The notes under the pieces were generated by a model that saw nothing but the letters and a program-made list of their open reading frames with translations, did not search any database and was not told the origin of the DNA. A program made the position numbers and the translations under genes. Positions 1-64,000 of a stretch of DNA of 64,000 nucleotides are shown here, piece by piece. Position 1 is the stretch's first letter, and each line of letters opens with the position of its first letter. Origin of the DNA: an uncultured Euryhalocaulis sp. (lineage in GTDB: Bacteria > Pseudomonadota > Alphaproteobacteria > Caulobacterales > Maricaulaceae); the NCBI GenBank assembly GCA_913055605.1, contig CAJXKJ010000002.1, positions 1 to 64,000 of the forward strand. The letters run 5' to 3'.

Positions 1-516
<516 letters not shown>

Positions 517-543
517 TCCAGTCTCTCAGCCGGAAACGTTCGG

Positions 544-574
544 AAGGGCGGCCCTCGGGCCGCCCTTCTTTTTT
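544..574 (+). terminator. Rho-independent terminator after groEL
   Basis: An 11-bp GC-rich stem (AAGGGCGGCCC pairing with GGGCCGCCCTT, two-base apex, so the top pairs probably open) is followed by CTTTTTT. It sits just after the groEL stop. Confidence 0.93.
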
Positions 575-631
575 ATCGTTGCGCGGCGATGTTTTATCGT
601 ATATCGATATATCTAAGAAATGGAGGCCGCC

Positions 632-1246
632 ATGCTTCGCGCCACGCCCCGACCGACCATACTGGCCAGACTGTCCAGACCGATCGCCGTCCCCGTCGCC
701 GCCGCCTTTGCGGCCCTCGCGCTCGCCGCCTGCGGCCAAGCCGAAACCCAGCCCGACTGGGCCGCGGCCGGACCCGACAACGGACGGGACGAGGGGCCGT
801 TCACGATCGAGCTCGCCGCCAGCGACGCGCAAGCGGTCCACTATATCCATGGCGGGCGCTATGGCCGCGCCGCGGCGCTGGTCACCTATGAGGGCGATCC
901 GGACGCCGCGCGCCTGATCCGCGGCAGCGAGGCGGAGCCGGCATGGCGCGAGGCCGCCGGAGCGCTGGACCTGCCTGCGCCGGACCCGGACGACCTCGTC
1001 ATCAAGATTTTCGGGTTCGAACTCTATGCCGACGAGGGCGAGGGCGATGGCGGCGAGGTCCGGTTCGACGCCCGGATTCCGGGCGACCGCCAGTTCTCGC
1101 TCAACGCCGCCGGCGAGGGCGAAGACGGCGCGGCGCGCATGACTTTTTCCGGCTGGGGCCGGCGCGACACGGCGAACTATATCGACGATATCGACGACGC
1201 CCCGCGCGATCTGCGCGAAAAGATGAAAGACCAGCTGGGGCTCTAG
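632..1246 (+). CDS. Predicted lipoprotein of unknown function
   Basis: Encodes 204 residues. The N-terminus has basic residues, a hydrophobic stretch and a lipobox ending at Cys34 (ALAACGQ), so it should be lipidated and membrane-anchored. The mature part is acidic and has no family I recognise. An upstream ATG at 620 is in frame, but GGAGG at 622-626 lies five bases before the ATG at 632, so 632 is the likely start. The gene is alone between the groEL terminator and the convergent hisS, whose stop is only 15 bases away. Confidence 0.8.
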   Translation: MLRATPRPTILARLSRPIAVPVAAAFAALALAACGQAETQPDWAAAGPDNGRDEGPFTIELAASDAQAVHYIHGGRYGRAAALVTYEGDPDAARLIRGSEAEPAWREAAGALDLPAPDPDDLVIKIFGFELYADEGEGDGGEVRFDARIPGDRQFSLNAAGEGEDGAARMTFSGWGRRDTANYIDDIDDAPRDLREKMKDQLGL

Positions 1247-1261
1247 GCCCCGGCGCGCGCC

Positions 1262-2746
1262 CTAGGCGCCTGTATGGCCCAAAGCGCGGGCGATGGCGCC
1301 GGTCAGGTCGTTGCGCGCCACGGTTTCCTGCTGCTTCTGCTCGCGCCATTCCTCGCGTGAGGCGGCCTCCGCGGCGATCTCCGCGCCCAGGACCAGATTC
1401 TTCACCGTCACCTGGCCGGCCTCGCGCTCGTCGCCGCCCATGATGACGGCCACGGGCGCGCCGCGCCGGTCGGCGTATTTCAGCTGCTTGCCCATATTCT
1501 TGCCGCCGCCGACATAGACCTCCGCAGGCACGCCCAGCCGGTCGCGGATTTCCTGGGCCATGGCGAAATATTCGCCCTCCTGCCCCGCCTCCAGCGACAG
1601 CACGACAACCGGGCCGGAAAAGGCCCGCCCGCCATCGTCGGCCAGCGCGCGCAGCGCCGCGGCGAAGCGCGACACGCCGAAAGAGAAGCCGGTGGCCGGC
1701 ACAGCCTGTCCGGTGAAGCGCGCGACCAGATCGTCATAGCGCCCGCCGCCGCCGACGCTGCCGAAGCGGATCGGCGCGCCGTCCTCATAGGTCGCGGTCT
1801 TCAGCAGCTCCGCCTCGAACACCGGGCCGGTATAATAGCCGAGCCCACGCACGACCGACGTGTCGAACGCCCATTCCTCCGACAGGCCCAGCCCGCCCAG
1901 CAGGCTGGCGATGGCCTCCATGTCCTTCACGGCGGCCTCGCCCTGCGCGCTGCCGGCCACGGCATGCTCCAGCGCGGTGAAGGCGGCGGCCGTGGACTCC
2001 TGCTTGCCCGACTCCACCAGCGCGCGGATCGGGTCCATCTGCGCCGGGCTCAGCTTCGCGCCCTCGGTATAGTCGCCGCTTTCGTCCTTCCGCCCCTCGC
2101 CCAGAAGCTGGACCACGCCGTCCCATCCGAACTTGTCCAGCTTGTCGAGGCTGCGCAGCACGCGGCCCTTCTGGCCCGCGTCGGTCACCCCGGCCTTTTC
2201 CAGCACCCCGTCCAGCAGCCGCCGGTCATTGACCCGGATGACGAAATCGCCGGCGGACAGGCCCACGGCCTGCATCACCCGCACGGCCAGCAGGATCATC
2301 TCCGCGTCCGCCGCCGGGCCGGCCGCGCCCACCGTGTCAGCGTCGCACTGGGTGAATTCGCGGAACCGGCCGGGGCCGGGCTTTTCGTTGCGCCAGACAG
2401 TTCCGGTCTGCCAGCGGCGGAACGGCTTGGGCAGCGTCTCGAAATTCTCCGCCACATAGCGGGCGAGCGGCGCGGTGAGGTCGTAGCGCAGCGCCATCCA
2501 CTGTTCGTCGTCGTCCTGCAGCGCGAACACGCCCTCGTTCGGGCGCTCCTCGTCCGGCAGGAACTTGCCCAGCGCATCGGCGTATTCGAACGCCCCGGTC
2601 GCCAGCGGGCCGAACCCGTGCGCCTCGTAGACCGCGCCGGCGCGCGCCACCAGGTCGCGCTCGGCGGTCAGCACCTCCGCGGACAGGTCCTCAAAGCCGC
2701 GCGGACGCCGCGCCTTGGGGCGGAACTGTTTCTCTTTCTTGGCCAT
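1262..2746 (-). CDS. hisS: Histidyl-tRNA synthetase
   Basis: Charges tRNA-His with histidine in the cytosol. The 494-residue protein has the class II motif 2 region near residues 114-137 (GTVWRNEKPGPGRFREF), the histidine-specific loop RGLGYYTG at 300-307, and motif 3 near 353-361 (GFSFGVSRF). A C-terminal anticodon-binding domain follows. The start ATG (2746-2744) shares one base with the pgi stop codon in a TGATG arrangement, so translation is probably coupled to pgi. A much longer open frame upstream in the same frame lies antisense-in-register inside pgi and is not coding. Confidence 0.96.
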   Translation of the reverse strand: MAKKEKQFRPKARRPRGFEDLSAEVLTAERDLVARAGAVYEAHGFGPLATGAFEYADALGKFLPDEERPNEGVFALQDDDEQWMALRYDLTAPLARYVAENFETLPKPFRRWQTGTVWRNEKPGPGRFREFTQCDADTVGAAGPAADAEMILLAVRVMQAVGLSAGDFVIRVNDRRLLDGVLEKAGVTDAGQKGRVLRSLDKLDKFGWDGVVQLLGEGRKDESGDYTEGAKLSPAQMDPIRALVESGKQESTAAAFTALEHAVAGSAQGEAAVKDMEAIASLLGGLGLSEEWAFDTSVVRGLGYYTGPVFEAELLKTATYEDGAPIRFGSVGGGGRYDDLVARFTGQAVPATGFSFGVSRFAAALRALADDGGRAFSGPVVVLSLEAGQEGEYFAMAQEIRDRLGVPAEVYVGGGKNMGKQLKYADRRGAPVAVIMGGDEREAGQVTVKNLVLGAEIAAEAASREEWREQKQQETVARNDLTGAIARALGHTGA

Positions 2747-4365
2747 CACGCGCCCTTTTGGGCCTCGCGGATGGCGGCGACAAGCCCGGCGCTGGCCGGA
2801 TCGGCCGCGCCCTCGCCCTTCAGCGCCGGGAGGGTCCCGCCGGCCAGCTGCTTGCCCAGCTCCACGCCGAACTGGTCGAACGTGTTGATCCCGCGCAGCG
2901 CGCCCTCCACCGCCGTCTTGTGCTCGTACAGCGCCAGCAGCAGGCCCAACCGCGCCGGGTCCAGCCGCTCCAGCAGGATGGTGGTCGAGGGCCGGTCGCC
3001 CGGACAGACGCGGTGCGGCGCGATGCGCGCGATCTCCGCCTCGTCCTCCCCCGCCGCGGCCATTTCGGCGCGCACATCCTCCAGGCTGCGCCCGCGCATC
3101 AGCGCCTCGGACTGCGCCACGCAATTGGCCAGCAGCCGGGTCTGCATGTCCGGCCGCGCCTCGCCGCCTTCGACCGGGGCGATGAAATCCACCGGAATGA
3201 TGAAATGGCCCTGATGGATTTGCTGGAAGAAGGCGTGCTGGGCGTTCGTCCCCGGCTCCCCCCACACCACCGGATGCGACCCGGCGGCGAGGCCCCCGTC
3301 CAGCCCGGCGTGCTTGCCGAGCGACTCCATCTCCAGCTGCTGCAGGAAGGCCGGCAGCAGGCCGAGGCGGGAAGCATAGGGCGCGACGCAGCGCGTGGCG
3401 TAGCCGAAGCCCTGCGCGTTCAACAAATCCGTCAGCGCCTTCAGGACCGGCAGATTTTCTTTCAGCGGGGCCTCGGCAAAATGCCGGTCCATGGCGCGCG
3501 CGCCATCCAGCATCGCCTCCCACGCCCCGTCCTCCAGCGCGATCTGCAGGCTCAGCCCCACCGCCGACCACAGCGAATAGCGCCCGCCGACCCAGTCCTC
3601 GAACCCGAAGACCGCGTCCTCCGCGACGCCGAATTCCTGCGCCCGGTCGGGGCGCGCGGTGATCGCGACGACATGTCTGCCGGCGGCGGACGCGTCCTGC
3701 AGGTGCTCGGCCAGCCAGGCGCGCGCGGCCAGCGCGTTCTGCAGCGTTTCTTCGGTGGAAAAGGATTTGGAGACGACCACGACCAGCGTGGCTTCCGGGT
3801 CCAGCCCCTCCAGCGCGTCATTGATGTCGGCCGGGTCGATATTGGCGGCGAAGCGCACATCGATCTGCGGATCGCAGAACCGCTTCAGCGCCGCATGCAC
3901 CAGACGCGGACCCAGATCCGACCCGCCAATGCCCAGATGCACGATATGGCGCAGCCGCCGCCCTGTTGAACCGCGCTTGTCGCCGCTCTTCACAGCCTGC
4001 GCGAACGCGGCCTGCCGCGAGCGCTCTGCCGCGACCTCGTCAGCGAAGGGCAGGCCGTCTTCAGGCCGCGCGCGCAGCGCCATGTGCAGGGCCGGGCGCC
4101 CTTCGGTGGCGTTCACATCCTCCCCGGCGAAAAAGCGTGTCCGCCAGTCCTCCAGCCCGCGCCCGGCGGCGAACGCGGCCAGCGACTCCAGCGCCGCGCC
4201 GTCCAGCCGCTGCTTGCTGAGGTCCAGCGTCAGCCCGTCCAGCGACCACGTGAATTCGTCGAACCGCGCGGAGTCATCCGCGAACAGATCGGCGATAGAC
4301 CGGGCGGACAGGCGTTTCGCCTCCGCCGCCAGCGGCGCCAGTATCGGATCGGGGGATGCGGTCAT
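2746..4365 (-). CDS. pgi: Glucose-6-phosphate isomerase
   Basis: Interconverts glucose 6-phosphate and fructose 6-phosphate. The 539-residue length fits the bacterial family. Visible signatures are HLGIGGSDLG near 143-152, VVVSKSFSTEET near 197-206 in the sugar-phosphate isomerase fold, and the C-terminal INTFDQFGVELGK signature carrying the active-site lysine. The gene is first in a pgi-hisS pair with a one-base overlap. The AGAGG upstream directly abuts the ATG, which is unusually close, so the true start could differ by a few codons. Confidence 0.96.
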   Translation of the reverse strand: MTASPDPILAPLAAEAKRLSARSIADLFADDSARFDEFTWSLDGLTLDLSKQRLDGAALESLAAFAAGRGLEDWRTRFFAGEDVNATEGRPALHMALRARPEDGLPFADEVAAERSRQAAFAQAVKSGDKRGSTGRRLRHIVHLGIGGSDLGPRLVHAALKRFCDPQIDVRFAANIDPADINDALEGLDPEATLVVVVSKSFSTEETLQNALAARAWLAEHLQDASAAGRHVVAITARPDRAQEFGVAEDAVFGFEDWVGGRYSLWSAVGLSLQIALEDGAWEAMLDGARAMDRHFAEAPLKENLPVLKALTDLLNAQGFGYATRCVAPYASRLGLLPAFLQQLEMESLGKHAGLDGGLAAGSHPVVWGEPGTNAQHAFFQQIHQGHFIIPVDFIAPVEGGEARPDMQTRLLANCVAQSEALMRGRSLEDVRAEMAAAGEDEAEIARIAPHRVCPGDRPSTTILLERLDPARLGLLLALYEHKTAVEGALRGINTFDQFGVELGKQLAGGTLPALKGEGAADPASAGLVAAIREAQKGA

Positions 4366-4501
4366 CCTCTCGACGGATAGGCGGCGGCGGGGCCGGACTC
4401 AAGACCCCGCAAGGGCGTCCGGGCCAATTGCATAATATTCGGAACGCACCGCGCGCCATCCACGTTTTCCCGTCAACGCTAACCGATAAGGGAGTCCCGC
4501 A

Positions 4502-4927
4502 ATGAGGACCCTGATTTACGCCGCCGCTTTGGGCGGGGCCGCAGCCCTCGTTCTGGTTCCCGCCGCCGCGGGCGCCGATCCGAAACACTGCCCGCCGGGC
4601 CTGGCCAAACAGGACCGCTGCGGGGCCGATTTCCGCGACCATCAGCGCGGCGAATACGGCCATGATGGCTGGTTCGAGCGGGACGGGATTTTCTTCCAGG
4701 ACCGCGACCGGATCGATGACGCCTATGAGGCGGGCTACCGGGACGGCCAGCGCGACGCCTGGCGCGCTGGACAGCGCCTGCCGCGCGACGTCGATATCGC
4801 GGTGATCCGCGACTATGACCGCTACGGCCTCAACGCCCCGCGGGACGGCTATTATTACGGTCAGGTCGACGGCCAGACCCTGCTGATCCAGACCGCGACG
4901 CGGATGATCGCCGAAGCGCTCCAATAA
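4502..4927 (+). CDS. Exported RcnB-like small protein
   Basis: Encodes 141 residues with an N-terminal signal peptide ending near the ADPKHC junction, so it is probably periplasmic. The C-terminal half (DYDRYGLNAPRDGYYYG, then a hydrophobic TLLIQTATRMI helix) follows the pattern of the RcnB/DUF1311-neighbour group of small alphaproteobacterial envelope proteins, where RcnB affects nickel and cobalt homeostasis in enterics. That metal role is family knowledge only and is not proven here. GGGAG lies about eight bases before the start. A terminator follows at 5001. Confidence 0.75.
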   Translation: MRTLIYAAALGGAAALVLVPAAAGADPKHCPPGLAKQDRCGADFRDHQRGEYGHDGWFERDGIFFQDRDRIDDAYEAGYRDGQRDAWRAGQRLPRDVDIAVIRDYDRYGLNAPRDGYYYGQVDGQTLLIQTATRMIAEALQ

Positions 4928-5000
4928 GACCGCACATCATACCCTGACAGCGTCGCCCATCCCCTGATCCGAACAGGCGCGGGGAGTTGGGGAGCGCCAA

Positions 5001-5038
5001 GGGCCGCGGGGGCAGCGACGACCCGCGGCCCTTTTCCT
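5001..5038 (+). terminator. Terminator between convergent genes
   Basis: A perfect 10-bp stem (GGGCCGCGGG with CCCGCGGCCC) with an 11-base loop is followed by TTTTCCTT. It can serve the plus-strand gene and lies in the gap before the minus-strand gene ending at 5058. Confidence 0.82.
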
Positions 5039-5057
5039 TGCCTGCAGTTCTGCGCCG

Positions 5058-6050
5058 CTAGGCGGCGAACGCCTCGGCGATCAGGCGATAGGATTTCAGC
5101 CGCGCCGCGTGGTCATAGGCGATGCTGGCGATCATCACCTCGTCGGCGCCGGCCGCTTCGGCGCGCCGTTCGATCTCCGCCCGCACGAAATCCGGCGTGC
5201 CGACGATGGCGAGCCGGCGCCGCTCCTCCAGCACGCGCTCGTCCATCGCGGTGTAGGGATAGGCGGCTGCGGTCTCCGGCGAGGGGATTTTCTGCGGCGA
5301 CCCGCTCATCAGATACAGCCAGGTCAGGGCGGTGGAGCCGTACAGATACTCCGCCTCCTCCTCAGTCTCCGCCGCGATCGCCGCCACGCACAGGATGGCG
5401 TGCGGTTCGGGGAAGTCCGGGCCGGGCCGGAAGCCGTCCCGATAGGCGTTCAGCGCGACATCCGCCGGCGCCGGGCTGAAATGGCTGGCGAAGGCGTAGC
5501 CGAAGCCCGCCGCCCCGGCGCTCTGCGCGCTGGCCCCGCTGGAGCCCAGGATCCAGATCGGCGGCAGGCGCATCTCCCCCGGCACGACCTGGACGCCGCC
5601 GAACGGATGCTCCGGCGGATAGCCGGACCGGTCGAACTGCATCAGCTCGCTCATCAGCTTGGAGAAATCCTCCCCGCCGGCCGAGCGCAGCGCCCGGATC
5701 GCCTTCTGGTCCGCCCCGCCCGCGCGCCCGATCCCGAGGTCGATCCGCTCCGGATACAGCGCCGCCAGCGTGCGATAGGTCTCCGCCACGCGCAGCGGCA
5801 CATGATTGGGCAGCATCACCCCGCCCGCCCCGACGCGGATTCGCGCCGTGGCGCTGGCCGCGTTGGCGATCAGCACTTCCGGGCTGGCGCTGGCGATATT
5901 CGCCATCGAATGATGCTCGGCGTACCACAGGCGGACATAGCCCATCTCGTCGCCCAGCCGCGCCAGATCGGCGACGCGGGACAGCGCCTGCGGCGCGGTC
6001 GTCCCCTCCGACACCGGAACCAGATCCTGGATCGAAAGCGGGATACTCAT
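5058..6050 (-). CDS. LLM-class flavin-dependent oxidoreductase (luciferase-like)
   Basis: A 330-residue TIM-barrel FMN-dependent monooxygenase of the bacterial luciferase superfamily, YhbW-like subgroup. Visible family features are the RLWYAEHHSM segment near residue 41 and the RIRVGAGGVMLPNH strand near 90, then YPERIDLGIGRA near 120. The substrate cannot be deduced. The start lies four bases after the stop of the AEC transporter gene, so the two form one operon and the enzyme may act on a compound that the transporter moves. Confidence 0.9.
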   Translation of the reverse strand: MSIPLSIQDLVPVSEGTTAPQALSRVADLARLGDEMGYVRLWYAEHHSMANIASASPEVLIANAASATARIRVGAGGVMLPNHVPLRVAETYRTLAALYPERIDLGIGRAGGADQKAIRALRSAGGEDFSKLMSELMQFDRSGYPPEHPFGGVQVVPGEMRLPPIWILGSSGASAQSAGAAGFGYAFASHFSPAPADVALNAYRDGFRPGPDFPEPHAILCVAAIAAETEEEAEYLYGSTALTWLYLMSGSPQKIPSPETAAAYPYTAMDERVLEERRRLAIVGTPDFVRAEIERRAEAAGADEVMIASIAYDHAARLKSYRLIAEAFAA

Positions 6051-6054
6051 CGCC

Positions 6055-6990
6055 TCAGCCTATCAGATACAGCACGACCGGCAGGGTCAGGGCGGACAGC
6101 GGCACGCTCAGCATGATGGCCGAAGAGATCGCCCCGACATTGGCGTTGTATTTGGTGGCGAAGATATAGGCGTTCACCCCCACCGGCAGGGCGGAGAACA
6201 GGATCGCCACATGCTGCTGCGCCGGCGGCAGGTCGAACACGCCGCGCGCCAGCAGGAACATGACCGCCGGAAACGCCAGCAGCTTCAGGATCAGGATCGC
6301 GCTCAGCACCCGCACATTGCCGCGGATGGAATAGGAGGCCAGCGACAGGCCCAGCGCGAACAGCGCCGCCCCGATGCTGGAATCCGCCAGAATGTCGATC
6401 AGCCGCTCCAGGATCGGGTGCAGGCCGAAGCCCGACAGGTTCCAGATCAGGCCCAGGCCCAGCGCCAGGATCATCGGATTGCGCGCCATCGACAGGCCGA
6501 CCTGGCCCAGCAGCTTTCCGATATGGGACTCGCCCTTGTGCAGCGCGGACTCCGCCCACAGCGTCCCGAACAGCCAGTGCAGCGGCGCGTGGATGGAAAT
6601 CAGCAGGCCGGCGGGGATCACCGCCTCCTGCCCGAAATGCAGCAGCGACACCGGAATGCCCATCAAGAGGCCGTTGCCGAAGCTGGAGGCGGTGGCCATC
6701 GCCGATCCGCCCGCCGCCACGCCCGCCCGCACGGTCAGCGCGAAGACCCCGACACAGGCCCAGATGACCGCGACGCCGGAATAATAGGCCGCCCACAGGC
6801 CCCAGGGCGCGGCGTCCCCCATGTCGATGGCCAGCATGGTGCGGAACAGCAAGGCCGGGATCGCGAAATGGAAGACGAAGGCGTCGATGCCTTTGGCGCC
6901 CTCGGCGCTGATCACGTTGCGCTTGGCCGCGCCATAGCCCAGCGCGATCAGCAGGAAGACCGGAAGAATGGCCGAAAGGATCGCGATCAT
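6055..6990 (-). CDS. AEC-family transporter (auxin efflux carrier type)
   Basis: A 311-residue inner-membrane protein with about ten hydrophobic segments in two halves, starting MIAILSAILPVFLLIALGYG, which is typical of the AEC/malonate-carrier family. Members export organic acids or small metabolites; the substrate here is unknown. It is first in a two-gene operon with the downstream flavin monooxygenase. The 109-base gap to the divergent small ORF at 7100 probably holds promoters for both directions. Confidence 0.88.
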   Translation of the reverse strand: MIAILSAILPVFLLIALGYGAAKRNVISAEGAKGIDAFVFHFAIPALLFRTMLAIDMGDAAPWGLWAAYYSGVAVIWACVGVFALTVRAGVAAGGSAMATASSFGNGLLMGIPVSLLHFGQEAVIPAGLLISIHAPLHWLFGTLWAESALHKGESHIGKLLGQVGLSMARNPMILALGLGLIWNLSGFGLHPILERLIDILADSSIGAALFALGLSLASYSIRGNVRVLSAILILKLLAFPAVMFLLARGVFDLPPAQQHVAILFSALPVGVNAYIFATKYNANVGAISSAIMLSVPLSALTLPVVLYLIG

Positions 6991-7099
6991 GCGGGGGCAA
7001 ACCGGGACAGGAGGGCGTGATGCACGGGCGGTCCTTGCGCGCGGGGCCGCATCGCCCCATCTTGGCGTCAGTCATTAACAACGAGAAGGAGGTGATCCA

Positions 7100-7186
7100 A
7101 TGTCGAGTGATACGCGGAAGGGTTCTATCGCCCAGCGCAGCGTCCGGATCGTTGGAGCAGCCTCCATTGGTTCGCGCGCGCGCTAG
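7100..7186 (+). CDS. Possible 28-residue peptide with a perfect Shine-Dalgarno
   Basis: An ATG at 7100 opens a 28-codon frame (MSSDTRKGSIAQRSVRIV at its start) ending TAG at 7186. Its support is the ribosome-binding site: AAGGAGGTGATCC at 7086-7098 is the exact complement of the last 13 bases of 16S rRNA. A terminator hairpin lies 45 bases downstream, so the unit looks like a short self-contained transcript. The peptide is basic, has no membrane segment and is not a family I recognise. It could be a real microprotein, a leader peptide, or a ribosome-binding RNA. Confidence 0.45.
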   Translation: MSSDTRKGSIAQRSVRIVGAASIGSRAR

Positions 7187-7230
7187 CGTCGTCTGACGCA
7201 GTCAGGGGCGCTGAACCCCTCGCATCACGG

Positions 7231-7262
7231 AAGGGCCGTCCGGCAGTCGGGCGGCCCTTTTC
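7231..7262 (+). terminator. Terminator after the 28-codon ORF
   Basis: An 11-bp stem with one G-U pair (AAGGGCCGTCC with the GGGCGGCCCTT region) is followed by TTTTCC. It closes a transcript of about 150-200 bases that includes the 7100 ORF. The stretch 7263-7388 before the next gene holds nothing else certain; GCTAAAC at about 7344 resembles an alphaproteobacterial -10 element. Confidence 0.8.
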
Positions 7263-7388
7263 CGTTTCCGGCCCCGCTTTCGCTCTCTCCCGCTCACCGC
7301 TCCCCTGCTCACTGTAACGTGCGCCCGGCCGCCGCCGCGGCCTGCTAAACTGCGGAAAACAGGGAGGTTCGCCCTCGGGAGATTCGCC

Positions 7389-8063
7389 ATGAGCCGGTTC
7401 CTTCTGACGCGCCGCAGCGCCATCGCCGGCGGCGCCATTCTGGCCGCCGCGCCGGGCGTCGCCCGCGCCGCGCCCGCCGTCCCGCCCTCCATGTGCGTGC
7501 TGACGCCCCAGGCCACGGCCGGGCCGTTCTGGTTCGACCCGGAGCTGCAGCGCGCGGACATCACCGAGGACCGTGAGGGCGCCGGGCTGAAGCTGCGCGT
7601 GAATGTCGTGGATGCGGATGGCTGCGCCCCGATCGAGGGGGCGCGGGTCGATATCTGGCAGTGCGACGCCGCCGGCCTGTATTCGGGCTATGCGCGCCAA
7701 GGCTTCGACGGCGGCGTTGACGCGCGCGGGGAGACCTTCCTGCGCGGCTGGCAGCCGACCGGCCCGGCCGGCGCGGCGGAGTTCAAGACCATCTATCCCG
7801 GCACCTATCCGATCCGCGTCACCCATATCCATCTGAAAGTGTTCCTGGACGAGCGGACCGCCCTGACCGCCCAGATCTATTTTCCGGAGGACGTGACGCA
7901 CGGCGTCTATCGCGGCCGTCCGCTCTATGCGGACAGCGTGCCGAATGTGGAGCCGAACCGGAACGACCGCATCTTCCGCGGCGCCGGCGATTCCATGGTC
8001 GCGGAGATCGGCGAGGCCGGCGGCGCCATGACCGCCGAGGTGACGGTGGGCGTGCGCGCCTGA
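7389..8063 (+). CDS. Tat-exported intradiol ring-cleavage dioxygenase-like protein
   Basis: A 224-residue protein of the intradiol (protocatechuate 3,4-dioxygenase) fold. The N-terminus has a twin-arginine signal (LTRRSAIAGG), so it is predicted to fold in the cytosol and act in the periplasm. Candidate non-haem iron ligands are Tyr98 (GLYSGY), Tyr136 or Tyr140 (TIYPGTYP), His146 and His148 (THIHLKV). The loop between the second Tyr and the His pair is shorter than in classic protocatechuate dioxygenase. Exported intradiol-like enzymes are common, but their substrates are mostly unknown. GGGAG precedes the start by eight bases. Confidence 0.88.
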   Translation: MSRFLLTRRSAIAGGAILAAAPGVARAAPAVPPSMCVLTPQATAGPFWFDPELQRADITEDREGAGLKLRVNVVDADGCAPIEGARVDIWQCDAAGLYSGYARQGFDGGVDARGETFLRGWQPTGPAGAAEFKTIYPGTYPIRVTHIHLKVFLDERTALTAQIYFPEDVTHGVYRGRPLYADSVPNVEPNRNDRIFRGAGDSMVAEIGEAGGAMTAEVTVGVRA

Positions 8064-8134
8064 TTTCGCCGAGGGTCGCGCGGCGCGTGATTGCGCTGGG
8101 GCGGGCCCGCGCGGTCTGCTAAACCCCCGCCGCC

Positions 8135-9307
8135 ATGAAGCCGCTCAACCCCGCCATCACCAGCCGGCCGACCACGATCTTCACCGTGATGTCGGCGCTG
8201 GCCGCCGAATGCGGCGCGATCAATCTGGGCCAGGGCTTCCCCGATACGGACGGCCCGCGCGACGTGCGCCAGAAGGCGGCGGAAATCGCGCTGGACGGGC
8301 CGAACCAGTATCCGCCCATGCCCGGATCGCCGGAGCTGCGCCAGGCCGTCGCCGCCGCGAACGCGCGCTTCTACGGCCTGGACGTCGACTGGCGGGAGCA
8401 GGTCCTGGTCACCAGCGGCGGGACCGAGGCGCTGGCCGCCGCCGCCATGGCTTTCCTCTGCCCGGGCGACGAGGCGGTGGTGATCGAGCCGGCCTACGAC
8501 GCCTATTTCGAACAGATCGCCATGGCCGGCGCGACAGCGCGACCTGTCGCCCTGTCCGCCGGCGGGCCGCAGCCCTGGCGGCTGGACGTGGAGGCCCTGG
8601 CCACCGCGTTCGGCCCGAAGACCAAGGCGATCTTCGTCAATTCGCCGCTGAACCCGGTCGGGCGCGTCTTCGACGAAGGGGAGCTCGCCGCCATCGCGGA
8701 GCTGTGCGTCCGGCACGACGTCATCGCCATCTGCGACGAGGTCTATGAGCATCTGACCTTCGACGGCGCCCGGCACGTTCCGCTGATGACCCTGCCCGGA
8801 ATGGCGGAGCGGACCGTGCGCATCGGCAGCGCCGGAAAGACCTTCTCCCTGACCGGCTGGAAGGTCGGCTACGCGACGGGCGCCGCGCCGCTGATCCGCG
8901 CCATGGCGCAGGCGCATCAATATCTGACCTTCACCACCCCGCCGAACCTGCAGCTCGCCATCGCCTACGGGCTCGGCAAGGACGAATCCTATTTCACGGG
9001 TCTGGCGTCGGACATGCAGGCCAAGCGCGACCGGCTGGCCGCCGGCCTCACGTCCGCCGGGTTCGACATCCTGCCGGCGGAGGGGACGTATTTCCTGACC
9101 GCCGACATTTCCGGCCTGTCCGGCGAATCCGACGCGGAGTTCTGCAAGACGATCACGCGGGAGGCGCGCGTGGCCGCGATCCCGATCAGCGCCTTCTACC
9201 ACCCGCAATCGCAGCCGCCGCGCCGCTATGTCCGCTTCTGCTTCTGCAAGCAGGACGCGGTGCTGGACGAGGCCGCCGCGCGCCTGCGCGCCTGGACCGG
9301 GCGCTGA
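8135..9307 (+). CDS. PLP-dependent aminotransferase, class I/II
   Basis: A 390-residue fold-type I aminotransferase, closest in motif pattern to the kynurenine/methionine aminotransferase group (YbdL-like). Lys235 in SAGKTFSLTGWK should form the internal aldimine with pyridoxal phosphate, and CDEVYE near 200-205 supplies the Asp and Tyr that contact the ring. NLGQGFPD near 30 is the family start motif. Substrate specificity cannot be set from motifs alone. The gene stands alone, with a 71-base gap after the dioxygenase. Confidence 0.92.
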   Translation: MKPLNPAITSRPTTIFTVMSALAAECGAINLGQGFPDTDGPRDVRQKAAEIALDGPNQYPPMPGSPELRQAVAAANARFYGLDVDWREQVLVTSGGTEALAAAAMAFLCPGDEAVVIEPAYDAYFEQIAMAGATARPVALSAGGPQPWRLDVEALATAFGPKTKAIFVNSPLNPVGRVFDEGELAAIAELCVRHDVIAICDEVYEHLTFDGARHVPLMTLPGMAERTVRIGSAGKTFSLTGWKVGYATGAAPLIRAMAQAHQYLTFTTPPNLQLAIAYGLGKDESYFTGLASDMQAKRDRLAAGLTSAGFDILPAEGTYFLTADISGLSGESDAEFCKTITREARVAAIPISAFYHPQSQPPRRYVRFCFCKQDAVLDEAAARLRAWTGR

Positions 9308-9317
9308 GCCCCCAGAT

Positions 9318-9367
9318 CGAAGCCCGAAGCCCGAAGCCCAAGGCCCAACCCCAAGGCCAGAAGCCTA
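9318..9367. repeat. Short tandem CGAAGCC heptamer tract
   Basis: Three perfect CGAAGCC units (9318-9338) run into degenerate copies (CAAGGCC and similar) in the gap between two convergent genes. It is probably slippage-prone spacer DNA with no further signal. Confidence 0.6.
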
Positions 9368-10375
9368 GAATTCCTTGACCAGCGAGATGTCCAGGCGGCT
9401 GTCGGTCCGGCCGAAGCCCGGCTGCGGATCGAATTCGTAGCGATAGCGGTATTTCGCCTGCGCGCCCCAGCCGCCGCCAACCTCGGTGATGGCGGAGAAG
9501 ATCTGTTCGGCGCGGGAGGCGTCGGCGATCGTCATCGTGGTCTCCGAGCCCAGCGTGAGGCGCTCATTGACGTCCCATTCGGCGTCGGAGCTCAGCTCCG
9601 CCGCCAGGCCTGTCTCGGAGCCGCCGGTCGCCGGCTGCTGATAGCGCACGCCCGGCGCGGCGCGCAGCGTCCAGCTGAGGTTCGGCCGGTCGAACAGCCG
9701 GTAACCGACGCCGGCCCCGGCAAAGGCCGTGTAGTCATAGGAGCTGATGGCGTCGCGTTCGAAATCGCCCTGAACGAAGGCGGTCCAGCGTTCGCCCAGT
9801 TCGCGCTCGCCCAGCGCCTCGGCGTTCAGCCGGTCGCGGGACACCGCGCCATTGGCTTCCGAATAGGCGTAATCGAGCGAGGCCTCCAGGCCCCAGACGC
9901 GCAGATCGCGTTCGACCTGCAGGCCCAGCGTATAGTCCTGCTGGTCCGAATTGCCCTCGTCCCAGCGCAGCCCGGCGCTGACGCGGCCGGTCCAGAGCGG
10001 GTCCTCCTTCGGCGGGCTGATCAGCGCGTGCGTGACGCGGCCGAGCACGCCGCGCTCTTCCGCAATGTCCGCTGCCTCCGGCTCCGCTTCCGCGACCGCT
10101 TCGGGCGCCGCCGCCGGCAGGCCCAGAATGTCCCGCGCGCGCGCCGCCGCCTCGGGATCGGCGTCGTCCAGCGCCGCGGCCACGGCCTCCGCCCCGCCTT
10201 CGGCGTTCCGCGCCACCAGCCGCACCGTCGCATCGAAATGCGCGCCGTCCTCGAACGCCGCGGCGTCCTCCAGCAGGGCGCGGTAATCGTCGGACAGGGT
10301 CTGGGCGGCGGCCGCCACGGGCGTGAACAGCGGCGCGAACAGGACGAGCAGGCACATGACGGACAGGCGGAACAT
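9365..10375 (-). CDS. DUF481 outer-membrane beta-barrel protein
   Basis: A 336-residue protein with a Sec signal peptide (cleavage near VAAAAQ), a helical region of about 100 residues, and a C-terminal DUF481-type barrel that starts near GRVSAGLRWDEGNSD. Alternating aromatic strands run to a final KEF, a typical terminal phenylalanine for BAM-inserted barrels. DUF481 proteins resemble salt-induced outer-membrane protein YdiY; the function is unknown. The gene is divergent from the CHAD gene, with 91 bases between them. Confidence 0.87.
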   Translation of the reverse strand: MFRLSVMCLLVLFAPLFTPVAAAAQTLSDDYRALLEDAAAFEDGAHFDATVRLVARNAEGGAEAVAAALDDADPEAAARARDILGLPAAAPEAVAEAEPEAADIAEERGVLGRVTHALISPPKEDPLWTGRVSAGLRWDEGNSDQQDYTLGLQVERDLRVWGLEASLDYAYSEANGAVSRDRLNAEALGERELGERWTAFVQGDFERDAISSYDYTAFAGAGVGYRLFDRPNLSWTLRAAPGVRYQQPATGGSETGLAAELSSDAEWDVNERLTLGSETTMTIADASRAEQIFSAITEVGGGWGAQAKYRYRYEFDPQPGFGRTDSRLDISLVKEF

Positions 10376-10466
10376 CTCTTATCCCGTGTTATTGAAGTGG
10401 GTTTCCGGGCCATAGCCCGCGATGCCGCGAGGGTCGAGACCCCGGCACAGGCGCCTGAGGGAGGCG

Positions 10467-11381
10467 ATGGGTTACAGGATCACCGCCGGCGAGAGCCCGC
10501 AGGACGCCGTCCGCCGCATCGTCTGCGAGCAGGCGGACAAGGCGCTGGCCGACCTCGCCGCCGGCGGCGATCCGGTGGAATCCGCCCATGCCGCGCGCAA
10601 GCGGTTCAAGAAAATCCGGGGCGCGCTGCGCCTGGTGCGCGGATCGATGCCCGGCAAGGATTTCGACCGGGAAAACGCGGCCTGGCGCGACGCCGGGCGC
10701 GCGGTGGCGGCTTTGCGCGAATCCGGGGCGATGGTCGAAACCGCGGCCGCCGTCCGGGACCGGCTGGAAGACCCGGCCGCGGCGGCCGCCCTCGCCCGGC
10801 TGTGCGCGCATCTGGAAAGCGGCGTACAGCGCTGGACCGAAGGGGCGGCGCAGGCCGCGCTGGACACGGCGGCGGAGATGACGCGGCAGACGCGCGGGCG
10901 CGCGGACGGCCTGACCCTGAAATCCGATGGCTTCGCCGCGGTCCGCAAGGGGCTGAAGCGCGTCTACAAGCGCGGCGGCTTCGCCGGCGCGCGCGCCTTC
11001 ACGACCGGCCAGCCGGAGGATTTCCACGACTGGCGCAAGCGCGTGAAATATCTGCGCCAGCATTTCCGCCTTCTGGAACGCATCGCGCCCGAGGCGCTGG
11101 CCGACGAAGAAAATCGCACCAAAGAACTGGCCGAGCTTCTGGGCGACGATCACGACGCGACCGTGCTGCGCACGCTGATCGTCGCGGACCCGCAGGCCGC
11201 CGGCGGCGGCGAGGGGGCGGAGGCGCTGATCCACGCTTTGAGCGCCCGCAGCGTCATGCTGCGCGCGAAAGCCCGCCCTTTATTCCAGCAGGTATACGCC
11301 GAACGGCCGCGGGATTTCGCGGACCGGATCGGCGGCTGGTGGGAGGCCTGGGTTGAGGGAAGCGGAGCGAAAGAGGGCTGA
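10467..11381 (+). CDS. CHAD-domain protein
   Basis: A 304-residue helical protein of the CHAD family (conserved histidine alpha-helical domain). The two characteristic helices are visible: HAARKRFKKIRGALRLVRG near 40-58 and FHDWRKRVKYLRQHF near 190. The basic surface they form binds polyphosphate in studied members, and CHAD proteins often accompany polyphosphate granules. The ATG at 10467 is preferred over an in-frame ATG at 10422 because GGGAGG lies just upstream. Here no CYTH domain is fused. Confidence 0.9.
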   Translation: MGYRITAGESPQDAVRRIVCEQADKALADLAAGGDPVESAHAARKRFKKIRGALRLVRGSMPGKDFDRENAAWRDAGRAVAALRESGAMVETAAAVRDRLEDPAAAAALARLCAHLESGVQRWTEGAAQAALDTAAEMTRQTRGRADGLTLKSDGFAAVRKGLKRVYKRGGFAGARAFTTGQPEDFHDWRKRVKYLRQHFRLLERIAPEALADEENRTKELAELLGDDHDATVLRTLIVADPQAAGGGEGAEALIHALSARSVMLRAKARPLFQQVYAERPRDFADRIGGWWEAWVEGSGAKEG

Positions 11382-11463
11382 CGGCGCCCCGCGATTGCCC
11401 GCTTCGCCAAAGCCGCCCAGATGCTAGGGTGCGCGCCCGCACCGCCAAGGACCTCCCGCACAC

Positions 11464-12645
11464 ATGTCCCGTTCGATCCTTCTGAAGGCCGCGCTGCTGC
11501 TGGCCGGCACGCTGACCGTCATGGCCAGCGCGGTGATGGCCCCGGCCCTGCCCTCGATCCAGGCGGCCTTCGCGGATACGCCGCACGCCACCTTCCTGAC
11601 CAAGATGATCCTGTCGGGCCCGGCGCTGGTCATCGTGCTGACCGCGCCGCTGGCGGGACAGCTGTGCGACCGCTGGGGCCGCCGCCCGGTCCTGTTGTGG
11701 GGGCTCGCCTTCTACGCCGTCGGCGGCACCTCCGGCGGCTATGTCGACAGCCTGGCGCTGATCCTGGTCGGCCGCGCCGCGCTCGGCGTCGGCGTGGCGG
11801 CGATCACCACCGCCTCCATCGCGCTGATCGCGGACTATTTCGAGGGCAAGGAGCGCGCCCGCCTGCTCGGCCTGCAACAGGCCTTCTCGCATGGCGGGGC
11901 GATCTTCCTTCAGGTCTTCTCCGGCGCGCTGGCCGACATCACCTGGCGCGCGCCGTTCTACACCTACGGCATCTCGCTGATCCTGCTGCTGCTCAGCCTG
12001 TTCGTGGTGGCCGAGCCGCCGCGCCACGCGCCGGTGGCGGGCGACGCCGCGCCGGCCCCGGACTCCCCGCGCCTGATGATCCTGATCATCCAGGCGACGG
12101 CGATGATGATCATGGGCTGTTTCTACATGATCCCGGTCCAGATCGCCTTCTTCCTGAACGAGATGGCCGGGGCCAGCGCGCTGATGGCCGGGCTGGCGAT
12201 CGCCTGGATGAGCTTCTGCGCCATGACGACCTCGCTCAATTACGGGCGGCTGCGCCATTTCGCCGGCCATATCTGGATGGTCGTGCTGATCGCCGCGGTG
12301 ATGAGCGCGGGCTTCATCGTGCTCGGCCTGTCGGGCACCTATGCGATGGCGGTCGTCGGGCTCAGCATTATCGGCGTCGGCTTCGGGCCGATGGTGGCCA
12401 ACCAGGCCGGGTGGATCACCGATATCGCGCCCGGCCATGTGCGCGGGCGCGCCGTGGGCGGCCTGACGCTGGCGGTGTTCCTCGGCCAGTTCATCTCGAC
12501 CCCGGCGATCCAGCCGGTGATCAGCGCCACGTCCTATGGGACGGCGTTCATCGTGTCGGGATGCGTGCTGGCCTGTGTCGGCCTCACCTATGTCGCCGCG
12601 CGGTCCTGGCTGCTGCGGCGGACAGAGACCGCCGCAGCGTCCTAG
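11464..12645 (+). CDS. MFS transporter
   Basis: A 393-residue inner-membrane protein with about twelve hydrophobic segments. The major-facilitator loop 2-3 motif is present as GQLCDRWGRRPVLLW near 61-75. Proton-coupled efflux of small molecules is likely from family membership, but the substrate is not apparent. It ends 19 bases before the convergent rpoH stop with no hairpin between them. Confidence 0.92.
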   Translation: MSRSILLKAALLLAGTLTVMASAVMAPALPSIQAAFADTPHATFLTKMILSGPALVIVLTAPLAGQLCDRWGRRPVLLWGLAFYAVGGTSGGYVDSLALILVGRAALGVGVAAITTASIALIADYFEGKERARLLGLQQAFSHGGAIFLQVFSGALADITWRAPFYTYGISLILLLLSLFVVAEPPRHAPVAGDAAPAPDSPRLMILIIQATAMMIMGCFYMIPVQIAFFLNEMAGASALMAGLAIAWMSFCAMTTSLNYGRLRHFAGHIWMVVLIAAVMSAGFIVLGLSGTYAMAVVGLSIIGVGFGPMVANQAGWITDIAPGHVRGRAVGGLTLAVFLGQFISTPAIQPVISATSYGTAFIVSGCVLACVGLTYVAARSWLLRRTETAAAS

Positions 12646-12664
12646 CTCTGACGGATCGGGCGGA

Positions 12665-13567
12665 TCAGGCTTCCGCCATCTCCGGCTCGATCAGGCCGCG
12701 GTTCAACGCGGCGTCGCGCATGGCGGCCTGCAGCTTTTCGAACGCCCGCACCTCGATCTGGCGGATGCGCTCGCGGCTGACATTGTAGACCTGCGCCAGG
12801 TCTTCCAGCGTCTTGGGCTCGTCGCTCAGGCGGCGTTCCTGGATGATGTGACGCTCGCGCTCGTTCAGCTCGCCCATCGCCTCCTGCAGCAGCTCCATGC
12901 GGACGGAGAATTCCTCCGACTCGCCCAGCTGCGTCTCCTGGTCGACGGCGTCCTTGTCTTCCAGCCAGTCCTGCCACTCGGCCTCGGACTCCGCGCGCAG
13001 CGGCGCGTTCAGCGACGCGTCGCCGCCGGTCATGCGGCGGTTCATCGACACGACCTCGTCCTCGGTCACGCCCAGCTTGGTGGCGATCTCCTCGACATGT
13101 TCGGGCGTCAGGTCGCCTTCCTCCAGCGCCTTCATCTCGCCCTTCAGGCGGCGCAGATTGAAGAACAGCTTCTTCTGCGCGGCGGTGGTGCCCATTTTCA
13201 CCAGCGACCAGGACCGCAGGATGTATTCCTGGATCGAGGCGCGGATCCACCACATGGCGTAGGTCGCCAGGCGGAACCCCTTGTCCGGGTCGAATTTCTT
13301 GACCGCCTGCATCAGGCCGACATTGCCCTCGGAGATCACTTCCCCGATCGGCAGGCCATAGCCGCGATAGCCCATCGCGATCTTCGCCACCAGGCGCAGA
13401 TGCGAGGTCACCAGCTTGTGCGCGGCCTGGGTGTCCTCGTGCTCGACCCAGCTTTTGGCGAGCATGAACTCCTCATCCTTTTCCAGCATCGGAAACTTGC
13501 GGATTTCCGTCAGGTAGCGGGAAAGCCCCTGTTCGGGGCTGAGCGCGATCGCGGGCAGGTTGGCCAT
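12665..13567 (-). CDS. rpoH: Heat-shock sigma factor RpoH (sigma-32)
   Basis: A 300-residue group 2/3 sigma factor. Region 2 holds SEGNVGLMQAVKKFDPDKGF and LATYAMWWIRASIQEYIL. The RpoH box QKKLFFNLRRLK near 132-143 separates it from housekeeping sigma. Region 4.2 has the helix-turn-helix ending VSRERIRQIEVRAFEKL. It directs transcription of chaperone and protease genes; groEL at the left edge is a usual target. GGAGG lies eight bases upstream of the ATG. The leader can form a hairpin at 13649-13680. Confidence 0.96.
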   Translation of the reverse strand: MANLPAIALSPEQGLSRYLTEIRKFPMLEKDEEFMLAKSWVEHEDTQAAHKLVTSHLRLVAKIAMGYRGYGLPIGEVISEGNVGLMQAVKKFDPDKGFRLATYAMWWIRASIQEYILRSWSLVKMGTTAAQKKLFFNLRRLKGEMKALEEGDLTPEHVEEIATKLGVTEDEVVSMNRRMTGGDASLNAPLRAESEAEWQDWLEDKDAVDQETQLGESEEFSVRMELLQEAMGELNERERHIIQERRLSDEPKTLEDLAQVYNVSRERIRQIEVRAFEKLQAAMRDAALNRGLIEPEMAEA

Positions 13568-13648
13568 CTGGCTGTCCTCCTTCTACGGAACGCGAACCGA
13601 CGCGGACGCCCGGCGGTTCCGGTCCCTGCGCAGAAGCGCACACGGGGC

Positions 13649-13680
13649 AAGGATGGCCGGGCGGGACTTCCCGCATCCTT
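13649..13680 (-). promoter_or_regulatory. Hairpin in the rpoH upstream region
   Basis: Arms AAGGAT (13649-13654) and ATCCTT (13675-13680) enclose a second inverted repeat GCGGGA/TCCCGC, with a six-base bulge on one side. It lies about 85-115 bases before the rpoH start and about 100 before the divergent peptidase gene. It could be a leader structure or a protein-binding site. Confidence 0.35.
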
Positions 13681-13783
13681 ACCGCAATCTGCAAAATTCG
13701 TTATGTCCCCTCTGGAACGAGAGATGGCGACTGCCCGTTCAGCGTTCAAGGCCGGGCAGACCGGACCGCGGGGAGTTTTTCGA

Positions 13784-14674
13784 ATGGTGCAGTGGCGCGG
13801 CCGCCGGCAGAGCGGAAATGTCGAGGATTTGCGGGGCCGGCGCTATCGCCAGGCCGCCGGAATCGCCCTCCTTCCCTTTATTCTCCGCATTTTCGGCTTT
13901 CGCGGCCTGATTGTGGTCGCTCTCGTGATAGGCGCAATCTGGTTCTTCGGCGGCGACCTGAATCCCGTCCTCAGCGCGCTGTTCGGCAATCAGGAGCGCG
14001 TCGCGGCCCAGGGCCAGGTGCCCCCGGGGCAGGAGGACGAGGCCGAATTCGCCGCCGTGATCCTGGCCGACACCGAGGATGTGTGGAGCGAGGTCTTCGC
14101 CGCCGAGGGCATCGATTATCCCGAACCGACCATGGTCCTGTATTCGGAAGGCGCGCCATCGGGCTGCGGCTTCGCGGACAGCGCGGTGGGGCCGTTTTAC
14201 TGCCCCTCCGACCAGCGCATCTATCTGGACCTGACCTTTTTCGACGAGCTGGAGAACCGGCTGGGCGCGGAGGGCGATTTCGCCCCCGCCTATGTCATCG
14301 CCCATGAGGTCGGCCACCATGTCCAGTTCGTGCTGGGCGCGCTGGAGCAGGCCCAGCGCCAGAAGGCGGGCCTGACCCAGTCCCAGCAGAACGCCGTGCA
14401 GGTGCGCATCGAACTGATGGCCGACTGTTTCGCCGGCGTCTGGGCCAAGCGCGCCGACCGCATGAGCGGCATTCTGGACCCCGGCGACATCCGCGAGGGC
14501 ATGGACGCCGCCGCGGCCGTGGGCGACGACACGCTGCAGCGCCGGGCGAACGGCCGCGTGGCGCCGGATTCCTTCACCCATGGCTCGTCCGCCCAGCGCA
14601 CCGAATGGTTCATGCGCGGGTACGAGACCGGCGGCATGCGGGACTGCGACACCTTCCAGCCGGCCGCCCCGTGA
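13784..14674 (+). CDS. Neutral zinc metallopeptidase, YpfJ/KPN_02809 family
   Basis: A 296-residue protein with one transmembrane helix near 33-53 (GLIVVALVIGAIWFFGG) and a large domain on its C-terminal side. The zincin motif HEVGH near 169-173 supplies two zinc ligands and the catalytic Glu. A later MADCFAGVWA segment matches the family's third-ligand region. The cellular substrate is unknown. GGGGAG precedes the ATG at 13784; a much longer upstream frame lies antisense to rpoH and is not coding. The stop overlaps the next gene's GTG. Confidence 0.9.
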   Translation: MVQWRGRRQSGNVEDLRGRRYRQAAGIALLPFILRIFGFRGLIVVALVIGAIWFFGGDLNPVLSALFGNQERVAAQGQVPPGQEDEAEFAAVILADTEDVWSEVFAAEGIDYPEPTMVLYSEGAPSGCGFADSAVGPFYCPSDQRIYLDLTFFDELENRLGAEGDFAPAYVIAHEVGHHVQFVLGALEQAQRQKAGLTQSQQNAVQVRIELMADCFAGVWAKRADRMSGILDPGDIREGMDAAAAVGDDTLQRRANGRVAPDSFTHGSSAQRTEWFMRGYETGGMRDCDTFQPAAP

Positions 14675-15075
14675 ACCGTCCCCTGAGACTCCTGGCCGCC
14701 GCCGCGCTGGCCCTGACGGCCGCCGCCGGCGGGGCCTGGCCGCAGGCCGGACCGGACGACGGGCCGGACCTGGTCCTGATCGGCTCGGGCGGGCCGGACT
14801 GGCTGGTCGCCTGCCGCGGCGAGACGATCGAGGGCGCGCCCCTGCGCGGGGAGGCCGGCGGGCCCAACCGCGCCGGGCGGGCGACCGTGCGGTTCAACCG
14901 CGTCGGCTATCTGTCCTGCCGGATCGAGGCGGGCGCCGTTCCCCTTATGCTGACGCTGGAAAAATACGGCGGGGAGGCGTTCTGCCCCCTCACCGGCCGG
15001 CGCGGCGGCGGCGCCTGTTCGGTGCGTTTCGCGGCGCGGCAGACGGCGGATTTCGAATTCGAGGCCGTGCCTTAG
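14671..15075 (+). CDS. Small exported protein of unknown function
   Basis: Encodes 134 residues starting at a GTG that overlaps the upstream peptidase stop by four bases (GTGA), so the two are translationally coupled. An N-terminal signal peptide (RPLRLLAAAALALTAAAGGA) should export it. The mature part contains three or more cysteines (VACRG, LSCRIE, EAFCP, GGACS) that could form disulfides. No family is recognised. Coupling suggests it works with, or is processed by, the zinc peptidase. Confidence 0.65.
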   Translation: MNRPLRLLAAAALALTAAAGGAWPQAGPDDGPDLVLIGSGGPDWLVACRGETIEGAPLRGEAGGPNRAGRATVRFNRVGYLSCRIEAGAVPLMLTLEKYGGEAFCPLTGRRGGGACSVRFAARQTADFEFEAVP

Positions 15076-15164
15076 GCCGGGTCCGGGGTCCGGTCGCGCT
15101 TCAATCGACCCGCGCTCCGTTTTAGGCTGGCGAATCGGCGCCCGAACGGGCGCGGGAGGCGGGA

Positions 15165-17624
15165 TTGGCCGTGGAGACTGACGTCCGGGAACTCGCCACG
15201 CTGATCGTGACCACGGGGGCGGTCACGTTTGCGATCGGCGTGGCCCTGTGGGCCTGGCGGCTGACGGCCGGGGCGCGCGCCGCCCGCGTGCGCTGGAACG
15301 ACCGGCTGGGCAATCTGGAAGCGCGTCTGGAGCGGTCCGACGCCCTGTTCGCCGCCTTTCCCGGCCTGGTCCTGATCTGGCAGGACGAGGATCACGCGCC
15401 AGAGGGCTGGGGCCTGCCGCGCCTGTACGGCTCGCCGACCGCGCTGGCCTCTCTCCTTCGCTTCGCCGACGCCTCCGAGGGACCGGCCGTGGCCGGCCGG
15501 CTACTGGACGGGCTGGCGGATTATGAGGCGCGCGACGCGGGCGGCGAGGAAACCACGCTGCGCCAGCGCCTGCGCACGCTGCGCGCCGAGGGCGAGCCCT
15601 TCTCCCTGACCATTCTCGGCCCCTCCGGCCGGTTTCTGGAGGCCGACGGCCGCGCCGGCGGCGACACCGCCGTGCTGTGGCTGACCGACGCCACGACCAA
15701 GGGGCTGGAGGAATCCGCCAGCCGCGGCCGCATGGAGGAACAGCGCCGCCTGCTGGGCGGCGATCCGCTGGCCTTCCTGGAGGCGCTGGACCGCAGCCCG
15801 CTGCCGGCCTGGCGCATGAGCTCCGGCGGCAAGCTGGTCTGGGCCAACCGCGCCTATCTGGAGGCGGTGGAGGCCGGCTCGCTGGAGGACGCGCTGCGCG
15901 AAAAGCGCCTGCTGCACGCCGACCTGCCTGATCTGGCGATCCGGGCGCTGGAAAGCGGCGAGCCGGTGGAGGAAAGCCGCCGCGCGGTGATCGGCGGCCA
16001 TCGCCGCATCCTGGGCCTGTGCCTGTACCCGGTGTCCGGCGGCGCCGGCGGGGTGGCGGTGGACATCACCGGCGAGGAAGAGGCGCGCGAGGCGCTGGAG
16101 CGCCATGTCCAGGCCCATGACGAGACGCTGGACCATATGGCGGAGGCCGTGGCGATCTTCGGCCCCAGCCGCCGCATGATCTTCCATAACAACGCCTTCG
16201 CCGCGCTGTTCGGGCTTGAGGAATCCTGGCTGAACGAGCGCCCGACCCACGCCGAGCTGCTGGACCGTTTGCGCGAGGCGCGCAAACTGCCCGAACAGTC
16301 CGATTACGGCGCCTGGAAAGCCGCCGAGATGAAGCTCTACGAAGAGATCCCGGAGGAGACGCCCGAGGAGCTGTGGCCCCTGCCCGACGGCCGCACGCTG
16401 CGGGTCGTTCGCCAGCGCCACCCGCTGGGCGGCCTGCTTCTGCTGTTCGACAACGTCACCCAGGAACTGGCCCTGCGCGCCCAGTACCGCACGCTGGTCA
16501 CGGTGCAGCGCGCCACGCTCGACAATCTGATGGAGGCGGTCGCGGTGTTCGGCAGCGACGGCCGGCTGCGCCTGCGAAACGCCGCCTTCGAGCGCATGTG
16601 GGGCATCGCCCACGACTCGCTGGACGACGACTCCACGTTCGAGGACGCCGTCACGCTGTGCCGGCCTCTGTTCCACAAGGAAGAGGTCTGGCGCGACATC
16701 AAGAACCGCGTCACCGACCCCTCGCCCGAGGCCCGCGTCGGCCAGATGGGGGAGATGGAGCGCACCGACAATTCGGTCCTGACCTGGATTTCCCAACCGC
16801 TGCCCGACGGCGCGACGGTGATCGCCTGGGCCGACGTCACCGCCGCCAAGCGGGAGGAGCGGATGCTGCGCCGGCATAACGAGGCGCTGCAGGAGGCCGA
16901 CCGGCAAAAGACCGAGTTCGTCAAACACGTCTCCTACCAGCTGCGCACGCCGCTCACGACGATCACCGGCTATGCCGACCTGCTGAACCAGCAGATGGCC
17001 GGCGACCTGAACCCGCGCCAGAAGGAGCATGTCCGCTCCATCCTGTCCTCGGCGGAACAGCTGGCGAAACTGGTCGGCGACATTCTGGACATCGCGGCGA
17101 TCGAGGCCGGCGCGCTGGAGCTGGATCTGGGCGACGTGCGCGTCGACGACCTGCTGGATCATGCGCTGGAGCTGGTCGGGCCGAAGGCGCAGGAAGGCCG
17201 GATCAAGCTGCACAAGGATCTGGCCCAGCCGGTCGGGGTGATCCGCGCCGACGAGACCCGCGTGAAACAGGTCCTCTACAACCTCCTGACCAACGCCATC
17301 CGCCACACGCCGGAGGGCGGCGACGTCACCCTGGGCGCGGCGCGGGAGGACGACATGGTGCATCTGTGGGTGGAGGACACCGGCTCCGGCCTGTCGCCCG
17401 AGGGCCAGGCCAAGGTGTTCGACCGGTTCGAATCCGGCGGCCATGGCGGGGCCGGCCTCGGCCTGTCGCTGGTCCGCGACTTCGTGGAGATGCACGGCGG
17501 CGACGTGGAGTTCGAGGCCGAAGAGGGCAAGGGCGCGCGCGTCACCTGCTGGCTGCCGGTCAACGCCGCCGGCGGCGCCGGCAGCCCGGAACTGAACCTC
17601 TCCGCCGGCGAAGCCGCCGAATAA
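15165..17624 (+). CDS. divL: DivL-type atypical sensor kinase (Tyr in the H-box)
   Basis: An 819-residue membrane protein with an N-terminal transmembrane helix near 12-32, PAS-like repeats through about residue 570, a DHp domain and an ATPase domain. The phospho-acceptor box reads VSYQLRTPLTT, with Tyr591 where histidine kinases have His. That is the hallmark of DivL, which in Caulobacter acts as a signal-transducing partner of CckA upstream of ChpT and CtrA. The ATPase domain retains an N-box (LLTNAIRHTPEGG), G1 (EDTGSGL) and G2 (GGAGLGLSLV). Start: TTG at 15165, with GGGAGG five bases upstream; GTG at 15171 is an alternative. Confidence 0.9.
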   Translation: MAVETDVRELATLIVTTGAVTFAIGVALWAWRLTAGARAARVRWNDRLGNLEARLERSDALFAAFPGLVLIWQDEDHAPEGWGLPRLYGSPTALASLLRFADASEGPAVAGRLLDGLADYEARDAGGEETTLRQRLRTLRAEGEPFSLTILGPSGRFLEADGRAGGDTAVLWLTDATTKGLEESASRGRMEEQRRLLGGDPLAFLEALDRSPLPAWRMSSGGKLVWANRAYLEAVEAGSLEDALREKRLLHADLPDLAIRALESGEPVEESRRAVIGGHRRILGLCLYPVSGGAGGVAVDITGEEEAREALERHVQAHDETLDHMAEAVAIFGPSRRMIFHNNAFAALFGLEESWLNERPTHAELLDRLREARKLPEQSDYGAWKAAEMKLYEEIPEETPEELWPLPDGRTLRVVRQRHPLGGLLLLFDNVTQELALRAQYRTLVTVQRATLDNLMEAVAVFGSDGRLRLRNAAFERMWGIAHDSLDDDSTFEDAVTLCRPLFHKEEVWRDIKNRVTDPSPEARVGQMGEMERTDNSVLTWISQPLPDGATVIAWADVTAAKREERMLRRHNEALQEADRQKTEFVKHVSYQLRTPLTTITGYADLLNQQMAGDLNPRQKEHVRSILSSAEQLAKLVGDILDIAAIEAGALELDLGDVRVDDLLDHALELVGPKAQEGRIKLHKDLAQPVGVIRADETRVKQVLYNLLTNAIRHTPEGGDVTLGAAREDDMVHLWVEDTGSGLSPEGQAKVFDRFESGGHGGAGLGLSLVRDFVEMHGGDVEFEAEEGKGARVTCWLPVNAAGGAGSPELNLSAGEAAE

Positions 17625-17633
17625 TTCTCCGCA

Positions 17634-17669
17634 AAAGAAAACGGGCGGCGTTTCCGCCGCCCGTTCTTG
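17634..17669. terminator. Bidirectional terminator after divL
   Basis: A perfect 10-bp stem (ACGGGCGGCG with CGCCGCCCGT), TTTC loop, flanked by an A-rich left side and TTCTTGTT on the right. It lies between the convergent divL and yceI genes and can serve both. Confidence 0.85.
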
Positions 17670-17690
17670 TTCCGAAAGTCGGTCCGCCGG

Positions 17691-18275
17691 TTATTGCGGC
17701 GGGTTCGGGCCCATTTCCGTGGCGATCATCAGCGTCACCTCCGCCGGCACCGCCGGGGCGAACATGCCGAGGCCCCATTCGGTGCGGTCCAGCGTCGTGG
17801 TCGCGGTGAAGCCGTACAACGCCGCGCCGCTCATCGGGTTTTCGCCCGCGCCGACCAGCGTGACGTCGAAGGTCACCGGGGCGGTGACGTCCTTAATCGT
17901 CAGGTCGCCGGTCATCGTCGCGGTGTCCTCGCCGGTCGATTCGATGGAGGTCGAGGTGAAGGTCGCGGTCGGATAGGTCTCCGCCTCGAAGAAGTCCGGC
18001 GACTTCAGATGCGTGTCGAACGGCGCCACGCCCGAGTGAATCCCCTCGACCGGCAGGGTGATCTCCACCGACGAGTTCGAGACGTCCTCGGCGTCGTACA
18101 TCACGGTCGAGTCGAACTGGGTGAACATGATCTGCAGCGGCAGGCCGGAGAAGTGCTTCCACTCCGCGCTGATCTGCGTGTGGCTGGGATCCATGTAGAG
18201 CTGTTCGGCTTCGGCCATGGCCGTGGCCGGAAGCGCGACCGCCGCGGCGGCGGCCAGAAGGGCGATACGGGTCAT
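17691..18275 (-). CDS. YceI-family periplasmic protein, copy 2
   Basis: A 194-residue protein with a Sec signal (cleavage near ATAMAEA) and a YceI lipocalin-like beta barrel. The family start (YMDPSHTQISAEWKHF) and the GDLTIKDVTAPVTFDV strand are clear. YceI proteins bind isoprenoid chains such as polyprenyl phosphate or ubiquinone-like lipids and are often induced by pH or osmotic stress. It is the downstream member of a tandem pair with 61 bases between the genes. Confidence 0.92.
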   Translation of the reverse strand: MTRIALLAAAAAVALPATAMAEAEQLYMDPSHTQISAEWKHFSGLPLQIMFTQFDSTVMYDAEDVSNSSVEITLPVEGIHSGVAPFDTHLKSPDFFEAETYPTATFTSTSIESTGEDTATMTGDLTIKDVTAPVTFDVTLVGAGENPMSGAALYGFTATTTLDRTEWGLGMFAPAVPAEVTLMIATEMGPNPPQ

Positions 18276-18336
18276 ATGTGTCTCCTGATTTCCCTGTTGC
18301 GGCGGGCGGCGCCCGCCTGCTCTGGTTCTGTTCGGT

Positions 18337-18936
18337 TTATTCGGCCGCCGCCTCTTCGGGCAGCTGCTCCACGATCTCGCTGGAGATTTCGATCACCAGG
18401 TCGGAGCCCATCATGTCGGCCGCCATGTCCAGGCCGAACTGGGTGCGGTCGACCGTGGTGGTGGCGAGGAAGCCATAGATGCGCTCGCCGTCGCGGCCCT
18501 GGGCCTGGCCCTTCATCTCCACGTCGAAGCTCACCGGATGCGTCATGTCCTTGATGGTCAAGTCGCCGGTCATCGTCGCGGTGTCCTCGCCGGTCGGCAC
18601 GATCTCGGTCGAGGTGAAGGTCGCCGTCGGATATTCGGCGGAGCGCAGCAGCGGGCGCTCGTCCCCGGTCAGGTGATCGTCCCACAGCTCGCTGCCGGTC
18701 CAGGCCTCGGCCGTCTCCACCGTCACGGTGACCGAGGAATCGGCAATATTGTCGGGATCGAAGCTGATCTCGCTCTCATAGACCGGGAACGCGATCAGCA
18801 GCGGCGTGCCGGCGGTGTGCGTCCAGCGGGCGTGGATCGTGCTGTGGCTCGGGTCCATCTTGAAGGCCGCCGGTTCAGCCTGCGCAGCCAGCGGCAAAGC
18901 CATGGCGGCGGCGGCGAGCAGTACGGTCCGGGTCAT
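18337..18936 (-). CDS. YceI-family periplasmic protein, copy 1
   Basis: A 199-residue paralogue of the next gene, sharing the same signal-peptide layout and the FKMDPSHSTIHARW and GDLTIKDMTHPVSFDV segments. It differs by an acidic C-terminal tail (EQLPEEAAAE). Predicted to be a soluble periplasmic lipid-binding barrel. The tandem arrangement points to local duplication followed by divergence. GGAG precedes the start. Confidence 0.92.
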   Translation of the reverse strand: MTRTVLLAAAAMALPLAAQAEPAAFKMDPSHSTIHARWTHTAGTPLLIAFPVYESEISFDPDNIADSSVTVTVETAEAWTGSELWDDHLTGDERPLLRSAEYPTATFTSTEIVPTGEDTATMTGDLTIKDMTHPVSFDVEMKGQAQGRDGERIYGFLATTTVDRTQFGLDMAADMMGSDLVIEISSEIVEQLPEEAAAE

Positions 18937-19048
18937 GCAATTCTCCTGGATAGGGGCAGTTCAGCGCGCGATTGAAGCCGCTTCGGCCCTGCGCCGCCAG
19001 CCCCCCGTGCGTTCACGTTCACGCGCGCCATCCTGACGCGGCTTTATG

Positions 19049-19636
19049 TCAGACGTGCCCGGCCGGCTTGCCGTCCAGATCGGCCAGTTCGCGCAGGCGC
19101 ACGACCGGCCCGGGCAGGCGCGGCGCCAGATCGGCCAGCGTATGCGGCGAAGACCAGCGCACCCCGTCGAACAGGCCGGCCGGCGCGGGCCCGTTCAGCG
19201 CCAGCAGCCAGTATCCCCCGTCCGCCGCCGGCCCCACGGCCGACCCGGCCCGGCGCAGCGCCGCGAAAGCCCGCGCGACATCGCTCGCCGTCACGTCCGG
19301 CGCATCGGCCCCGATCAGCGCCGTCGGCCCCCGCCGGGCCAGCAGCCGCGCCTGCCGCGCGCCCAGATCGCCGCCGCCCTGGGGAATGCGCGGAATGCCG
19401 GAGGGCCAGACCGGAATCCTCGCCCGCGCAGTGGCGTCCGGCGTCACGGCCAGCGCAATGTCCCAGCGCGGATCGCGCACAGCGCGCAGGATGCGCGCCA
19501 TCATCGCGCGGTACAGGCGCATCGCCTCTGCCGGGCCGACATCGCGCGCCAGGCGGGTCTTGGCCGCGCCCATGACCGGCGCGCGCGCGACGACATACAG
19601 GACGGGACGGCCCGGCGGCGGCGCGCTCAGATCCAA
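19049..19636 (-). CDS. DUF2064 glycosyltransferase-like protein
   Basis: A 195-residue protein of the DUF2064/TIGR04282 group, a GT-A-like nucleotide-sugar transferase fold. Visible features are RAPVMGAAKTRLARDVG near 19-35, LIGADAPDV near 108 in place of the usual DxD region, and a conserved GPAADGGYWLLAL near 135. Related proteins have been linked to arsenosugar synthesis, but this assignment is broad. The start is a TTG without a clear ribosome-binding site, four bases after the upstream metallopeptidase stop, so the start is uncertain. Confidence 0.82.
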   Translation of the reverse strand: MDLSAPPPGRPVLYVVARAPVMGAAKTRLARDVGPAEAMRLYRAMMARILRAVRDPRWDIALAVTPDATARARIPVWPSGIPRIPQGGGDLGARQARLLARRGPTALIGADAPDVTASDVARAFAALRRAGSAVGPAADGGYWLLALNGPAPAGLFDGVRWSSPHTLADLAPRLPGPVVRLRELADLDGKPAGHV

Positions 19637-19640
19637 GGCT

Positions 19641-20348
19641 TCAGGACTGGGCGCCGACCGCGTGCAGCAGCGCGCCGTGCCGGTTCAGCCATTCGGTCGC
19701 CGTGTCGGTGTCGGGGCACAGCCTGCGCTCCAGCGCGTGGAAGCGCGCGCCATGATCCATATGGACCAGATGCGCGGCCTCGTGCGCGGCGACATGGTCC
19801 AGCACGAAGGACGGCGCGCAGATCAGCCGCCAGGAGAAGCTGAGACTGCCGTCCGCGGTGCAGGAGCCCCAGCGCGAGCGCGTGTCGCGCAGCGTCACCG
19901 GCGGCGCGGGCCGTTTCAGCACGGCGCAATGGCGCTCCAGCGCGGCGGTCAGGTCCGCCATCGCCTCGGCGCGCAGGAAGCGGCGCACCCGGCCGGAAAA
20001 CGCGTCCGGCTGTCCCGGCACGAGAACGGCGTTGTTCTGCCCGTCGAAACGCGCCGGCCCGCGGCCGTCCATCGCCAGCAGCCGCACCAGCTCCCCGCGC
20101 AGCAGGATATCGGCGCCCGGCGCGAAGGGCCGCGGCTCGGGCAGGCGCGACAGCTCGTCCCGCGCCCAGTCGACGCGCGATTCCAGAAAGGCGTAGGCGG
20201 CGCGTCGGGTGCGTTCGCTGGGCGCGGTCAGGACGACGCGGCGGCGCGCATGGCAGACGGCGATCGAGATGCGCCGGGCGCGCCGGTCGATCCGGAACTC
20301 GACATCGCCGAGTTCGCCGGAAATCTGGTCAAGCGGCCGCGAGCGCAT
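19641..20348 (-). CDS. YgjP-like (DUF45) metallopeptidase
   Basis: A 235-residue protein with the WGSC motif (SRWGSCTADGSLSFSWRL) and the zinc-binding HVAAHEAAHLVHMDHG region followed by FHALERRLCP, the layout of the YgjP/SprT-like zincins. Such proteins are presumed cytosolic metallopeptidases; no substrate is known. The chosen ATG overlaps the end of the upstream phaZ gene by 20 bases and lacks a strong ribosome-binding site, so the exact start is uncertain. Confidence 0.85.
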   Translation of the reverse strand: MRSRPLDQISGELGDVEFRIDRRARRISIAVCHARRRVVLTAPSERTRRAAYAFLESRVDWARDELSRLPEPRPFAPGADILLRGELVRLLAMDGRGPARFDGQNNAVLVPGQPDAFSGRVRRFLRAEAMADLTAALERHCAVLKRPAPPVTLRDTRSRWGSCTADGSLSFSWRLICAPSFVLDHVAAHEAAHLVHMDHGARFHALERRLCPDTDTATEWLNRHGALLHAVGAQS

Positions 20349-21642
20349 CGGCAAGCGCGGCGAAGTCCGGCCGCGACGCCGCGTCCGCCTTCGCATCCCA
20401 GTGTTTCTTCATGAACTCGGCCATCGCCGGGGCGATCTCCGCGCGGTAGCGCTTGCCGTTGAACACGCCGAAATGGCCGACCCGCGGCTGCACCCGGTCG
20501 ATCCGCATCGCCTCGGGGATGTTCACGCACAGATCGTGCGCGGCCTGGGTCTGGCCGATGCCGGAAATATCGTCGCGCTCGCCCTCGACGGTCATCAGCG
20601 CGGTGCCGGTAATCGCCTCGGGCCGCACCAGACGGCCGCGATGGGTCATCGTCCCGCGCGCCAGCTTGTGCTCCTTGAACACGTCGCGAATGGTCTGGAG
20701 GTAGAATTCCTCCGTCAGGTCCAGCACCGACAGATACTCGTCATAGAATTCGCGGTGCTTGGCGGCGTCCTCGCCGTCGCCCTGGACCAGATGCTCGAAA
20801 AAGCTCCAGTGCGCGTCGACATGGCGGTCCCAGTTCATGTTCATGAAGCTCATGAGCTGGAGGAAGCCCGGATAGACCCGCCGCAGCGCGCCCGGATAGG
20901 GCGGCGGCACGGTGTGGATCATGTTGTCCTTGAACCAGCTCAGCGAGCGCTGCTCGGCCAGCAGGTTCGGCGTGGTCGGGCTGCGCCGCGCGTCGATGGG
21001 CGATCCCATTAGCGTCATGGAGGCCGGCGCGGACGGCGACTTGTCCTCCGCCATCAGGCTCACCGCCGCCAGGGTCGGCGGGCCGGGCTGGCAGACCGCC
21101 ACGACATGGGCCTGCGGGCCCAGCAGCTCCAGCGCCTCGATCACATGGTCGGTATAGTCGTCCAGATCGAACCGGCCCTCGCTGACCGGCACCATGCGGG
21201 CGTCTTCCCATTCGGTAATGAACACCTCGAAATCGGGAAGGAAGGCTTCGGCCGTGCCGCGCAGCAGCGTCGCGTAATGGCCGGACAGCGGCGCGACCAG
21301 CAGGATTTTCGGCTGCGGGCCCGTGTCGCCGCCGCGCGCGGCGGCCAGCGCCTCGGGCTCCCGCTCGAACCAGGTCAGCTTCATCCACGGCTTGCGCAGC
21401 ACCGCGCGCGGAACGACCGGGATCTCCTGCCCGTTCACCTTGGTCGAATGGATATCCCATTCCGGCTTGCCGTAGCGGCGCGTCACGCGCTCGAACAGCT
21501 CCGCCGCCGCGCTCATCGTGCGGCCGATCGGCGTATAGGAAATCGGATTTAGCGGAGAGCCGTAGAACCGCCCCGTGGCCGCGGCCGCGGCGCGCCATGG
21601 CGCGACGGCAGCCCGCGACAATTCATACAGCGTATAGAGCAC
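20329..21642 (-). CDS. phaZ: Intracellular polyhydroxyalkanoate depolymerase
   Basis: A 437-residue alpha/beta-hydrolase that mobilises stored polyhydroxybutyrate granules. The family start (MLYTLYELSR), the PYxPIGRTM-like segment near 35-43, and the nucleophile elbow AVCQPGPPT with cysteine in the serine position fit the Ralstonia PhaZ1-type intracellular depolymerases. The C-terminal RVGHFGVFNG supplies the catalytic His. It starts at GTG and has a good promoter candidate at 21674-21701. It leads an operon with the metallopeptidase and the DUF2064 gene. Confidence 0.93.
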   Translation of the reverse strand: MLYTLYELSRAAVAPWRAAAAATGRFYGSPLNPISYTPIGRTMSAAAELFERVTRRYGKPEWDIHSTKVNGQEIPVVPRAVLRKPWMKLTWFEREPEALAAARGGDTGPQPKILLVAPLSGHYATLLRGTAEAFLPDFEVFITEWEDARMVPVSEGRFDLDDYTDHVIEALELLGPQAHVVAVCQPGPPTLAAVSLMAEDKSPSAPASMTLMGSPIDARRSPTTPNLLAEQRSLSWFKDNMIHTVPPPYPGALRRVYPGFLQLMSFMNMNWDRHVDAHWSFFEHLVQGDGEDAAKHREFYDEYLSVLDLTEEFYLQTIRDVFKEHKLARGTMTHRGRLVRPEAITGTALMTVEGERDDISGIGQTQAAHDLCVNIPEAMRIDRVQPRVGHFGVFNGKRYRAEIAPAMAEFMKKHWDAKADAASRPDFAALADALAAA

Positions 21643-21673
21643 CCCGCACCGCCCCGCTTATTTCGCAACTGCG

Positions 21674-21701
21674 AGAATAGCCCGCGCGCCGCCGGTGGCA
21701 A
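21674..21701 (-). promoter_or_regulatory. Candidate sigma-70-like promoter for phaZ
   Basis: On the minus strand TTGCCA (21701-21696) and TATTCT (21679-21674) are separated by 16 bases, matching five and four of six consensus positions, and lie about 32 bases before the phaZ GTG. Confidence 0.5.
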
Positions 21702-21765
21702 TGGCCCGGATTCGTAACAATTGCAGGGTGTTGCCGGTGTGCAGACTCACGGTTGCAGTCCGCCT

Positions 21766-22398
21766 TTATCCAACCAGCGCTTCCAAAGACTGCGCGATGG
21801 TCTCCGGGCTCTCGGTATGGCTGAAGGCGGCGACGAACTGGCCGTCCGAATCCATGAGGTAAATCAAGCTGGTATGGTCCACCAGATAGAAGTCGCCGGC
21901 GCTTTCGCCCTTCGCCGAATAGACGCGATAGGCGAGCTTGGCGTCCTCCACCTGCTCCTCGCTGCCGGTCAGGGCCACCAGACCGGCCGGAAAGCCCGGC
22001 GTGCCCGCATATTCCTTCATATGGTCGACCGTATCCCGTTCCGGATCGACGGTGATGAAGACCGGGCGCACCGAATCGCGCTCGTCCTCGGGCAGGCGCT
22101 CGATCGCCGCCTTCATCACCTGCAGCGACAGCGGACAGACGTCCGGGCAAAACGTGTAGCCGAAATAGATCAGGCTGGGCTCGCCGGTCAGGCCGGCCTC
22201 GGTGAAGGTCTCGCCGTCCTGATCGACCAGGGTGAACGGCCCGCCGATATCCGCGACGCCCGTGGAGCGCACCATGCCGGTCTGCACCGGTCCGGACGGC
22301 TGGGCGGCCAGCATCAGCACCACGCCGCCCAGAAGCAGCACGGCGAGCGCCCCCGCGCTAAGGGCCGCCAGCAGCGGCAGTCTGGAACGCACAGCCAT
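21766..22398 (-). CDS. SCO1/SenC-family copper chaperone
   Basis: A 210-residue protein anchored by one N-terminal helix (near 8-32) with a periplasmic thioredoxin-like domain. The copper site is visible: FCPDVCP with Cys84 and Cys88, and a later VDHTSLIYLMD supplying the His ligand. SCO1/SenC/PrrC proteins deliver copper to cytochrome oxidase and modulate RegB signalling in photosynthetic relatives. It follows the ABC permease by two bases, and regB lies across the divergent promoter, so a respiratory role is likely. Confidence 0.93.
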   Translation of the reverse strand: MAVRSRLPLLAALSAGALAVLLLGGVVLMLAAQPSGPVQTGMVRSTGVADIGGPFTLVDQDGETFTEAGLTGEPSLIYFGYTFCPDVCPLSLQVMKAAIERLPEDERDSVRPVFITVDPERDTVDHMKEYAGTPGFPAGLVALTGSEEQVEDAKLAYRVYSAKGESAGDFYLVDHTSLIYLMDSDGQFVAAFSHTESPETIAQSLEALVG

Positions 22399-22400
22399 CG

Positions 22401-23189
22401 TCACTCCCCGATCTGCAACAGCATGCCGCGGCGCCGGGCCGATCCCAGCAGCGCGAAGAACACGCCCGCCCCCGCGGCGAGCCAGAGCGCGTCCAGGGCG
22501 AAGGCGGCGGCGATCAGCCGCAAATCGACAGTCCCCTGCACCACCACGTCCCGCATGCCCTCGAAGATATAGGACGGCGGCAATCCCGCCCCAACCCAGC
22601 GGAACACCGCGGGCAGGACTTCCAGCGGGTAATAGATGGCGCAGAAGGGCGCCAGGCCCAGCATGATCGCCCAGGGCATCTCCTGCGCGCCCTGGCCATA
22701 GCGCACCACCAGCCCCATCGCCGCCAGGCTGATCGACCAGGCGAACAGCACCAGCGCGATCATGAACAGATACAGCGCCGGGCCCAGCGAGAAGAGATTG
22801 AAGTCGAAGGCGAAGGCCGCGATCGCGACGGCGGGAACCATCGCCACGCCCGTCTTCACCAGGCTGACGATCATCAGCCCGCCGATCAGCTCCGTCGGCC
22901 GCAAGGGCGAGACCAGAAGATGGCCCAGATTGCGCGACCAGATTTCCTCGAAAAACGCCAGCGACAGCGAAAGCTGGCCCCGCCAGGCGATGTCCCACAG
23001 CAGGATCGCCCCCAGCAGCGCCGACAGCACCACCGCCCCCGGCCCCGCCTCGCGGAAGATGTGGATCTGCAGAAAACCCCACAGCAGGATCTGCACAATG
23101 GGCCAGTAGGCGAGGTCCGCGATGCGCGGCCAGGAGCCGGAGAACAGCCGCCACTGGCGCAGCACGATGGCGAGGATGCGGCCGGTCAT
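22401..23189 (-). CDS. ABC-2-type transporter permease
   Basis: A 262-residue inner-membrane protein with about six hydrophobic segments and an ABC-2 layout (SRNLGHLLVSPLRPTELIGG and the YPLEVLPAVFRW turn). It overlaps the ATPase gene by four bases (ATGA) and is followed by the SCO1 gene. The cargo is unknown. The association with a copper chaperone suggests export linked to cytochrome oxidase or copper, which is inference. Confidence 0.88.
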   Translation of the reverse strand: MTGRILAIVLRQWRLFSGSWPRIADLAYWPIVQILLWGFLQIHIFREAGPGAVVLSALLGAILLWDIAWRGQLSLSLAFFEEIWSRNLGHLLVSPLRPTELIGGLMIVSLVKTGVAMVPAVAIAAFAFDFNLFSLGPALYLFMIALVLFAWSISLAAMGLVVRYGQGAQEMPWAIMLGLAPFCAIYYPLEVLPAVFRWVGAGLPPSYIFEGMRDVVVQGTVDLRLIAAAFALDALWLAAGAGVFFALLGSARRRGMLLQIGE

Positions 23190-23938
23190 TGCGGCGCCCC
23201 CGTGCGCTCGCCCCCGCCCTCGCGCGCTATGTGCAGGAAGACTTCCTCCAGATTGGCGCGGCCATAGCGTGCGATCAGCTCGCGCGGTGCCGCGTCGTCC
23301 ACGATCCGGCCCTTCTTCATCATCAGCACGCGCCCGGCCAGCCGCTCCACCTCCGCCATATTGTGGGAGGCCAGCAGGATCGCCGCGCCATGCTCGTTCC
23401 GGTACGCCTCCAGCATGGAGCGCACCCAGTCGGCGGTGTCGGGGTCCAGGCTCGCCGTCGGCTCGTCCAGCAGCAGCAGTTCCGGGTCGTTGATCAGCGC
23501 CTTGGCGAGGCCCACGCGCGTCGCCTGCCCCGCGGACAGCGAGCCGGTCCGCCGGTCCAGGAATTCGGTCAGGGCCAGCTGTTCGGCCAGCGCCGCGATC
23601 CGCTCCGCCGGGCGCGGGGCGCTGTACAGGCGCGCATAGACGTCCAGATTCTGCCGCACGGTCAGCCGCTTGGGCAGGTCCACATACGGGCTCTGGAAAT
23701 TCATCCGCGCCCGCGCCGCCGACGCGCCGCGCGCGCCCATGTCGCAGCCCAGCACGGAGACCCGCCCCGCCGTCGGCGTGATCAGGCCCAGGATCATCGC
23801 GATGGTCGTGGTCTTGCCCGCCCCGTTGCCGCCCAGCAGCGCCACGGTCTGCCCCCGCTCCACGGTGAAGCTGACGCCCGCCACGGCGTCCAGCCCGGCA
23901 AAGCGCTTGACCAGATTTTCCACGACAATGGCGCTCAC
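23186..23938 (-). CDS. ABC transporter ATP-binding protein
   Basis: A 250-residue ATPase. Walker A GGNGAGKTT near 36-44, an unusual signature LSAGQATRVGL in place of LSGGQ, Walker B LLLLDEPTASLDPD, and an H-loop in LLASHNMAEV are all present, so it should be active. It begins at GTG and forms an operon with the permease and SCO1. It is divergent from regB, sharing the 109-base control region with the FNR/FixK-like box. Confidence 0.93.
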   Translation of the reverse strand: MSAIVVENLVKRFAGLDAVAGVSFTVERGQTVALLGGNGAGKTTTIAMILGLITPTAGRVSVLGCDMGARGASAARARMNFQSPYVDLPKRLTVRQNLDVYARLYSAPRPAERIAALAEQLALTEFLDRRTGSLSAGQATRVGLAKALINDPELLLLDEPTASLDPDTADWVRSMLEAYRNEHGAAILLASHNMAEVERLAGRVLMMKKGRIVDDAAPRELIARYGRANLEEVFLHIAREGGGERTGAPQ

Positions 23939-23966
23939 GGCCCGCGTCCTTCGCTCCCGGGGGCGC

Positions 23967-23980
23967 TTGTTCTAGATCAA
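23967..23980. promoter_or_regulatory. FNR/FixK-like box in the regB/ABC-SCO1 divergent region
   Basis: TTGTT-CTAG-ATCAA matches the TTGAT-N4-ATCAA consensus with one mismatch. It lies 29 bases upstream of the ABC ATPase start and 67 bases upstream of regB, so it could control either or both with oxygen. Confidence 0.55.
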
Positions 23981-24047
23981 CCCGGCGCGGGGTTTAATAA
24001 CGGAAATACGACGCCGCGCGGCCTCGCGCCGCGCATGGAGGGACGCC

Positions 24048-25376
24048 ATGGCCGAACACGCCGATCTGTATTTCAGCGATCCGGACGCGCCGCTGCGCGC
24101 ACGGCCGCTCGGCATGGTGCGGATGCGCACGCTGGTCGTGCTGCGCTGGACCGCCGTGGTGGGCCAGCTGATCACCGTGCTGGTGGTGCATTACGGGTTC
24201 GGCTTCGCCGTGCCGCTGGTTCCGGTCGCCTTCGCCATCGGCGCCTCCGCCGGGCTGAACGTGGCGCTGAGCGCGCTGGCGCCGCTGGACCGGCTGGCCC
24301 GGCCGAACGAGGCCGCCGCCCAGCTCGGCTTCGACATCGTGCAGCTGGCGGTGCTCACCGGCCTGACCGGCGGGCTGGAAAACCCCTTCATCATGCTGCT
24401 GGTCGCGCCGGTGGCGATCGCCGCTTCCGTCCTGCCGCGCGACCATGCGCTGGCGCTGGGGGCGCTGGCGGCGGGCTGCGCCGCGGTGCTGATGGCCTTC
24501 GCCCTGCCTCTGCCCTGGACGGAGGCCGGCGGGCTGGGCCTGCCTGCCCTGTATCACGCCGGGGTCGTGATCGCCCTGATCATCGCCATCGCCTTCGCCG
24601 GCCTGTCGGCCTCACGGGGCGCCGTGGAGGCCGAGCGCATGTCGGCGGCGCTCGCCGCCACCCAGGCCGTGCTGGCGCGGGAGGAACGGCTGGCGGCCCT
24701 CGGCGGCCTCGCCGCCGCCGCGGCGCACGAGCTGGGCACGCCGCTGGCCACGATCCAGCTGACCGCCAAGGAGATGGCGCGCGCTTTGCCGGCCGAGGGA
24801 CCGCTGGCCGAGGACGCGCAATTGCTGATCGACCAGGCCGAGCGCTGCCGGGACATCCTGGCTCGGCTGTCGCGCGGCGGGCTGGACGACGATCAGGCCA
24901 CCCTGCGCGCCGAACTGCCCGCGCTGCTGGAAGAGGCCGCCGCCCCGCTGCGGGGCCTGGGGCCGGAGATCGCGGTGGTGCTGGAAGGCGGCGGCCGCCC
25001 GCCGGAATTGCGGCGCGGGCCGGAGACGCTGTTCGTGCTGGAGACGCTGCTGGAGAACGCGGTCGATTTCGCGCGCAACCAGGTCACCGCCACCGCAAGC
25101 TGGGACGAGACCTCCGTGACCGTGGCGATCGAGGACGACGGGCCGGGCTTCACCGCCGACATCCTGCCGGCGCTGGGCGAGCCCTATCTGACCACGCGCA
25201 AGGGCGGCGAAGGCGCCGGCGGACTGGGCCTCGGCGTGTTCATCGCCAAGACGCTGATCGCGCGCGCCGGCGGGGAGATCCGCTTCGCCAACCGGCCGGG
25301 CGGCGGGGCCCGGGCCGTTGCGGTCTGGCCAATGGCGCGGGTATCTGCAAGAAATCAGGATATTAGGGAGAATTGA
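24048..25376 (+). CDS. regB: Redox sensor histidine kinase RegB/PrrB/ActS
   Basis: A 442-residue kinase with about six N-terminal transmembrane segments. The quinone-site motif GGLENPF (108-114) is intact. The H-box AAAAHELGTPLATI has His227. Cys267 in ERCRDIL corresponds to the redox-active cysteine of Rhodobacter RegB (Cys265). An ATPase domain follows (ENAVDFA, DDGPGF, GGLGLGVFIAK). It senses respiratory redox state and phosphorylates RegA, whose gene starts 22 bases downstream. GGAGGG precedes the ATG. Confidence 0.94.
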   Translation: MAEHADLYFSDPDAPLRARPLGMVRMRTLVVLRWTAVVGQLITVLVVHYGFGFAVPLVPVAFAIGASAGLNVALSALAPLDRLARPNEAAAQLGFDIVQLAVLTGLTGGLENPFIMLLVAPVAIAASVLPRDHALALGALAAGCAAVLMAFALPLPWTEAGGLGLPALYHAGVVIALIIAIAFAGLSASRGAVEAERMSAALAATQAVLAREERLAALGGLAAAAAHELGTPLATIQLTAKEMARALPAEGPLAEDAQLLIDQAERCRDILARLSRGGLDDDQATLRAELPALLEEAAAPLRGLGPEIAVVLEGGGRPPELRRGPETLFVLETLLENAVDFARNQVTATASWDETSVTVAIEDDGPGFTADILPALGEPYLTTRKGGEGAGGLGLGVFIAKTLIARAGGEIRFANRPGGGARAVAVWPMARVSARNQDIREN

Positions 25377-25398
25377 CCGCAAACTCAGGCGGTTGGCC

Positions 25399-25974
25399 AT
25401 GGCGCAACACGAACACCCCGATGTGAAAGGCCCCGCAGGGGTCCCGAAAGACCGCACGCTGCTGATCGTCGACGACGACGGCGCCTTCCGCACGCGCCTG
25501 GGTCAGGCGATGACCGAGCGCGGCTTCAGCGTCAGCGCCGTCGCGACCGTGGAGGACGGGATCGACATCGCCCGGCTGAACCCGCCGGCCTTCGCCGTGC
25601 TGGACATGCGGCTGGACGACGGCAACGGCATGCAGGTGGTCGAGGCGCTGCGCGAATACCGGCCCGACTGCCGCGTCGTGATCCTGACCGGCTACGGAAA
25701 CATCGCCAGCGCCGTCGCCGCGGTGAAGGCCGGGGCGGTGGACTATCTGCCCAAGCCCGCCGACGCCGACATGGTCACCAACGCCCTGCTGGGCGGGGCC
25801 AGCGCCAGCCTGCCGGCGCCGCCGGAAAACCCGATGTCCGCCGACCGCGTGCGCTGGGAGCATATCACCCGCGTCTATGAGCTGTGCGGCCGCAACGTGT
25901 CGGAAACCGCGCGCCGCCTGGGCATGCACCGGCGCACCCTGCAGCGCATCCTGGCCAAGCGCGCGCCGAAATAG
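25399..25974 (+). CDS. regA: Response regulator RegA/PrrA/ActR
   Basis: A 191-residue two-domain regulator. The receiver domain has the acidic pocket LIVDDDG near 22-28, phospho-acceptor Asp69 in VLDMRLDDG, and Lys in YLPKPAD. The C-terminus is the characteristic RegA helix-turn-helix (NVSETARRLGMHRRTLQRIL), which is nearly invariant in the family. It controls respiration, carbon and nitrogen fixation genes in relatives. It is cotranscribed with regB; an in-frame upstream start would overlap regB and is rejected. Confidence 0.95.
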   Translation: MAQHEHPDVKGPAGVPKDRTLLIVDDDGAFRTRLGQAMTERGFSVSAVATVEDGIDIARLNPPAFAVLDMRLDDGNGMQVVEALREYRPDCRVVILTGYGNIASAVAAVKAGAVDYLPKPADADMVTNALLGGASASLPAPPENPMSADRVRWEHITRVYELCGRNVSETARRLGMHRRTLQRILAKRAPK

Positions 25975-25978
25975 GCCG

Positions 25979-26647
25979 ATGCGCGTCGGCTTCGTGCTGT
26001 TCCCGGATGTGACGCAGCTGGACTTCACCGGCCCGCTGCAGGTGCTGGGCCGCCTGCCGGACGCCAGCGTGCATCTGGTCGCGCGCGACATGCGCCCTGT
26101 GCCGTCCGACGGCGTGCTGGCCCTGCCGCCCACCGACACGTTCGACACATGTCCGGATCTGGACGTGATCTGCGCGCCCGGCGGCTTCGGCGTCGACGGC
26201 GCGATGAACGACGCGGCGCTGATCGCCTTCCTGCGCCGTCAGGCCGCCGGCGCGCGCTATGTCGCCTCGGTCTGCACCGGCGCCTTCGTGCTGGGCGCCG
26301 CGGGGCTGCTGCGGGGCCGGCGCGCCACGACGCACTGGGCCTATCACGACGACCTGACGCGCGTCGGCGCGATCCCGGTGAAGGCGCGCGTGGTGCGCGA
26401 CGGAAACCTGTTCACCGGCGGCGGCGTCACCGCCGGCATCGATTTCGCGCTGACCCTGTTCGCGGAGATCGCGGGCGAGGACGCCGCGCGCGCCGTGCAG
26501 CTGGGCCTGGAATACGATCCAGCCCCGCCCTTCGACGCCGGTTCCCCGGGCTCTGCTCCCGCCGCCGTCTACGAAGCCGCGGCGGCGAACTACGCCGCGC
26601 GCCTCGCCAAATTCCGCGCATCTCTGGAAACCGCCCTGAGCGCCTAG
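25979..26647 (+). CDS. DJ-1/PfpI-family protein (isonitrile hydratase-like)
   Basis: A 222-residue class I glutamine-amidotransferase-like protein. The nucleophile cysteine is in VASVCTGAFVLGAAGLL, followed by RRATTHWAYHDD, the pattern of the InhA isonitrile hydratase and ThiJ-like subgroup. Catalytic function is inferred from family only. The ATG lies four bases after the regA stop, so it may belong to the regBA transcript. Its stop codon shares the CTAG with the convergent mmcB stop. Confidence 0.87.
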   Translation: MRVGFVLFPDVTQLDFTGPLQVLGRLPDASVHLVARDMRPVPSDGVLALPPTDTFDTCPDLDVICAPGGFGVDGAMNDAALIAFLRRQAAGARYVASVCTGAFVLGAAGLLRGRRATTHWAYHDDLTRVGAIPVKARVVRDGNLFTGGGVTAGIDFALTLFAEIAGEDAARAVQLGLEYDPAPPFDAGSPGSAPAAVYEAAAANYAARLAKFRASLETALSA

Positions 26648-27090
26648 ACCCGGCCCAGCCGCGTCGCCGCGCAATGGGCGAAGCGCAGCGTCACCGCCTT
26701 GCGCCGCGCCGCGGACATCTTGCGCCATTCCGGCTCACGCAGGATCGCCCCGCCATAGGCGTCCGCCACGATCAGGCCCGGCCCCTCGGGCAGCACCTCG
26801 CGCGGAAAGCGCGGCGAAACCGCGAAATAAAAGGCGTCGCAGAATTCCAGATAGTCAGGCCATTTCTGGTCGGCGCGAAAATCGGCGATCCCGGATTTGA
26901 CCTCCACCATCGCCAGCTCGCCCTTGCGGCCGAGCGCGGCGACGTCCGCCCGCCGCCCGTTCGCCAGGATCAGCTCGCACACGCAGCTATAGCCGAGGTC
27001 GTAGAACAGCCGCATCGATCCGCGCGCCAGCGCCGCGGCGTCGTCGATGGCCGGATTATCGGCCCGGGCGGGGGAGCAGAGGGAGGGCAT
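26644..27090 (-). CDS. mmcB: MmcB-family DNA repair protein
   Basis: A 148-residue protein of the MmcB/DUF1052 family, which has a PD-(D/E)XK nuclease-like layout: RRADVAALG then MVEVKSGIADFRADQKWPDY. In Caulobacter mmcB is an SOS gene linked to translesion repair and mitomycin resistance. The ATG at 27090 is chosen because a longer frame (to 27126) would place the LexA-like box at 27102-27116 inside the gene. It ends by overlapping the convergent DJ-1-like gene by four bases. Confidence 0.88.
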   Translation of the reverse strand: MPSLCSPARADNPAIDDAAALARGSMRLFYDLGYSCVCELILANGRRADVAALGRKGELAMVEVKSGIADFRADQKWPDYLEFCDAFYFAVSPRFPREVLPEGPGLIVADAYGGAILREPEWRKMSAARRKAVTLRFAHCAATRLGRV

Positions 27091-27101
27091 GCCCCATATT
27101 T

Positions 27102-27116
27102 GTTCATGTTTTGTCC
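27102..27116. promoter_or_regulatory. LexA (SOS) box-like sequence upstream of mmcB
   Basis: GTTC-N7-GTCC matches the alphaproteobacterial SOS box GTTC-N7-GTTC with one mismatch. It lies 12-26 bases upstream of the mmcB ATG and 46 bases before the divergent zincin gene. Confidence 0.6.
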
Positions 27117-27161
27117 CCGGCCACAAGAGCGCGGCCGTTTCGCGCGCGGCGCGGGCGCGCT

Positions 27162-27578
27162 ATGTCAGCCGCGATGTCCCGATGGAAAGGTCAGTCCGCC
27201 CCCAGCCTGGATGAATTCCAGGGGATCGCAGAGGCCGCATGGGCCGCCCTGCCGGGCCAGTTCCGGCGGATGTGCGGCGATGTCGTGCTGCGCGTGGAGG
27301 ATTTTCCGGCGGAGGACGTGCTGGACGATCTGGGCCTGGAAAGCCCGTTCGAGCTGACCGGCCTGTATCAGGGCGTCGACCTGACGCGGAAGTCGCATAT
27401 GGATGCGGGCGGCGAACCGGACATGGTGTTCCTGTACCGCCGCCCGCTTCTGGACGAATGGTGCGAACGCGGCGACGTCAGCCTGGAAGAGCTGATCACC
27501 CACGTTCTGGTGCACGAGATCGGGCACCATTTCGGCTTCTCGGACGACGACATGCACCGGATCGAGGACGAGGCCTGA
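27162..27578 (+). CDS. Zincin-like metallopeptidase (DUF1025 family)
   Basis: A 138-residue protein with a C-terminal zinc motif HVLVHEIGHHFGFSDDDMHRIE: HEIGH gives two ligands and the catalytic Glu, and the following His is a candidate third ligand. Small alphaproteobacterial proteins of this type are annotated only as metallopeptidases. ATG codons at 27162 and 27174 are both possible starts. It is divergent from mmcB and may share the SOS-box region. Confidence 0.87.
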   Translation: MSAAMSRWKGQSAPSLDEFQGIAEAAWAALPGQFRRMCGDVVLRVEDFPAEDVLDDLGLESPFELTGLYQGVDLTRKSHMDAGGEPDMVFLYRRPLLDEWCERGDVSLEELITHVLVHEIGHHFGFSDDDMHRIEDEA

Positions 27579-27614
27579 TCCCGCCGCCGCGCCCGGGAGC
27601 CGAACCGGCGTCCG

Positions 27615-27767
27615 TCAGATCATCCCGAGCAGGAGCAGGACCAGAACGACCACCAGGACCACGCCCAGCAGGCCGCTGGGCCCATAGCCCCAGGAACGGC
27701 TGTAGGGATAGACCGGGACCGCGCCGATCAGCAGGAGTATAAGGATGATGAGGAGGATAAGACCCAT
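27615..27767 (-). CDS. DUF3309-family small membrane protein
   Basis: A 50-residue protein, too short for usual gene calling. It consists of two hydrophobic segments (MGLILLIILILLLIGAVPVY, then VVLVVVLVLLLLGMI) joined by a YSRSWGYGPSGLLG turn, the diagnostic DUF3309 pattern widespread in proteobacteria. Function is unknown. Its ATG (27767-27765) overlaps the plus-strand ATG at 27766-27768 of the next gene in one CATG palindrome, so the two divergent genes cannot both have free 5' ends in non-coding DNA. Confidence 0.82.
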   Translation of the reverse strand: MGLILLIILILLLIGAVPVYPYSRSWGYGPSGLLGVVLVVVLVLLLLGMI

Positions 27768-28290
27768 GGCGACGCCCTTTCCGGCATGGCTTGTTGCGTG
27801 GGTTAAACGGGCCGTCCTCGCGGCGGTTCCGGCGCTTCTCGCCGTCGCGCCCGCCGGCGCCCAGCGTCAGGAAACCGTTTACGATCGCGTCACCGCCGAA
27901 ACCGTCCATGACGTCCTGCTGCTGAACGGCCTGCGCGTGCTGACCCAGCAGGTCGACGGGGAGCAGGTGGTCGCCGACAACCGGCTGGCGGTGGACGATT
28001 TCTCCGCCTGGTACGTCTATCTCTATAATTGCCGCGAGGGCGAAGGCTGCGGCGACGTGGAGTTCCGCGTCGCCTATTCCGGCGTCGACGCCTCGCTGGA
28101 GGACATGAACGCCTGGAACGCGCGCTACCGCTTCACCCGCGCCTACCGGTCCGGCGACTATGCGGTGCTCAGCATGGACATCAACGCCGACGGCGGCGTC
28201 ACCGTGGAGGCGATTTCGGCCATGGTGCCGGTGTGGCGGCGGGCAATCGCCCGGTTCGCGAACTCGCTTGCCCCGCCGCCGCCCGGCTGA
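27766..28290 (+). CDS. Exported YbjN-domain-like protein, copy 1
   Basis: A 174-residue protein with a signal peptide ending near APAGAQR. The mature domain resembles YbjN: an F/WYVYLYNC strand, a C-x-x-x-x-x-C pair, NAWNARYRFTRAY, and SMDINADGGV. The next gene is a paralogue 12 bases downstream, so they form an operon. AGGAGG lies nine bases before the ATG at 27766; in-frame ATGs at 27745 and 27748 are alternatives. Either start runs into the divergent DUF3309 gene. Confidence 0.75.
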   Translation: MATPFPAWLVAWVKRAVLAAVPALLAVAPAGAQRQETVYDRVTAETVHDVLLLNGLRVLTQQVDGEQVVADNRLAVDDFSAWYVYLYNCREGEGCGDVEFRVAYSGVDASLEDMNAWNARYRFTRAYRSGDYAVLSMDINADGGVTVEAISAMVPVWRRAIARFANSLAPPPPG

Positions 28291-28302
28291 TAGCGCCGAC
28301 AG

Positions 28303-28923
28303 GTGAATATCGCGCCCGCAATCCGGTTTCTGGCGCCGCTGATCCTCGCCGCCGCGACCCCCGCCTGGGCTCAGGATGTGTGGAGCGGGCGAAACGGACG
28401 CGCGGCCAAGGCGCCCGTGGACGCGATCGCGCCGCAGGATCTGCTGGTCCTGCTCGATTCCATGGACATCCAGGCGCATCTGGCCGCCTTGCCCGCCGAC
28501 CGCGACAGCCGCGCCCATCCGCTCGGCCTGACGGCGAACACCGACGGCCTGTACTGGGACGTGGTCTTCTATAACTGCGCGCGTCAGGGGCCGGCTCTGC
28601 CGGTGAAATCCGACGCCGCGCCGGCCGAGACCGCGGCCGGCGAAGGCGAAGGCGCCCCGCTGCTGTCGCTGCGCGCCGGGCGCGGATGCCGCGACTTCGC
28701 CCTGTCGGCGGCGTTCGATCTGGAATTCCCGGTCAGCGTCCAGACCATCAACCGCTTCAACCGCGAATACCGTTTCGCCCGCGCCGTGCTGTCCGCCGAA
28801 GGCGCGCCGATGATCGAGATGGACGTCAATCTGGAAGGCGGGATCAGCCGCGACGCGCTGGAAGTGGAGATCGAAGCCTGGCGCGCCCTGCTGCTGACCT
28901 TCTCCAAATATGTCGGCTATTAG
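28303..28923 (+). CDS. Exported YbjN-domain-like protein, copy 2
   Basis: A 206-residue protein with a signal peptide (cleavage near PAWAQD), starting at GTG. It shares with copy 1 the VVFYNC strand, a second cysteine after an inserted linker (GRGCRDF), FNREYRFARAV and EMDVNLEGGIS. The linker of about 25 residues between the cysteines distinguishes it. Role unknown; YbjN in enterics affects motility and stress responses. It overlaps the convergent sirtuin gene by four bases. Confidence 0.78.
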   Translation: MNIAPAIRFLAPLILAAATPAWAQDVWSGRNGRAAKAPVDAIAPQDLLVLLDSMDIQAHLAALPADRDSRAHPLGLTANTDGLYWDVVFYNCARQGPALPVKSDAAPAETAAGEGEGAPLLSLRAGRGCRDFALSAAFDLEFPVSVQTINRFNREYRFARAVLSAEGAPMIEMDVNLEGGISRDALEVEIEAWRALLLTFSKYVGY

Positions 28924-29633
28924 GCCGAGGCGACCGGCTCTCCCGCCAGAAGCTCATCGACCCAGCGCGGCACGGTTTCGCCCGCCGGGCCGCGGCGGGT
29001 CTCGTCGAACCGGGCGCTGATCTCCGAGTCCGCCAGATTGAGCTCGACCGTCTCGGCGCCCGCCTCGCGCGCCGCCTCCACGAACCCCGCCGCCGGCCAC
29101 ACCGCGCCGGACGTGCCGATCGCGGCGAACAAATCGCATTCGGCCAGCAAAGCGGCGATCCGCTCCATATGGTGCGGAATCTCCCCGAACCAGACGATAT
29201 GCGGCCGCATCCGGCCCGCCGCGCCGCAGGCCGCGCAGCTGTCAGCCCGGCTCAGCGCGCCCGTCCAGCCGACGACCGCCCCGCACGCCGCGCAGCGCGC
29301 CTTGGCCAGTTCGCCATGCATGTGCACGACCTCCGCCGCGCCCGCGCGCTCGTGCAGGTCGTCCACGTTCTGCGTCACGATGGCGACCTCGCCCGGATAG
29401 TCCCGCTGCAGCCGCGCCAGCGCCAGATGCGCGGCGTTCGGCGCGACCTGCGGCAATTGCAGCCGCCTTGCGTTGTAGAATTCGTGCACCGCGTCCGGAT
29501 CGGCGGCGAACGCCTCGGGCGTCGCCAGCGCGCGCCAGTCATAGCGCGCCCACAGACCATCGGCGTCGCGGAACGTGGCGACGCCCGACTCCGCGCTGAT
29601 CCCCGCCCCGGTCAGGATCACGATCCGGCGCAC
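28920..29633 (-). CDS. cobB: Sirtuin-type NAD-dependent protein deacylase
   Basis: A 237-residue class III sirtuin. NAD-site motifs LTGAGISAESGVATFRD and TQNVDDLHERAG are present, the catalytic base is His106 (VVHMHG), and a zinc ribbon has Cys114, Cys117, Cys133 and Cys136. Tyr53 and Arg56 (FYNAR) match the YxxR pair that binds succinyl or malonyl groups in SIRT5-like enzymes, so desuccinylation is likely besides deacetylation. It starts at GTG, overlapping the methyltransferase gene by 16 bases. Confidence 0.93.
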   Translation of the reverse strand: MRRIVILTGAGISAESGVATFRDADGLWARYDWRALATPEAFAADPDAVHEFYNARRLQLPQVAPNAAHLALARLQRDYPGEVAIVTQNVDDLHERAGAAEVVHMHGELAKARCAACGAVVGWTGALSRADSCAACGAAGRMRPHIVWFGEIPHHMERIAALLAECDLFAAIGTSGAVWPAAGFVEAAREAGAETVELNLADSEISARFDETRRGPAGETVPRWVDELLAGEPVASA

Positions 29634-30391
29634 GACTCGCCCATATCCAGCGCCGCCCGGCCGCGCAGGATGGCGTCGGCCTGCGGGCTGTGCGCGCCCG
29701 CCCCACCGCCATGCAGCACCAGCGGCGGCAACAGGCGCAACGGCGTCTTGCCGCCCTTGCGCGCGGCCACGACCACCCGCACCGCCGGCGCGTCGGCGGC
29801 GGGGGCCAGCGGCTTCACCGCCACCGCCCCGGCCCGCCCTTCCAGCAAAGACAGGATCTCGCCCAGCCGGTCGGCCCGGTGGATCAGGGTCAGGCGCCCG
29901 CGGTCGGTCAGGCGGCGCAGCGCGAAGTCCAGCCAGACGCCCAGCCCGCCCTCGCCTTCCAGATAGGCGCCCTGCCGCGCCGCCGCCGGCGCGCGGCCCT
30001 CGCCGGGCCGGTAGAAAGGCGGGTTCAGGAAGACCTGATCGAACGCCGCGCCGCGCAGGGCTGCCGGCGGGGCGGCCACATCGCCCTCCAAAATCTCCAC
30101 ACGGCCCTCCACGCCGTTGGCTCGCGCATTGTCGCGCGCCAGCTGCGCGGCGGCCGGCTCGCGCTCCAGCCCCGTGAACGAACACTCCGGCAGGCGGTGC
30201 GCGGCCATCAGCAGCGCCGCGCCCGGGCCGCAGCCCGGCTCCAGCAGCCGCTCGCCCGGCCGGGCGCGGATCGCGGCGGCCAGAAACGCCGCGTCCGCCC
30301 CGGCGCGATAGCCGTCCGGCGACTGGCGCACGCGCACGGCCCCGTCCAGAAAGCCGTCCAGAAAGGCGTCCGGGCCGGCCTCAGCGCTCAT
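29618..30391 (-). CDS. TrmN6-like tRNA/RNA N6-adenine methyltransferase
   Basis: A 257-residue class I SAM methyltransferase. LLEPGCGPGAALLM is the SAM-binding loop and VFLNPPFY is the NPPY-type catalytic motif for N6-adenine methylation, as in TrmN6 (YfiC), which modifies A37 of tRNA-Val. The exact RNA target is not certain. It overlaps DUF2007 by four bases upstream and the sirtuin downstream. Confidence 0.9.
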   Translation of the reverse strand: MSAEAGPDAFLDGFLDGAVRVRQSPDGYRAGADAAFLAAAIRARPGERLLEPGCGPGAALLMAAHRLPECSFTGLEREPAAAQLARDNARANGVEGRVEILEGDVAAPPAALRGAAFDQVFLNPPFYRPGEGRAPAAARQGAYLEGEGGLGVWLDFALRRLTDRGRLTLIHRADRLGEILSLLEGRAGAVAVKPLAPAADAPAVRVVVAARKGGKTPLRLLPPLVLHGGGAGAHSPQADAILRGRAALDMGESCAGS

Positions 30392-30597
30392 GGCGTCTCC
30401 AGCCCGTCTTTCAGGATGGCGCGCGCCGTCGCCTCCTCCTCGTCGGCCACCATCAGGCGGCGCGGGATCGCCACGACCGATCCGTCCATCACGCTTGCGT
30501 GTACGTCCAGCACGATCGGGTTCAGCCCGGCCTCGCGCAGCAGGGTTTCGGCCCAGTTCAGGCGAACCGGATCGTTCGTTCTCATGATTTCCTTCAC
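30388..30597 (-). CDS. DUF2007-domain protein
   Basis: A 69-residue protein of the DUF2007 (putative signal-transducing) family, recognised by VRLNWAETLLREAGLNPIVLD at its N-terminal part and a VPRRLMVADEEEATAR-like end; it folds like a small ferredoxin-like unit in relatives. Its function is unknown. GTG at 30597 with CAGGAGG six bases upstream is preferred over an ATG four codons later. First gene of the DUF2007-TrmN6-sirtuin operon. Confidence 0.85.
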   Translation of the reverse strand: MKEIMRTNDPVRLNWAETLLREAGLNPIVLDVHASVMDGSVVAIPRRLMVADEEEATARAILKDGLETP

Positions 30598-30627
30598 CGG
30601 CGTCCTCCTGCTGTCGGGGCCGCTTGC

Positions 30628-30656
30628 TTGCCGCCGTCTGAACCGCTTTCTATTGT
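30628..30656 (+). promoter_or_regulatory. Candidate sigma-70-like promoter for polyprenyl synthase
   Basis: TTGCCG (30628-30633) and TATTGT (30651-30656) are separated by 17 bases; start of transcription would fall near 30663, 26 bases before the GTG. Confidence 0.55.
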
Positions 30657-30688
30657 CCGGCGCAAGGTTACGCCGACAAGGGGGCCCC

Positions 30689-31708
30689 GTGGCCGTCGTC
30701 TCTGAAGCTCGCCGTCCGGCGGGGCCTCAAGAAAACGCATTCACGCGCATCGCAGGCCTTCTGGCCGGCGATATGAAGCGTGTGGAGGCGGAAATCGCCC
30801 GCCGGATGCAAAGTCCGGTCGGCATGATTCCCGAAATCTCCGACCATCTGGTCGGCGCGGGCGGAAAGCGCCTGCGGCCGCTGATCGCCATCGCCGCTGC
30901 GGGCCTGTGCGATTATCGCGGCGACGGCCATATCAAGCTGGCCGCCGCGGTGGAGTTCATCCACAACGCCACGCTGCTGCACGACGATGTCGTTGACGGG
31001 TCGGATCTGCGCCGCGGCCGCCGCGCCGCCAACCTGATCTGGGGCAATCAGGCGACCGTGCTGGTCGGCGACTTCCTGTTCGCCCGCTCCTTCAACCTGA
31101 TGGTCGAGGCCGGATCGCTGGACGCGCTGGACGTGCTGTCGCGCGCCGCCAGCGTGATCGCGGAGGGGGAGGTGCGCCAGCTCGCCGCCGCCGGCGACAT
31201 GGCGCTGACCGAGGCCGACTATCTGACGATTATCGAGGCCAAGACCGCCGAATTGTTCGCCGCCGCCGCCGAGGCGCCGGCCATCCTGGCCGGCGCGGAC
31301 GATTCGCGGCGCGGGGCGCTCGCCTTCTATGGCCGCTCGCTGGGCCTGGCCTTCCAGTTGGTCGACGACGCGCTGGACTATGGCGGGGACACCGCCGCGC
31401 TCGGCAAGTCGGTCGGGGACGATTTCCGCGAGGGCAAGATCACCATGCCGGTCGCCGTCGCCCTGCGCGGCGCCAGCGACGAGGAGCGCGCCTTCTGGTC
31501 GCGCGTCATGGCGGACAAGGATCAGACCGAAGAGGATTTCGCGAAGGCGCTGGATCTGGTGCGCCGCCGCCGCGGCGTGGAGGCGACGCTGGACGCCGCG
31601 CGGGCGCGCGCGACCGCAGCCGCCGACGCGCTGGACGTGTTCGCCCCGTCGCCCTTGCGCGACGCGATGCAGGGCCTGGCCGAATTCGTGGTCAGCCGGG
31701 CGTCCTGA
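30689..31708 (+). CDS. Long-chain polyprenyl diphosphate synthase
   Basis: A 339-residue trans-prenyltransferase that makes the side chain of ubiquinone (octa- to decaprenyl). The first aspartate-rich motif is LLHDDVVDGSDLRRG with Asp99, Asp100 and Asp103, and the second is LVDDALDYGGD. GGKRLRP near 58-64 binds diphosphate. Chain length cannot be fixed by eye. GTG start with AAGGGGG eight bases upstream. It overlaps the convergent glycosyltransferase by 17 bases. Confidence 0.94.
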   Translation: MAVVSEARRPAGPQENAFTRIAGLLAGDMKRVEAEIARRMQSPVGMIPEISDHLVGAGGKRLRPLIAIAAAGLCDYRGDGHIKLAAAVEFIHNATLLHDDVVDGSDLRRGRRAANLIWGNQATVLVGDFLFARSFNLMVEAGSLDALDVLSRAASVIAEGEVRQLAAAGDMALTEADYLTIIEAKTAELFAAAAEAPAILAGADDSRRGALAFYGRSLGLAFQLVDDALDYGGDTAALGKSVGDDFREGKITMPVAVALRGASDEERAFWSRVMADKDQTEEDFAKALDLVRRRRGVEATLDAARARATAAADALDVFAPSPLRDAMQGLAEFVVSRAS

Positions 31709-32756
31709 CCGGACGCGGCGCCAGCAGCGGGCGGACCGCCACCGCGCCCGCCAGCCCGATTCCCGCGACCAGCCCCATCACGGCCAGCGCCACCCCCGGC
31801 CCCGCCGACAGCGCCATCGCCGCAACCACTGCGCAGACCAGCCCGGCCAGCGCATAGAGCGCCGCCGCACCCCAGTGCGGCACGCCGCGCGCGATCAGCA
31901 TCTGATAGACATGCTCGCGATGGCCCTCCATCAGCGAGGCGCCGCGCCGGGCGCGCACGATCAGCGTCGCGAACACATCGGCCAGGAACGGCGCCAGCAG
32001 CAGCGGCGCGCACCAGACCGCGCCGGCCAGCCCGTGATCGGCCAGATCCAGCGCCCCGGCCGCGAACAGCGCCCCGGCGAACAGCGCCCCGGTGTCGCCC
32101 GCGAAGACGCGCGCATGCGGGGCGTTGAACGGCGCGAACCCGGTCAGCGACCCGGCCAGCACCACGCCGCACACCGCCGCCACCGGCGCGCCCGAGGCCG
32201 CGCCCAGAACCGCCAGCGCCAGACCGGCCACCGCCATGCTGGCGGCGATCATGCCGTCCGACCCGTCCATGAAATTGGTGGCGTTGATCGCCACAAAGAC
32301 CCACAGCGCCGAACCGCCCAGCGCCAGCCAGTAGGGCAGCAGCGCCGCCGCCGCGCCGGCGTCCACCACCCGGACCGGCCCGGCGACCCAGGCGACCAGA
32401 AGCGACATCGCCGCGATGCCCAGGAATTTGGTGCGCAGGCCGATCACCGACATGTCGTCCAGCAGGCCAAGCACGCCCGTCGCCGCCGCCGCGCCGATGA
32501 TCAGCGCCAGCCGCCCGGCGTCCGGCCCCAGCGCGGCGCGCACGCCCGGCGCCGCCCCCAGCGCCAGCGCCAGCAGCGCCGCGCCCGCGCCCAGCAACAG
32601 GCCCAGCCCGCCGGCGCGCGGCCGCGGCCGCACGTGGCTGGAGCGCTCGTTCGGCGTATCCACCGGCCCGCAACAGCTGGCCGCCGCGGCGCCCAGAACG
32701 GCGCCCAGAGCGGCGATCATGAACAGCGCCGCGCTTCCCCCTGCAAATCCCGTCAC
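31692..32756 (-). CDS. WecA/MraY-like glycosyl-1-phosphate transferase
   Basis: A 354-residue membrane protein with about ten hydrophobic segments. The family hallmarks are LGLLDDMS (paired aspartates), NATNFMDGSDG (metal-binding NxxNxxDGxDG) and HREHVYQ in the loop that selects the sugar nucleotide. It should transfer a HexNAc-1-phosphate to undecaprenyl phosphate to start an envelope polysaccharide. GTG start lies two bases after the ispE stop. Confidence 0.9.
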   Translation of the reverse strand: MTGFAGGSAALFMIAALGAVLGAAAASCCGPVDTPNERSSHVRPRPRAGGLGLLLGAGAALLALALGAAPGVRAALGPDAGRLALIIGAAAATGVLGLLDDMSVIGLRTKFLGIAAMSLLVAWVAGPVRVVDAGAAAALLPYWLALGGSALWVFVAINATNFMDGSDGMIAASMAVAGLALAVLGAASGAPVAAVCGVVLAGSLTGFAPFNAPHARVFAGDTGALFAGALFAAGALDLADHGLAGAVWCAPLLLAPFLADVFATLIVRARRGASLMEGHREHVYQMLIARGVPHWGAAALYALAGLVCAVVAAMALSAGPGVALAVMGLVAGIGLAGAVAVRPLLAPRPVRTPG

Positions 32757-32758
32757 GC

Positions 32759-33640
32759 CTACTCTTCCCCGCACCCGCCCAGCCGGGTCGCCATGACCCA
32801 CCAGCCGGGTTCCGCCTTCGAAATCCGCGCCGCGGCGCGCGCCGCCGCCTGCGGCCCGTCATATAGCCCGAAACAGCTTGCCCCGGACCCGCTCATCCGC
32901 GCCAGCGCGCAATCCGGCTCGGCGCGCAGCGCCGCCAGCACGTCGGCGATCACCGGCGCGATGGCCATGGCGGCGGGCTCCAGATCGTTGCCGCCCTGCC
33001 GCACCAGCGTGATCGCTTCCGCCGCGTGCGCCACGCCCAAGGGCAGGCGCACCCGGTTGGCCGACTTCCCGCCGGCCGAATCGTGCCGGTCGAACACGTC
33101 TTTGGTGGACACCGGCTGGCGCGGATTGATCAGCACCGCGTGCAGCTCCGGCCAGGCGCCCAGCAGCTCCACCCGCTCGCCCTTGCCTTCCACCGCCGCC
33201 GGACGGGACCAGACGCAGACCGGCGCGTCGGCGCCGATCTCCTCGGCGATCTTCGCCAGCCGCGGCAGCGGCCAGTCCAGCTCCCACATCTCGTTCAGCA
33301 GGCGCATCGCGGCCGCCGCGTCTGCGGACCCGCCGCCAATGCCCGACGCCACGGGCAGGGATTTGTGCAGGGTCAGCGCCGCGCCCGGGTCGCGCTTGCC
33401 GGCCTCGCGCGCCAGCGCGCGGGCCGCCTTCAGGATCAGATTGTCCGCCTCGCCGGACAGGCCCGCGCTTTCCGGCCCCGCGACCTTCAGCGTCAGCGCG
33501 TCAGCCGGCTCGGCCGTCAGCTCGTCCGTCGCGTCCAGCGCGAATGCGATCAGGCTGCCGACCTCGTGATACCCGTCCTTGCGCCGCTTTCCGACATGAA
33601 GCCAAAGATTGACCTTCGCCGGCGCGCAGCCAGGGCTCAT
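32759..33640 (-). CDS. ispE: 4-diphosphocytidyl-2-C-methyl-D-erythritol kinase
   Basis: A 293-residue GHMP kinase in the MEP isoprenoid pathway. APAKVNLWLHV at the start, the ATP loop LPVASGIGGGSADAAAAM near 94-111, and MSGSGASCFGLY near the end are typical. It overlaps the upstream TPR gene by four bases (ATGA) and sits next to a polyprenyl synthase and a lipid-linked sugar transferase, so isoprenoid supply genes are grouped here. Confidence 0.95.
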   Translation of the reverse strand: MSPGCAPAKVNLWLHVGKRRKDGYHEVGSLIAFALDATDELTAEPADALTLKVAGPESAGLSGEADNLILKAARALAREAGKRDPGAALTLHKSLPVASGIGGGSADAAAAMRLLNEMWELDWPLPRLAKIAEEIGADAPVCVWSRPAAVEGKGERVELLGAWPELHAVLINPRQPVSTKDVFDRHDSAGGKSANRVRLPLGVAHAAEAITLVRQGGNDLEPAAMAIAPVIADVLAALRAEPDCALARMSGSGASCFGLYDGPQAAARAAARISKAEPGWWVMATRLGGCGEE

Positions 33641-35379
33641 TTGTTCTCCGCCAGCGCCGGCGCCTCGCCCGCCGGCGGCAGGCCCGCCGCCAGCTTGGTC
33701 TCGATCGCGGAGCGCAGATCGGGTTCGGGCTCCAGGGTCAGCGCGCGCTGCCACTGGAAGCGCGCCTCCAGCTCCCGCCCCACGCGCCAATAGGCGTCGC
33801 CCAGATGGTCGTTGATGTCGGCCTGGCCGGGGGCCAGCGCCGCGGCGCGCTCCAGATTGGTCACCGCCTCGTCGTACTCGCCCAGCCGGTAATAGGCCCA
33901 GCCGAGGCTGTCGATGATGAAGCCTTCGCGCGGGGCCAGCGCCACCGCGCGGCGGATCAGCTCGAACCCCTCGTCCAGATTCTTGCCGCGATCCACCATG
34001 GCGTAGCCCAGATAGTTCAGCAGCGTCGGGTCGTCGGGATTGAGGGCGATGGCGGCGCGGAAATCCTCTTCCGCCTGCGGCCAGTTGTCCTGGCGCTCCC
34101 GCGTCACCGCGCGGCCATAGAGCAGGCGCCAGTCCGCGCCCTGGCCGGACGCGGCGCGCGCGTCCAGAAGCTGGGTCAGCAGGGCCTCGGCCTCGTCCCA
34201 CTTCTCCGTCGCGCGCAGGGCGTCGGCGAGGGCCCGCGCCGAATCCTCCGTGCCGTCGTCTTCCCACAGCGCGCGCAGCATCTCCTCGGCCGCCGCCGTT
34301 TCGCCGCGCGCGGCCTCGATCTGCGCCAGGCGGATGCGGGCCTCCACGCCCACGGCCGGGTCGTCGATCGCCGCCCGGAACATCTCCTCGGCCTGCTCCA
34401 GCCGGCCCTGGCCGATCATGATCTCGCCCAGCAGCATGCGCGCGGGCGAGAATTCGCCGTCCAGCCGCACCGCCAGGATCAGATAGGTCTGGGCGCGGTC
34501 GGAAAAGTCCCGGCCCATCAGCGCCGCCGCCGCGCCGTACAGCGCCAGCGAGGCGGCGTCCGCCGCCGGCATGCGCGGGGCATTATCGCCCGCATCCAGC
34601 CGCGCCAGTTCGGCGCGCACCATGCGGTCGTCCGGGTTTTCCATCAGGCGCTGCAGATAGATCTCGCGGGCCGCCTCGGCGCGATCCCGCCGCTCCAGAA
34701 ACCGGCCGTATTCGCGCGCCGCGAAGCCGGGCAGCGCATAGGCGTCCATCGCGGTCTGCAGGCTGGTCTCCGCCGACGGATCGCCGGCGCGGTCCAGCAG
34801 CATCGCCTGATGCAGGCCGACAAGAGCAGAGAACAGCGCCGCCTCGTCCGGCCGCGCCAGCGCGGCCAGCGCGCCCTCCTCGTCGCCCGCGCCCGCGCGC
34901 GACCAGGCCAGCAGGACGGAGCCCACGATATTGTCCAGCGGCCCCATCTGGGCCTGGTCCAGCAGCCGCGTCGCGCGCCGCCACTCGCCCTTGCCCATGG
35001 CGTCGGCGGCCAGCGCCAGGCGCGCCTCGGCATTGGCCGGATCGCTTTCCAGCACCGCCTCGCCCAGCTCGACCGTCAAATCCCAGTCCGCGGCCAGCAG
35101 CGCGGCGTGAAACGCCTCGCTGACCAGCATGGCGTTGCCGGGATCGCGCTCCAGCGCCTCGGAATAATAGCGCGCGGCGTCCTCGGGCGATTGCAGGGCG
35201 TCGGCCCAGCGCGCCGCCAGATAGGCGCCGTAAGGCGTCTCCGGCCCGTCATCGTCCGCCCAGACCGGGGCGGCGGCCACCGCACAGGCCGCCACGCCCA
35301 GCGCCGCGCCGCAGGCCAGCACGGCCGCGAGCGCGCGGCGCGGACGGATCGGGGCGGCGTGTGGCGGTGTCGGTTTCAA
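33637..35379 (-). CDS. Exported TPR-repeat protein
   Basis: A 580-residue protein with an N-terminal hydrophobic signal (ALAAVLACGAALGVAACAVAAA) and many tetratricopeptide repeats, clearest at ARYYSEALERDPGNAM, EDFRAAIALNPDDPTLLNYLGYAMVD, and the C-terminal NLERAAALAPGQADINDHLGDAYW. It should be a periplasmic scaffold. Genes of this type often precede ispE in alphaproteobacteria. Its only start option is TTG at 35379, 14 bases after the ETF-QO stop. Confidence 0.88.
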   Translation of the reverse strand: MKPTPPHAAPIRPRRALAAVLACGAALGVAACAVAAAPVWADDDGPETPYGAYLAARWADALQSPEDAARYYSEALERDPGNAMLVSEAFHAALLAADWDLTVELGEAVLESDPANAEARLALAADAMGKGEWRRATRLLDQAQMGPLDNIVGSVLLAWSRAGAGDEEGALAALARPDEAALFSALVGLHQAMLLDRAGDPSAETSLQTAMDAYALPGFAAREYGRFLERRDRAEAAREIYLQRLMENPDDRMVRAELARLDAGDNAPRMPAADAASLALYGAAAALMGRDFSDRAQTYLILAVRLDGEFSPARMLLGEIMIGQGRLEQAEEMFRAAIDDPAVGVEARIRLAQIEAARGETAAAEEMLRALWEDDGTEDSARALADALRATEKWDEAEALLTQLLDARAASGQGADWRLLYGRAVTRERQDNWPQAEEDFRAAIALNPDDPTLLNYLGYAMVDRGKNLDEGFELIRRAVALAPREGFIIDSLGWAYYRLGEYDEAVTNLERAAALAPGQADINDHLGDAYWRVGRELEARFQWQRALTLEPEPDLRSAIETKLAAGLPPAGEAPALAENK

Positions 35380-35393
35380 TGGCCTGCTCGCAT

Positions 35394-37082
35394 CTACATG
35401 TTCGGGTAGTTCGGCCCCCCGCCGCCTTCGGGCGGAGTCCAGATGATATTCTGTCCGGGGTCCTTGATGTCACACGTTTTGCAGTGGACGCAGTTCTGGG
35501 CGTTGATCTGGAACCGCAGACCGCCGCCCGGCGCCTCCACATATTCATACACGCCTGCCGGACAATAGCGTGTGGACGGCCCGCCATACACCGCCAACTC
35601 GGTCTCCAGCGGATAGTCCGGATCGCGCACCTTCAGATGGCTCGGCTGGTCCTCGTCGTGATTGGTGTTCGACAGGAACACGCTCGACATCCGGTCGAAA
35701 CTCAGCACCCCGTCGGGCTTCGGATACTCGATCTTGCGGCAGTCCTCCGCCGGCTTCGTCGCCGCCGCGTCGGTCTTGCCATGGCCCATCGTGCCGAAGG
35801 GGGAGACGCCGAACAGCGTGTTCAGCCACATGTCCAGACCGCCCAGCACGACCCCGCCGACGAGGCCGAATTTCGACCAGAGCGGCTTCACATTGCGCAC
35901 GCGGCGCAGATCCTTCGCCACGGCGCTGCCGGCATAGGCCTTCTGATAGGCGTCCAGCCGGTCGGCGGCGCGGCCCTCCGCCAGCGCGTCGAACGCGGCG
36001 TCGGCGGCCATCATGCCGGTCTGCACCGCGTTATGGCTGCCCTTGATGCGCGGCACGTTCACGAAGCCCGCCGCGTCGCCGATCAGCGCCCCGCCGGGGA
36101 AGACCAGAGCCGGCACCGACTGATAGCCGCCCTCGGAAATCGCGCGCGCGCCATAGGAAATGCGCTTGCCGCCCTCCAGCGTCGCGGCGATGTCCGGATG
36201 GTGCTTGAACCGCTGGAACTCCCGGTACGGGTCCAGATACGGGTTCTCGTAGTTCAGGTGGACGACGAAGCCGACATAGACATAGCGCTCCGCCTCCGAC
36301 CCGAAATGATAGAGGAAGGAGCCGCCGCCGGTCTTCGAATCCAGCGGCCAGCCGAAACTGTGCTCGATCAGGCCCGGCTCGTGCTTTCCCTCGGCGACCT
36401 GCCACAGCTCTTTCAGGCCGATGCCGTATTTCTGCGGCTCGCGCCCCGAATCCAGGCCGAACTCGGCGATCAGCCGCTTCGACAGATTCCCGCGCACGCC
36501 CTCGCCCAGCAGCACATATTTGCCGAGCAGCGCCATGCCGGGCTGATAGGACTCCTTCGGCTCGCCGTCCTTGCCGACGCCGAAATCATTGGTGACCACG
36601 CCGGTCACCGCGCCGTCCTGCATCACCAGGTCGGCGGCGGCGAAGCCCGGATAGATCTCCACGCCCAGCGCCTCGGCCTGCTCGCCCAGCCAGCGGCACA
36701 GATCGCCCAGGCTGCCGACATAATTGCCGTGATTGCTCATCAGCGGCGGCATGACGAAATTCGGGATCGCGATGCTGCTCCGCTCGCCCATCAGCAGGAA
36801 CCGGTCCTTGGTCACTGGCGTGTTGAGAGGACAGTCTTTTTCGCGCCAGTCGGGGATCAGCGCGTCCAGCCCCACGGGGTCGACCACCGCGCCGGACAGG
36901 ATATGCGCCCCGACCTCCGAACCCTTCTCCAGCACGGCGACGGAAATCTCCGTCCCCGCCGCCTCGGCGCGCTGTTTCAGACGGATCGCGCTGGCCAGGC
37001 CGGCCGGCCCCGCGCCCACGATCACGACGTCGAACTCCATCGATTCGCGCGCCTGCGCGTCGGCTTCGCCGGTTTCGGCCAC
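35394..37082 (-). CDS. Electron transfer flavoprotein-ubiquinone oxidoreductase
   Basis: A 562-residue FAD and 4Fe-4S enzyme that passes electrons from acyl-CoA dehydrogenases via ETF to ubiquinone. The FAD-binding VVIVGAGPAGLASAIRL is near 20-36. The C-terminal domain has four cluster cysteines (RYCPAG, then NCVHCKTCDIKDP). The length and the ending match the family. GTG start with GGAGG close upstream. It faces the uracil-DNA glycosylase across a 56-base divergent gap. Confidence 0.95.
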   Translation of the reverse strand: MAETGEADAQARESMEFDVVIVGAGPAGLASAIRLKQRAEAAGTEISVAVLEKGSEVGAHILSGAVVDPVGLDALIPDWREKDCPLNTPVTKDRFLLMGERSSIAIPNFVMPPLMSNHGNYVGSLGDLCRWLGEQAEALGVEIYPGFAAADLVMQDGAVTGVVTNDFGVGKDGEPKESYQPGMALLGKYVLLGEGVRGNLSKRLIAEFGLDSGREPQKYGIGLKELWQVAEGKHEPGLIEHSFGWPLDSKTGGGSFLYHFGSEAERYVYVGFVVHLNYENPYLDPYREFQRFKHHPDIAATLEGGKRISYGARAISEGGYQSVPALVFPGGALIGDAAGFVNVPRIKGSHNAVQTGMMAADAAFDALAEGRAADRLDAYQKAYAGSAVAKDLRRVRNVKPLWSKFGLVGGVVLGGLDMWLNTLFGVSPFGTMGHGKTDAAATKPAEDCRKIEYPKPDGVLSFDRMSSVFLSNTNHDEDQPSHLKVRDPDYPLETELAVYGGPSTRYCPAGVYEYVEAPGGGLRFQINAQNCVHCKTCDIKDPGQNIIWTPPEGGGGPNYPNM

Positions 37083-37138
37083 GTCTCCTCCAGACGTCTC
37101 GTATTAAACGAAACAAGGTCTTATCGTATGCGGCGATT

Positions 37139-37975
37139 ATGGGCCAGAATTTGACCAAGGCGTCCACAGCGGCCGAGGCCGCGCGCACCGCGCTGATGGA
37201 CTGGTGGGCGGACGCCGGCGTGGCGGTCCCCCCGCCCCCGCCCGCGCCGCGCCCGGGCGTCGCCGGGGCGCCGTCCTTGCGCCCGCGCGGGGTCCAGCGC
37301 GAAGCTGCGCCCGAACCCGCCGCGCCGCCCCCCGCCGCCGAAGCCCCTGCCGTGAAGGCCCAGAGCGAGGCGCGCGCCGCCGCAGCGGCCGCGGACTCCC
37401 TGCAGGCGCTGAAATCGGCGGTGGAGGCGTTCGAGGGCTGCGCCCTGAAGGCCACGGCGAAGAACACCGTGTTCAGCCGCGGCGCGCTGACCTCCGGCGT
37501 GATGGTGGTGGGCGAGGCGCCGGGCTTCGAAGAAGACGCGCGCGGGGAGCCGTTCGTCGGCCGCTCCGGCCTGCTGCTGGACCGGATGTTCGCCGCCATC
37601 GGCCTGGACCGGGAGGCGATCTATGTCTCCAACATCCTGTTCTGGCGCCCGCCCGGCAACCGCAACCCGTCCGAAGACGACATCCGCGCCTGCCTGCCCT
37701 TCGTGGAGCGGCATATCGCGCTGGCCCAGCCGAAAGTTCTGGTCTTCGCCGGCAAGCTCGCCGCCCAGACCATGCTGGGAACGAGCGAGGGGATCATGCG
37801 GATGCGCGGGCGCTGGTCCGAATACCGGATCCGGGACGCCTCGGGCGCCCCGACGGAGACCGCCTTGCCGGCCCTGCCCGTGCTTCACCCGGCCTTCCTG
37901 CTGCGCCAGCCGGCCTGGAAGGCCCAGACCTGGCGCGACATGCTCAGCCTGCAGGCGAAGCTGGAAAGCCTCTAG
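37139..37975 (+). CDS. Uracil-DNA glycosylase, family 4/5-like
   Basis: A 278-residue base-excision enzyme with a Pro/Ala-rich N-terminal linker of about 90 residues, then the UDG core: VVGEAPGFEEDARGEPFVGRSG near 124-144, YVSNILFWRPPGNRNP, and VLHPAFLLRQP. The usual first CxxC of the 4Fe-4S cluster appears only as CALK at 101-104, a form also seen in alphaproteobacterial relatives, so cluster binding is less certain. No ribosome-binding site is visible and the mRNA may be nearly leaderless. Its stop shares CTAG with the convergent gene. Confidence 0.9.
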   Translation: MGQNLTKASTAAEAARTALMDWWADAGVAVPPPPPAPRPGVAGAPSLRPRGVQREAAPEPAAPPPAAEAPAVKAQSEARAAAAAADSLQALKSAVEAFEGCALKATAKNTVFSRGALTSGVMVVGEAPGFEEDARGEPFVGRSGLLLDRMFAAIGLDREAIYVSNILFWRPPGNRNPSEDDIRACLPFVERHIALAQPKVLVFAGKLAAQTMLGTSEGIMRMRGRWSEYRIRDASGAPTETALPALPVLHPAFLLRQPAWKAQTWRDMLSLQAKLESL

Positions 37976-38475
37976 AAGAAGCCGCCCAGCGTGAAGCCGA
38001 TCCAGCGGCCGCACGTCACGACCAGGATCCAGAAGATCAGCGACAGCGCGCCGGCCACCTTGCCGGCCGTCGGCACTTCGCAATCCACGTCCCAGTTGTG
38101 CACGCTCTTCCATGTGAAGAAGTGGAAGATCGCCATGTTCAGCCCGGCCAGGATCAGCAGCACCATCTTCCACTGGAAGAAGCTGTTGGCGGCGTAGCCG
38201 CTGGCGTTGCTGAAGAACAGCAGCCCGCCGGTGACCGCCGCGACCACGAACGCGGCCCAGGTCCAGGGCAGCGTGTCGCGCGACAGCTGCGAAACCGAGC
38301 AGACCTTCGAGGCCACGCCCAGAAGGCGCAGATCCATGATGGCGATCGAGCCGACCACCAGCACAACCCCGATCACATGCGCCGATTCCAGGGCGGGAAA
38401 CGCCCAGCCGGACACCGCGACGAAATCGCCGATCGGCGAGTATTCAAGGGCTTGCCAAAACGCGTCCAAATTCAT
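37972..38475 (-). CDS. DUF6644-like membrane protein, copy 2
   Basis: A 167-residue integral membrane protein with about four to five helices (SGWAFPALESAHVIGVVLVVGSIAIMDLRLL, a DTLPWTWAAFVVAAVTGGLLFF helix). It has conserved His in ALESAHVIG and resembles the DUF6644 group of small membrane proteins that look like haem-binding helical bundles; haem binding is inference. It follows a paralogue by 33 bases. Confidence 0.72.
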   Translation of the reverse strand: MNLDAFWQALEYSPIGDFVAVSGWAFPALESAHVIGVVLVVGSIAIMDLRLLGVASKVCSVSQLSRDTLPWTWAAFVVAAVTGGLLFFSNASGYAANSFFQWKMVLLILAGLNMAIFHFFTWKSVHNWDVDCEVPTAGKVAGALSLIFWILVVTCGRWIGFTLGGFF

Positions 38476-38508
38476 CGGCCCGGTCCTTTTTGAAATCCGT
38501 TATCGCGC

Positions 38509-39036
38509 CTAGTAGACGGGCGCATAGGCGATCCAGCGGCCCATCACGATGATCGCGCCCCAAAGCACGATCACGGCGACGGCGGCGATGCGGATCAGCA
38601 CGCGCTTGGGATGGCTGGTCTCCCAGATCGCGATGTTCCTGCGAACCGTCGCCTGGAACCACAGGCTGACCAGCGTCGCGATGAGGACCAGCCCCATCTT
38701 GATCCAGAAGGCCGGGTTCACCAGTTCGCGCGGCGGCTCGGCGATGATCAGCAGCGCGCCGCTGACCAGCAGGACCAGCAGCCCCCACCAGACCCAGGGC
38801 AGGTAACGCTGCGCCGTCCAGGTCATGGTCTGGGTCCGCCCGGCCAGCTCCAGAATCCGCAGATTGATCATGAAGACGCTGCCGAACACCGCGGCGATGG
38901 CCAGGATGTGGATCGTCTGGACCGTCGGAATGACCCAGAAATTGGCGCGCATCCATTCGCTGAACCCCCAGCCCCAGATGCTGTTGGCCAGCCCCAGGAG
39001 CGGCGTCGTGCTCAGCCACTCGGCGAATTCATACAT
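38509..39036 (-). CDS. DUF6644-like membrane protein, copy 1
   Basis: A 175-residue integral membrane protein paralogous to copy 2: PTVQTIHILAIAAVFGSVFMINLRIL corresponds to the copy 2 His-containing helix, and RYLPWVWWGLLVLLVSGALLI to the next. The ATG at 39036 is preferred to an upstream start because GGGAG lies about nine bases before it. Function unknown. A candidate promoter lies at 39175-39203. Confidence 0.72.
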   Translation of the reverse strand: MYEFAEWLSTTPLLGLANSIWGWGFSEWMRANFWVIPTVQTIHILAIAAVFGSVFMINLRILELAGRTQTMTWTAQRYLPWVWWGLLVLLVSGALLIIAEPPRELVNPAFWIKMGLVLIATLVSLWFQATVRRNIAIWETSHPKRVLIRIAAVAVIVLWGAIIVMGRWIAYAPVY

Positions 39037-39347
39037 GCCGTTCCGCTCCCGCTTCGCGCGCACCCGGCCCGTCGTGAGCCTGCGCGGTTCATTGTCCTTG
39101 CTCGACGGTCGCTGCGCGCCGGGCTTGTTCTTGTGTGGCCCGGGGCGGCGTCCTTGTCGCTCCCTTGGCGAAGGGTATTAGTGGCCGGAACGGCTTTCAT
39201 CAAGTCGGTGGAAACGGTAATTCGCCCAACGTCTCCAATGTTACCAGTGAGTTACGCCCCTGTTACATGCTTGCGCCGCGTCTCTGCGCCGCACCCGGGC
39301 CCGCCGCGCCGTGCTATAGATCGCTGGCGCCACGACCGCAGGACGTC
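39037..39347. other. 311-base divergent intergenic region
   Basis: No gene is seen. It separates the DUF6644 pair from the ring-cleavage genes. Its right half is AT-richer, with GTTAC-like direct elements (ATGTTACCAGTGAGTTAC near 39238-39255) that could bind a regulator. Confidence 0.4.
39175..39203 (-). promoter_or_regulatory. Candidate promoter for the DUF6644 pair
   Basis: On the minus strand TTGATG (39203-39198) and TAATAC (39180-39175) are 17 bases apart; the match to consensus is moderate. Confidence 0.35.
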
Positions 39348-39668
39348 ATGAGTCTCTATTCGCTGCAGAAACTGATCTACGAGCTGAACCGCGATCCGCG
39401 CGTCCAGCGCGCCTTCACGGAGGATCTGGACGGGCTGCTGGCGAACTACAGGCTGACGCCGGAGGAAGAGGCCGCGATCCGCACCGACGATGTCGGCGAG
39501 CTCTATATCATGGGCGTGAACGGCCAGATCCTGATGCATTTCGCCGCCTGGCGCGGCTTCGAATGGGACGAATACATCCAGGCCATGAAAGACGGGCTGA
39601 AAAAGCACGGCCAGGTGAAGGGCGGCCTCTATGCCGCCGTCGATGGCGGGGAAGGCGGCGCGGTATGA
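39348..39668 (+). CDS. LigA-like subunit of an extradiol dioxygenase
   Basis: A 106-residue helical protein of the LigA (protocatechuate 4,5-dioxygenase alpha subunit) family: LQKLIYELNRDPRVQRAF near 6-23, LTPEEEAAIRTDDVGELYIMG near 39-59, then QILMHFAAWRG. It caps the active site of the LigB-type catalytic subunit encoded next, overlapping by four bases (ATGA). It leads the ring-cleavage operon. Confidence 0.9.
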   Translation: MSLYSLQKLIYELNRDPRVQRAFTEDLDGLLANYRLTPEEEAAIRTDDVGELYIMGVNGQILMHFAAWRGFEWDEYIQAMKDGLKKHGQVKGGLYAAVDGGEGGAV

Positions 39669-40513
39669 GCCTGGTCTTCGCCGGCGTCGCCAGCCACGCC
39701 CCGGGCATCACCGCCCGCGCCGAACGCGCCGACCCGCAGCTTCGCGATGCCTTCTACGCCGCCTATCGCAGGATGGCGCAGGCGATCCGGGGCAGCGGGG
39801 CGGAGGCGCTGGTCCTGGTCGGGGCGGAGCATTTCGCCAATTTCTTCATGGACAACATGCCCGCCTATTGCATCGGCATGGGCGAGGAATATGAAGGCCC
39901 GATCGAGGACCCGGACTGGCTGAAGATTCCGCGCGGCACCTGGCCCGGCAATCCGGACCTGTCGCGCCGCATCATCACCGAAGTGATGCAGACCGTGGAC
40001 GTCGCCTATGCCGAGGAATGGAAATTCGATCACGGCATGATGGTGCCGATCCATTTCCTGGACCCCGGGGGCGATCTCGACATCGTTCCGGTCAATATCA
40101 ACTGCCAGGGCCCGCCTTTGACCCCGCTGCACCGGGTCTGGGAATTCGGCCGCGCTTTGCGCCGGGCCTGCGACGCGGCGCCGGAAAAGATCGCCATCGT
40201 CGGCACCGGCGGCATCAGCCACTGGCCCGCCACGCCCAACAGCGGAAAGATCAACGAGGCGTGGGACCGCGATTTCCTGGACAAATGGACGCGCGGCGAC
40301 CGCGACGCCCTGACCGCCTATAGCGATGCGGAAACCCTGCGCGACGCCGGACAGGGCGGGTTCGAAATCCGCACCTTCCTCGCCGTCAGCGGCGCGACCG
40401 AGGGCGCGTCGGCCGATATCTGGTTCTACGAACCGATCCCGATCTTCGCGGTCGGCTGCACGATCGGCGTGGTGAATCTGGACAGCGAAGCGGCGAAACA
40501 GGCCGCCGAATAG
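39665..40513 (+). CDS. LigB-family extradiol ring-cleavage dioxygenase
   Basis: A 282-residue class III extradiol dioxygenase catalytic subunit. Candidate Fe(II) ligands are His11 (GVASHAPG) and His56 (GAEHFANFF), with catalytic His in DHGMMVPIHF. E. coli HpaD, the homoprotocatechuate 2,3-dioxygenase, belongs to this superfamily. With hpaE, hpaF, hpaI, hpaG and hpaR close by, 3,4-dihydroxyphenylacetate is the favoured substrate, but a protocatechuate- or gallate-type substrate is possible. Confidence 0.9.
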   Translation: MSLVFAGVASHAPGITARAERADPQLRDAFYAAYRRMAQAIRGSGAEALVLVGAEHFANFFMDNMPAYCIGMGEEYEGPIEDPDWLKIPRGTWPGNPDLSRRIITEVMQTVDVAYAEEWKFDHGMMVPIHFLDPGGDLDIVPVNINCQGPPLTPLHRVWEFGRALRRACDAAPEKIAIVGTGGISHWPATPNSGKINEAWDRDFLDKWTRGDRDALTAYSDAETLRDAGQGGFEIRTFLAVSGATEGASADIWFYEPIPIFAVGCTIGVVNLDSEAAKQAAE

Positions 40514-40632
40514 GCGCGCGAAAGCCGCAGGCGGAAGCGCACACCCAATCGGCCAAAAAACTTTCCGCGACGGAATCTCTCCCGCCGCGCGTGAAAGCCT
40601 GCATCGCGAGGGCGCGAAGACGGGAGAGGACA

Positions 40633-41487
40633 ATGACCCGAACAACGCTGTGCGGCGCAGCCGCCGCTTCCCTGCTGGCCGCCATTCCCGGCGCCGGCCA
40701 GGCCGCGGCGGACCTGACCGCGAGCCCCCTCGCAGCTTTCGAAGGCGTCTGGATTTCCGGTCCCGGCGCAGGCGCGCCGGACGGCCGCCCCCAGGGGTTC
40801 GGTCCGCAGGGCCCCGAACGCAAATTCCGTCCCGCCGGCCCGCCGCCGGCTCCGCCCCAGGGCCCGGGCTCCCGCGGCGGTCCGCCCGAAGCGGCGGACG
40901 AATCCGAAATTCCCGCAGCGCTGGCGCATATCGACGGTCTGGATCGCGGCGATCTGGCGGTCTGGCGCCTGATGACCGCGGAGGGCCGCGCGGCCTTCGC
41001 CCGGACCGATCCGCACGACCTGCCGATCAATAACTGCCTGCCCGAAAGCCTGCCCAAGATCGCCGGCGCGCCCGGCCTTCAGGACTGGACGGCGGAGGAC
41101 GGCGGGGCGCTGACCATCTTCCACGAATTCTCCACCGCGACCCGCACGATCGCGTCCGGAGAGCGCGTCGCCGGGGGCCCGCACACCCCCGGCGGCGAAG
41201 CGGTCTGGCGGATCGAGGGCGACGCGCTGGTGATCGAAACCGGAAACCTGTCGGCGGTCGCCGGCGGCCTCGCCCGCAACGCGCCGGGCAGCGAATCCCG
41301 CAGCGTGACCGAACGCTACCGCCTGTCGCCGGACGGCCGGACGCTGATCGGGGAGATCACCGTCCGCGACCCGCAATACCTGACGCAAAGCGTGACGCGG
41401 CCCGTGCGCCTCGTCCGCGCCGATCCCGATACGGAGATCGAGATCTTTCCGTGCAGCACGGAAAGCGCCCAGCGCTATCTCAACTAG
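40633..41487 (+). CDS. Exported protein of unknown function in the aromatic cluster
   Basis: A 284-residue protein with a signal peptide (cleavage near GQAAAD), a Pro/Gly-rich linker near 45-95, and a C-terminal beta-rich domain with a pattern I associate with an uncharacterised exported family (LPINNCLPESLPKIAG, LTIFHEFSTATRTIASG, IEGDALVIETGNLS, RYRLSPDGRTLIGEI). GGGAGAGG precedes the ATG at 40633. It is 119 bases after ligB and may be cotranscribed. A hairpin follows. Confidence 0.72.
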   Translation: MTRTTLCGAAAASLLAAIPGAGQAAADLTASPLAAFEGVWISGPGAGAPDGRPQGFGPQGPERKFRPAGPPPAPPQGPGSRGGPPEAADESEIPAALAHIDGLDRGDLAVWRLMTAEGRAAFARTDPHDLPINNCLPESLPKIAGAPGLQDWTAEDGGALTIFHEFSTATRTIASGERVAGGPHTPGGEAVWRIEGDALVIETGNLSAVAGGLARNAPGSESRSVTERYRLSPDGRTLIGEITVRDPQYLTQSVTRPVRLVRADPDTEIEIFPCSTESAQRYLN

Positions 41488-41516
41488 CCCTCGCAGATAG
41501 CGCTGAGCGGCGTAAG

Positions 41517-41546
41517 AGCGCCGGCCCTTCCCCAGGGTCGGCGCTT
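41517..41546. terminator. Hairpin between convergent genes
   Basis: A 12-bp stem with one G-U pair (AGCGCCGGCCCT with AGGGTCGGCGCT) and a five-base loop; the T tract is weak. Confidence 0.55.
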
Positions 41547-41553
41547 CCCCATT

Positions 41554-43112
<1,559 letters not shown>

Positions 43113-43116
<4 letters not shown>

Positions 43117-43508
43117 TCCGCCGCCTCGCGTTTCAGATAGTCGTGGATGTTGTTTTTCTTGCGTTTGAAGTCGTCGGGGATTTCCGACAGCTCGAAACTG
43201 ATCGCCAGCGGCCGGGCCTCGAACGCCGACGCGGTGAACTGGGTCAGCGTCCTGAACAGCGCCTCGCCCGCCGCCTCGCGCGTGTCCTTGTCGCGGCCCG
43301 TGCCGATGCGCGCGGCGACATGGATAAAGGCCGCCTCGGGCCGCCCGTCCGCGACGCGGTAATGCTCCCGCCGCGCGGCGCGCGTGCGCGCCCCGCCCGC
43401 CGGAAACACGCCGGTGGCCAGCGCGGATTCGTGCATGGCGTCGACCAGCGCCTGGATATCCAGATCGCCGTCCAGATTGGCGGAATATTCGATGACGATA
43501 TGCGGCAT
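43113..43508 (-). CDS. hpaF: 5-carboxymethyl-2-hydroxymuconate delta-isomerase
   Basis: A 131-residue tautomerase-superfamily enzyme that isomerises the product of HpaE. The catalytic Pro follows the initiator Met (MPHIVIEYSANL), and IHVAARIGTGRD matches the CHMI family middle strand. First gene of the minus-strand hpaFE pair. The 77-base divergent gap to hpaI carries the palindrome at 43533. Confidence 0.9.
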
Positions 43509-43532
43509 TGATCGGCGTCCGGGCGGATGATA

Positions 43533-43546
43533 GTTAACATGTTAAC
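43533..43546. promoter_or_regulatory. 14-bp palindrome, candidate HpaR operator
   Basis: GTTAACATGTTAAC is a perfect palindrome in the divergent hpaF/hpaI control region. On the minus strand it ends just before TATCAT, a possible -10 for hpaF, so a bound MarR dimer would block that promoter. Confidence 0.65.
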
Positions 43547-43585
43547 GAAACACCCGCACGCGTCAATATTCGCCGGAGCGCACCA

Positions 43586-44491
43586 ATGGATTTGTCCCGC
43601 CTGAAGGGCTCGATCCCGCCCCTGATCACGCCGTTTTCCGGCGGCGCGGTCGATTACGACGCCTATGGCGAAATGGTGGAGTTCCAGATCAAGGGCGGCA
43701 GCCACGGCGTGCTGGTCAACGGCACAACGTCGGAGCCCGCCAGCCTGACGGTGGAGGAGCGCAACCGCATCGTGGACGTCGCCGTGGAGCGCGCCGCCGG
43801 CCGCGTGCCCGTCGTGGCGGCAACCGGCTCCCAGTCGCTGGCGGAGACCCAGGCCCTGACCGACCACGCGGTAAAGGCCGGCGCGGACGCCCTGCTGATC
43901 GTCACGCCCTATTATTCCAGGCCGCCCCAGCGCGGGCTGGTGGAGTATTATCGGGAGCTGGCGAAGCGGCACGACCTGCCCTGGATGGTCTATCACATCC
44001 CCGGCCGCACGGCGGTCAGCGTCACGCTGGACACGTTCAAGGCGCTGAAGGACTCCAGCCCGACCTTTGTCGGCATGAAGCACGCGGTGAACGATCTTGG
44101 CTTCGCCACCGAATGCCTGGTGGAGTTCGGGCCGGACTTCCGCATCTTCGTAGGGCTGGAGGAGCTGTCCTTCCCGATGATGTGCGTCGGCGCCTGCGGC
44201 CTGATGAACGCGGTCGGCAATCTGCGCCCGGACGTGCTGTCTAAAATGTGCGACGCGGTCTGGGCCAGCGACATTCCGGCCGGGCGCGAACTGCATGAGC
44301 GCCTTCTGGAGCTGAACAAGGCGGTGTTCTTCGACACCAATCCGATCCCGATCAAATACATGATGAAGCGGCTCGGCCTGATCCCGCACAACGAGCACCG
44401 CCTGCCCATGGCGCCGGCGACGCCGGAGCTGGAACAGCGGCTGGACGCGGTGCTGGCGCGCGCCGGCCTGCTGCAGGGCGCGGCGGCATGA
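43586..44491 (+). CDS. hpaI: DapA-like 2,4-dihydroxyhept-2-ene-1,7-dioate aldolase
   Basis: A 301-residue class I aldolase of the DapA/NAL superfamily. GTTSE near 46-50, VYHIPGRT (Tyr136), and GMKHAV with Schiff-base Lys165 are conserved. It differs from DapA in the specificity region, and it lies in an hpa cluster as the 'HpaI-not-DapA' subfamily does. It would release pyruvate and succinic semialdehyde. Lysine biosynthesis is less likely from context. GGAG lies nine bases before the ATG. Confidence 0.85.
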   Translation: MDLSRLKGSIPPLITPFSGGAVDYDAYGEMVEFQIKGGSHGVLVNGTTSEPASLTVEERNRIVDVAVERAAGRVPVVAATGSQSLAETQALTDHAVKAGADALLIVTPYYSRPPQRGLVEYYRELAKRHDLPWMVYHIPGRTAVSVTLDTFKALKDSSPTFVGMKHAVNDLGFATECLVEFGPDFRIFVGLEELSFPMMCVGACGLMNAVGNLRPDVLSKMCDAVWASDIPAGRELHERLLELNKAVFFDTNPIPIKYMMKRLGLIPHNEHRLPMAPATPELEQRLDAVLARAGLLQGAAA

Positions 44492-45348
44492 GGCTGCTGC
44501 GTTTCCTGAAAAACGGATCGCCGGCCTGGGGCGCCGCGACCGAGGGTGGGATCGTCGACCTGTCCGATCTGGCCGGGCCGGAATACCGCGCCATCCACTC
44601 TTTCCTGTCGCCGGAGGGCCGCAAGCCGCTGGTCGACGCGGCCGGGGAGCGCGAGCCCGTCGCCGCGCTGGACGGGGCGGACTACGCGCCCTTCCTGCCC
44701 GACCCGGAAAAGATTTTCTGCGTCGGGGTGAACTACGGAAACCGCAACGCCGAGTACAAGGACGGCAGCGAGGCGCCGGAATTCCCCTCCCTCTTCATCC
44801 GCACGCCCGACACGTTTGTGGGCCACCGCCACGACCTGATCCGCCCGGCCGCCGAGAGCGATCAGCTCGACTATGAGGGCGAGATCGTGATCGTGATCGG
44901 CAAGGGCGGGCGGCGCATCCCGCGCGCCGAGGCGCTGCCCCATATCGCCGGCCTGACCCTGATGAACGAGGGCTCGGTGCGCGACTGGCTGCGCCACGCC
45001 AAGTTCAACGTGACCCAGGGGAAGAACTTCCACCATTCCGGCGCCATCGGTCCCTGGATGGTCACCGCCGATGAGGGGTTCGACTACGCCAATCTGGCCA
45101 TCGAGACGCGCGTGAACGGGGAGGTCCGCCAGAGCGACGCGACCGACAATCTGATGTTCCCGTTCGACTATCTGATTTCCTACATCTCCAGCTTTGCGGA
45201 GCTGAAGCCCGGCGACCTGATCTCTACTGGCACGCCCACCGGCGCCGGGGCGCGCTTCGACCCGCCGAAATATCTGACGCCGGGCGACGAGATCGTCGTG
45301 GAATGCCCCGTCATCGGGCGGTTGGTGAACGGCGTGGCGGATGGCTGA
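44488..45348 (+). CDS. hpaG: Fumarylacetoacetate hydrolase family protein (HpaG-like)
   Basis: A 286-residue single-domain FAH-family protein. The metal site is visible as DYEGEIVIVIGK near 128-139 and the family loop FNVTQGKNF follows, with STGTPTGAG near the end. In the hpa pathway it would act as the decarboxylase/isomerase, whereas E. coli HpaG is a two-domain fusion. It overlaps hpaI by four bases and hpaR by eight. Confidence 0.88.
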   Translation: MRLLRFLKNGSPAWGAATEGGIVDLSDLAGPEYRAIHSFLSPEGRKPLVDAAGEREPVAALDGADYAPFLPDPEKIFCVGVNYGNRNAEYKDGSEAPEFPSLFIRTPDTFVGHRHDLIRPAAESDQLDYEGEIVIVIGKGGRRIPRAEALPHIAGLTLMNEGSVRDWLRHAKFNVTQGKNFHHSGAIGPWMVTADEGFDYANLAIETRVNGEVRQSDATDNLMFPFDYLISYISSFAELKPGDLISTGTPTGAGARFDPPKYLTPGDEIVVECPVIGRLVNGVADG

Positions 45349-45832
45349 ACCCGCCCTTCGCCCGTTCGATCAATCGCTGCCGATGGCGCTGCTGCGCGCG
45401 CGCGAATCCGTCATGCGCGGCTTTCGCGGCGTCATCCGCCAGCACGGGCTCAGCGAACAGCAATGGCGCGTCATCCGCGCCCTGCACGAGACGGAGCGGC
45501 TGGAGATCGGGGCGCTGGCCGAGAAGACCTTCATCCTGAAGCCCAGCCTGACCCGGATTTTGCGCGACATGGTCGGGCGCGGCCTTCTGGCCCGCACCCA
45601 GGTGGCGGGCGACCAGCGCCGCGCGCATGTCGCGCTGACGAAAAAGGGCCGCGCTTTGTTCGACCGCATCGCCCCGGAATCGGAGGCCGAATACGCCCGC
45701 ATCGCCGAACGCTTCGGCGCGGCGGAGACGGCCCGGCTCTACGACCTGCTGAGCCGCCTCACGCACGCACTGGAGACCGAAGAAGGCTCAGTATCCGCTG
45801 CCGAGCGACATCACCATCGAACCGAACAGTAG
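45341..45832 (+). CDS. hpaR: MarR-family regulator HpaR
   Basis: A 163-residue winged-helix repressor. The N-terminus (LPMALLRARESVMRGFR) and HGLSEQQWRVIRALHE are typical of HpaR, which represses homoprotocatechuate degradation until substrate binds. ILKPSLTRILRDMVGRGLL is the recognition helix region and the wing is AGDQRRAHV. It overlaps hpaG upstream and, at its 3' end, 45 bases of a convergent small gene. The palindrome at 43533 is its likely site. Confidence 0.9.
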   Translation: MAEPALRPFDQSLPMALLRARESVMRGFRGVIRQHGLSEQQWRVIRALHETERLEIGALAEKTFILKPSLTRILRDMVGRGLLARTQVAGDQRRAHVALTKKGRALFDRIAPESEAEYARIAERFGAAETARLYDLLSRLTHALETEEGSVSAAERHHHRTEQ

Positions 45833-46054
45833 AAAAGCGCCCACCCCGACCAGGAACTGGACCAACACAAACGTACACGCCAAACCGAACATCGTCCCGA
45901 AAGACAGACTAACCCGGATTCGACCGCCATCGGTTTGAAGAGGAACGTACTTGGCGCTCCAATCCTTGCGGACGATAACCACGCGCTGCGGCTCTTCCTC
46001 GCCTGTTTTGCCGTGCTGCGTTCCGCCCTGAGCAGCAACACCTTCATCTACCAT
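45788..46054 (-). CDS. Small single-pass membrane protein, AT-richer than neighbours
   Basis: An 88-residue protein with a polar N-terminal half (VVIVRKDWSAKYVPLQTDGG) and one C-terminal transmembrane helix (FGLACTFVLVQFLVGVGAFLL). GGAGGGG precedes the ATG at 46054. Codon third positions are much less G/C than in flanking genes. No family recognised. It overlaps hpaR by 45 bases on the opposite strand, so the annotated ends deserve caution. Confidence 0.55.
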   Translation of the reverse strand: MVDEGVAAQGGTQHGKTGEEEPQRVVIVRKDWSAKYVPLQTDGGRIRVSLSFGTMFGLACTFVLVQFLVGVGAFLLFGSMVMSLGSGY

Positions 46055-46125
46055 CTTAGCCCCTCCCCCAAAGGTTGAGAGGAAAGACCTACCACAACCG
46101 GTAGCCCGTTTATATTGGGATTGGG

Positions 46126-47697
46126 CTAGACCGCCTCGTCCCAGCCCGGGATCAGGCTGGAATCCGCCCACCAGCCATGCACCTGGCCCATGATGCGATA
46201 GGGCAGGATCACGCGCGCGATCCGCTCCATGCTGTCGGTGTCCACCAGGATCACCTCGGAATGGCCCTCGGCCGGCCGGTCGTTCACGCCCACCAGATAG
46301 CCGTCCATCTCCGCGGCGCCCTCGCGGCGCGGGATGAAGCTCATCTCCTGCAGCGACGTGCCCTCATCCGGCGAATAGGTCTTGGTCTGGCCGGTCTCCC
46401 AGTCATAGATCGTCCAGCCGGACGGACCGTTGGCGTTGCGCGAGCCCATCACGCCGAACCGGTACGGCACGGTGTTATAGCGGTCGTCCTGCCGCGGCAG
46501 CGCGCCGGTGAAGCCGGGGAAATGCTGCGTCATGTCGTACATGCGCGGCGTGCGGTTCGACGTGTCGACGGAGATGCGGGTGATCTTGCCCGCCGCCTTG
46601 GCGGGGTCCCATTGCTCGCCGTTCTTCATCGGGAAGAACGGGAACTGGTTCGATTCCCCCATGTCCTGGTCGTAATAGAACATGTCGCCGTCGCTGAACG
46701 CGCCCATCGTATGGGTCGCCATGCCCAGCGGGCCCTGCAGCCATTGCATGTCCGACCCGTCGCCGCCCCGGCGCATCACGCCGACATAGGTGGGCAGGCT
46801 GGAGTCGAAGCTGAAATGCACGCCGCCGGCGCGCATCTGCGCCTCGTCGGTGACCAGCGGGCACAGATAGAAGGCGATGTGGTTCTCGGTCGCCGCGAAG
46901 TCGTGGATCATCGCGACATAGGGTGCATTGACCCAGGCGTCCCAGATGATCCTGCCGCTGGTGTCGGCCTCATAGACATAGATGTCCGTCGTGCCGATGC
47001 CCTTCGCCTCGTAGCCATAGCCGATCATGTTGCCGGTATGGGAATCGATCTTCGGGTGGGCGGTATGGGCGACCGCTTTGTAGTCGCCGCCGAACAGATA
47101 GTAATTGTCCAGCGTCTCCAGCGTCAGGGGGTCCATCGCCACCATCGGGCTGTCTTCCTTCAGCGCGAACAGCTTGCCGTGGTGCACCACGATCTGGGTG
47201 TTCGCGGTGCCCAGGCTGACGCCCTCCGCCCGCGGATCGACGGTGTAGGGATTGCGGTACATGCCGAACAGCGCCTCGCGCGCCTCGGCCTGCGCCAGAT
47301 AGCGCTGGGTGCGCGGATAGCGGCTCTTGAAGTCGACATGGCCGTTCCGGAAATAGAAGGCCGCCACATGGCCCTCGCCGTCAAAGGCGATGTTCTCCGG
47401 GAAACGGAACGGATATTGCGGGTCCGGCCCGACGCGATAGAAGACGCCGGAAATATCCTCCGGGATTTTTCCCTCGACCTCGCAGTCGCGCAGATCGACC
47501 TCGGTGCGGAAATGATTGCCGCCGTCGGTGAAATCGGTCGGCGTGGTCTGGGGCGGGCGCGGCGCGCCGCCCGGCGGGCCGAACTGGGCCCGCGCCGGCA
47601 GCGCGGCGGCCGCGGCCAGGCCCATTCCGGCGGCCCCGCCGCCCAGTCCCTTCAACAGATTCCGGCGGCTGACGCCGGCTGCGTCCTTCTTGGTCAT
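46126..47697 (-). CDS. Tat-exported carotenoid/stilbene oxygenase (RPE65 family), copy 2
   Basis: A 523-residue member of the carotenoid-cleavage oxygenase superfamily. A twin-arginine signal (SRRNLLKGLGG) precedes the domain. Fe(II) would be held by four His; candidates are in TAHPKIDSHTG, MIHDFAAT, ATHTMGA and QVHGWWAD. The family includes carotenoid, lignostilbene and isoeugenol cleavers; the substrate here is open. It is highly similar to the next upstream gene, 40 bases away. GGGGAGG supports the ATG at 47697. Confidence 0.88.
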   Translation of the reverse strand: MTKKDAAGVSRRNLLKGLGGGAAGMGLAAAAALPARAQFGPPGGAPRPPQTTPTDFTDGGNHFRTEVDLRDCEVEGKIPEDISGVFYRVGPDPQYPFRFPENIAFDGEGHVAAFYFRNGHVDFKSRYPRTQRYLAQAEAREALFGMYRNPYTVDPRAEGVSLGTANTQIVVHHGKLFALKEDSPMVAMDPLTLETLDNYYLFGGDYKAVAHTAHPKIDSHTGNMIGYGYEAKGIGTTDIYVYEADTSGRIIWDAWVNAPYVAMIHDFAATENHIAFYLCPLVTDEAQMRAGGVHFSFDSSLPTYVGVMRRGGDGSDMQWLQGPLGMATHTMGAFSDGDMFYYDQDMGESNQFPFFPMKNGEQWDPAKAAGKITRISVDTSNRTPRMYDMTQHFPGFTGALPRQDDRYNTVPYRFGVMGSRNANGPSGWTIYDWETGQTKTYSPDEGTSLQEMSFIPRREGAAEMDGYLVGVNDRPAEGHSEVILVDTDSMERIARVILPYRIMGQVHGWWADSSLIPGWDEAV

Positions 47698-47737
47698 CGC
47701 GTCCTCCCCACGCTTTTGTTGCGGGGAGGATACGCGA

Positions 47738-49354
47738 TCAGACCGCGTCGTCCCAGCCGGGGATTTCACTGGCCGGCGTCCACCATCCGTGGATCTGGCC
47801 GAACACCCGATAGGGCAGCTTCACCCGGGCGATCGGCCCGTCCTCCAGCCCGGCGGTGTCGAACAGCAGCAGCTCGGACGTGTTGGACAGCGGGTTGTGC
47901 GCCACCCCGGTCAGATAGCCGTCGCCTTCCGGCGCGTCGGCGCTCCTCGGGATGAACGTCATCTCGTCCACCGTCGTTTCGGGGCCGGAGAACGCGTAGC
48001 GCAGCGACCGGTCGGCATGGTCGAACATGACCCAGGAATTGCGCGGCGGCGCCCCGCGGGCCAGCCGCTCGTCCACCTTCTCGGTCGGGTGCGTGCCAGG
48101 CATGAAGCCATAGCGGTATTGCAGCGTCTGATACCGGTCGTCCTGGCGCGGCAGATAGCCGGCGAAGTCCGGATACATTGTCTCGATATCGTAGGGCCGC
48201 GGCTCCTTGTTGGAGAAGTCGACCGTCATGCGGGAGACATAGCCGCCCGCGGTGATCGGATTGAACGCCTCCCCGTTCACGTTCGGGAAGAACGGGAACT
48301 GGTTCGACGTGCCCATATCCATGTCGAAGTAGAATTTGTCGCCGTCGGACCACGCGCCCATCGTGTGGGTCGACATCCGCTCCGGCCCCTTCAGCCACAT
48401 CAGGTCGGAGCCGTCGCCGCCGCGCCGCATCACGCCCAGATAGGACGGCAGGCTGGAATCGTAGCTGAAATGCACGCCGCCGGCGCGCATCTGCGCCATG
48501 TCCACCTGCATCGGGATGACGAAGAAGCCGATATGGCTCTGCGTCACCGCGAAGTCGTGGATCATGCAGGCATAGGGCACCTTCACCCAGGCTTCCCAGG
48601 TGATCTGGCCCTGCGGATTGACCGAATAGACATACAGATCGTCGGTGCCGATGCCCTTGGCCTCGTAGCCGAAGCTGATCATCTCCCCGGTCACCGGGTC
48701 GATCTTCGGGTGGGCGCTGGACGCCATGGCCGGATACTGCTCCCGGTCATAGGCGTACATATTGTCGGTGGTCTCCAGCGTCAGCGGGTCCATCGCCACC
48801 GGCGGGCTGTCCTCCTTCAGCGCGAACAGCTTGCCGTGGTGCACGATGATATTGGTGTTCGCCGTGCCCTGGCTGACCCCTTCCACGCGCGGATCGTTGG
48901 TCAGCGGATTGCGGTACATGCCGAACAGCGCCTCGCGCGCCTCGGCCTGCGCCAGATAGCGCTGGGTCTTCGGGTATTTGCTGACGAAGTCGACATGGCC
49001 GTTCCGGAAGAAGAACGCGCCGACATGGCCCTCCCCGTCGAAGGCGATGTTTTCGGGGAAGCGGAACGGATATTGCGGGTCCGGCCCGACGCGATAGAAG
49101 GCGCCCGCCAGATCCTCAGGGATCGTCCCTTCGACCTCGCAGTCGCGCAGATTGCTTTCGGAGCGGAAATGCACGCCGCCGTCGGTGAAATCGGTCGGCG
49201 TGGTCTGGGGCGGCCGTTGCGCCATGCCGGGCGCCTGGGCCTGCGCGGCCCCGCCCGCGGCGGCGGCCAGCCCGCCCAGCCCCGCGGCGCCCGCGCCGGT
49301 CAGGACCGAACGGCGGCTGATGCCCGCACCGGAATCGTTCGTCTTGTCGCTCAT
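47738..49354 (-). CDS. Tat-exported carotenoid/stilbene oxygenase (RPE65 family), copy 1
   Basis: A 538-residue paralogue of the following gene. Both share long stretches such as RVGPDPQYPFRFPENIAFDG and the AMIHDF/CMIHDF region. Tat signal SRRSVLTGAG. His candidates match copy 2 (SSAHPKIDPVTG, MIHDFAVT, STHTMGA, QIHGWW). The exported location contrasts with cytosolic lignostilbene dioxygenases. GGGAGG precedes the ATG at 49354 by five or six bases, and a promoter candidate lies upstream. Confidence 0.88.
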   Translation of the reverse strand: MSDKTNDSGAGISRRSVLTGAGAAGLGGLAAAAGGAAQAQAPGMAQRPPQTTPTDFTDGGVHFRSESNLRDCEVEGTIPEDLAGAFYRVGPDPQYPFRFPENIAFDGEGHVGAFFFRNGHVDFVSKYPKTQRYLAQAEAREALFGMYRNPLTNDPRVEGVSQGTANTNIIVHHGKLFALKEDSPPVAMDPLTLETTDNMYAYDREQYPAMASSAHPKIDPVTGEMISFGYEAKGIGTDDLYVYSVNPQGQITWEAWVKVPYACMIHDFAVTQSHIGFFVIPMQVDMAQMRAGGVHFSYDSSLPSYLGVMRRGGDGSDLMWLKGPERMSTHTMGAWSDGDKFYFDMDMGTSNQFPFFPNVNGEAFNPITAGGYVSRMTVDFSNKEPRPYDIETMYPDFAGYLPRQDDRYQTLQYRYGFMPGTHPTEKVDERLARGAPPRNSWVMFDHADRSLRYAFSGPETTVDEMTFIPRSADAPEGDGYLTGVAHNPLSNTSELLLFDTAGLEDGPIARVKLPYRVFGQIHGWWTPASEIPGWDDAV

Positions 49355-49472
49355 ACTGTCCTCCCTGGGCGTTTCGCCCGTTCCGGCCGGTCTTCGCGGC
49401 GTGTCCCGCCGCCGGCCTGCGGACCGCCGCGCTCCCCCTGCGCCCCTGCGGTCCGTCAGTGACTTCTGCTCA

Positions 49473-49501
49473 ATTTTGACCGCCCCGGCCCGCCGGAACA
49501 A
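49473..49501 (-). promoter_or_regulatory. Candidate promoter for the two RPE65-family genes
   Basis: On the minus strand TTGTTC (49501-49496) and CAAAAT (49478-49473) are separated by 17 bases, in the 224-base gap between the ankyrin gene and the first oxygenase. The rest of the gap is GC-rich with no other clear signal. Confidence 0.4.
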
Positions 49502-49578
49502 GCAGACAGACCAGCAGCTTAACGGGACGAAACGCCGCAGCGCCGCCCGGTCGACGCCGCCTGTTCAGCAGCGTCCGG

Positions 49579-51090
49579 TCAGGACGGCTCGGCCTCGCCC
49601 GCATCCAGCGACGCGGTGTCCCCGGCGATCAGACGCTCCAGCAGCGCGGCGATCTCCGGCTGCGGCTCGGCGGGCGCCTGGAAGCGGCCGCGCTCCACAT
49701 CGCCCAGCGCGATCTGCAGCGGCGTCACGCCGCGATTGTTCTCCACGCTCAGGTCCGCGCCCAGTTCGGCCAGAACCGCGATGATGTCGCCCCAGCCTTT
49801 CTGGACCGCGGCGTGCACCGCGGTGTCGCCGTCCTCGCTGCGCGCGTTCACGTCCGCGCCCGCTTCGGCCAGGATGCGGATCGACTCCACGCCCTGTTCC
49901 TCGGTCTTGTAGCGCCCGCGCGTCGGGTTGGCGCCATGGCCCATGCCCGCGGCGGTCATCAGCGGGGTGACGCCCGTGGCCGTCGGCAGGTCGACCAGCG
50001 TGCGCGGGTCGGACAGCAGCAGGCGGATCGCGTCATTGTCGCCCGCCTTGGCGGCGCGCAGCAGCGGCGTCGCCCCGGTGGACAGCACATTATCGCCGCC
50101 CCGGTCCTGGATGACGTTGCGATAGGGCGGGCGCACCTTCAGCTGCAGGTTCGGGTTCGCGCCCCGGTCCAGCAGCATCTGCGCGACATCCAGCGGGCGC
50201 AGCGTATCCATGGACGGAATGTCCGGCCGCCCGCCGGCCGGGGTCGTGTTCACGTCGACCGCCATATAGAGCGGGTGCTGGCCGTACAGATCCCATTTAT
50301 CCAGATCGGCGCCGCCTTCGATCAGGGCGGCGGCGGCGTCCTGGTGCATGTTCATCAGCGCCAGGACCAGCGGCGTGGCGCGGTCGCCATCGGCCTTGTC
50401 CGGATCGGCGCCTCCTTCGAGCAGCCGGCGCACGCATTCGGTGCAGCCCTCGCGCGCGGCGTACAGCAGCGGCGTCAGCCCGCCCCGGTCCATGTCCTTC
50501 GGCCGCGGTTCGGAGGTGATGCGCCGCCCCCAGTCGCGCACGAAAGCCTGCGCATCCGGGTCGGCCCCGCCGTCCAGCAGCACGTCGATCATGTCCGGGT
50601 GATGGCGCGCGGCGGCCCACATCAGGGCGGTCTGGCCGCTCCACTGCTCCACGGCGTTCGGATCGGCCCCGGCCTCCAGCAGCAGGCGCGCGCCCTCCGC
50701 CGCGCCGGTGCGCGCGATCTGCATCAGCGGCGTCTGGCCTTCGGCGTTGGAAACGTTCGGATCGGCGCCGGCGTCCAGCAGCAATTCGATGATGTCTGCG
50801 TCGCCATTATTGGCCGCCTCGCCCAGCGCGCTGGCGCCGTAGGCGTTCACCGCGTTCGGGTCGGCCTGGCGGCGCAGCAGGGCCTTCACCAGGTCGGCGT
50901 CGCCGTGATAGGCCGCCCACATCAGCGCCGTGGTGCCGTCGGCCTGCGCCGCGTTCACGTCGCCGCGCCCGCGGATCAGGTCCTGCGCGGCGGCGAAATC
51001 CTCCGACGCCACGGCGTCGGCGATGTCAGCCTGCGCCAGCGCCGGAAGCGGCGCCAGCAGCAGCGCGGCGCTGGCGAGCCAGACCTTCAT
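49579..51090 (-). CDS. Exported ankyrin-repeat protein, cassette 2
   Basis: A 503-residue protein with a Sec signal (cleavage near PALAQA) followed by about eleven ankyrin-like repeats (GTTALMWAAYHGDADLVKAL, GQTPLMQIARTGAAEGARLL and so on). A conserved CxxC (GCTEC) lies in the middle repeat region, and a non-repeat insert (TTPAGGRPDIPSMD) is shared with the cassette 1 paralogue. Periplasmic ankyrin proteins act as protein-binding scaffolds in other systems, such as AnkB with catalase. It starts two bases after the DUF1552 stop. Confidence 0.88.
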   Translation of the reverse strand: MKVWLASAALLLAPLPALAQADIADAVASEDFAAAQDLIRGRGDVNAAQADGTTALMWAAYHGDADLVKALLRRQADPNAVNAYGASALGEAANNGDADIIELLLDAGADPNVSNAEGQTPLMQIARTGAAEGARLLLEAGADPNAVEQWSGQTALMWAAARHHPDMIDVLLDGGADPDAQAFVRDWGRRITSEPRPKDMDRGGLTPLLYAAREGCTECVRRLLEGGADPDKADGDRATPLVLALMNMHQDAAAALIEGGADLDKWDLYGQHPLYMAVDVNTTPAGGRPDIPSMDTLRPLDVAQMLLDRGANPNLQLKVRPPYRNVIQDRGGDNVLSTGATPLLRAAKAGDNDAIRLLLSDPRTLVDLPTATGVTPLMTAAGMGHGANPTRGRYKTEEQGVESIRILAEAGADVNARSEDGDTAVHAAVQKGWGDIIAVLAELGADLSVENNRGVTPLQIALGDVERGRFQAPAEPQPEIAALLERLIAGDTASLDAGEAEPS

Positions 51091-51092
51091 GC

Positions 51093-52394
51093 TCAGATCT
51101 CCGTCAGTTCCTGCGTGCCGTCGTCGCCGTGGCTTTCCACCTCGGCGCCCGCCCGGCGCAGCAGCGTCAGGATCAGGTCGGCGTGCGGGGTGTCCTGCTC
51201 ATAGGCGACGTGCTGGCCGCCCTTGATGGCGCCGCAGGCCTTGCCCAGCACCGCCGCCGGCAGCGGATCGTTATTGTGCAGGTCGGAGTTCGACATGTTC
51301 GACCCGTACAGGATCATCGACTGGTCCAGCAGGTTGCCTTCGCCGTCCGGCGTGGATTTCAGCGTGTCGATGAACTTGGCGAAATGCTCGTTATGGAAGG
51401 TCTGCACCCGCGACAGGCGCTCCTGCTTGGCCGGATCGTTCTGGTGGTGCGACAGCGGGTGGAAGGCGTCCGACACGTTCAGGTTCGGATAGGACCGCAT
51501 GCTGACTTCCTTGGCGACCATGAAGCTCTGCACGCGCGTCAGGTCCGCCTGCCAGGCCAGCGCCATCAGCTGGTACATCAGGGCCAGGTGCTCGTCGAAA
51601 TCGGCCGGCACGCCGACCGGCGCGTCCGGCAGGTCCATCGCCGACATGTCCTGGTCGGCCATTTTCTGCATGCGGCGCTCGATCTCGCGCACCGAGTCCA
51701 GATAGTCGGCCACGCGCGCCCGGTCCGCCGCGCCCAGATCCGCGCGCAGGCTGGCGGCCTCCGCCGACACCGCGTCCAGGATGGACCCGGTCTCGCGCGC
51801 GATCGCCTCGCGCTCCTCGGCCGTGTCGCCCTGTCCGAACAATTGATAGAAGACCTTGCGCGGATTGTACTCCATCGGCAGCGGCTGCGTGGCCGTGCGG
51901 TAGGAGATCGTGTTGCCGTAATTGCAGCCGAAGGTCGCGTCGCAATTCTTCCCGATCTCGGTCGCCAGCTCCAGCGAGGGCAGCGGCGTGTCCTGGCCGA
52001 TCGCCTCGGCCAGGATCTGGTCGGCGCTCTTGCCCCCGCCCTTGCTCGGATGGACGCAGGGCAGCCATGTGCCCGCCATGATGGCGTGCGGCGCCGGGCT
52101 TTCGCCGGCCTTGTTCCGCAGGCCGCTGACGATGGTCATGTAGTCGCGGTGCGGCTCCATCGCGGCCAGGTTCGACTTCATCGTATAGGCCGCGCCGGTC
52201 TCGTCCGGCGTCCAGCGGTCCATCAGCTGGCCGTGCGGGAAATAGATGAAGGCGGCGCGCATCTTCGGCGCGGCGGCGGTCTGGGCCAGCGCCGTGGAGG
52301 CCGGCGCCATCGCATCCAGCAGCGGCAGCGCGATCGCGGCGCCCGCGCCGCGCAGGATCGTGCGGCGGGACAGATGCAGCTTGCGGACATTCAT
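51093..52394 (-). CDS. DUF1552 (HXXSHH) Tat protein, cassette 2
   Basis: A 433-residue protein of the DUF1552 family (HXXSHH). Twin-arginine signal SRRTILRGAGA near 9-19; the family motif HPLSHH is at 312-317, and a conserved C-x5-C pair is at 151-157. Related DUF1501 proteins resemble alkaline-phosphatase/sulfatase folds, so metal-dependent hydrolysis is one idea; there is no demonstrated activity. DUF1552 genes usually sit beside DUF1592 genes, as here. Confidence 0.88.
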   Translation of the reverse strand: MNVRKLHLSRRTILRGAGAAIALPLLDAMAPASTALAQTAAAPKMRAAFIYFPHGQLMDRWTPDETGAAYTMKSNLAAMEPHRDYMTIVSGLRNKAGESPAPHAIMAGTWLPCVHPSKGGGKSADQILAEAIGQDTPLPSLELATEIGKNCDATFGCNYGNTISYRTATQPLPMEYNPRKVFYQLFGQGDTAEEREAIARETGSILDAVSAEAASLRADLGAADRARVADYLDSVREIERRMQKMADQDMSAMDLPDAPVGVPADFDEHLALMYQLMALAWQADLTRVQSFMVAKEVSMRSYPNLNVSDAFHPLSHHQNDPAKQERLSRVQTFHNEHFAKFIDTLKSTPDGEGNLLDQSMILYGSNMSNSDLHNNDPLPAAVLGKACGAIKGGQHVAYEQDTPHADLILTLLRRAGAEVESHGDDGTQELTEI

Positions 52395-52417
52395 CGGACT
52401 ACCTCCTCGGGCCCCGC

Positions 52418-54937
52418 TCAGCGCAGGGCCGCCTCCTCGTATTCGCCGGTGTCTTCTTCCTGTCCCGCGGCCTCCGGCGCCGTCGCCTTGCGGAACTGGT
52501 CGCTGTTCACAATGCCGAGCACGATGGAAGAGAAGCGGTAATCGTCCGCTTCCGCCTGCTCCACGATGGCCCGCACCGTCGGCATGTCATGGTATTCGAC
52601 CGGCCGGCCCAGCGCGAACAGCATCAGCTTGTGCGTCAGGTTCTGCACGAACTGGTCCGGGCGGCGCAGCAGCGCGGCGCGCAGATCGTCCGGCCCGCTG
52701 ACCGGCGTGCCGTCCGGCAGCGTGCCGGAGGAATCGATGGCCTCGCCCGCGAAGCGGTCGACCTCGCGCCACATGCCGACCGCGTCGAAATTCTCCAGCG
52801 CGAAGCCCAGCGGATCCATCAGCGCGTGACAGCTGTAACAGCTGGTGGCCGCGGACCGGTGCATGATCAGGCGCTCGCGCACCGTCAGCGCCTTCTCGCC
52901 CGCGCCGATCTCCGGGAACGCCTCGACATTCGGCGGCGGGGCGGCCGGCGGCGTGCCCATCAGGTTTTCCAGGATATAGGCCCCGCGCAGCACCGGCGCG
53001 GTCCGGTTGGGATAGGAGGTCAGCATCAGGATCGCCGACTTGCCGAGCAGGCCCCAGCGCGCCGAATCCTCCAGCTCCACCCGGCGGAACTCGCCGCCCT
53101 TCACCGTGTCGATCCCGTACAGCAGGGCGAGCCGCTCGTTCAGGAAAGTGTAGTCGGCCCGCAGGAAATCGAGCGCGCTTTCGTCGTTGCGGATCACCGC
53201 GTCGGCGAACAGGGCGACCTCTTCCTCCATGTCGGCGCGCACGTCGCCGTCGAACGCCACCAGATCGCGGTGTTCGGCCACGTACGGAAAGATCGTCGGC
53301 TCCGGCACCACGTCGGCCAGTTTCGACAGATTCAGCCATTGATAGGAGAAATTGCGCGCCAGCGATTCCGCCTTCGGATCGGCCAGCATGCGGCGCACCT
53401 GCGCCTCCATCACCCGCGGCCGGCTCAGCTCGCCGCCCTCGGCCAGCGACAGCAGCTCGTCGTCCGGCAGCGTCGACCACAGGAAGAAGGACAGGCGGGA
53501 GGCCAGCTGCAGGTCGGTCAGCGCATAGATTTCGCCCGGCGCGGTTCCCTCCGGCGCCGGCTCGGCGCGGTACAGGAAATTCGGGCTGGCCAGGATTCGG
53601 GTCAGGCCGCTGCGCACACCCTCCTCGAACCCGCCAGCGGCGTGGCCGGCATTGTAGAACTCCATCAGTTCCGCCATGTCGGCCTCGGTCACCGGGCGGC
53701 GATAGGCGCGCCGGGCGATGCGCGACAGGATGTCCTGCGCGCAGTCGGCCTGTTCGGCCGCCGCGGCGTCCTCGCCGGGGTGGCAGGTGAAGACCGCCTG
53801 GCGGCTCGGCGTCTGGCTGAGCCCGGTCGGGTTGAACGGGCCGCGGATTTCCACCGACAGCACGCGCGGCAGGCGCTCCACGCCGCCGCCCAGCACCACC
53901 GAATCCAGCTGCGCTTCGGACTCGGCGAAACTGCGCTGGATGAAGGTCGCGCCGACCTTGTGCGGGCCGGCCGTCGCGGTGACCGGAATGTCCTTCAGGC
54001 GGGCGTTAATCGCTTCGACCGCGGGCGCCTGCACCTGGTCGATCTGCTTGTTGTCTTCCTCGCCGCCGATCGCGGTCTCGTAGACCTTCTCGCCGTCCAG
54101 CGTGACGATGAAAGTGTGCTCGAACTCGCTGCCCAGGAAATAGACATTGGTCCCGATCATGTCGGAGACATTGATCAGATAGTCGCCGTCGGCCGGGAAG
54201 AAATGCTCCACCACCATGCCGCCGCGCGTGCCCAGCGGCAGGCCCGGCACGTGGCTGGTCTGTTTGGAGTTCTCCATCGGGCCGGGTTGGTAGAACTCGC
54301 TGCCCGGGCGCGCCTCGGGGCTGCCCACGGCCTGGCGCGCGATGGTCTGCGCGGCGGTCAGATACTGGTCCAGGAATGACGGGCTGACCTGCAGCACCTC
54401 GGCCACATTGTCGAAGCCGTCATGCATGTTGTCCTGCGGCAGCAGGGCCTCGGGATCGACCTCCAGCGCCAGCAGGTCCTGGATCGCGTTCGCGTATTCC
54501 TTGCGGTTCAGCCGGTGCAGCGCGACGCGGCCCGGGTCGTCGTGCAGCGACCCGGCATGGTCCAGATAGTCCTCCATCCAGCCGACAAAACCATAAATCG
54601 CTTCCTCGGACGGATGGTTCTCGCCCGGCGGCGGCATCAGCCCGCCGCGCAGCTTCATCACCACCGTCTCCCAGGTCTCGGCGTCGTCCTCGACCATGTC
54701 CGGCGTCATGGTGTCGAAGGCCACGCCCCCGGCCCAGTCGGTGAAATTATGGCACTCGACGCAATGCTCGTTCAGGAACTCGAACTTCTCGTCGGCCTCG
54801 TCGAACCGCTCGAATGTCGCCGCGGCGCCGGCGTGCGCGTCCTCCGCTCCGTCCTGCGCGAATGCGGGCAGAGCCAGCGGCGCGCTCATCGCGGCGGCGA
54901 TGGCGAATGTTGCGGCGGATCGAACGGTACGCGTCAT
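52418..54937 (-). CDS. DUF1592-type di-haem exported protein, cassette 2
   Basis: An 839-residue protein with a Sec signal (cleavage near PAFAQD). Domain order follows the planctomycete-type architecture: N-terminal cytochrome-like region with CVECH at 59-63, DUF1587 (HRLNRKEYANAIQDLLAL), a jelly-roll-like insert, DUF1595, DUF1592, DUF1588 with a second haem motif CYSCH at 700-704, and DUF1585 at the C-terminus. Two c-type haems suggest periplasmic electron transfer or oxidation. Function undescribed. Confidence 0.9.
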   Translation of the reverse strand: MTRTVRSAATFAIAAAMSAPLALPAFAQDGAEDAHAGAAATFERFDEADEKFEFLNEHCVECHNFTDWAGGVAFDTMTPDMVEDDAETWETVVMKLRGGLMPPPGENHPSEEAIYGFVGWMEDYLDHAGSLHDDPGRVALHRLNRKEYANAIQDLLALEVDPEALLPQDNMHDGFDNVAEVLQVSPSFLDQYLTAAQTIARQAVGSPEARPGSEFYQPGPMENSKQTSHVPGLPLGTRGGMVVEHFFPADGDYLINVSDMIGTNVYFLGSEFEHTFIVTLDGEKVYETAIGGEEDNKQIDQVQAPAVEAINARLKDIPVTATAGPHKVGATFIQRSFAESEAQLDSVVLGGGVERLPRVLSVEIRGPFNPTGLSQTPSRQAVFTCHPGEDAAAAEQADCAQDILSRIARRAYRRPVTEADMAELMEFYNAGHAAGGFEEGVRSGLTRILASPNFLYRAEPAPEGTAPGEIYALTDLQLASRLSFFLWSTLPDDELLSLAEGGELSRPRVMEAQVRRMLADPKAESLARNFSYQWLNLSKLADVVPEPTIFPYVAEHRDLVAFDGDVRADMEEEVALFADAVIRNDESALDFLRADYTFLNERLALLYGIDTVKGGEFRRVELEDSARWGLLGKSAILMLTSYPNRTAPVLRGAYILENLMGTPPAAPPPNVEAFPEIGAGEKALTVRERLIMHRSAATSCYSCHALMDPLGFALENFDAVGMWREVDRFAGEAIDSSGTLPDGTPVSGPDDLRAALLRRPDQFVQNLTHKLMLFALGRPVEYHDMPTVRAIVEQAEADDYRFSSIVLGIVNSDQFRKATAPEAAGQEEDTGEYEEAALR

Positions 54938-54956
54938 GAATTCTGTCTCCGGCCCG

Positions 54957-55925
54957 TCATGCGTCGGGCGTCAGATGCGGCCACATGCTCTTGAACGCCA
55001 TCACCAGGAAGGCGTCGGGCGATCCCCATTCGGGGCGCATGCCCGCCGCCGGCGCGGCGGCCAGGACCTCTTCGGGGCCCAGCGCCTCGTACATCATCTC
55101 GCGCAGGCTGTCGGCGATGGCGGCGTAGACTTCGAACTGGGCCTGAACCTCGGCCTTGTCCGCGACCGGGCCGCTGGCGGGCACGATCACCGTGTCGTCG
55201 TCGGCCATCTCCAGCAGGGTCTGCAGCCCGCCGACCATCCCGCCATAGGTGGGGATCAGCACATTGTTCAGCGCCCGCGCGGGGCCGGAGCCCATCCAGC
55301 CGCCGGTCCACCAGTCGATATATTGCCAGCCGTCGGTCTTCAGCGCCCCCCCGGCCACGATCACGTTCTGCTCCGGGAAATGGACCAGCATGTCGCCGTC
55401 GGTGTGCGCCTGCAGCGCATAGGAATAGCGCGCCTCGCCGCCCGCGAACGGGACCGCGCCGCGGTCATAGAAGGTCTCGGTCGGCAGGCCGTCGGCCGGG
55501 ATCGGCCGATAGACCCGGTCCTCATAGGGCGGCTCGATCTTGGCGGTCAGCCACAGCCGCGTGTTCTCGTGCGCGATAATCGGGACGTTCCGCGCGCCCA
55601 GAATCTCGTTCAGCCCGGTCTGTTCGGGATGCCAGTGCGTGTTGAACAGGCGTTTGACCTGGGCCTGGCCGGTCTCGCGCGCCGCGAAGTCCAGAAGCTG
55701 CGCGGAATGCTGTTTCAGCCCGCCATCGATCAGCGTCAGCCCGTCCGGCTCGACCCCGGCCACGACATTGGCGCCCGCCCCGGTGATCAGGACCAGAGTA
55801 TCGGTCAGGCGCACGGCCGACAGGTCCGCCGTCTGCGCGAACGCGGCGCGCGGCAGAGACGCCGCGGCGCCCGCGCCCAGCGCGGCGATCAGCAGGTCTC
55901 TGCGTCTGACCGGGTTCATCCTCAT
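54957..55925 (-). CDS. Tat-exported MBL-fold protein with degenerate metal site, cassette 2
   Basis: A 322-residue metallo-beta-lactamase-fold protein with a Tat signal (VRRRDLLIAALG). The metal motif is THWHPEQ rather than HxHxDH, the usual metal-bridging Asp is replaced (IVAGGAL), and the PGHG-type His is Ser (VPASGPV). The AHTDGD His is retained. It probably binds one metal or none. Starts at 55925 or 55919 are possible; CCCATATAAA lies just upstream. Confidence 0.86.
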   Translation of the reverse strand: MRMNPVRRRDLLIAALGAGAAASLPRAAFAQTADLSAVRLTDTLVLITGAGANVVAGVEPDGLTLIDGGLKQHSAQLLDFAARETGQAQVKRLFNTHWHPEQTGLNEILGARNVPIIAHENTRLWLTAKIEPPYEDRVYRPIPADGLPTETFYDRGAVPFAGGEARYSYALQAHTDGDMLVHFPEQNVIVAGGALKTDGWQYIDWWTGGWMGSGPARALNNVLIPTYGGMVGGLQTLLEMADDDTVIVPASGPVADKAEVQAQFEVYAAIADSLREMMYEALGPEEVLAAAPAAGMRPEWGSPDAFLVMAFKSMWPHLTPDA

Positions 55926-55931
55926 CCCTTG

Positions 55932-55941
55932 TTTATATGGG
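55932..55941 (-). promoter_or_regulatory. CCCATATAAA element upstream of MBL gene, cassette 2
   Basis: TATAAA ends six bases before the ATG at 55925, so if it is a -10 box the mRNA would be nearly leaderless. The same decamer occurs upstream of the cassette 1 MBL gene. No good -35 is visible. Confidence 0.35.
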
Positions 55942-56021
55942 CGCCAGAGGCATTGCCCGCCTTACGCCCCACTGTCTTTTTCGTAACCCGCGCGCCCGCC
56001 CCACCGGGCCGTCGCGGCGGG

Positions 56022-57548
56022 TCAGGACGGTTCGGTCTCCGCCGCCGCGCCGTTCGCCGCGGCGTCCCCGCCCATGATTTCTTCCAGCGCGGCCGCCGCC
56101 TCCGGCTGCACGTCCGCGCCGCCGCGCCCGACCTGCAGGCCCATCGTGCCCATCGCATAGTCCAGCGCCGTATAGCCCTGATCGTCGGCCAGCGCCGGAT
56201 CGGCGCCCAGTTCCGCCAGCGTCCGGATCAGGTCCGGCCAGCCCTTGCGCGCCGCGCCGTGCAGCGCGGTGCGGCCGGTGTCGTCCTGCGCGTTCACATC
56301 CGCGCCGTTTTCGGCCAGCAGGCGGACGGTCTCGATCGCCTGCTTCTCCGAATAGAACCGCCCGCGCGTGTCGGCGCCGCCATGGCCCAGGCCCGCGGCC
56401 AGCTGCAGCGGCGTGATCCCCGTCATGTTCGGCAGTTCGGTGTTCGCGCCGTATTCCAGCAGCAGCGAAGCGATCTCCAGATCGCCGCCGCGCGCGGCGC
56501 GGTGCAGCGGCGTCGCCCCGATGGTCAGCGCCCCGTCGCCGCCCCGGTCCGCGCCCACGGCGCGATAGGGCGGGAACAGCTTCAGCTGCAGGTTCGGATT
56601 GGCCCCGGCCTCCAGCAATTGCTTCACCAGTTCGGGCCCGGAGGTGTGGCTGTCGGACGGAATATCCGTCCGCCCGCCCATGGGCAGCGTGTTGGTGTCG
56701 GCCACCGCATAGAGCGGGTTGCGGCCCCACAGATCCCATTTGTCCGGATCGGCGCCGGCGGAGACCAGATAGGCCGCCGTGTCGTAATTCATGTTCAGCG
56801 CCGCCATGGTCAGCGGCGAGACATTGTTCGGGTCGGCCAGATTGATGTCGGCCCCGCCCTCGACCAGCGCGCGGGCGCAATCGGCGCAGCCCTGGCGCGC
56901 GGCGTACAGCAGCGCGGTCAGACCGCCGTCGTTCAGATCCTTGCCGCGCGGTTCGGCCGTCACCCGCCGCTCCCATTCGCGGACCACGGAGCGCGCGTCG
57001 GGATCGGCCCCGGCCCCGATCAGATAGGTGATCATCTCCGGCTGGCCCTGGGCGGCGGCCCAGATCAGCGCGGTCTGGTCGGCCCATTGCTCGCGCGCAT
57101 TCACGTCGGCGCCCGCCTCGACCAGCATTTTCGCGGCCTCGACATTGCCGGTACGCGCGACCGCCATCAGCGGCGTCATGCCTTCGGGATTGGCCTTGTC
57201 GGCTTCGGCGCCCGCGTCCAGCAGCGCCTCGATCACATCCGCATCGCCCGTCGTCGCGGCTTCCAGCAGCGGCGTCGCGCCGTAGTCATTGGCGGCGTCC
57301 GGATCGGCTCCGGCGCGCAGCAGGCGGCGCGTCAGTTCATAATCGCCGTTATGGGCGGCCCACAGCAGCGCCGTGGTCCCGTCCGGCCCCGGCTCGTCCA
57401 CCGTGGCGCGGACCGAACGGTCGCGCAGCAAATCCAGCGCGGTCTCGCTGTCGCCGGCCTTGGCGGCGTCCAGCAGCGCGGGGTCGGCCAGCGCCGGTCC
57501 CGCGCCGGAGACGCACAGAACCGCCGCGGCCAGCAGGGCCTTCTTCAT
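56022..57548 (-). CDS. Exported ankyrin-repeat protein, cassette 1
   Basis: A 508-residue paralogue of the cassette 2 ankyrin protein, with a Sec signal (cleavage near GPALADP) and about eleven repeats. It keeps the CxxC (GCADC), the DKWDLWGRNPLYAVADTNT segment and the RTDIPSDS insert corresponding to cassette 2. A terminal acidic tail ends both proteins (AEPS or ETEPS). It starts two bases after the DUF1552 stop, as in cassette 2. Confidence 0.88.
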   Translation of the reverse strand: MKKALLAAAVLCVSGAGPALADPALLDAAKAGDSETALDLLRDRSVRATVDEPGPDGTTALLWAAHNGDYELTRRLLRAGADPDAANDYGATPLLEAATTGDADVIEALLDAGAEADKANPEGMTPLMAVARTGNVEAAKMLVEAGADVNAREQWADQTALIWAAAQGQPEMITYLIGAGADPDARSVVREWERRVTAEPRGKDLNDGGLTALLYAARQGCADCARALVEGGADINLADPNNVSPLTMAALNMNYDTAAYLVSAGADPDKWDLWGRNPLYAVADTNTLPMGGRTDIPSDSHTSGPELVKQLLEAGANPNLQLKLFPPYRAVGADRGGDGALTIGATPLHRAARGGDLEIASLLLEYGANTELPNMTGITPLQLAAGLGHGGADTRGRFYSEKQAIETVRLLAENGADVNAQDDTGRTALHGAARKGWPDLIRTLAELGADPALADDQGYTALDYAMGTMGLQVGRGGADVQPEAAAALEEIMGGDAAANGAAAETEPS

Positions 57549-57550
57549 GC

Positions 57551-58873
57551 TCAGATCTCCGAGATCACGCCGGTGCTGTTGCCCACGGAGTCGGCCTCGA
57601 TTCCGGCCTTCTGCAGGATGGTCAGCAGCGTGTTGGCGTGCGGCGTGTCCTGCGGAAGGCTCAGATGCTGGCCGCCTTTCAGCTTGCCGGCCGCCCCGCC
57701 CAGCAGGGTCGTGGGCAGCTGGTCCTGGCTGTGCTGGTTCGAATTGCCCATGTTCGACCCGTACATGATCAGCATGTTGTCCAGCAGCGTGTTCTCGCCG
57801 TCCTCGATCTTGGACAGCTTGTCGACGAAACGGGCGAAATGCTGGGTGTTGTAGGTCTGGATGCGGGCCAGCCGCTCCATCTTCGCCGGGTTTTCCTGGT
57901 GGTGCGACAGCGGGTGGAACGCGTCCGACACTCCGATCTGGTTGAAGGTCAGGTTGGAGACCTCCGCCTGGGTCATGAAGGTCGACACCCGCGTCAGCCC
58001 GGCCTGATAGGCCAGCGCCAGCAGGTCGTACATCAGGTCCAGCTGCTCGTCGTAATTCTCCGGCACGCCGACCGGCGCGGCCGGCAGGTCCATGCCCGAG
58101 AAATCCTGCGCGCCCATTTTCTGCACGCGGCGTTCGATCTCGCGCACCGAGCCCAGATAGTCGTCCAGCATCGCCCGGTCGGTCGGGCCAAGCTTCTGCT
58201 TCAGGCTGGCCGCGCTTTCGGAGACCTGGTCCAGCACGCTCTCGTACTGGCTCACGATCAGCGCGCGCTCGGCCTCGGAATCGCCCTCGCCGAACAGGCG
58301 ATAGAACAGCTTGCGCGGATTGTACTCCATCGGCAGCGGCTGGGTCGGCGTGCGGAAGCTGATCGTGTGGCCATAGGTGCAGCCATAGGCCCGGTCGCAG
58401 GCGCCGGCCTGGGTGCTTTCCTCGGTCGCGATCTCCAGCGACGGGAACGGCGTGTCCTGGCCCAGATGCTCGGCCAGCATCTGGTCGATCGTGATTCCGC
58501 CATAGGAATCGCTGCCGACGGTCGGCGCGATGGCGGTCAGCCAGGTGCCCGGCACGATGGCGTGGGTCGGCGGCGCCTCGCCCGGCTTGTTCCGGGTGCC
58601 GCTGATCACCGCCATCTTGTCCTTGTAGGGCTCAAGCGCGGCCAGGATCGGGGCCAGTTCGAAACTGCTTCCCGTGCCCTTCGGCGTCCACTGGTCGGCC
58701 ACCGCCCCGTGCGGGAAATAGACGAAGCCCAGCTTCAGCTGCGGCGCCGCCGCGGTCTGGGCCAGCGCCGTGCCGGCCGGAACCATCGCGCCCAGGAAGG
58801 GCAGCGCCACCGCGGCGCCCGTCCCGCGCAGAACCGCGCGGCGCGACAGGTGAGATTTGGTCAGCATATTCAT
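57551..58873 (-). CDS. DUF1552 (HXXSHH) Tat protein, cassette 1
   Basis: A 440-residue paralogue of the cassette 2 protein. Tat-like signal SRRAVLRGTGA, the HPLSHH motif (DAFHPLSHHQENP), and the conserved C-x5-C (ACDRAYGCTYG) are kept. ATG at 58873 is preferred because GGGAGG lies eight bases upstream; an ATG at 58879 would leave only two bases of spacing. Its 3' end is joined to the ankyrin gene by the same 19-base sequence as in cassette 2. Confidence 0.88.
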   Translation of the reverse strand: MNMLTKSHLSRRAVLRGTGAAVALPFLGAMVPAGTALAQTAAAPQLKLGFVYFPHGAVADQWTPKGTGSSFELAPILAALEPYKDKMAVISGTRNKPGEAPPTHAIVPGTWLTAIAPTVGSDSYGGITIDQMLAEHLGQDTPFPSLEIATEESTQAGACDRAYGCTYGHTISFRTPTQPLPMEYNPRKLFYRLFGEGDSEAERALIVSQYESVLDQVSESAASLKQKLGPTDRAMLDDYLGSVREIERRVQKMGAQDFSGMDLPAAPVGVPENYDEQLDLMYDLLALAYQAGLTRVSTFMTQAEVSNLTFNQIGVSDAFHPLSHHQENPAKMERLARIQTYNTQHFARFVDKLSKIEDGENTLLDNMLIMYGSNMGNSNQHSQDQLPTTLLGGAAGKLKGGQHLSLPQDTPHANTLLTILQKAGIEADSVGNSTGVISEI

Positions 58874-58925
58874 CGTCATTTCCTCCCAAACGGCAGGGAT
58901 ACTCTATCGGTCCGGCGATCGCGCA

Positions 58926-61391
58926 TCAGTGCAGCGACGCCTCTTCAACGGGTTCGGGGTCCGGCGTTTCCTGCATCCGGAACTGATCGCTGTTCACGAT
59001 CCCCTTCACGATGTCGGAGAAGTGGTAATCCTTCTCCTTCGCCCCATGCGCGATCTCGCGCACCGTCGGCATGTCCTTGTATTCGACGGCGCGGCCCAGC
59101 GCGTACATCATCAGCTTCTTGGTCAGCGTCTGGACGAACTGGGACGGGTCCTCGGTCAGCGCGTCGCGCAGATCGGCCGGCCCGCTCAGCGCCGTGCCGT
59201 CTGGCAGCACGCCCGAGGCGTCGATCGGCATGCCGGCGAAGCGGTCGATATCTCGCCACGCGCCGGCGGCGGTGAAATTCTCCAGCGCCAGGCCCAGCGG
59301 GTCCATCACGCCGTGGCAGGAATTGCACGACGGCGCGGCGCGGTGCGCGACCAGGCGCTCGCGCACGGTCAGCGCATCAGCCCCGTCCTCGGTCTCCGGA
59401 AACGCCTCGACATTCGGCGGCGGGGCGGCCGGCGGCGCGCCGATAATGTTCTCCAGAACATAGGCGCCGCGCAGCACCGGCGAGGTCCGGTTGGCGTAGG
59501 ACGTGACCAGCAGGATCGCGCCCTTGCCGAGGACGCCGTAACGGTTCGGGTCCTCCAGCGTGACGCGGCGGAACTGGTCGCCGCGCACGTCGTCGATGCC
59601 GTAATGCAGCGCCAGCGACTGGTTCACATAGGTCCAGTCGGCGGTCAGGAAATCCATGACATTGTGGTCTTCGCGGATCATCGCATCGACCCACAGGCGC
59701 ATTTCCTCCTCGAAGGCCGATTTCAGGCCCGGGGCGAAATCCGGATAGATCGCGCCGTCCGGATCGATGCCGTCCAGATCGTCCACGTTCAGCCACTGGA
59801 AGGCGAAGCTGGTGGTCAGCGCCTCGGCCTTCGGGTCGGCCAGCATGCGCTCGACCTGCGCATTCAGCACTTTCTCGTCGCTCAGGCGGCCCTCGTCGGC
59901 CAGGTCCAGCAGCTCGTCGTCCGGCACCGTGGACCACAGGAAGAAGGACAGGCGCGAGGCCAGCTCGCGGTCGTCCAGCGCGTACAGCTCGCCCGGCTGC
60001 GCGTCGTCCGGCGGCGGCGCCATGCGGTACAGGAAGTTCGGGCTGGCCAGGATGGAGAAGACCGCGTTGCGGATCCCTTCCTCGAAGCCGCCGCGCTCGG
60101 CGCCCTGGGCGTAGAAATCCATCGGCGCCTGCAGGTCGTCCTCGGTCACCTCGCCGCGGAAGGCGCGGCGCGCCAGATTGGCGACGATCTCTTCGGCGCA
60201 GACCTGCTCCTGGTCCGCGCTCTCGGGGTAGCAGACGAAAATCTTCTCGCGGCTCGGCGTGTCGGTCACCGGCGTGCCGTTGAACGGCCCGCGAATTTCG
60301 ACGGACGAGACGCGCGGCAGGCGCTCCACACCGCCGGCCGCGTTGAAATTGCGCAGCCAGTTGTCGGACTCGGCAAAGCTCTTCGCCACGAAGGTGACGC
60401 CGATCTCGTGCGGGCCGCCGGTCACTTCCATCGGGATGTTCTTCAGCCGGGCGTTGATCGCCTCGACGGCGGGCGCCTGCTGCTGGTCGATGGCGCGCAG
60501 ATCTTCCTCGCCGCCGATCAGGGTCTCGTAGACCTGGCGGCCGTCGACGGTGACGATCAGCGTGTTTTCGAACTCCATGCCCAGCACATAGCCGCCGGTC
60601 GCCATGTCGTTGACGTTCAGCAGGTATTCGCCGCCGGCCGGAAAATCGTGGGTGAACAGCGCGCCGCCGCGCGTGCCCAGCGGCAGGCCCTCGATATGGA
60701 AGGTCTGGTCCTCCCCGCCCGCGCGCAGCGTAGCGGAAGCCGGGCGCGGCGCCGGGTCGCCCACCGCCCGCACGCTCAGCGTGCGCGCCGCGGCGATATA
60801 CTGGTCGACAAAGGTCGGGCTGACCTGCAGCACGTCGGCGATATTGGTGAAGCCCTCGGCGATATCGTCCTTCGGCAGCAGCGCCGCGGGGTCGATGTCC
60901 AGCGCCAGCAGGTCGCGCACCGCATTGGCGTATTCGGTCCGGTTCAGACGGTGCAGCGGCACATAGCCGGCGTGCTCGTGCTGGTCGGCGACATGGTCGA
61001 GATAGGCCTCCATCCAGCCGACAAAGTCGGCGATCTGCTGCTTGTCGGGGCGCGTCTCGCCCGGCGGCGGCATCAGGCCCCCGCGCAGCTTCTCGACCGC
61101 GTGCTCCCAGATTTCGGCGTCGTCCTCGACCAGATCGGCGCTCATCGTGTCGAACGCCACGCCGCCGGCCCAGTCGGTGAAATTATGGCACTCCACGCAG
61201 GCGTCGTTCAGGAACTCGAACTTCTCCTCGGCCTCGCCGAACCGGTCGAACGTCGCAGCGGCGCCTTCATGCGCCTCGGCCGCATCCTCGGCGTCTGCGG
61301 CTAGCGACGGCGCAGCGGCGAACACCAGCAGCGCGCTGCCGGCCAGCAGTGCGGCGCCAAATGTCGAGGTCTTTGCGGTCAGTCGGTTCAT
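58926..61391 (-). CDS. DUF1592-type di-haem exported protein, cassette 1
   Basis: An 821-residue paralogue of the cassette 2 protein with the same domain order. The Sec signal ends near PSLAAD; haem motifs are CVECH at 65-69 and CNSCH at 689-693. DUF1587 (HRLNRTEYANAVRDLLAL), DUF1595, DUF1592, DUF1588 and DUF1585 follow in order. It begins 66 bases after the MBL stop; a hairpin (GCGCCC/GGGCGC at 61434-61450) lies in this gap. Confidence 0.9.
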   Translation of the reverse strand: MNRLTAKTSTFGAALLAGSALLVFAAAPSLAADAEDAAEAHEGAAATFDRFGEAEEKFEFLNDACVECHNFTDWAGGVAFDTMSADLVEDDAEIWEHAVEKLRGGLMPPPGETRPDKQQIADFVGWMEAYLDHVADQHEHAGYVPLHRLNRTEYANAVRDLLALDIDPAALLPKDDIAEGFTNIADVLQVSPTFVDQYIAAARTLSVRAVGDPAPRPASATLRAGGEDQTFHIEGLPLGTRGGALFTHDFPAGGEYLLNVNDMATGGYVLGMEFENTLIVTVDGRQVYETLIGGEEDLRAIDQQQAPAVEAINARLKNIPMEVTGGPHEIGVTFVAKSFAESDNWLRNFNAAGGVERLPRVSSVEIRGPFNGTPVTDTPSREKIFVCYPESADQEQVCAEEIVANLARRAFRGEVTEDDLQAPMDFYAQGAERGGFEEGIRNAVFSILASPNFLYRMAPPPDDAQPGELYALDDRELASRLSFFLWSTVPDDELLDLADEGRLSDEKVLNAQVERMLADPKAEALTTSFAFQWLNVDDLDGIDPDGAIYPDFAPGLKSAFEEEMRLWVDAMIREDHNVMDFLTADWTYVNQSLALHYGIDDVRGDQFRRVTLEDPNRYGVLGKGAILLVTSYANRTSPVLRGAYVLENIIGAPPAAPPPNVEAFPETEDGADALTVRERLVAHRAAPSCNSCHGVMDPLGLALENFTAAGAWRDIDRFAGMPIDASGVLPDGTALSGPADLRDALTEDPSQFVQTLTKKLMMYALGRAVEYKDMPTVREIAHGAKEKDYHFSDIVKGIVNSDQFRMQETPDPEPVEEASLH

Positions 61392-61433
61392 CGTCGTTCG
61401 TCTTCGTCTTGCGGTTCGTCTGCGTTTGTCTTT

Positions 61434-61450
61434 GCGCCCTTCTCGGGCGC
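61434..61450 (-). promoter_or_regulatory. Hairpin between the MBL and DUF1592 genes, cassette 1
   Basis: A six-base perfect stem with a five-base loop in the 66-base gap; it is absent from the 19-base gap in cassette 2. It could limit readthrough or protect mRNA. Confidence 0.35.
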
Positions 61451-61457
61451 GTCTTCC

Positions 61458-62408
61458 TTAAATCGTGCTCACCCGGCGGTCGTTCCGGATGTGACCCCAG
61501 ATGGAGCGGTAGGCCAGGGTGATGAATTGCTCCGGATCGCCCCAGCGATCGTTGAATTCCGCCGTCGGCTCGGCCGCCAGAACGTCGGCGAAGCCATAGG
61601 ATTTGCGCATCAGCTCGGCCAGCCGGGCGGTGATGGTCGTGTACATCTCGTGCTGTTCGACCAGGTCCGCCTTGCGGATCGTCGGCCCGTGCGCCGGCAC
61701 GATCAGCGTCTCGTCGTCCGACGCCTCGATCAGCACGGCCAGCCCGTCCAGCACGCCGCCGATCCAGCCGCCCGTGCCCCAGTCGATCACCGGCCAGGTA
61801 TCGGAAACCCCGACCCCGCCGCTGGCGATCACGTTGGCCTCGGGAAAGCGGACATAGATGTCGCCGTCCGTATGGGACTGCAGCATGTAGCCGAACTCGA
61901 TCTGGCCGCCGCCGAACGGCGCGGTCCCGTGGTCGTAGATCGTCTCGGTCGGCAGCGCCTCGGCCGGGCGCGCTTGATAGTCCCGGTTCTGCCACCACAG
62001 ATGGAAATCGTGGGACAGCCACAGGCGCGTATTCTCGTGCGCGACGATATTGCCGCCGGCCGCGCCGACGGTCTCGTTGCTGCCGGTCTGTTCCAGGTGC
62101 CAGTGGGTGTTGAACAGCGTCTTCACCCGGTCCTGCCCCGTCTCGCGCGCCAGATACTCCAGCAGCGCCACGGAATGTTCCTTTGCGCCGCCATCGACCA
62201 GGACCAGCCCGTCCGCCTCGGCGCCCGCGACCACCGCGCCGCCCGCGCCGCGCACGGCGATCAGCCCGCCCGGCAGCTGCTCGGCGCTCAGCGCCGCGCC
62301 CGCGGCCTCCTGCGCGAACGCGCCCCACGGCGCGCCAAGGGGCGCGGCCAGGGCCGCGCCGCCGGCGGCGGCTTTCAGAATGTCCCTGCGGCGGGGTCGG
62401 TCGGTCAC
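61458..62408 (-). CDS. Tat-exported MBL-fold protein, cassette 1
   Basis: A 316-residue MBL-fold paralogue with a Tat signal (PRRRDILKAAAGG). Metal motif THWHLEQ, third-His segment SHTDGD, missing bridging Asp (IASGGVG), but the last His is intact in VPAHGPT, unlike cassette 2. GTG start with AGGAG five bases upstream. It opens cassette 1 and has an AT-rich leader with a promoter candidate. Confidence 0.87.
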   Translation of the reverse strand: MTDRPRRRDILKAAAGGAALAAPLGAPWGAFAQEAAGAALSAEQLPGGLIAVRGAGGAVVAGAEADGLVLVDGGAKEHSVALLEYLARETGQDRVKTLFNTHWHLEQTGSNETVGAAGGNIVAHENTRLWLSHDFHLWWQNRDYQARPAEALPTETIYDHGTAPFGGGQIEFGYMLQSHTDGDIYVRFPEANVIASGGVGVSDTWPVIDWGTGGWIGGVLDGLAVLIEASDDETLIVPAHGPTIRKADLVEQHEMYTTITARLAELMRKSYGFADVLAAEPTAEFNDRWGDPEQFITLAYRSIWGHIRNDRRVSTI

Positions 62409-62443
62409 GTCAACTCCTACGTAAGTCTATATTTTTCTTTATC

Positions 62444-62474
62444 TTTATATGGGGTCTGCGGGATCGTTATGCAA
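62444..62474 (-). promoter_or_regulatory. Candidate promoter upstream of cassette 1
   Basis: On the minus strand TTGCAT (62474-62469) and TATAAA (62449-62444) are 19 bases apart; TATAAA is part of CCCATATAAA, shared with cassette 2. The leader downstream is strikingly AT-rich for this genome. Confidence 0.45.
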
Positions 62475-62547
62475 TCGTTCCAGCGCCCGCCCGGTCCTCG
62501 CCCTAAACGCCTGCGGGCATTGCCGGATTTCGGAAAAAGCTAGCACG

Positions 62548-62568
62548 AACCGGCCCACCGGGCAGGTT
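62548..62568. promoter_or_regulatory. Inverted repeat between cassette 1 and the small Tat gene
   Basis: AACC-G-GCCC and GGGC-A-GGTT can form a nine-pair hairpin with one mismatch, and a TTTTT run lies nine bases downstream on the minus strand. It could be a weak terminator for the cytochrome operon or an operator. Confidence 0.4.
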
Positions 62569-62608
62569 AAACCCCTGTCATCGGTTCAAATTTCGGGGAG
62601 TTGGCGTC

Positions 62609-63100
62609 TCAGGCCAGAATCCAGCCGATCCGCCCCGCCGCGTCGCGCTGCGCGGCCTCCACCACGGCGCGCAGGGCGCTTTCATGGTCCGACTGGCCAC
62701 TCGCGGCCCCCTCGCGGATCTCGAACCGGGCGCGCAGCCCGGATTCCGCCGCCGCCCCGCGCAGGATCAGATAATCCGCCCAGCGCGTCAGGCCGATCAC
62801 CGGCGCGCCCCCCGTTTGCAGGCCCTGCAGGCGCGGCAGCAGCGCCCCGGTCCAGAAGCGCAGCGTATCGGCGCGCTCCGGGATCGCGGCCAGATGCGCC
62901 CCGGCCAGATGCGCCATGCGGCGGGCCCGCGCCCCCTCGATCCCGGAATCGGTGACCAGCAGGGCCGCCGCGCCGCCGCGTCCCGCCCGTTCGGCGTCGC
63001 AGGCCTGCGCCGCGCCGGCCGAGGCCGCGGTCAGCGCCGCCCCCGCCGCCATCATCTGGCGGCGCGTCCATATCAGGCGCGGGTCGAAATCGGCGCTCAT
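62609..63100 (-). CDS. Small Tat-exported protein of unknown function
   Basis: A 163-residue protein with a twin-arginine signal (WTRRQMMAAGAALTAASAG). The mature part has an LLVTDSGIEGARARRMAHL start and no cofactor motif that I recognise. It overlaps the cytochrome c gene by four bases and is therefore cotranscribed with the flavocytochrome pair. It may be an assembly factor or third subunit. Confidence 0.72.
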   Translation of the reverse strand: MSADFDPRLIWTRRQMMAAGAALTAASAGAAQACDAERAGRGGAAALLVTDSGIEGARARRMAHLAGAHLAAIPERADTLRFWTGALLPRLQGLQTGGAPVIGLTRWADYLILRGAAAESGLRARFEIREGAASGQSDHESALRAVVEAAQRDAAGRIGWILA

Positions 63101-63465
63101 TCGGAGTCCTCCTCAGCAGCGGCGGCGACCAGATAGTCGGAGATCGCGGCCAGCTGCGCGTCCGACACCTCGCCCCGGCTGATGCGCGGCATGTTGCCGA
63201 TGCCGTTACGGATCGCCGCCTCGATATAGTCCGGGGTCAGGATGTCGCGGTTTTCCAGCATCGGGCTGTTGGTCTGGTCGCGCTTGGCGATCAGGAACGT
63301 CCCCATGCCGGTCACCATGTTCGCCTCGCGGTGGCACATGGCGCATTTCTCGTCGAACAGCGCCCGGCCGCTCTCCTCTGCGGGCGTGCCCTGAAGGTCC
63401 TGACCCTGCGCGGCGCCGGCCAGCGCCAGCACGATCATGGCCGGAAGGAATCGTTTCGCGCTCAT
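63097..63465 (-). CDS. Cytochrome c subunit of a p-cresol methylhydroxylase-type enzyme
   Basis: A 122-residue class I cytochrome c. Sec signal (cleavage near AQGQD), haem motif CAMCH at 41-45, and Met92 (GNMPRIS) as the probable axial ligand. It overlaps the flavoprotein gene by four bases, matching the PchC/PchF pairing in which the cytochrome takes electrons from the flavoprotein and passes them to the respiratory chain. Confidence 0.9.
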   Translation of the reverse strand: MSAKRFLPAMIVLALAGAAQGQDLQGTPAEESGRALFDEKCAMCHREANMVTGMGTFLIAKRDQTNSPMLENRDILTPDYIEAAIRNGIGNMPRISRGEVSDAQLAAISDYLVAAAAEEDSE

Positions 63466-64000
63466 GTGCGGCTGCTCCGGCGCTCGGCGGCCCAGACCCC
63501 GCTCTTGCCCGGCGACAGCACGCCATTGGGGTCCAGCGCGTCCTTCACCTTCTCGTTCAGGCGGCGCAGGGCGTGATCGTTGAAATCATAGGTGTCGGCG
63601 ATCAGGTCCATGTATTCGATATGGGCGCGGTACTCGCCATAGCCCTCGGCATGGGCGTCGGCGACCAGGGCGCGGAACATAGCGGTCACCCGCTCCACCA
63701 TCGCCGGGTCGTCCTTGTTGAACTGGATCGCGTTGACGTTGGTGATGTGGCGCTCCGCCATCGCGAAACTGCCCTGATAGTCGTGGTCGAACTCGTCGTA
63801 TCGCGCCTTGGTGCGCCGGAACTGGGCCATGGCCAGGTCGCCGCTGGCCGGCAGCGCGGGCGAATAGCCGATATGGCCGCCGCGCCCGCCGTGCCAGTTC
63901 ACGCTCTGCAGCGGCATGGTCATCGGCGCGCCGACCCAGGCGTCGCGCGTCATTTCCTGCCCCCGCGTCCAGGCCGGCGCCTCCAGCGACAGCAAATCGT
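63462..64000 (-). CDS. PCMH/VAO-type flavoprotein, C-terminal part (off right edge)
   Basis: The last 178 or so residues of an FAD-linked oxidase; the frame is open to the edge. The ending EKVKDALDPNGVLSPGKSG matches 4-cresol dehydrogenase and vanillyl-alcohol oxidase. Such enzymes oxidise para-alkylphenols through a quinone methide; eugenol hydroxylase is a relative with the same cytochrome partner. The FAD-binding N-terminal part and any signal peptide lie outside. Confidence 0.9.
   Translation of the reverse strand, partial: DLLSLEAPAWTRGQEMTRDAWVGAPMTMPLQSVNWHGGRGGHIGYSPALPASGDLAMAQFRRTKARYDEFDHDYQGSFAMAERHITNVNAIQFNKDDPAMVERVTAMFRALVADAHAEGYGEYRAHIEYMDLIADTYDFNDHALRRLNEKVKDALDPNGVLSPGKSGVWAAERRSSRT

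Follow-up and report, generated by a model that had tools for sequence, protein, structure and literature searches.

Which product is encoded by a locus that carries an exact complement of the 16S rRNA end ahead of a very short reading frame? The locus lies in a 64,000-nt stretch of DNA from an uncultured Euryhalocaulis sp. (the window). The original prediction listed a 13-base complement, a 28-codon frame and a terminator, and proposed either a microprotein or a ribosome-binding small RNA. All three elements were found at the positions listed below. The 13-mer is present as a single exact copy in the window, where dinucleotide shuffles average 0.01, and also as a single copy in the 3.16-Mb assembly. 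As for the terminator, a strong predicted hairpin is followed by TTTT, though the strict terminator scan, which uses a criterion of 5 T in 8, reports no terminator at the locus.

Anatomy of the locus and probable kinship with CC2171

The features are as follows.

7034..7062, + strand: RpoH (sigma-32)-type promoter, CTTGCGC - CCCCATCT, with 17 nt from CTTG to CCCC
7070..7085, + strand: short 5' leader of the CAAC type common to the family
7086..7099, + strand: full Shine-Dalgarno (SD) block, complement of the whole single-stranded 16S 3' tail (13 nt + A)
7086-7098, + strand: 13-mer AAGGAGGTGATCC, exact match
7100-7186, + strand: 28-codon mini-ORF MSSDTRKGSIAQRSVRIVGAASIGSRAR with stop TAG, its ATG one base past the 13-mer
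7107..7111, + strand: 5' strand of the predicted closing helix, GUGAU (fold and covariation)
7153..7166, + strand: predicted inner hairpin, UGGAG-CAGC-CUCCA (covariation and fold)
7224..7228, + strand: 3' strand of the predicted closing helix, AUCAC (fold and covariation)
7231..7262, + strand: predicted GC-rich terminator hairpin (7231-7259) with TTTT tail (fold; same place in the Rfam model)
7076..7258, + strand: match to Rfam RF01867 (CC2171), full model 1-159, 41.1 bits

Promoter spacing would place the transcript start at about 7070. The 195-nt window RNA has a predicted fold of −97.1 kcal/mol (z = −4.74), and none of 200 shuffles is equally stable.

RF01867 has one match in the window's whole genome (41.1 bits, E = 3.7e-7). 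This score lies below the gathering cut-off of 75 bits, and the match is reported in E-value mode only; at the gathering threshold Rfam gives no match for this RNA, neither in the window nor in 14 loci. The alignment covers the full model length, including closing helix and terminator, with a mean posterior of 0.54 and a poorly aligned inner part. According to the Rfam consensus, RF01867 has the same leader, a full SD, GUG, the closing helix and the terminator, and the window copy resembles CC2171 in the leader CAAC...GAAAGGAGGUGAUCC, the start codon, the UC after it, the closing helix, the terminator and the full-length model match. It differs in having ATG where the Rfam model has GTG, in its interior and in its RpoH-type promoter; moreover, Rfam types CC2171 as an sRNA gene, with no ORF mentioned in the part of its output available, whereas the window copy carries a mini-ORF. 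We conclude that the window RNA is very probably related, though divergent, to the sRNA CC2171 of Caulobacter.

Across 61 genomes (own included), RF01867 matches 21, five of them above the cut-off. The places coincide with pattern, BLAST or R1 (covariance model, see below) matches in 17 of these 21 genomes, and no coincidence is seen in G007, G025, G042 and G058. By these overlaps, the window family appears continuous with accepted RF01867 members. Four RF01867 matches are found in G042 and three in G054, all but one in each weak, and these are possible paralogues. Among 14 named control genomes, matches occur in Caulobacter vibrioides and Deinobacterium chartae, one of them above the cut-off.

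CC2171 itself is little studied. It was reportedly first described by Landt et al. in 2008. Searches of the open-access literature returned no paper for CC2171 together with Caulobacter and none for the signature sequence. No named sRNA in the accessible portions of PMC5082802, PMC10117765 and PMC2873474 could be matched to the window RNA, and S. meliloti RcsR1 was dropped as a candidate, being transcribed from the trpL position according to the accessible text of PMC7143759.

Distribution and genomic context of the family

A DNA search that covered 61 genomes, the window's own included, matches 18; six matches in four genomes that cover the terminator region only, as well as the mid-sequence match L014, were not counted as family. 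The pattern AAGGAGGTGATC[CT]NATGTC is present in 75 genomes of an order-level sample of 398, and a scan of public genomes gives at least 118 loci. Among the matches listed, 80 titles belong mostly to Sphingomonadales, Rhizobiales, Rhodospirillales and Hyphomonadaceae/Parvularculaceae; L126 has a Gammaproteobacteria title, and two records, L059 (Virgisporangium) and L088 (Thermoproteota), do not seem related.

For alignment 43 rows were chosen, and L016, L017, L032 and L084 were dropped; covariance model R1 was built from the 39 remaining copies (alignment A1). R1 finds matches in 115 of 387 class genomes and 89 of 264 genera, counts that take in short local matches; part of the R1 matches in the class was inspected. 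In the window's own family the number is 14 of 137 genomes, and in a phylum sample it is 79 of 299, 77 of them belonging to the window's class and the other two to a single family outside it (f169). Outside the class, L244 and L245 (genomes G829 and G1003) carry AAGGAGGTGATCATATGTC together with an ORF of 18 codons and a hairpin resembling a terminator, and the pattern AAGGAGGTGATCNNATGTC is present in 2 of 59 genomes of the family that holds these two. Judged from these searches, the window RNA is one copy of an RNA family and not an isolated oddity. The expectation that site and frame would be kept in close relatives thus holds for related genera; it fails in the sole other genus genome searched (G001), where neither R1 nor RF01867 finds a copy, which suggests loss or strong divergence.

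Most counts below refer to 138 copies, a set that was picked by an SD pattern, includes the seemingly unrelated long-ORF loci L059 and L088, and omits copies near locus ends and copies sharing an identical 100-base core. Of these, 53 are called Sphingomonadales-type, having TCATGG after ATGTC (L090, L123 and L135 fall in this group). Promoters were scored with what we take to be the RpoH consensus. The window copy has the top score of all 138 (11/11), and its CTTG-N17-CCCCATNT arrangement is that of a candidate RpoH regulon gene. RpoH-type scores of at least 9 are found in 38 of 138 copies, compared with 4.5 expected in mononucleotide shuffles, and are distributed as 33 of 85 in the remaining copies and 5 of 53 in the Sphingomonadales-type. 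The corresponding sigma-70-type values are 8 of 138 and 3.7. In some lineages (L233-L237) TTGACA-like boxes are seen by eye instead. Given this distribution, the stress link appears strong in the window copy and in many of its relatives, but not in the family as a whole.

In the window the locus is flanked by a divergent gene with Mem_trans (PF03547) and by a gene with Dioxygenase_C (PF00775). A short ORF followed by a terminator is a leader-like layout, so the RNA might act as a cis leader or attenuator for the downstream gene. This is, however, very improbable, since the flanking genes differ among lineages, no downstream gene shared between lineages was found in 107 loci, and the dioxygenase gene starts 127 nt beyond the terminator. 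When similar downstream ORFs of the 107 loci are clustered, the biggest groups comprise 13 loci (opposite strand) and 7 loci (same strand), based on mechanical ORF calls that are in part probably antisense. In a Pelagibacterium record, the copy at 4870 is followed a short way downstream by an FMN riboswitch (L091:5129-5280).

The 16S-tail complement, the predicted RNA fold and the mini-ORF

Pairing was evaluated against what we take to be the alphaproteobacterial 16S 3' end, to which the window match extends over 14 nt with the next A included. The 16S end GGCTGGATCACCTCCTTTCT was detected in 9 of 41 relatives' genomes; the 16S 3' end gave no match in the window's own assembly (G000). The original prediction also held that such long complementarity is rare. 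For 675 ordinary ORFs (window and loci L054-L171), the longest 16S-tail match lying no more than 20 nt from a candidate start is 8 nt, with one untraced exception of 13 nt. The predicted duplex of the window leader with the 16S tail has −26.7 kcal/mol, compared with −6.6 for AAGGAG. The predicted cost of opening the SD block is 5.2 in the window RNA, and its median over 114 copies is 4.4, versus 10.4 for a block further in.

Because the 138 copies were picked by SD pattern, conservation of the SD block within that set is no evidence. In 83 model-found copies, where the match was not forced, the exact 13-mer is kept in 56; both underlying models were trained on copies with the SD block, and two of these copies (L216 and L271) look spurious. 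Among 80 well-placed model-found copies, 4 have an inserted A and the other 76 carry 23 substitutions, which are not independent events. Pairing is kept via G-U in 16 of the 23 (C13 to T in 8, A10 to G in 6, A1 to G in 2) and broken in 7 (C13 to G in 3, C13 to A in 2, T11 to C in 2). An extra A within the SD block (AAGGAAGGTGATCC) interrupts the 16S match in L191, L229, L231 and L232. Upstream of the block, all 53 Sphingomonadales-type copies have a GA that extends the match, although it was no search requirement; the other 85 have the G in 76 cases and the A in 79. Across the family, leader complementarity to the 16S tail reaches up to 15 nt.

Copies were folded with the SD and AUGUC held unpaired, and a script found the terminator in 114 of 138. 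A long-range closing helix, running from just past AUGUC to the terminator, is predicted in 113 of these 114 and starts at the second or third base past AUGUC in 107 of 113. Its strands covary, with pairs such as GUGAG/CUCAC, GUGAU/AUCAC, CAUGG/CCAUG, CAUUG/CAAUG and AUGAG/CUCAU. In a swap test, helix runs of at least 7 are formed by the copy's own strands in 44 of 114 cases versus 3.7% of swaps; runs of at least 5 give 103 of 114 versus 63%, and separation is weaker at lower thresholds. The covariation score of A1 is 0.482, compared with 0.245 for shuffles and at most 0.153 for slides, and double changes occur in all 15 pairs of two helices, the closing helix and the inner hairpin. The closing-helix structure for A1 was supplied by hand and the 3' row ends were cut at the folded helix, so the covariation test leans towards that helix; the swap test is independent of this cut. 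From A1, RNAalifold predicted the inner hairpin together with a short pairing of GGA with UCC within the SD block; the closing helix was absent from its result. Interior length is highly variable among the copies, and those of the Sphingomonadales-type have a different interior.

Of the 80 well-placed copies, 64 start with ATG, 15 with GTG and one with TTG. The ATG of L175, one of the 64, lies one base closer to the SD block, and L238, which is outside these 80, has a TTG start. Of the 53 Sphingomonadales-type copies, 46 have an ORF of 18 codons; among the other 85, 78 have one of 20-26 codons. In the former 46, codon 19 is a stop that may be TAA (22), TGA (22) or TAG (2); the position is kept while the codon varies, and this position appears to be under selection. 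Counts of synonymous changes, taken from sequence pairs that are not independent, show a deficit in the 18-codon set (403 vs 626 expected) and an excess in the 26-codon set (318 vs 187 expected), with smaller length sets near expectation. Accordingly graded, the peptide seems unconserved in the Sphingomonadales-type set and may be conserved in the 26-codon set. As to whether relatives would conserve the peptide or the RNA, then, structure, SD block, start and stop position are kept, and the peptide seems to be given up in the former set and may hold in the latter. Of 63 scored copies, 57 read the inner-hairpin loop in a single frame (EQP-type), and each of the two remaining frames is used by 3; the window copy belongs to these six. 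For all three frames (63 copies with a pattern-recognised loop), the stop codon falls 7-33 nt past the loop. NCBIfam gives no match to four peptides. The short ORF is replaced in L090 and L123 (both Azospirillum records) and in L135 by one of 57-59 codons, which begins like a signal peptide; the closing helix is still predicted in these copies. The mini-ORF is probably translated.

Proposed function and its alternatives

The 16S-end match, the tiny ORF and the spread of relatives over the Alphaproteobacteria suggest a conserved, ribosome-binding RNA. We tentatively read the locus as a free-standing small RNA gene, a structured mini-mRNA/sRNA that is stress-linked and would dock the 30S subunit via the whole 16S tail, and put this at a little short of an even chance; ribosome binding as the main function is judged equally tentatively, and kinship with CC2171 is much surer than this docking function. 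Under the docking model, the RNA would be made upon protein-damage stress and would dock the 30S through the complete tail (predicted duplex of about −27 kcal/mol, opening cost of about 5). The docked subunit would be held at the closing helix, because this helix starts at the point where the RNA would be threaded into the 30S. Opening of the helix would allow translation of the mini-ORF, whose peptide would hardly matter, being translated for the act. The outcome would be either a ribosome trap or decoy that damps SD-dependent initiation, or an RNA fold switched by its own translation. The model is invoked for the maximal 16S match, the apparently selected start and stop with a changeable peptide, and the helix at the 30S threading point. 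Counting against it are the missing copy in G001 and the low share of matches in the window's own family (14 of 137), the few high RpoH scores among Sphingomonadales-type copies, the synonymous excess of the 26-codon set, the seven substitutions that break pairing and the four copies with an inserted A. Rather doubtful is the class-wide version, a stress-induced 30S-trapping RNA with whole-tail pairing, a helix at the mRNA channel and an obligatory mini-ORF, in which start and stop but not the peptide are conserved.

Of the two products originally proposed, the ribosome-binding sRNA is the better half, since the 16S complementarity, the start codon, the place of the stop and the RNA structure are all kept class-wide, and the microprotein fares poorly in the Sphingomonadales-type set. 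A small mRNA that uses a very strong ribosome site to make a functional microprotein would account for the conserved start, length and stop, the preferred EQP-type frame and the synonymous excess of the 26-codon set, and the longer ORF of L090, L123 and L135 does resemble a secreted protein. Against it stand the synonymous deficit of the 18-codon set, the different frame in which the window peptide reads the conserved hairpin and the four peptides without an NCBIfam match, and we consider it quite improbable. Slightly less so, though still unlikely, is a translation-switched sRNA, in which the ribosome, moving through the mini-ORF, would unfold the inner hairpin to make a seed accessible, with 16S pairing only securing high initiation. 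The stop codon shortly past the loop in three frames and the covarying hairpin fit such a switch; however, no conserved seed was identified outside the hairpin, and the variable interior length and the distinct Sphingomonadales-type interior argue against it.

A trans-acting or sponge RNA, whose SD block or inner loop would pair with other RNAs such as the anti-SD (CCUCC) sRNAs SisA-D, has as low a likelihood as the microprotein. The RNA is stand-alone and highly structured, with a terminator, and sRNAs bearing an anti-SD do exist according to the accessible text of PMC12559287 and PMC3927594. The conserved match, however, reaches GAUCC and the upstream GA, which the 16S tail explains better, and start and stop conservation are left unexplained. 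In the window's genome CCTCCTCCC, the one anti-SD motif counted, is not enriched (43 sites vs 53 for the reversed control), and a sponge for CCUCCUCCC sRNAs was dropped, as the motif count gave no support.

In comparison with known systems, the docking model shares with E. coli S15 (rpsO), where mRNA structure entraps the 30S, the idea of a subunit docked on a structured start site; no ancestry is claimed, and the E. coli case is cis autoregulation by a protein. In Staphylococcus aureus, 16S-tail pairing beyond the core SD guides start choice, as described in the available part of PMC13009471. The likeness lies in this extended pairing, but there it is a feature of mRNAs in general and the solved structure shows two additional pairs, whereas here a single RNA family has it, with a predicted maximum of 15 contiguous pairs. 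SisA-D and SmelA075/SmelA099 are likewise stand-alone structured sRNAs using SD/anti-SD chemistry, but carry the anti-SD, whereas the window RNA carries the SD (accessible portions of PMC12559287 and PMC3927594).

For Caulobacter, the accessible text of PMC4117421 reports that 75.4% of genes are without an SD, that SD strength correlates poorly with translation efficiency, that intergenic ncRNAs in general are untranslated, and that two previously predicted ncRNAs proved translated. Since most Caulobacter genes lack an SD and its strength predicts little, a class-wide complete complement of the 16S tail is striking. The window RNA is a below-cut-off relative of CC2171 with a 16S-tail complement and a mini-ORF, and the docking model would make of this uncharacterised sRNA family a specific and testable case of ribosome control by RNA under stress.
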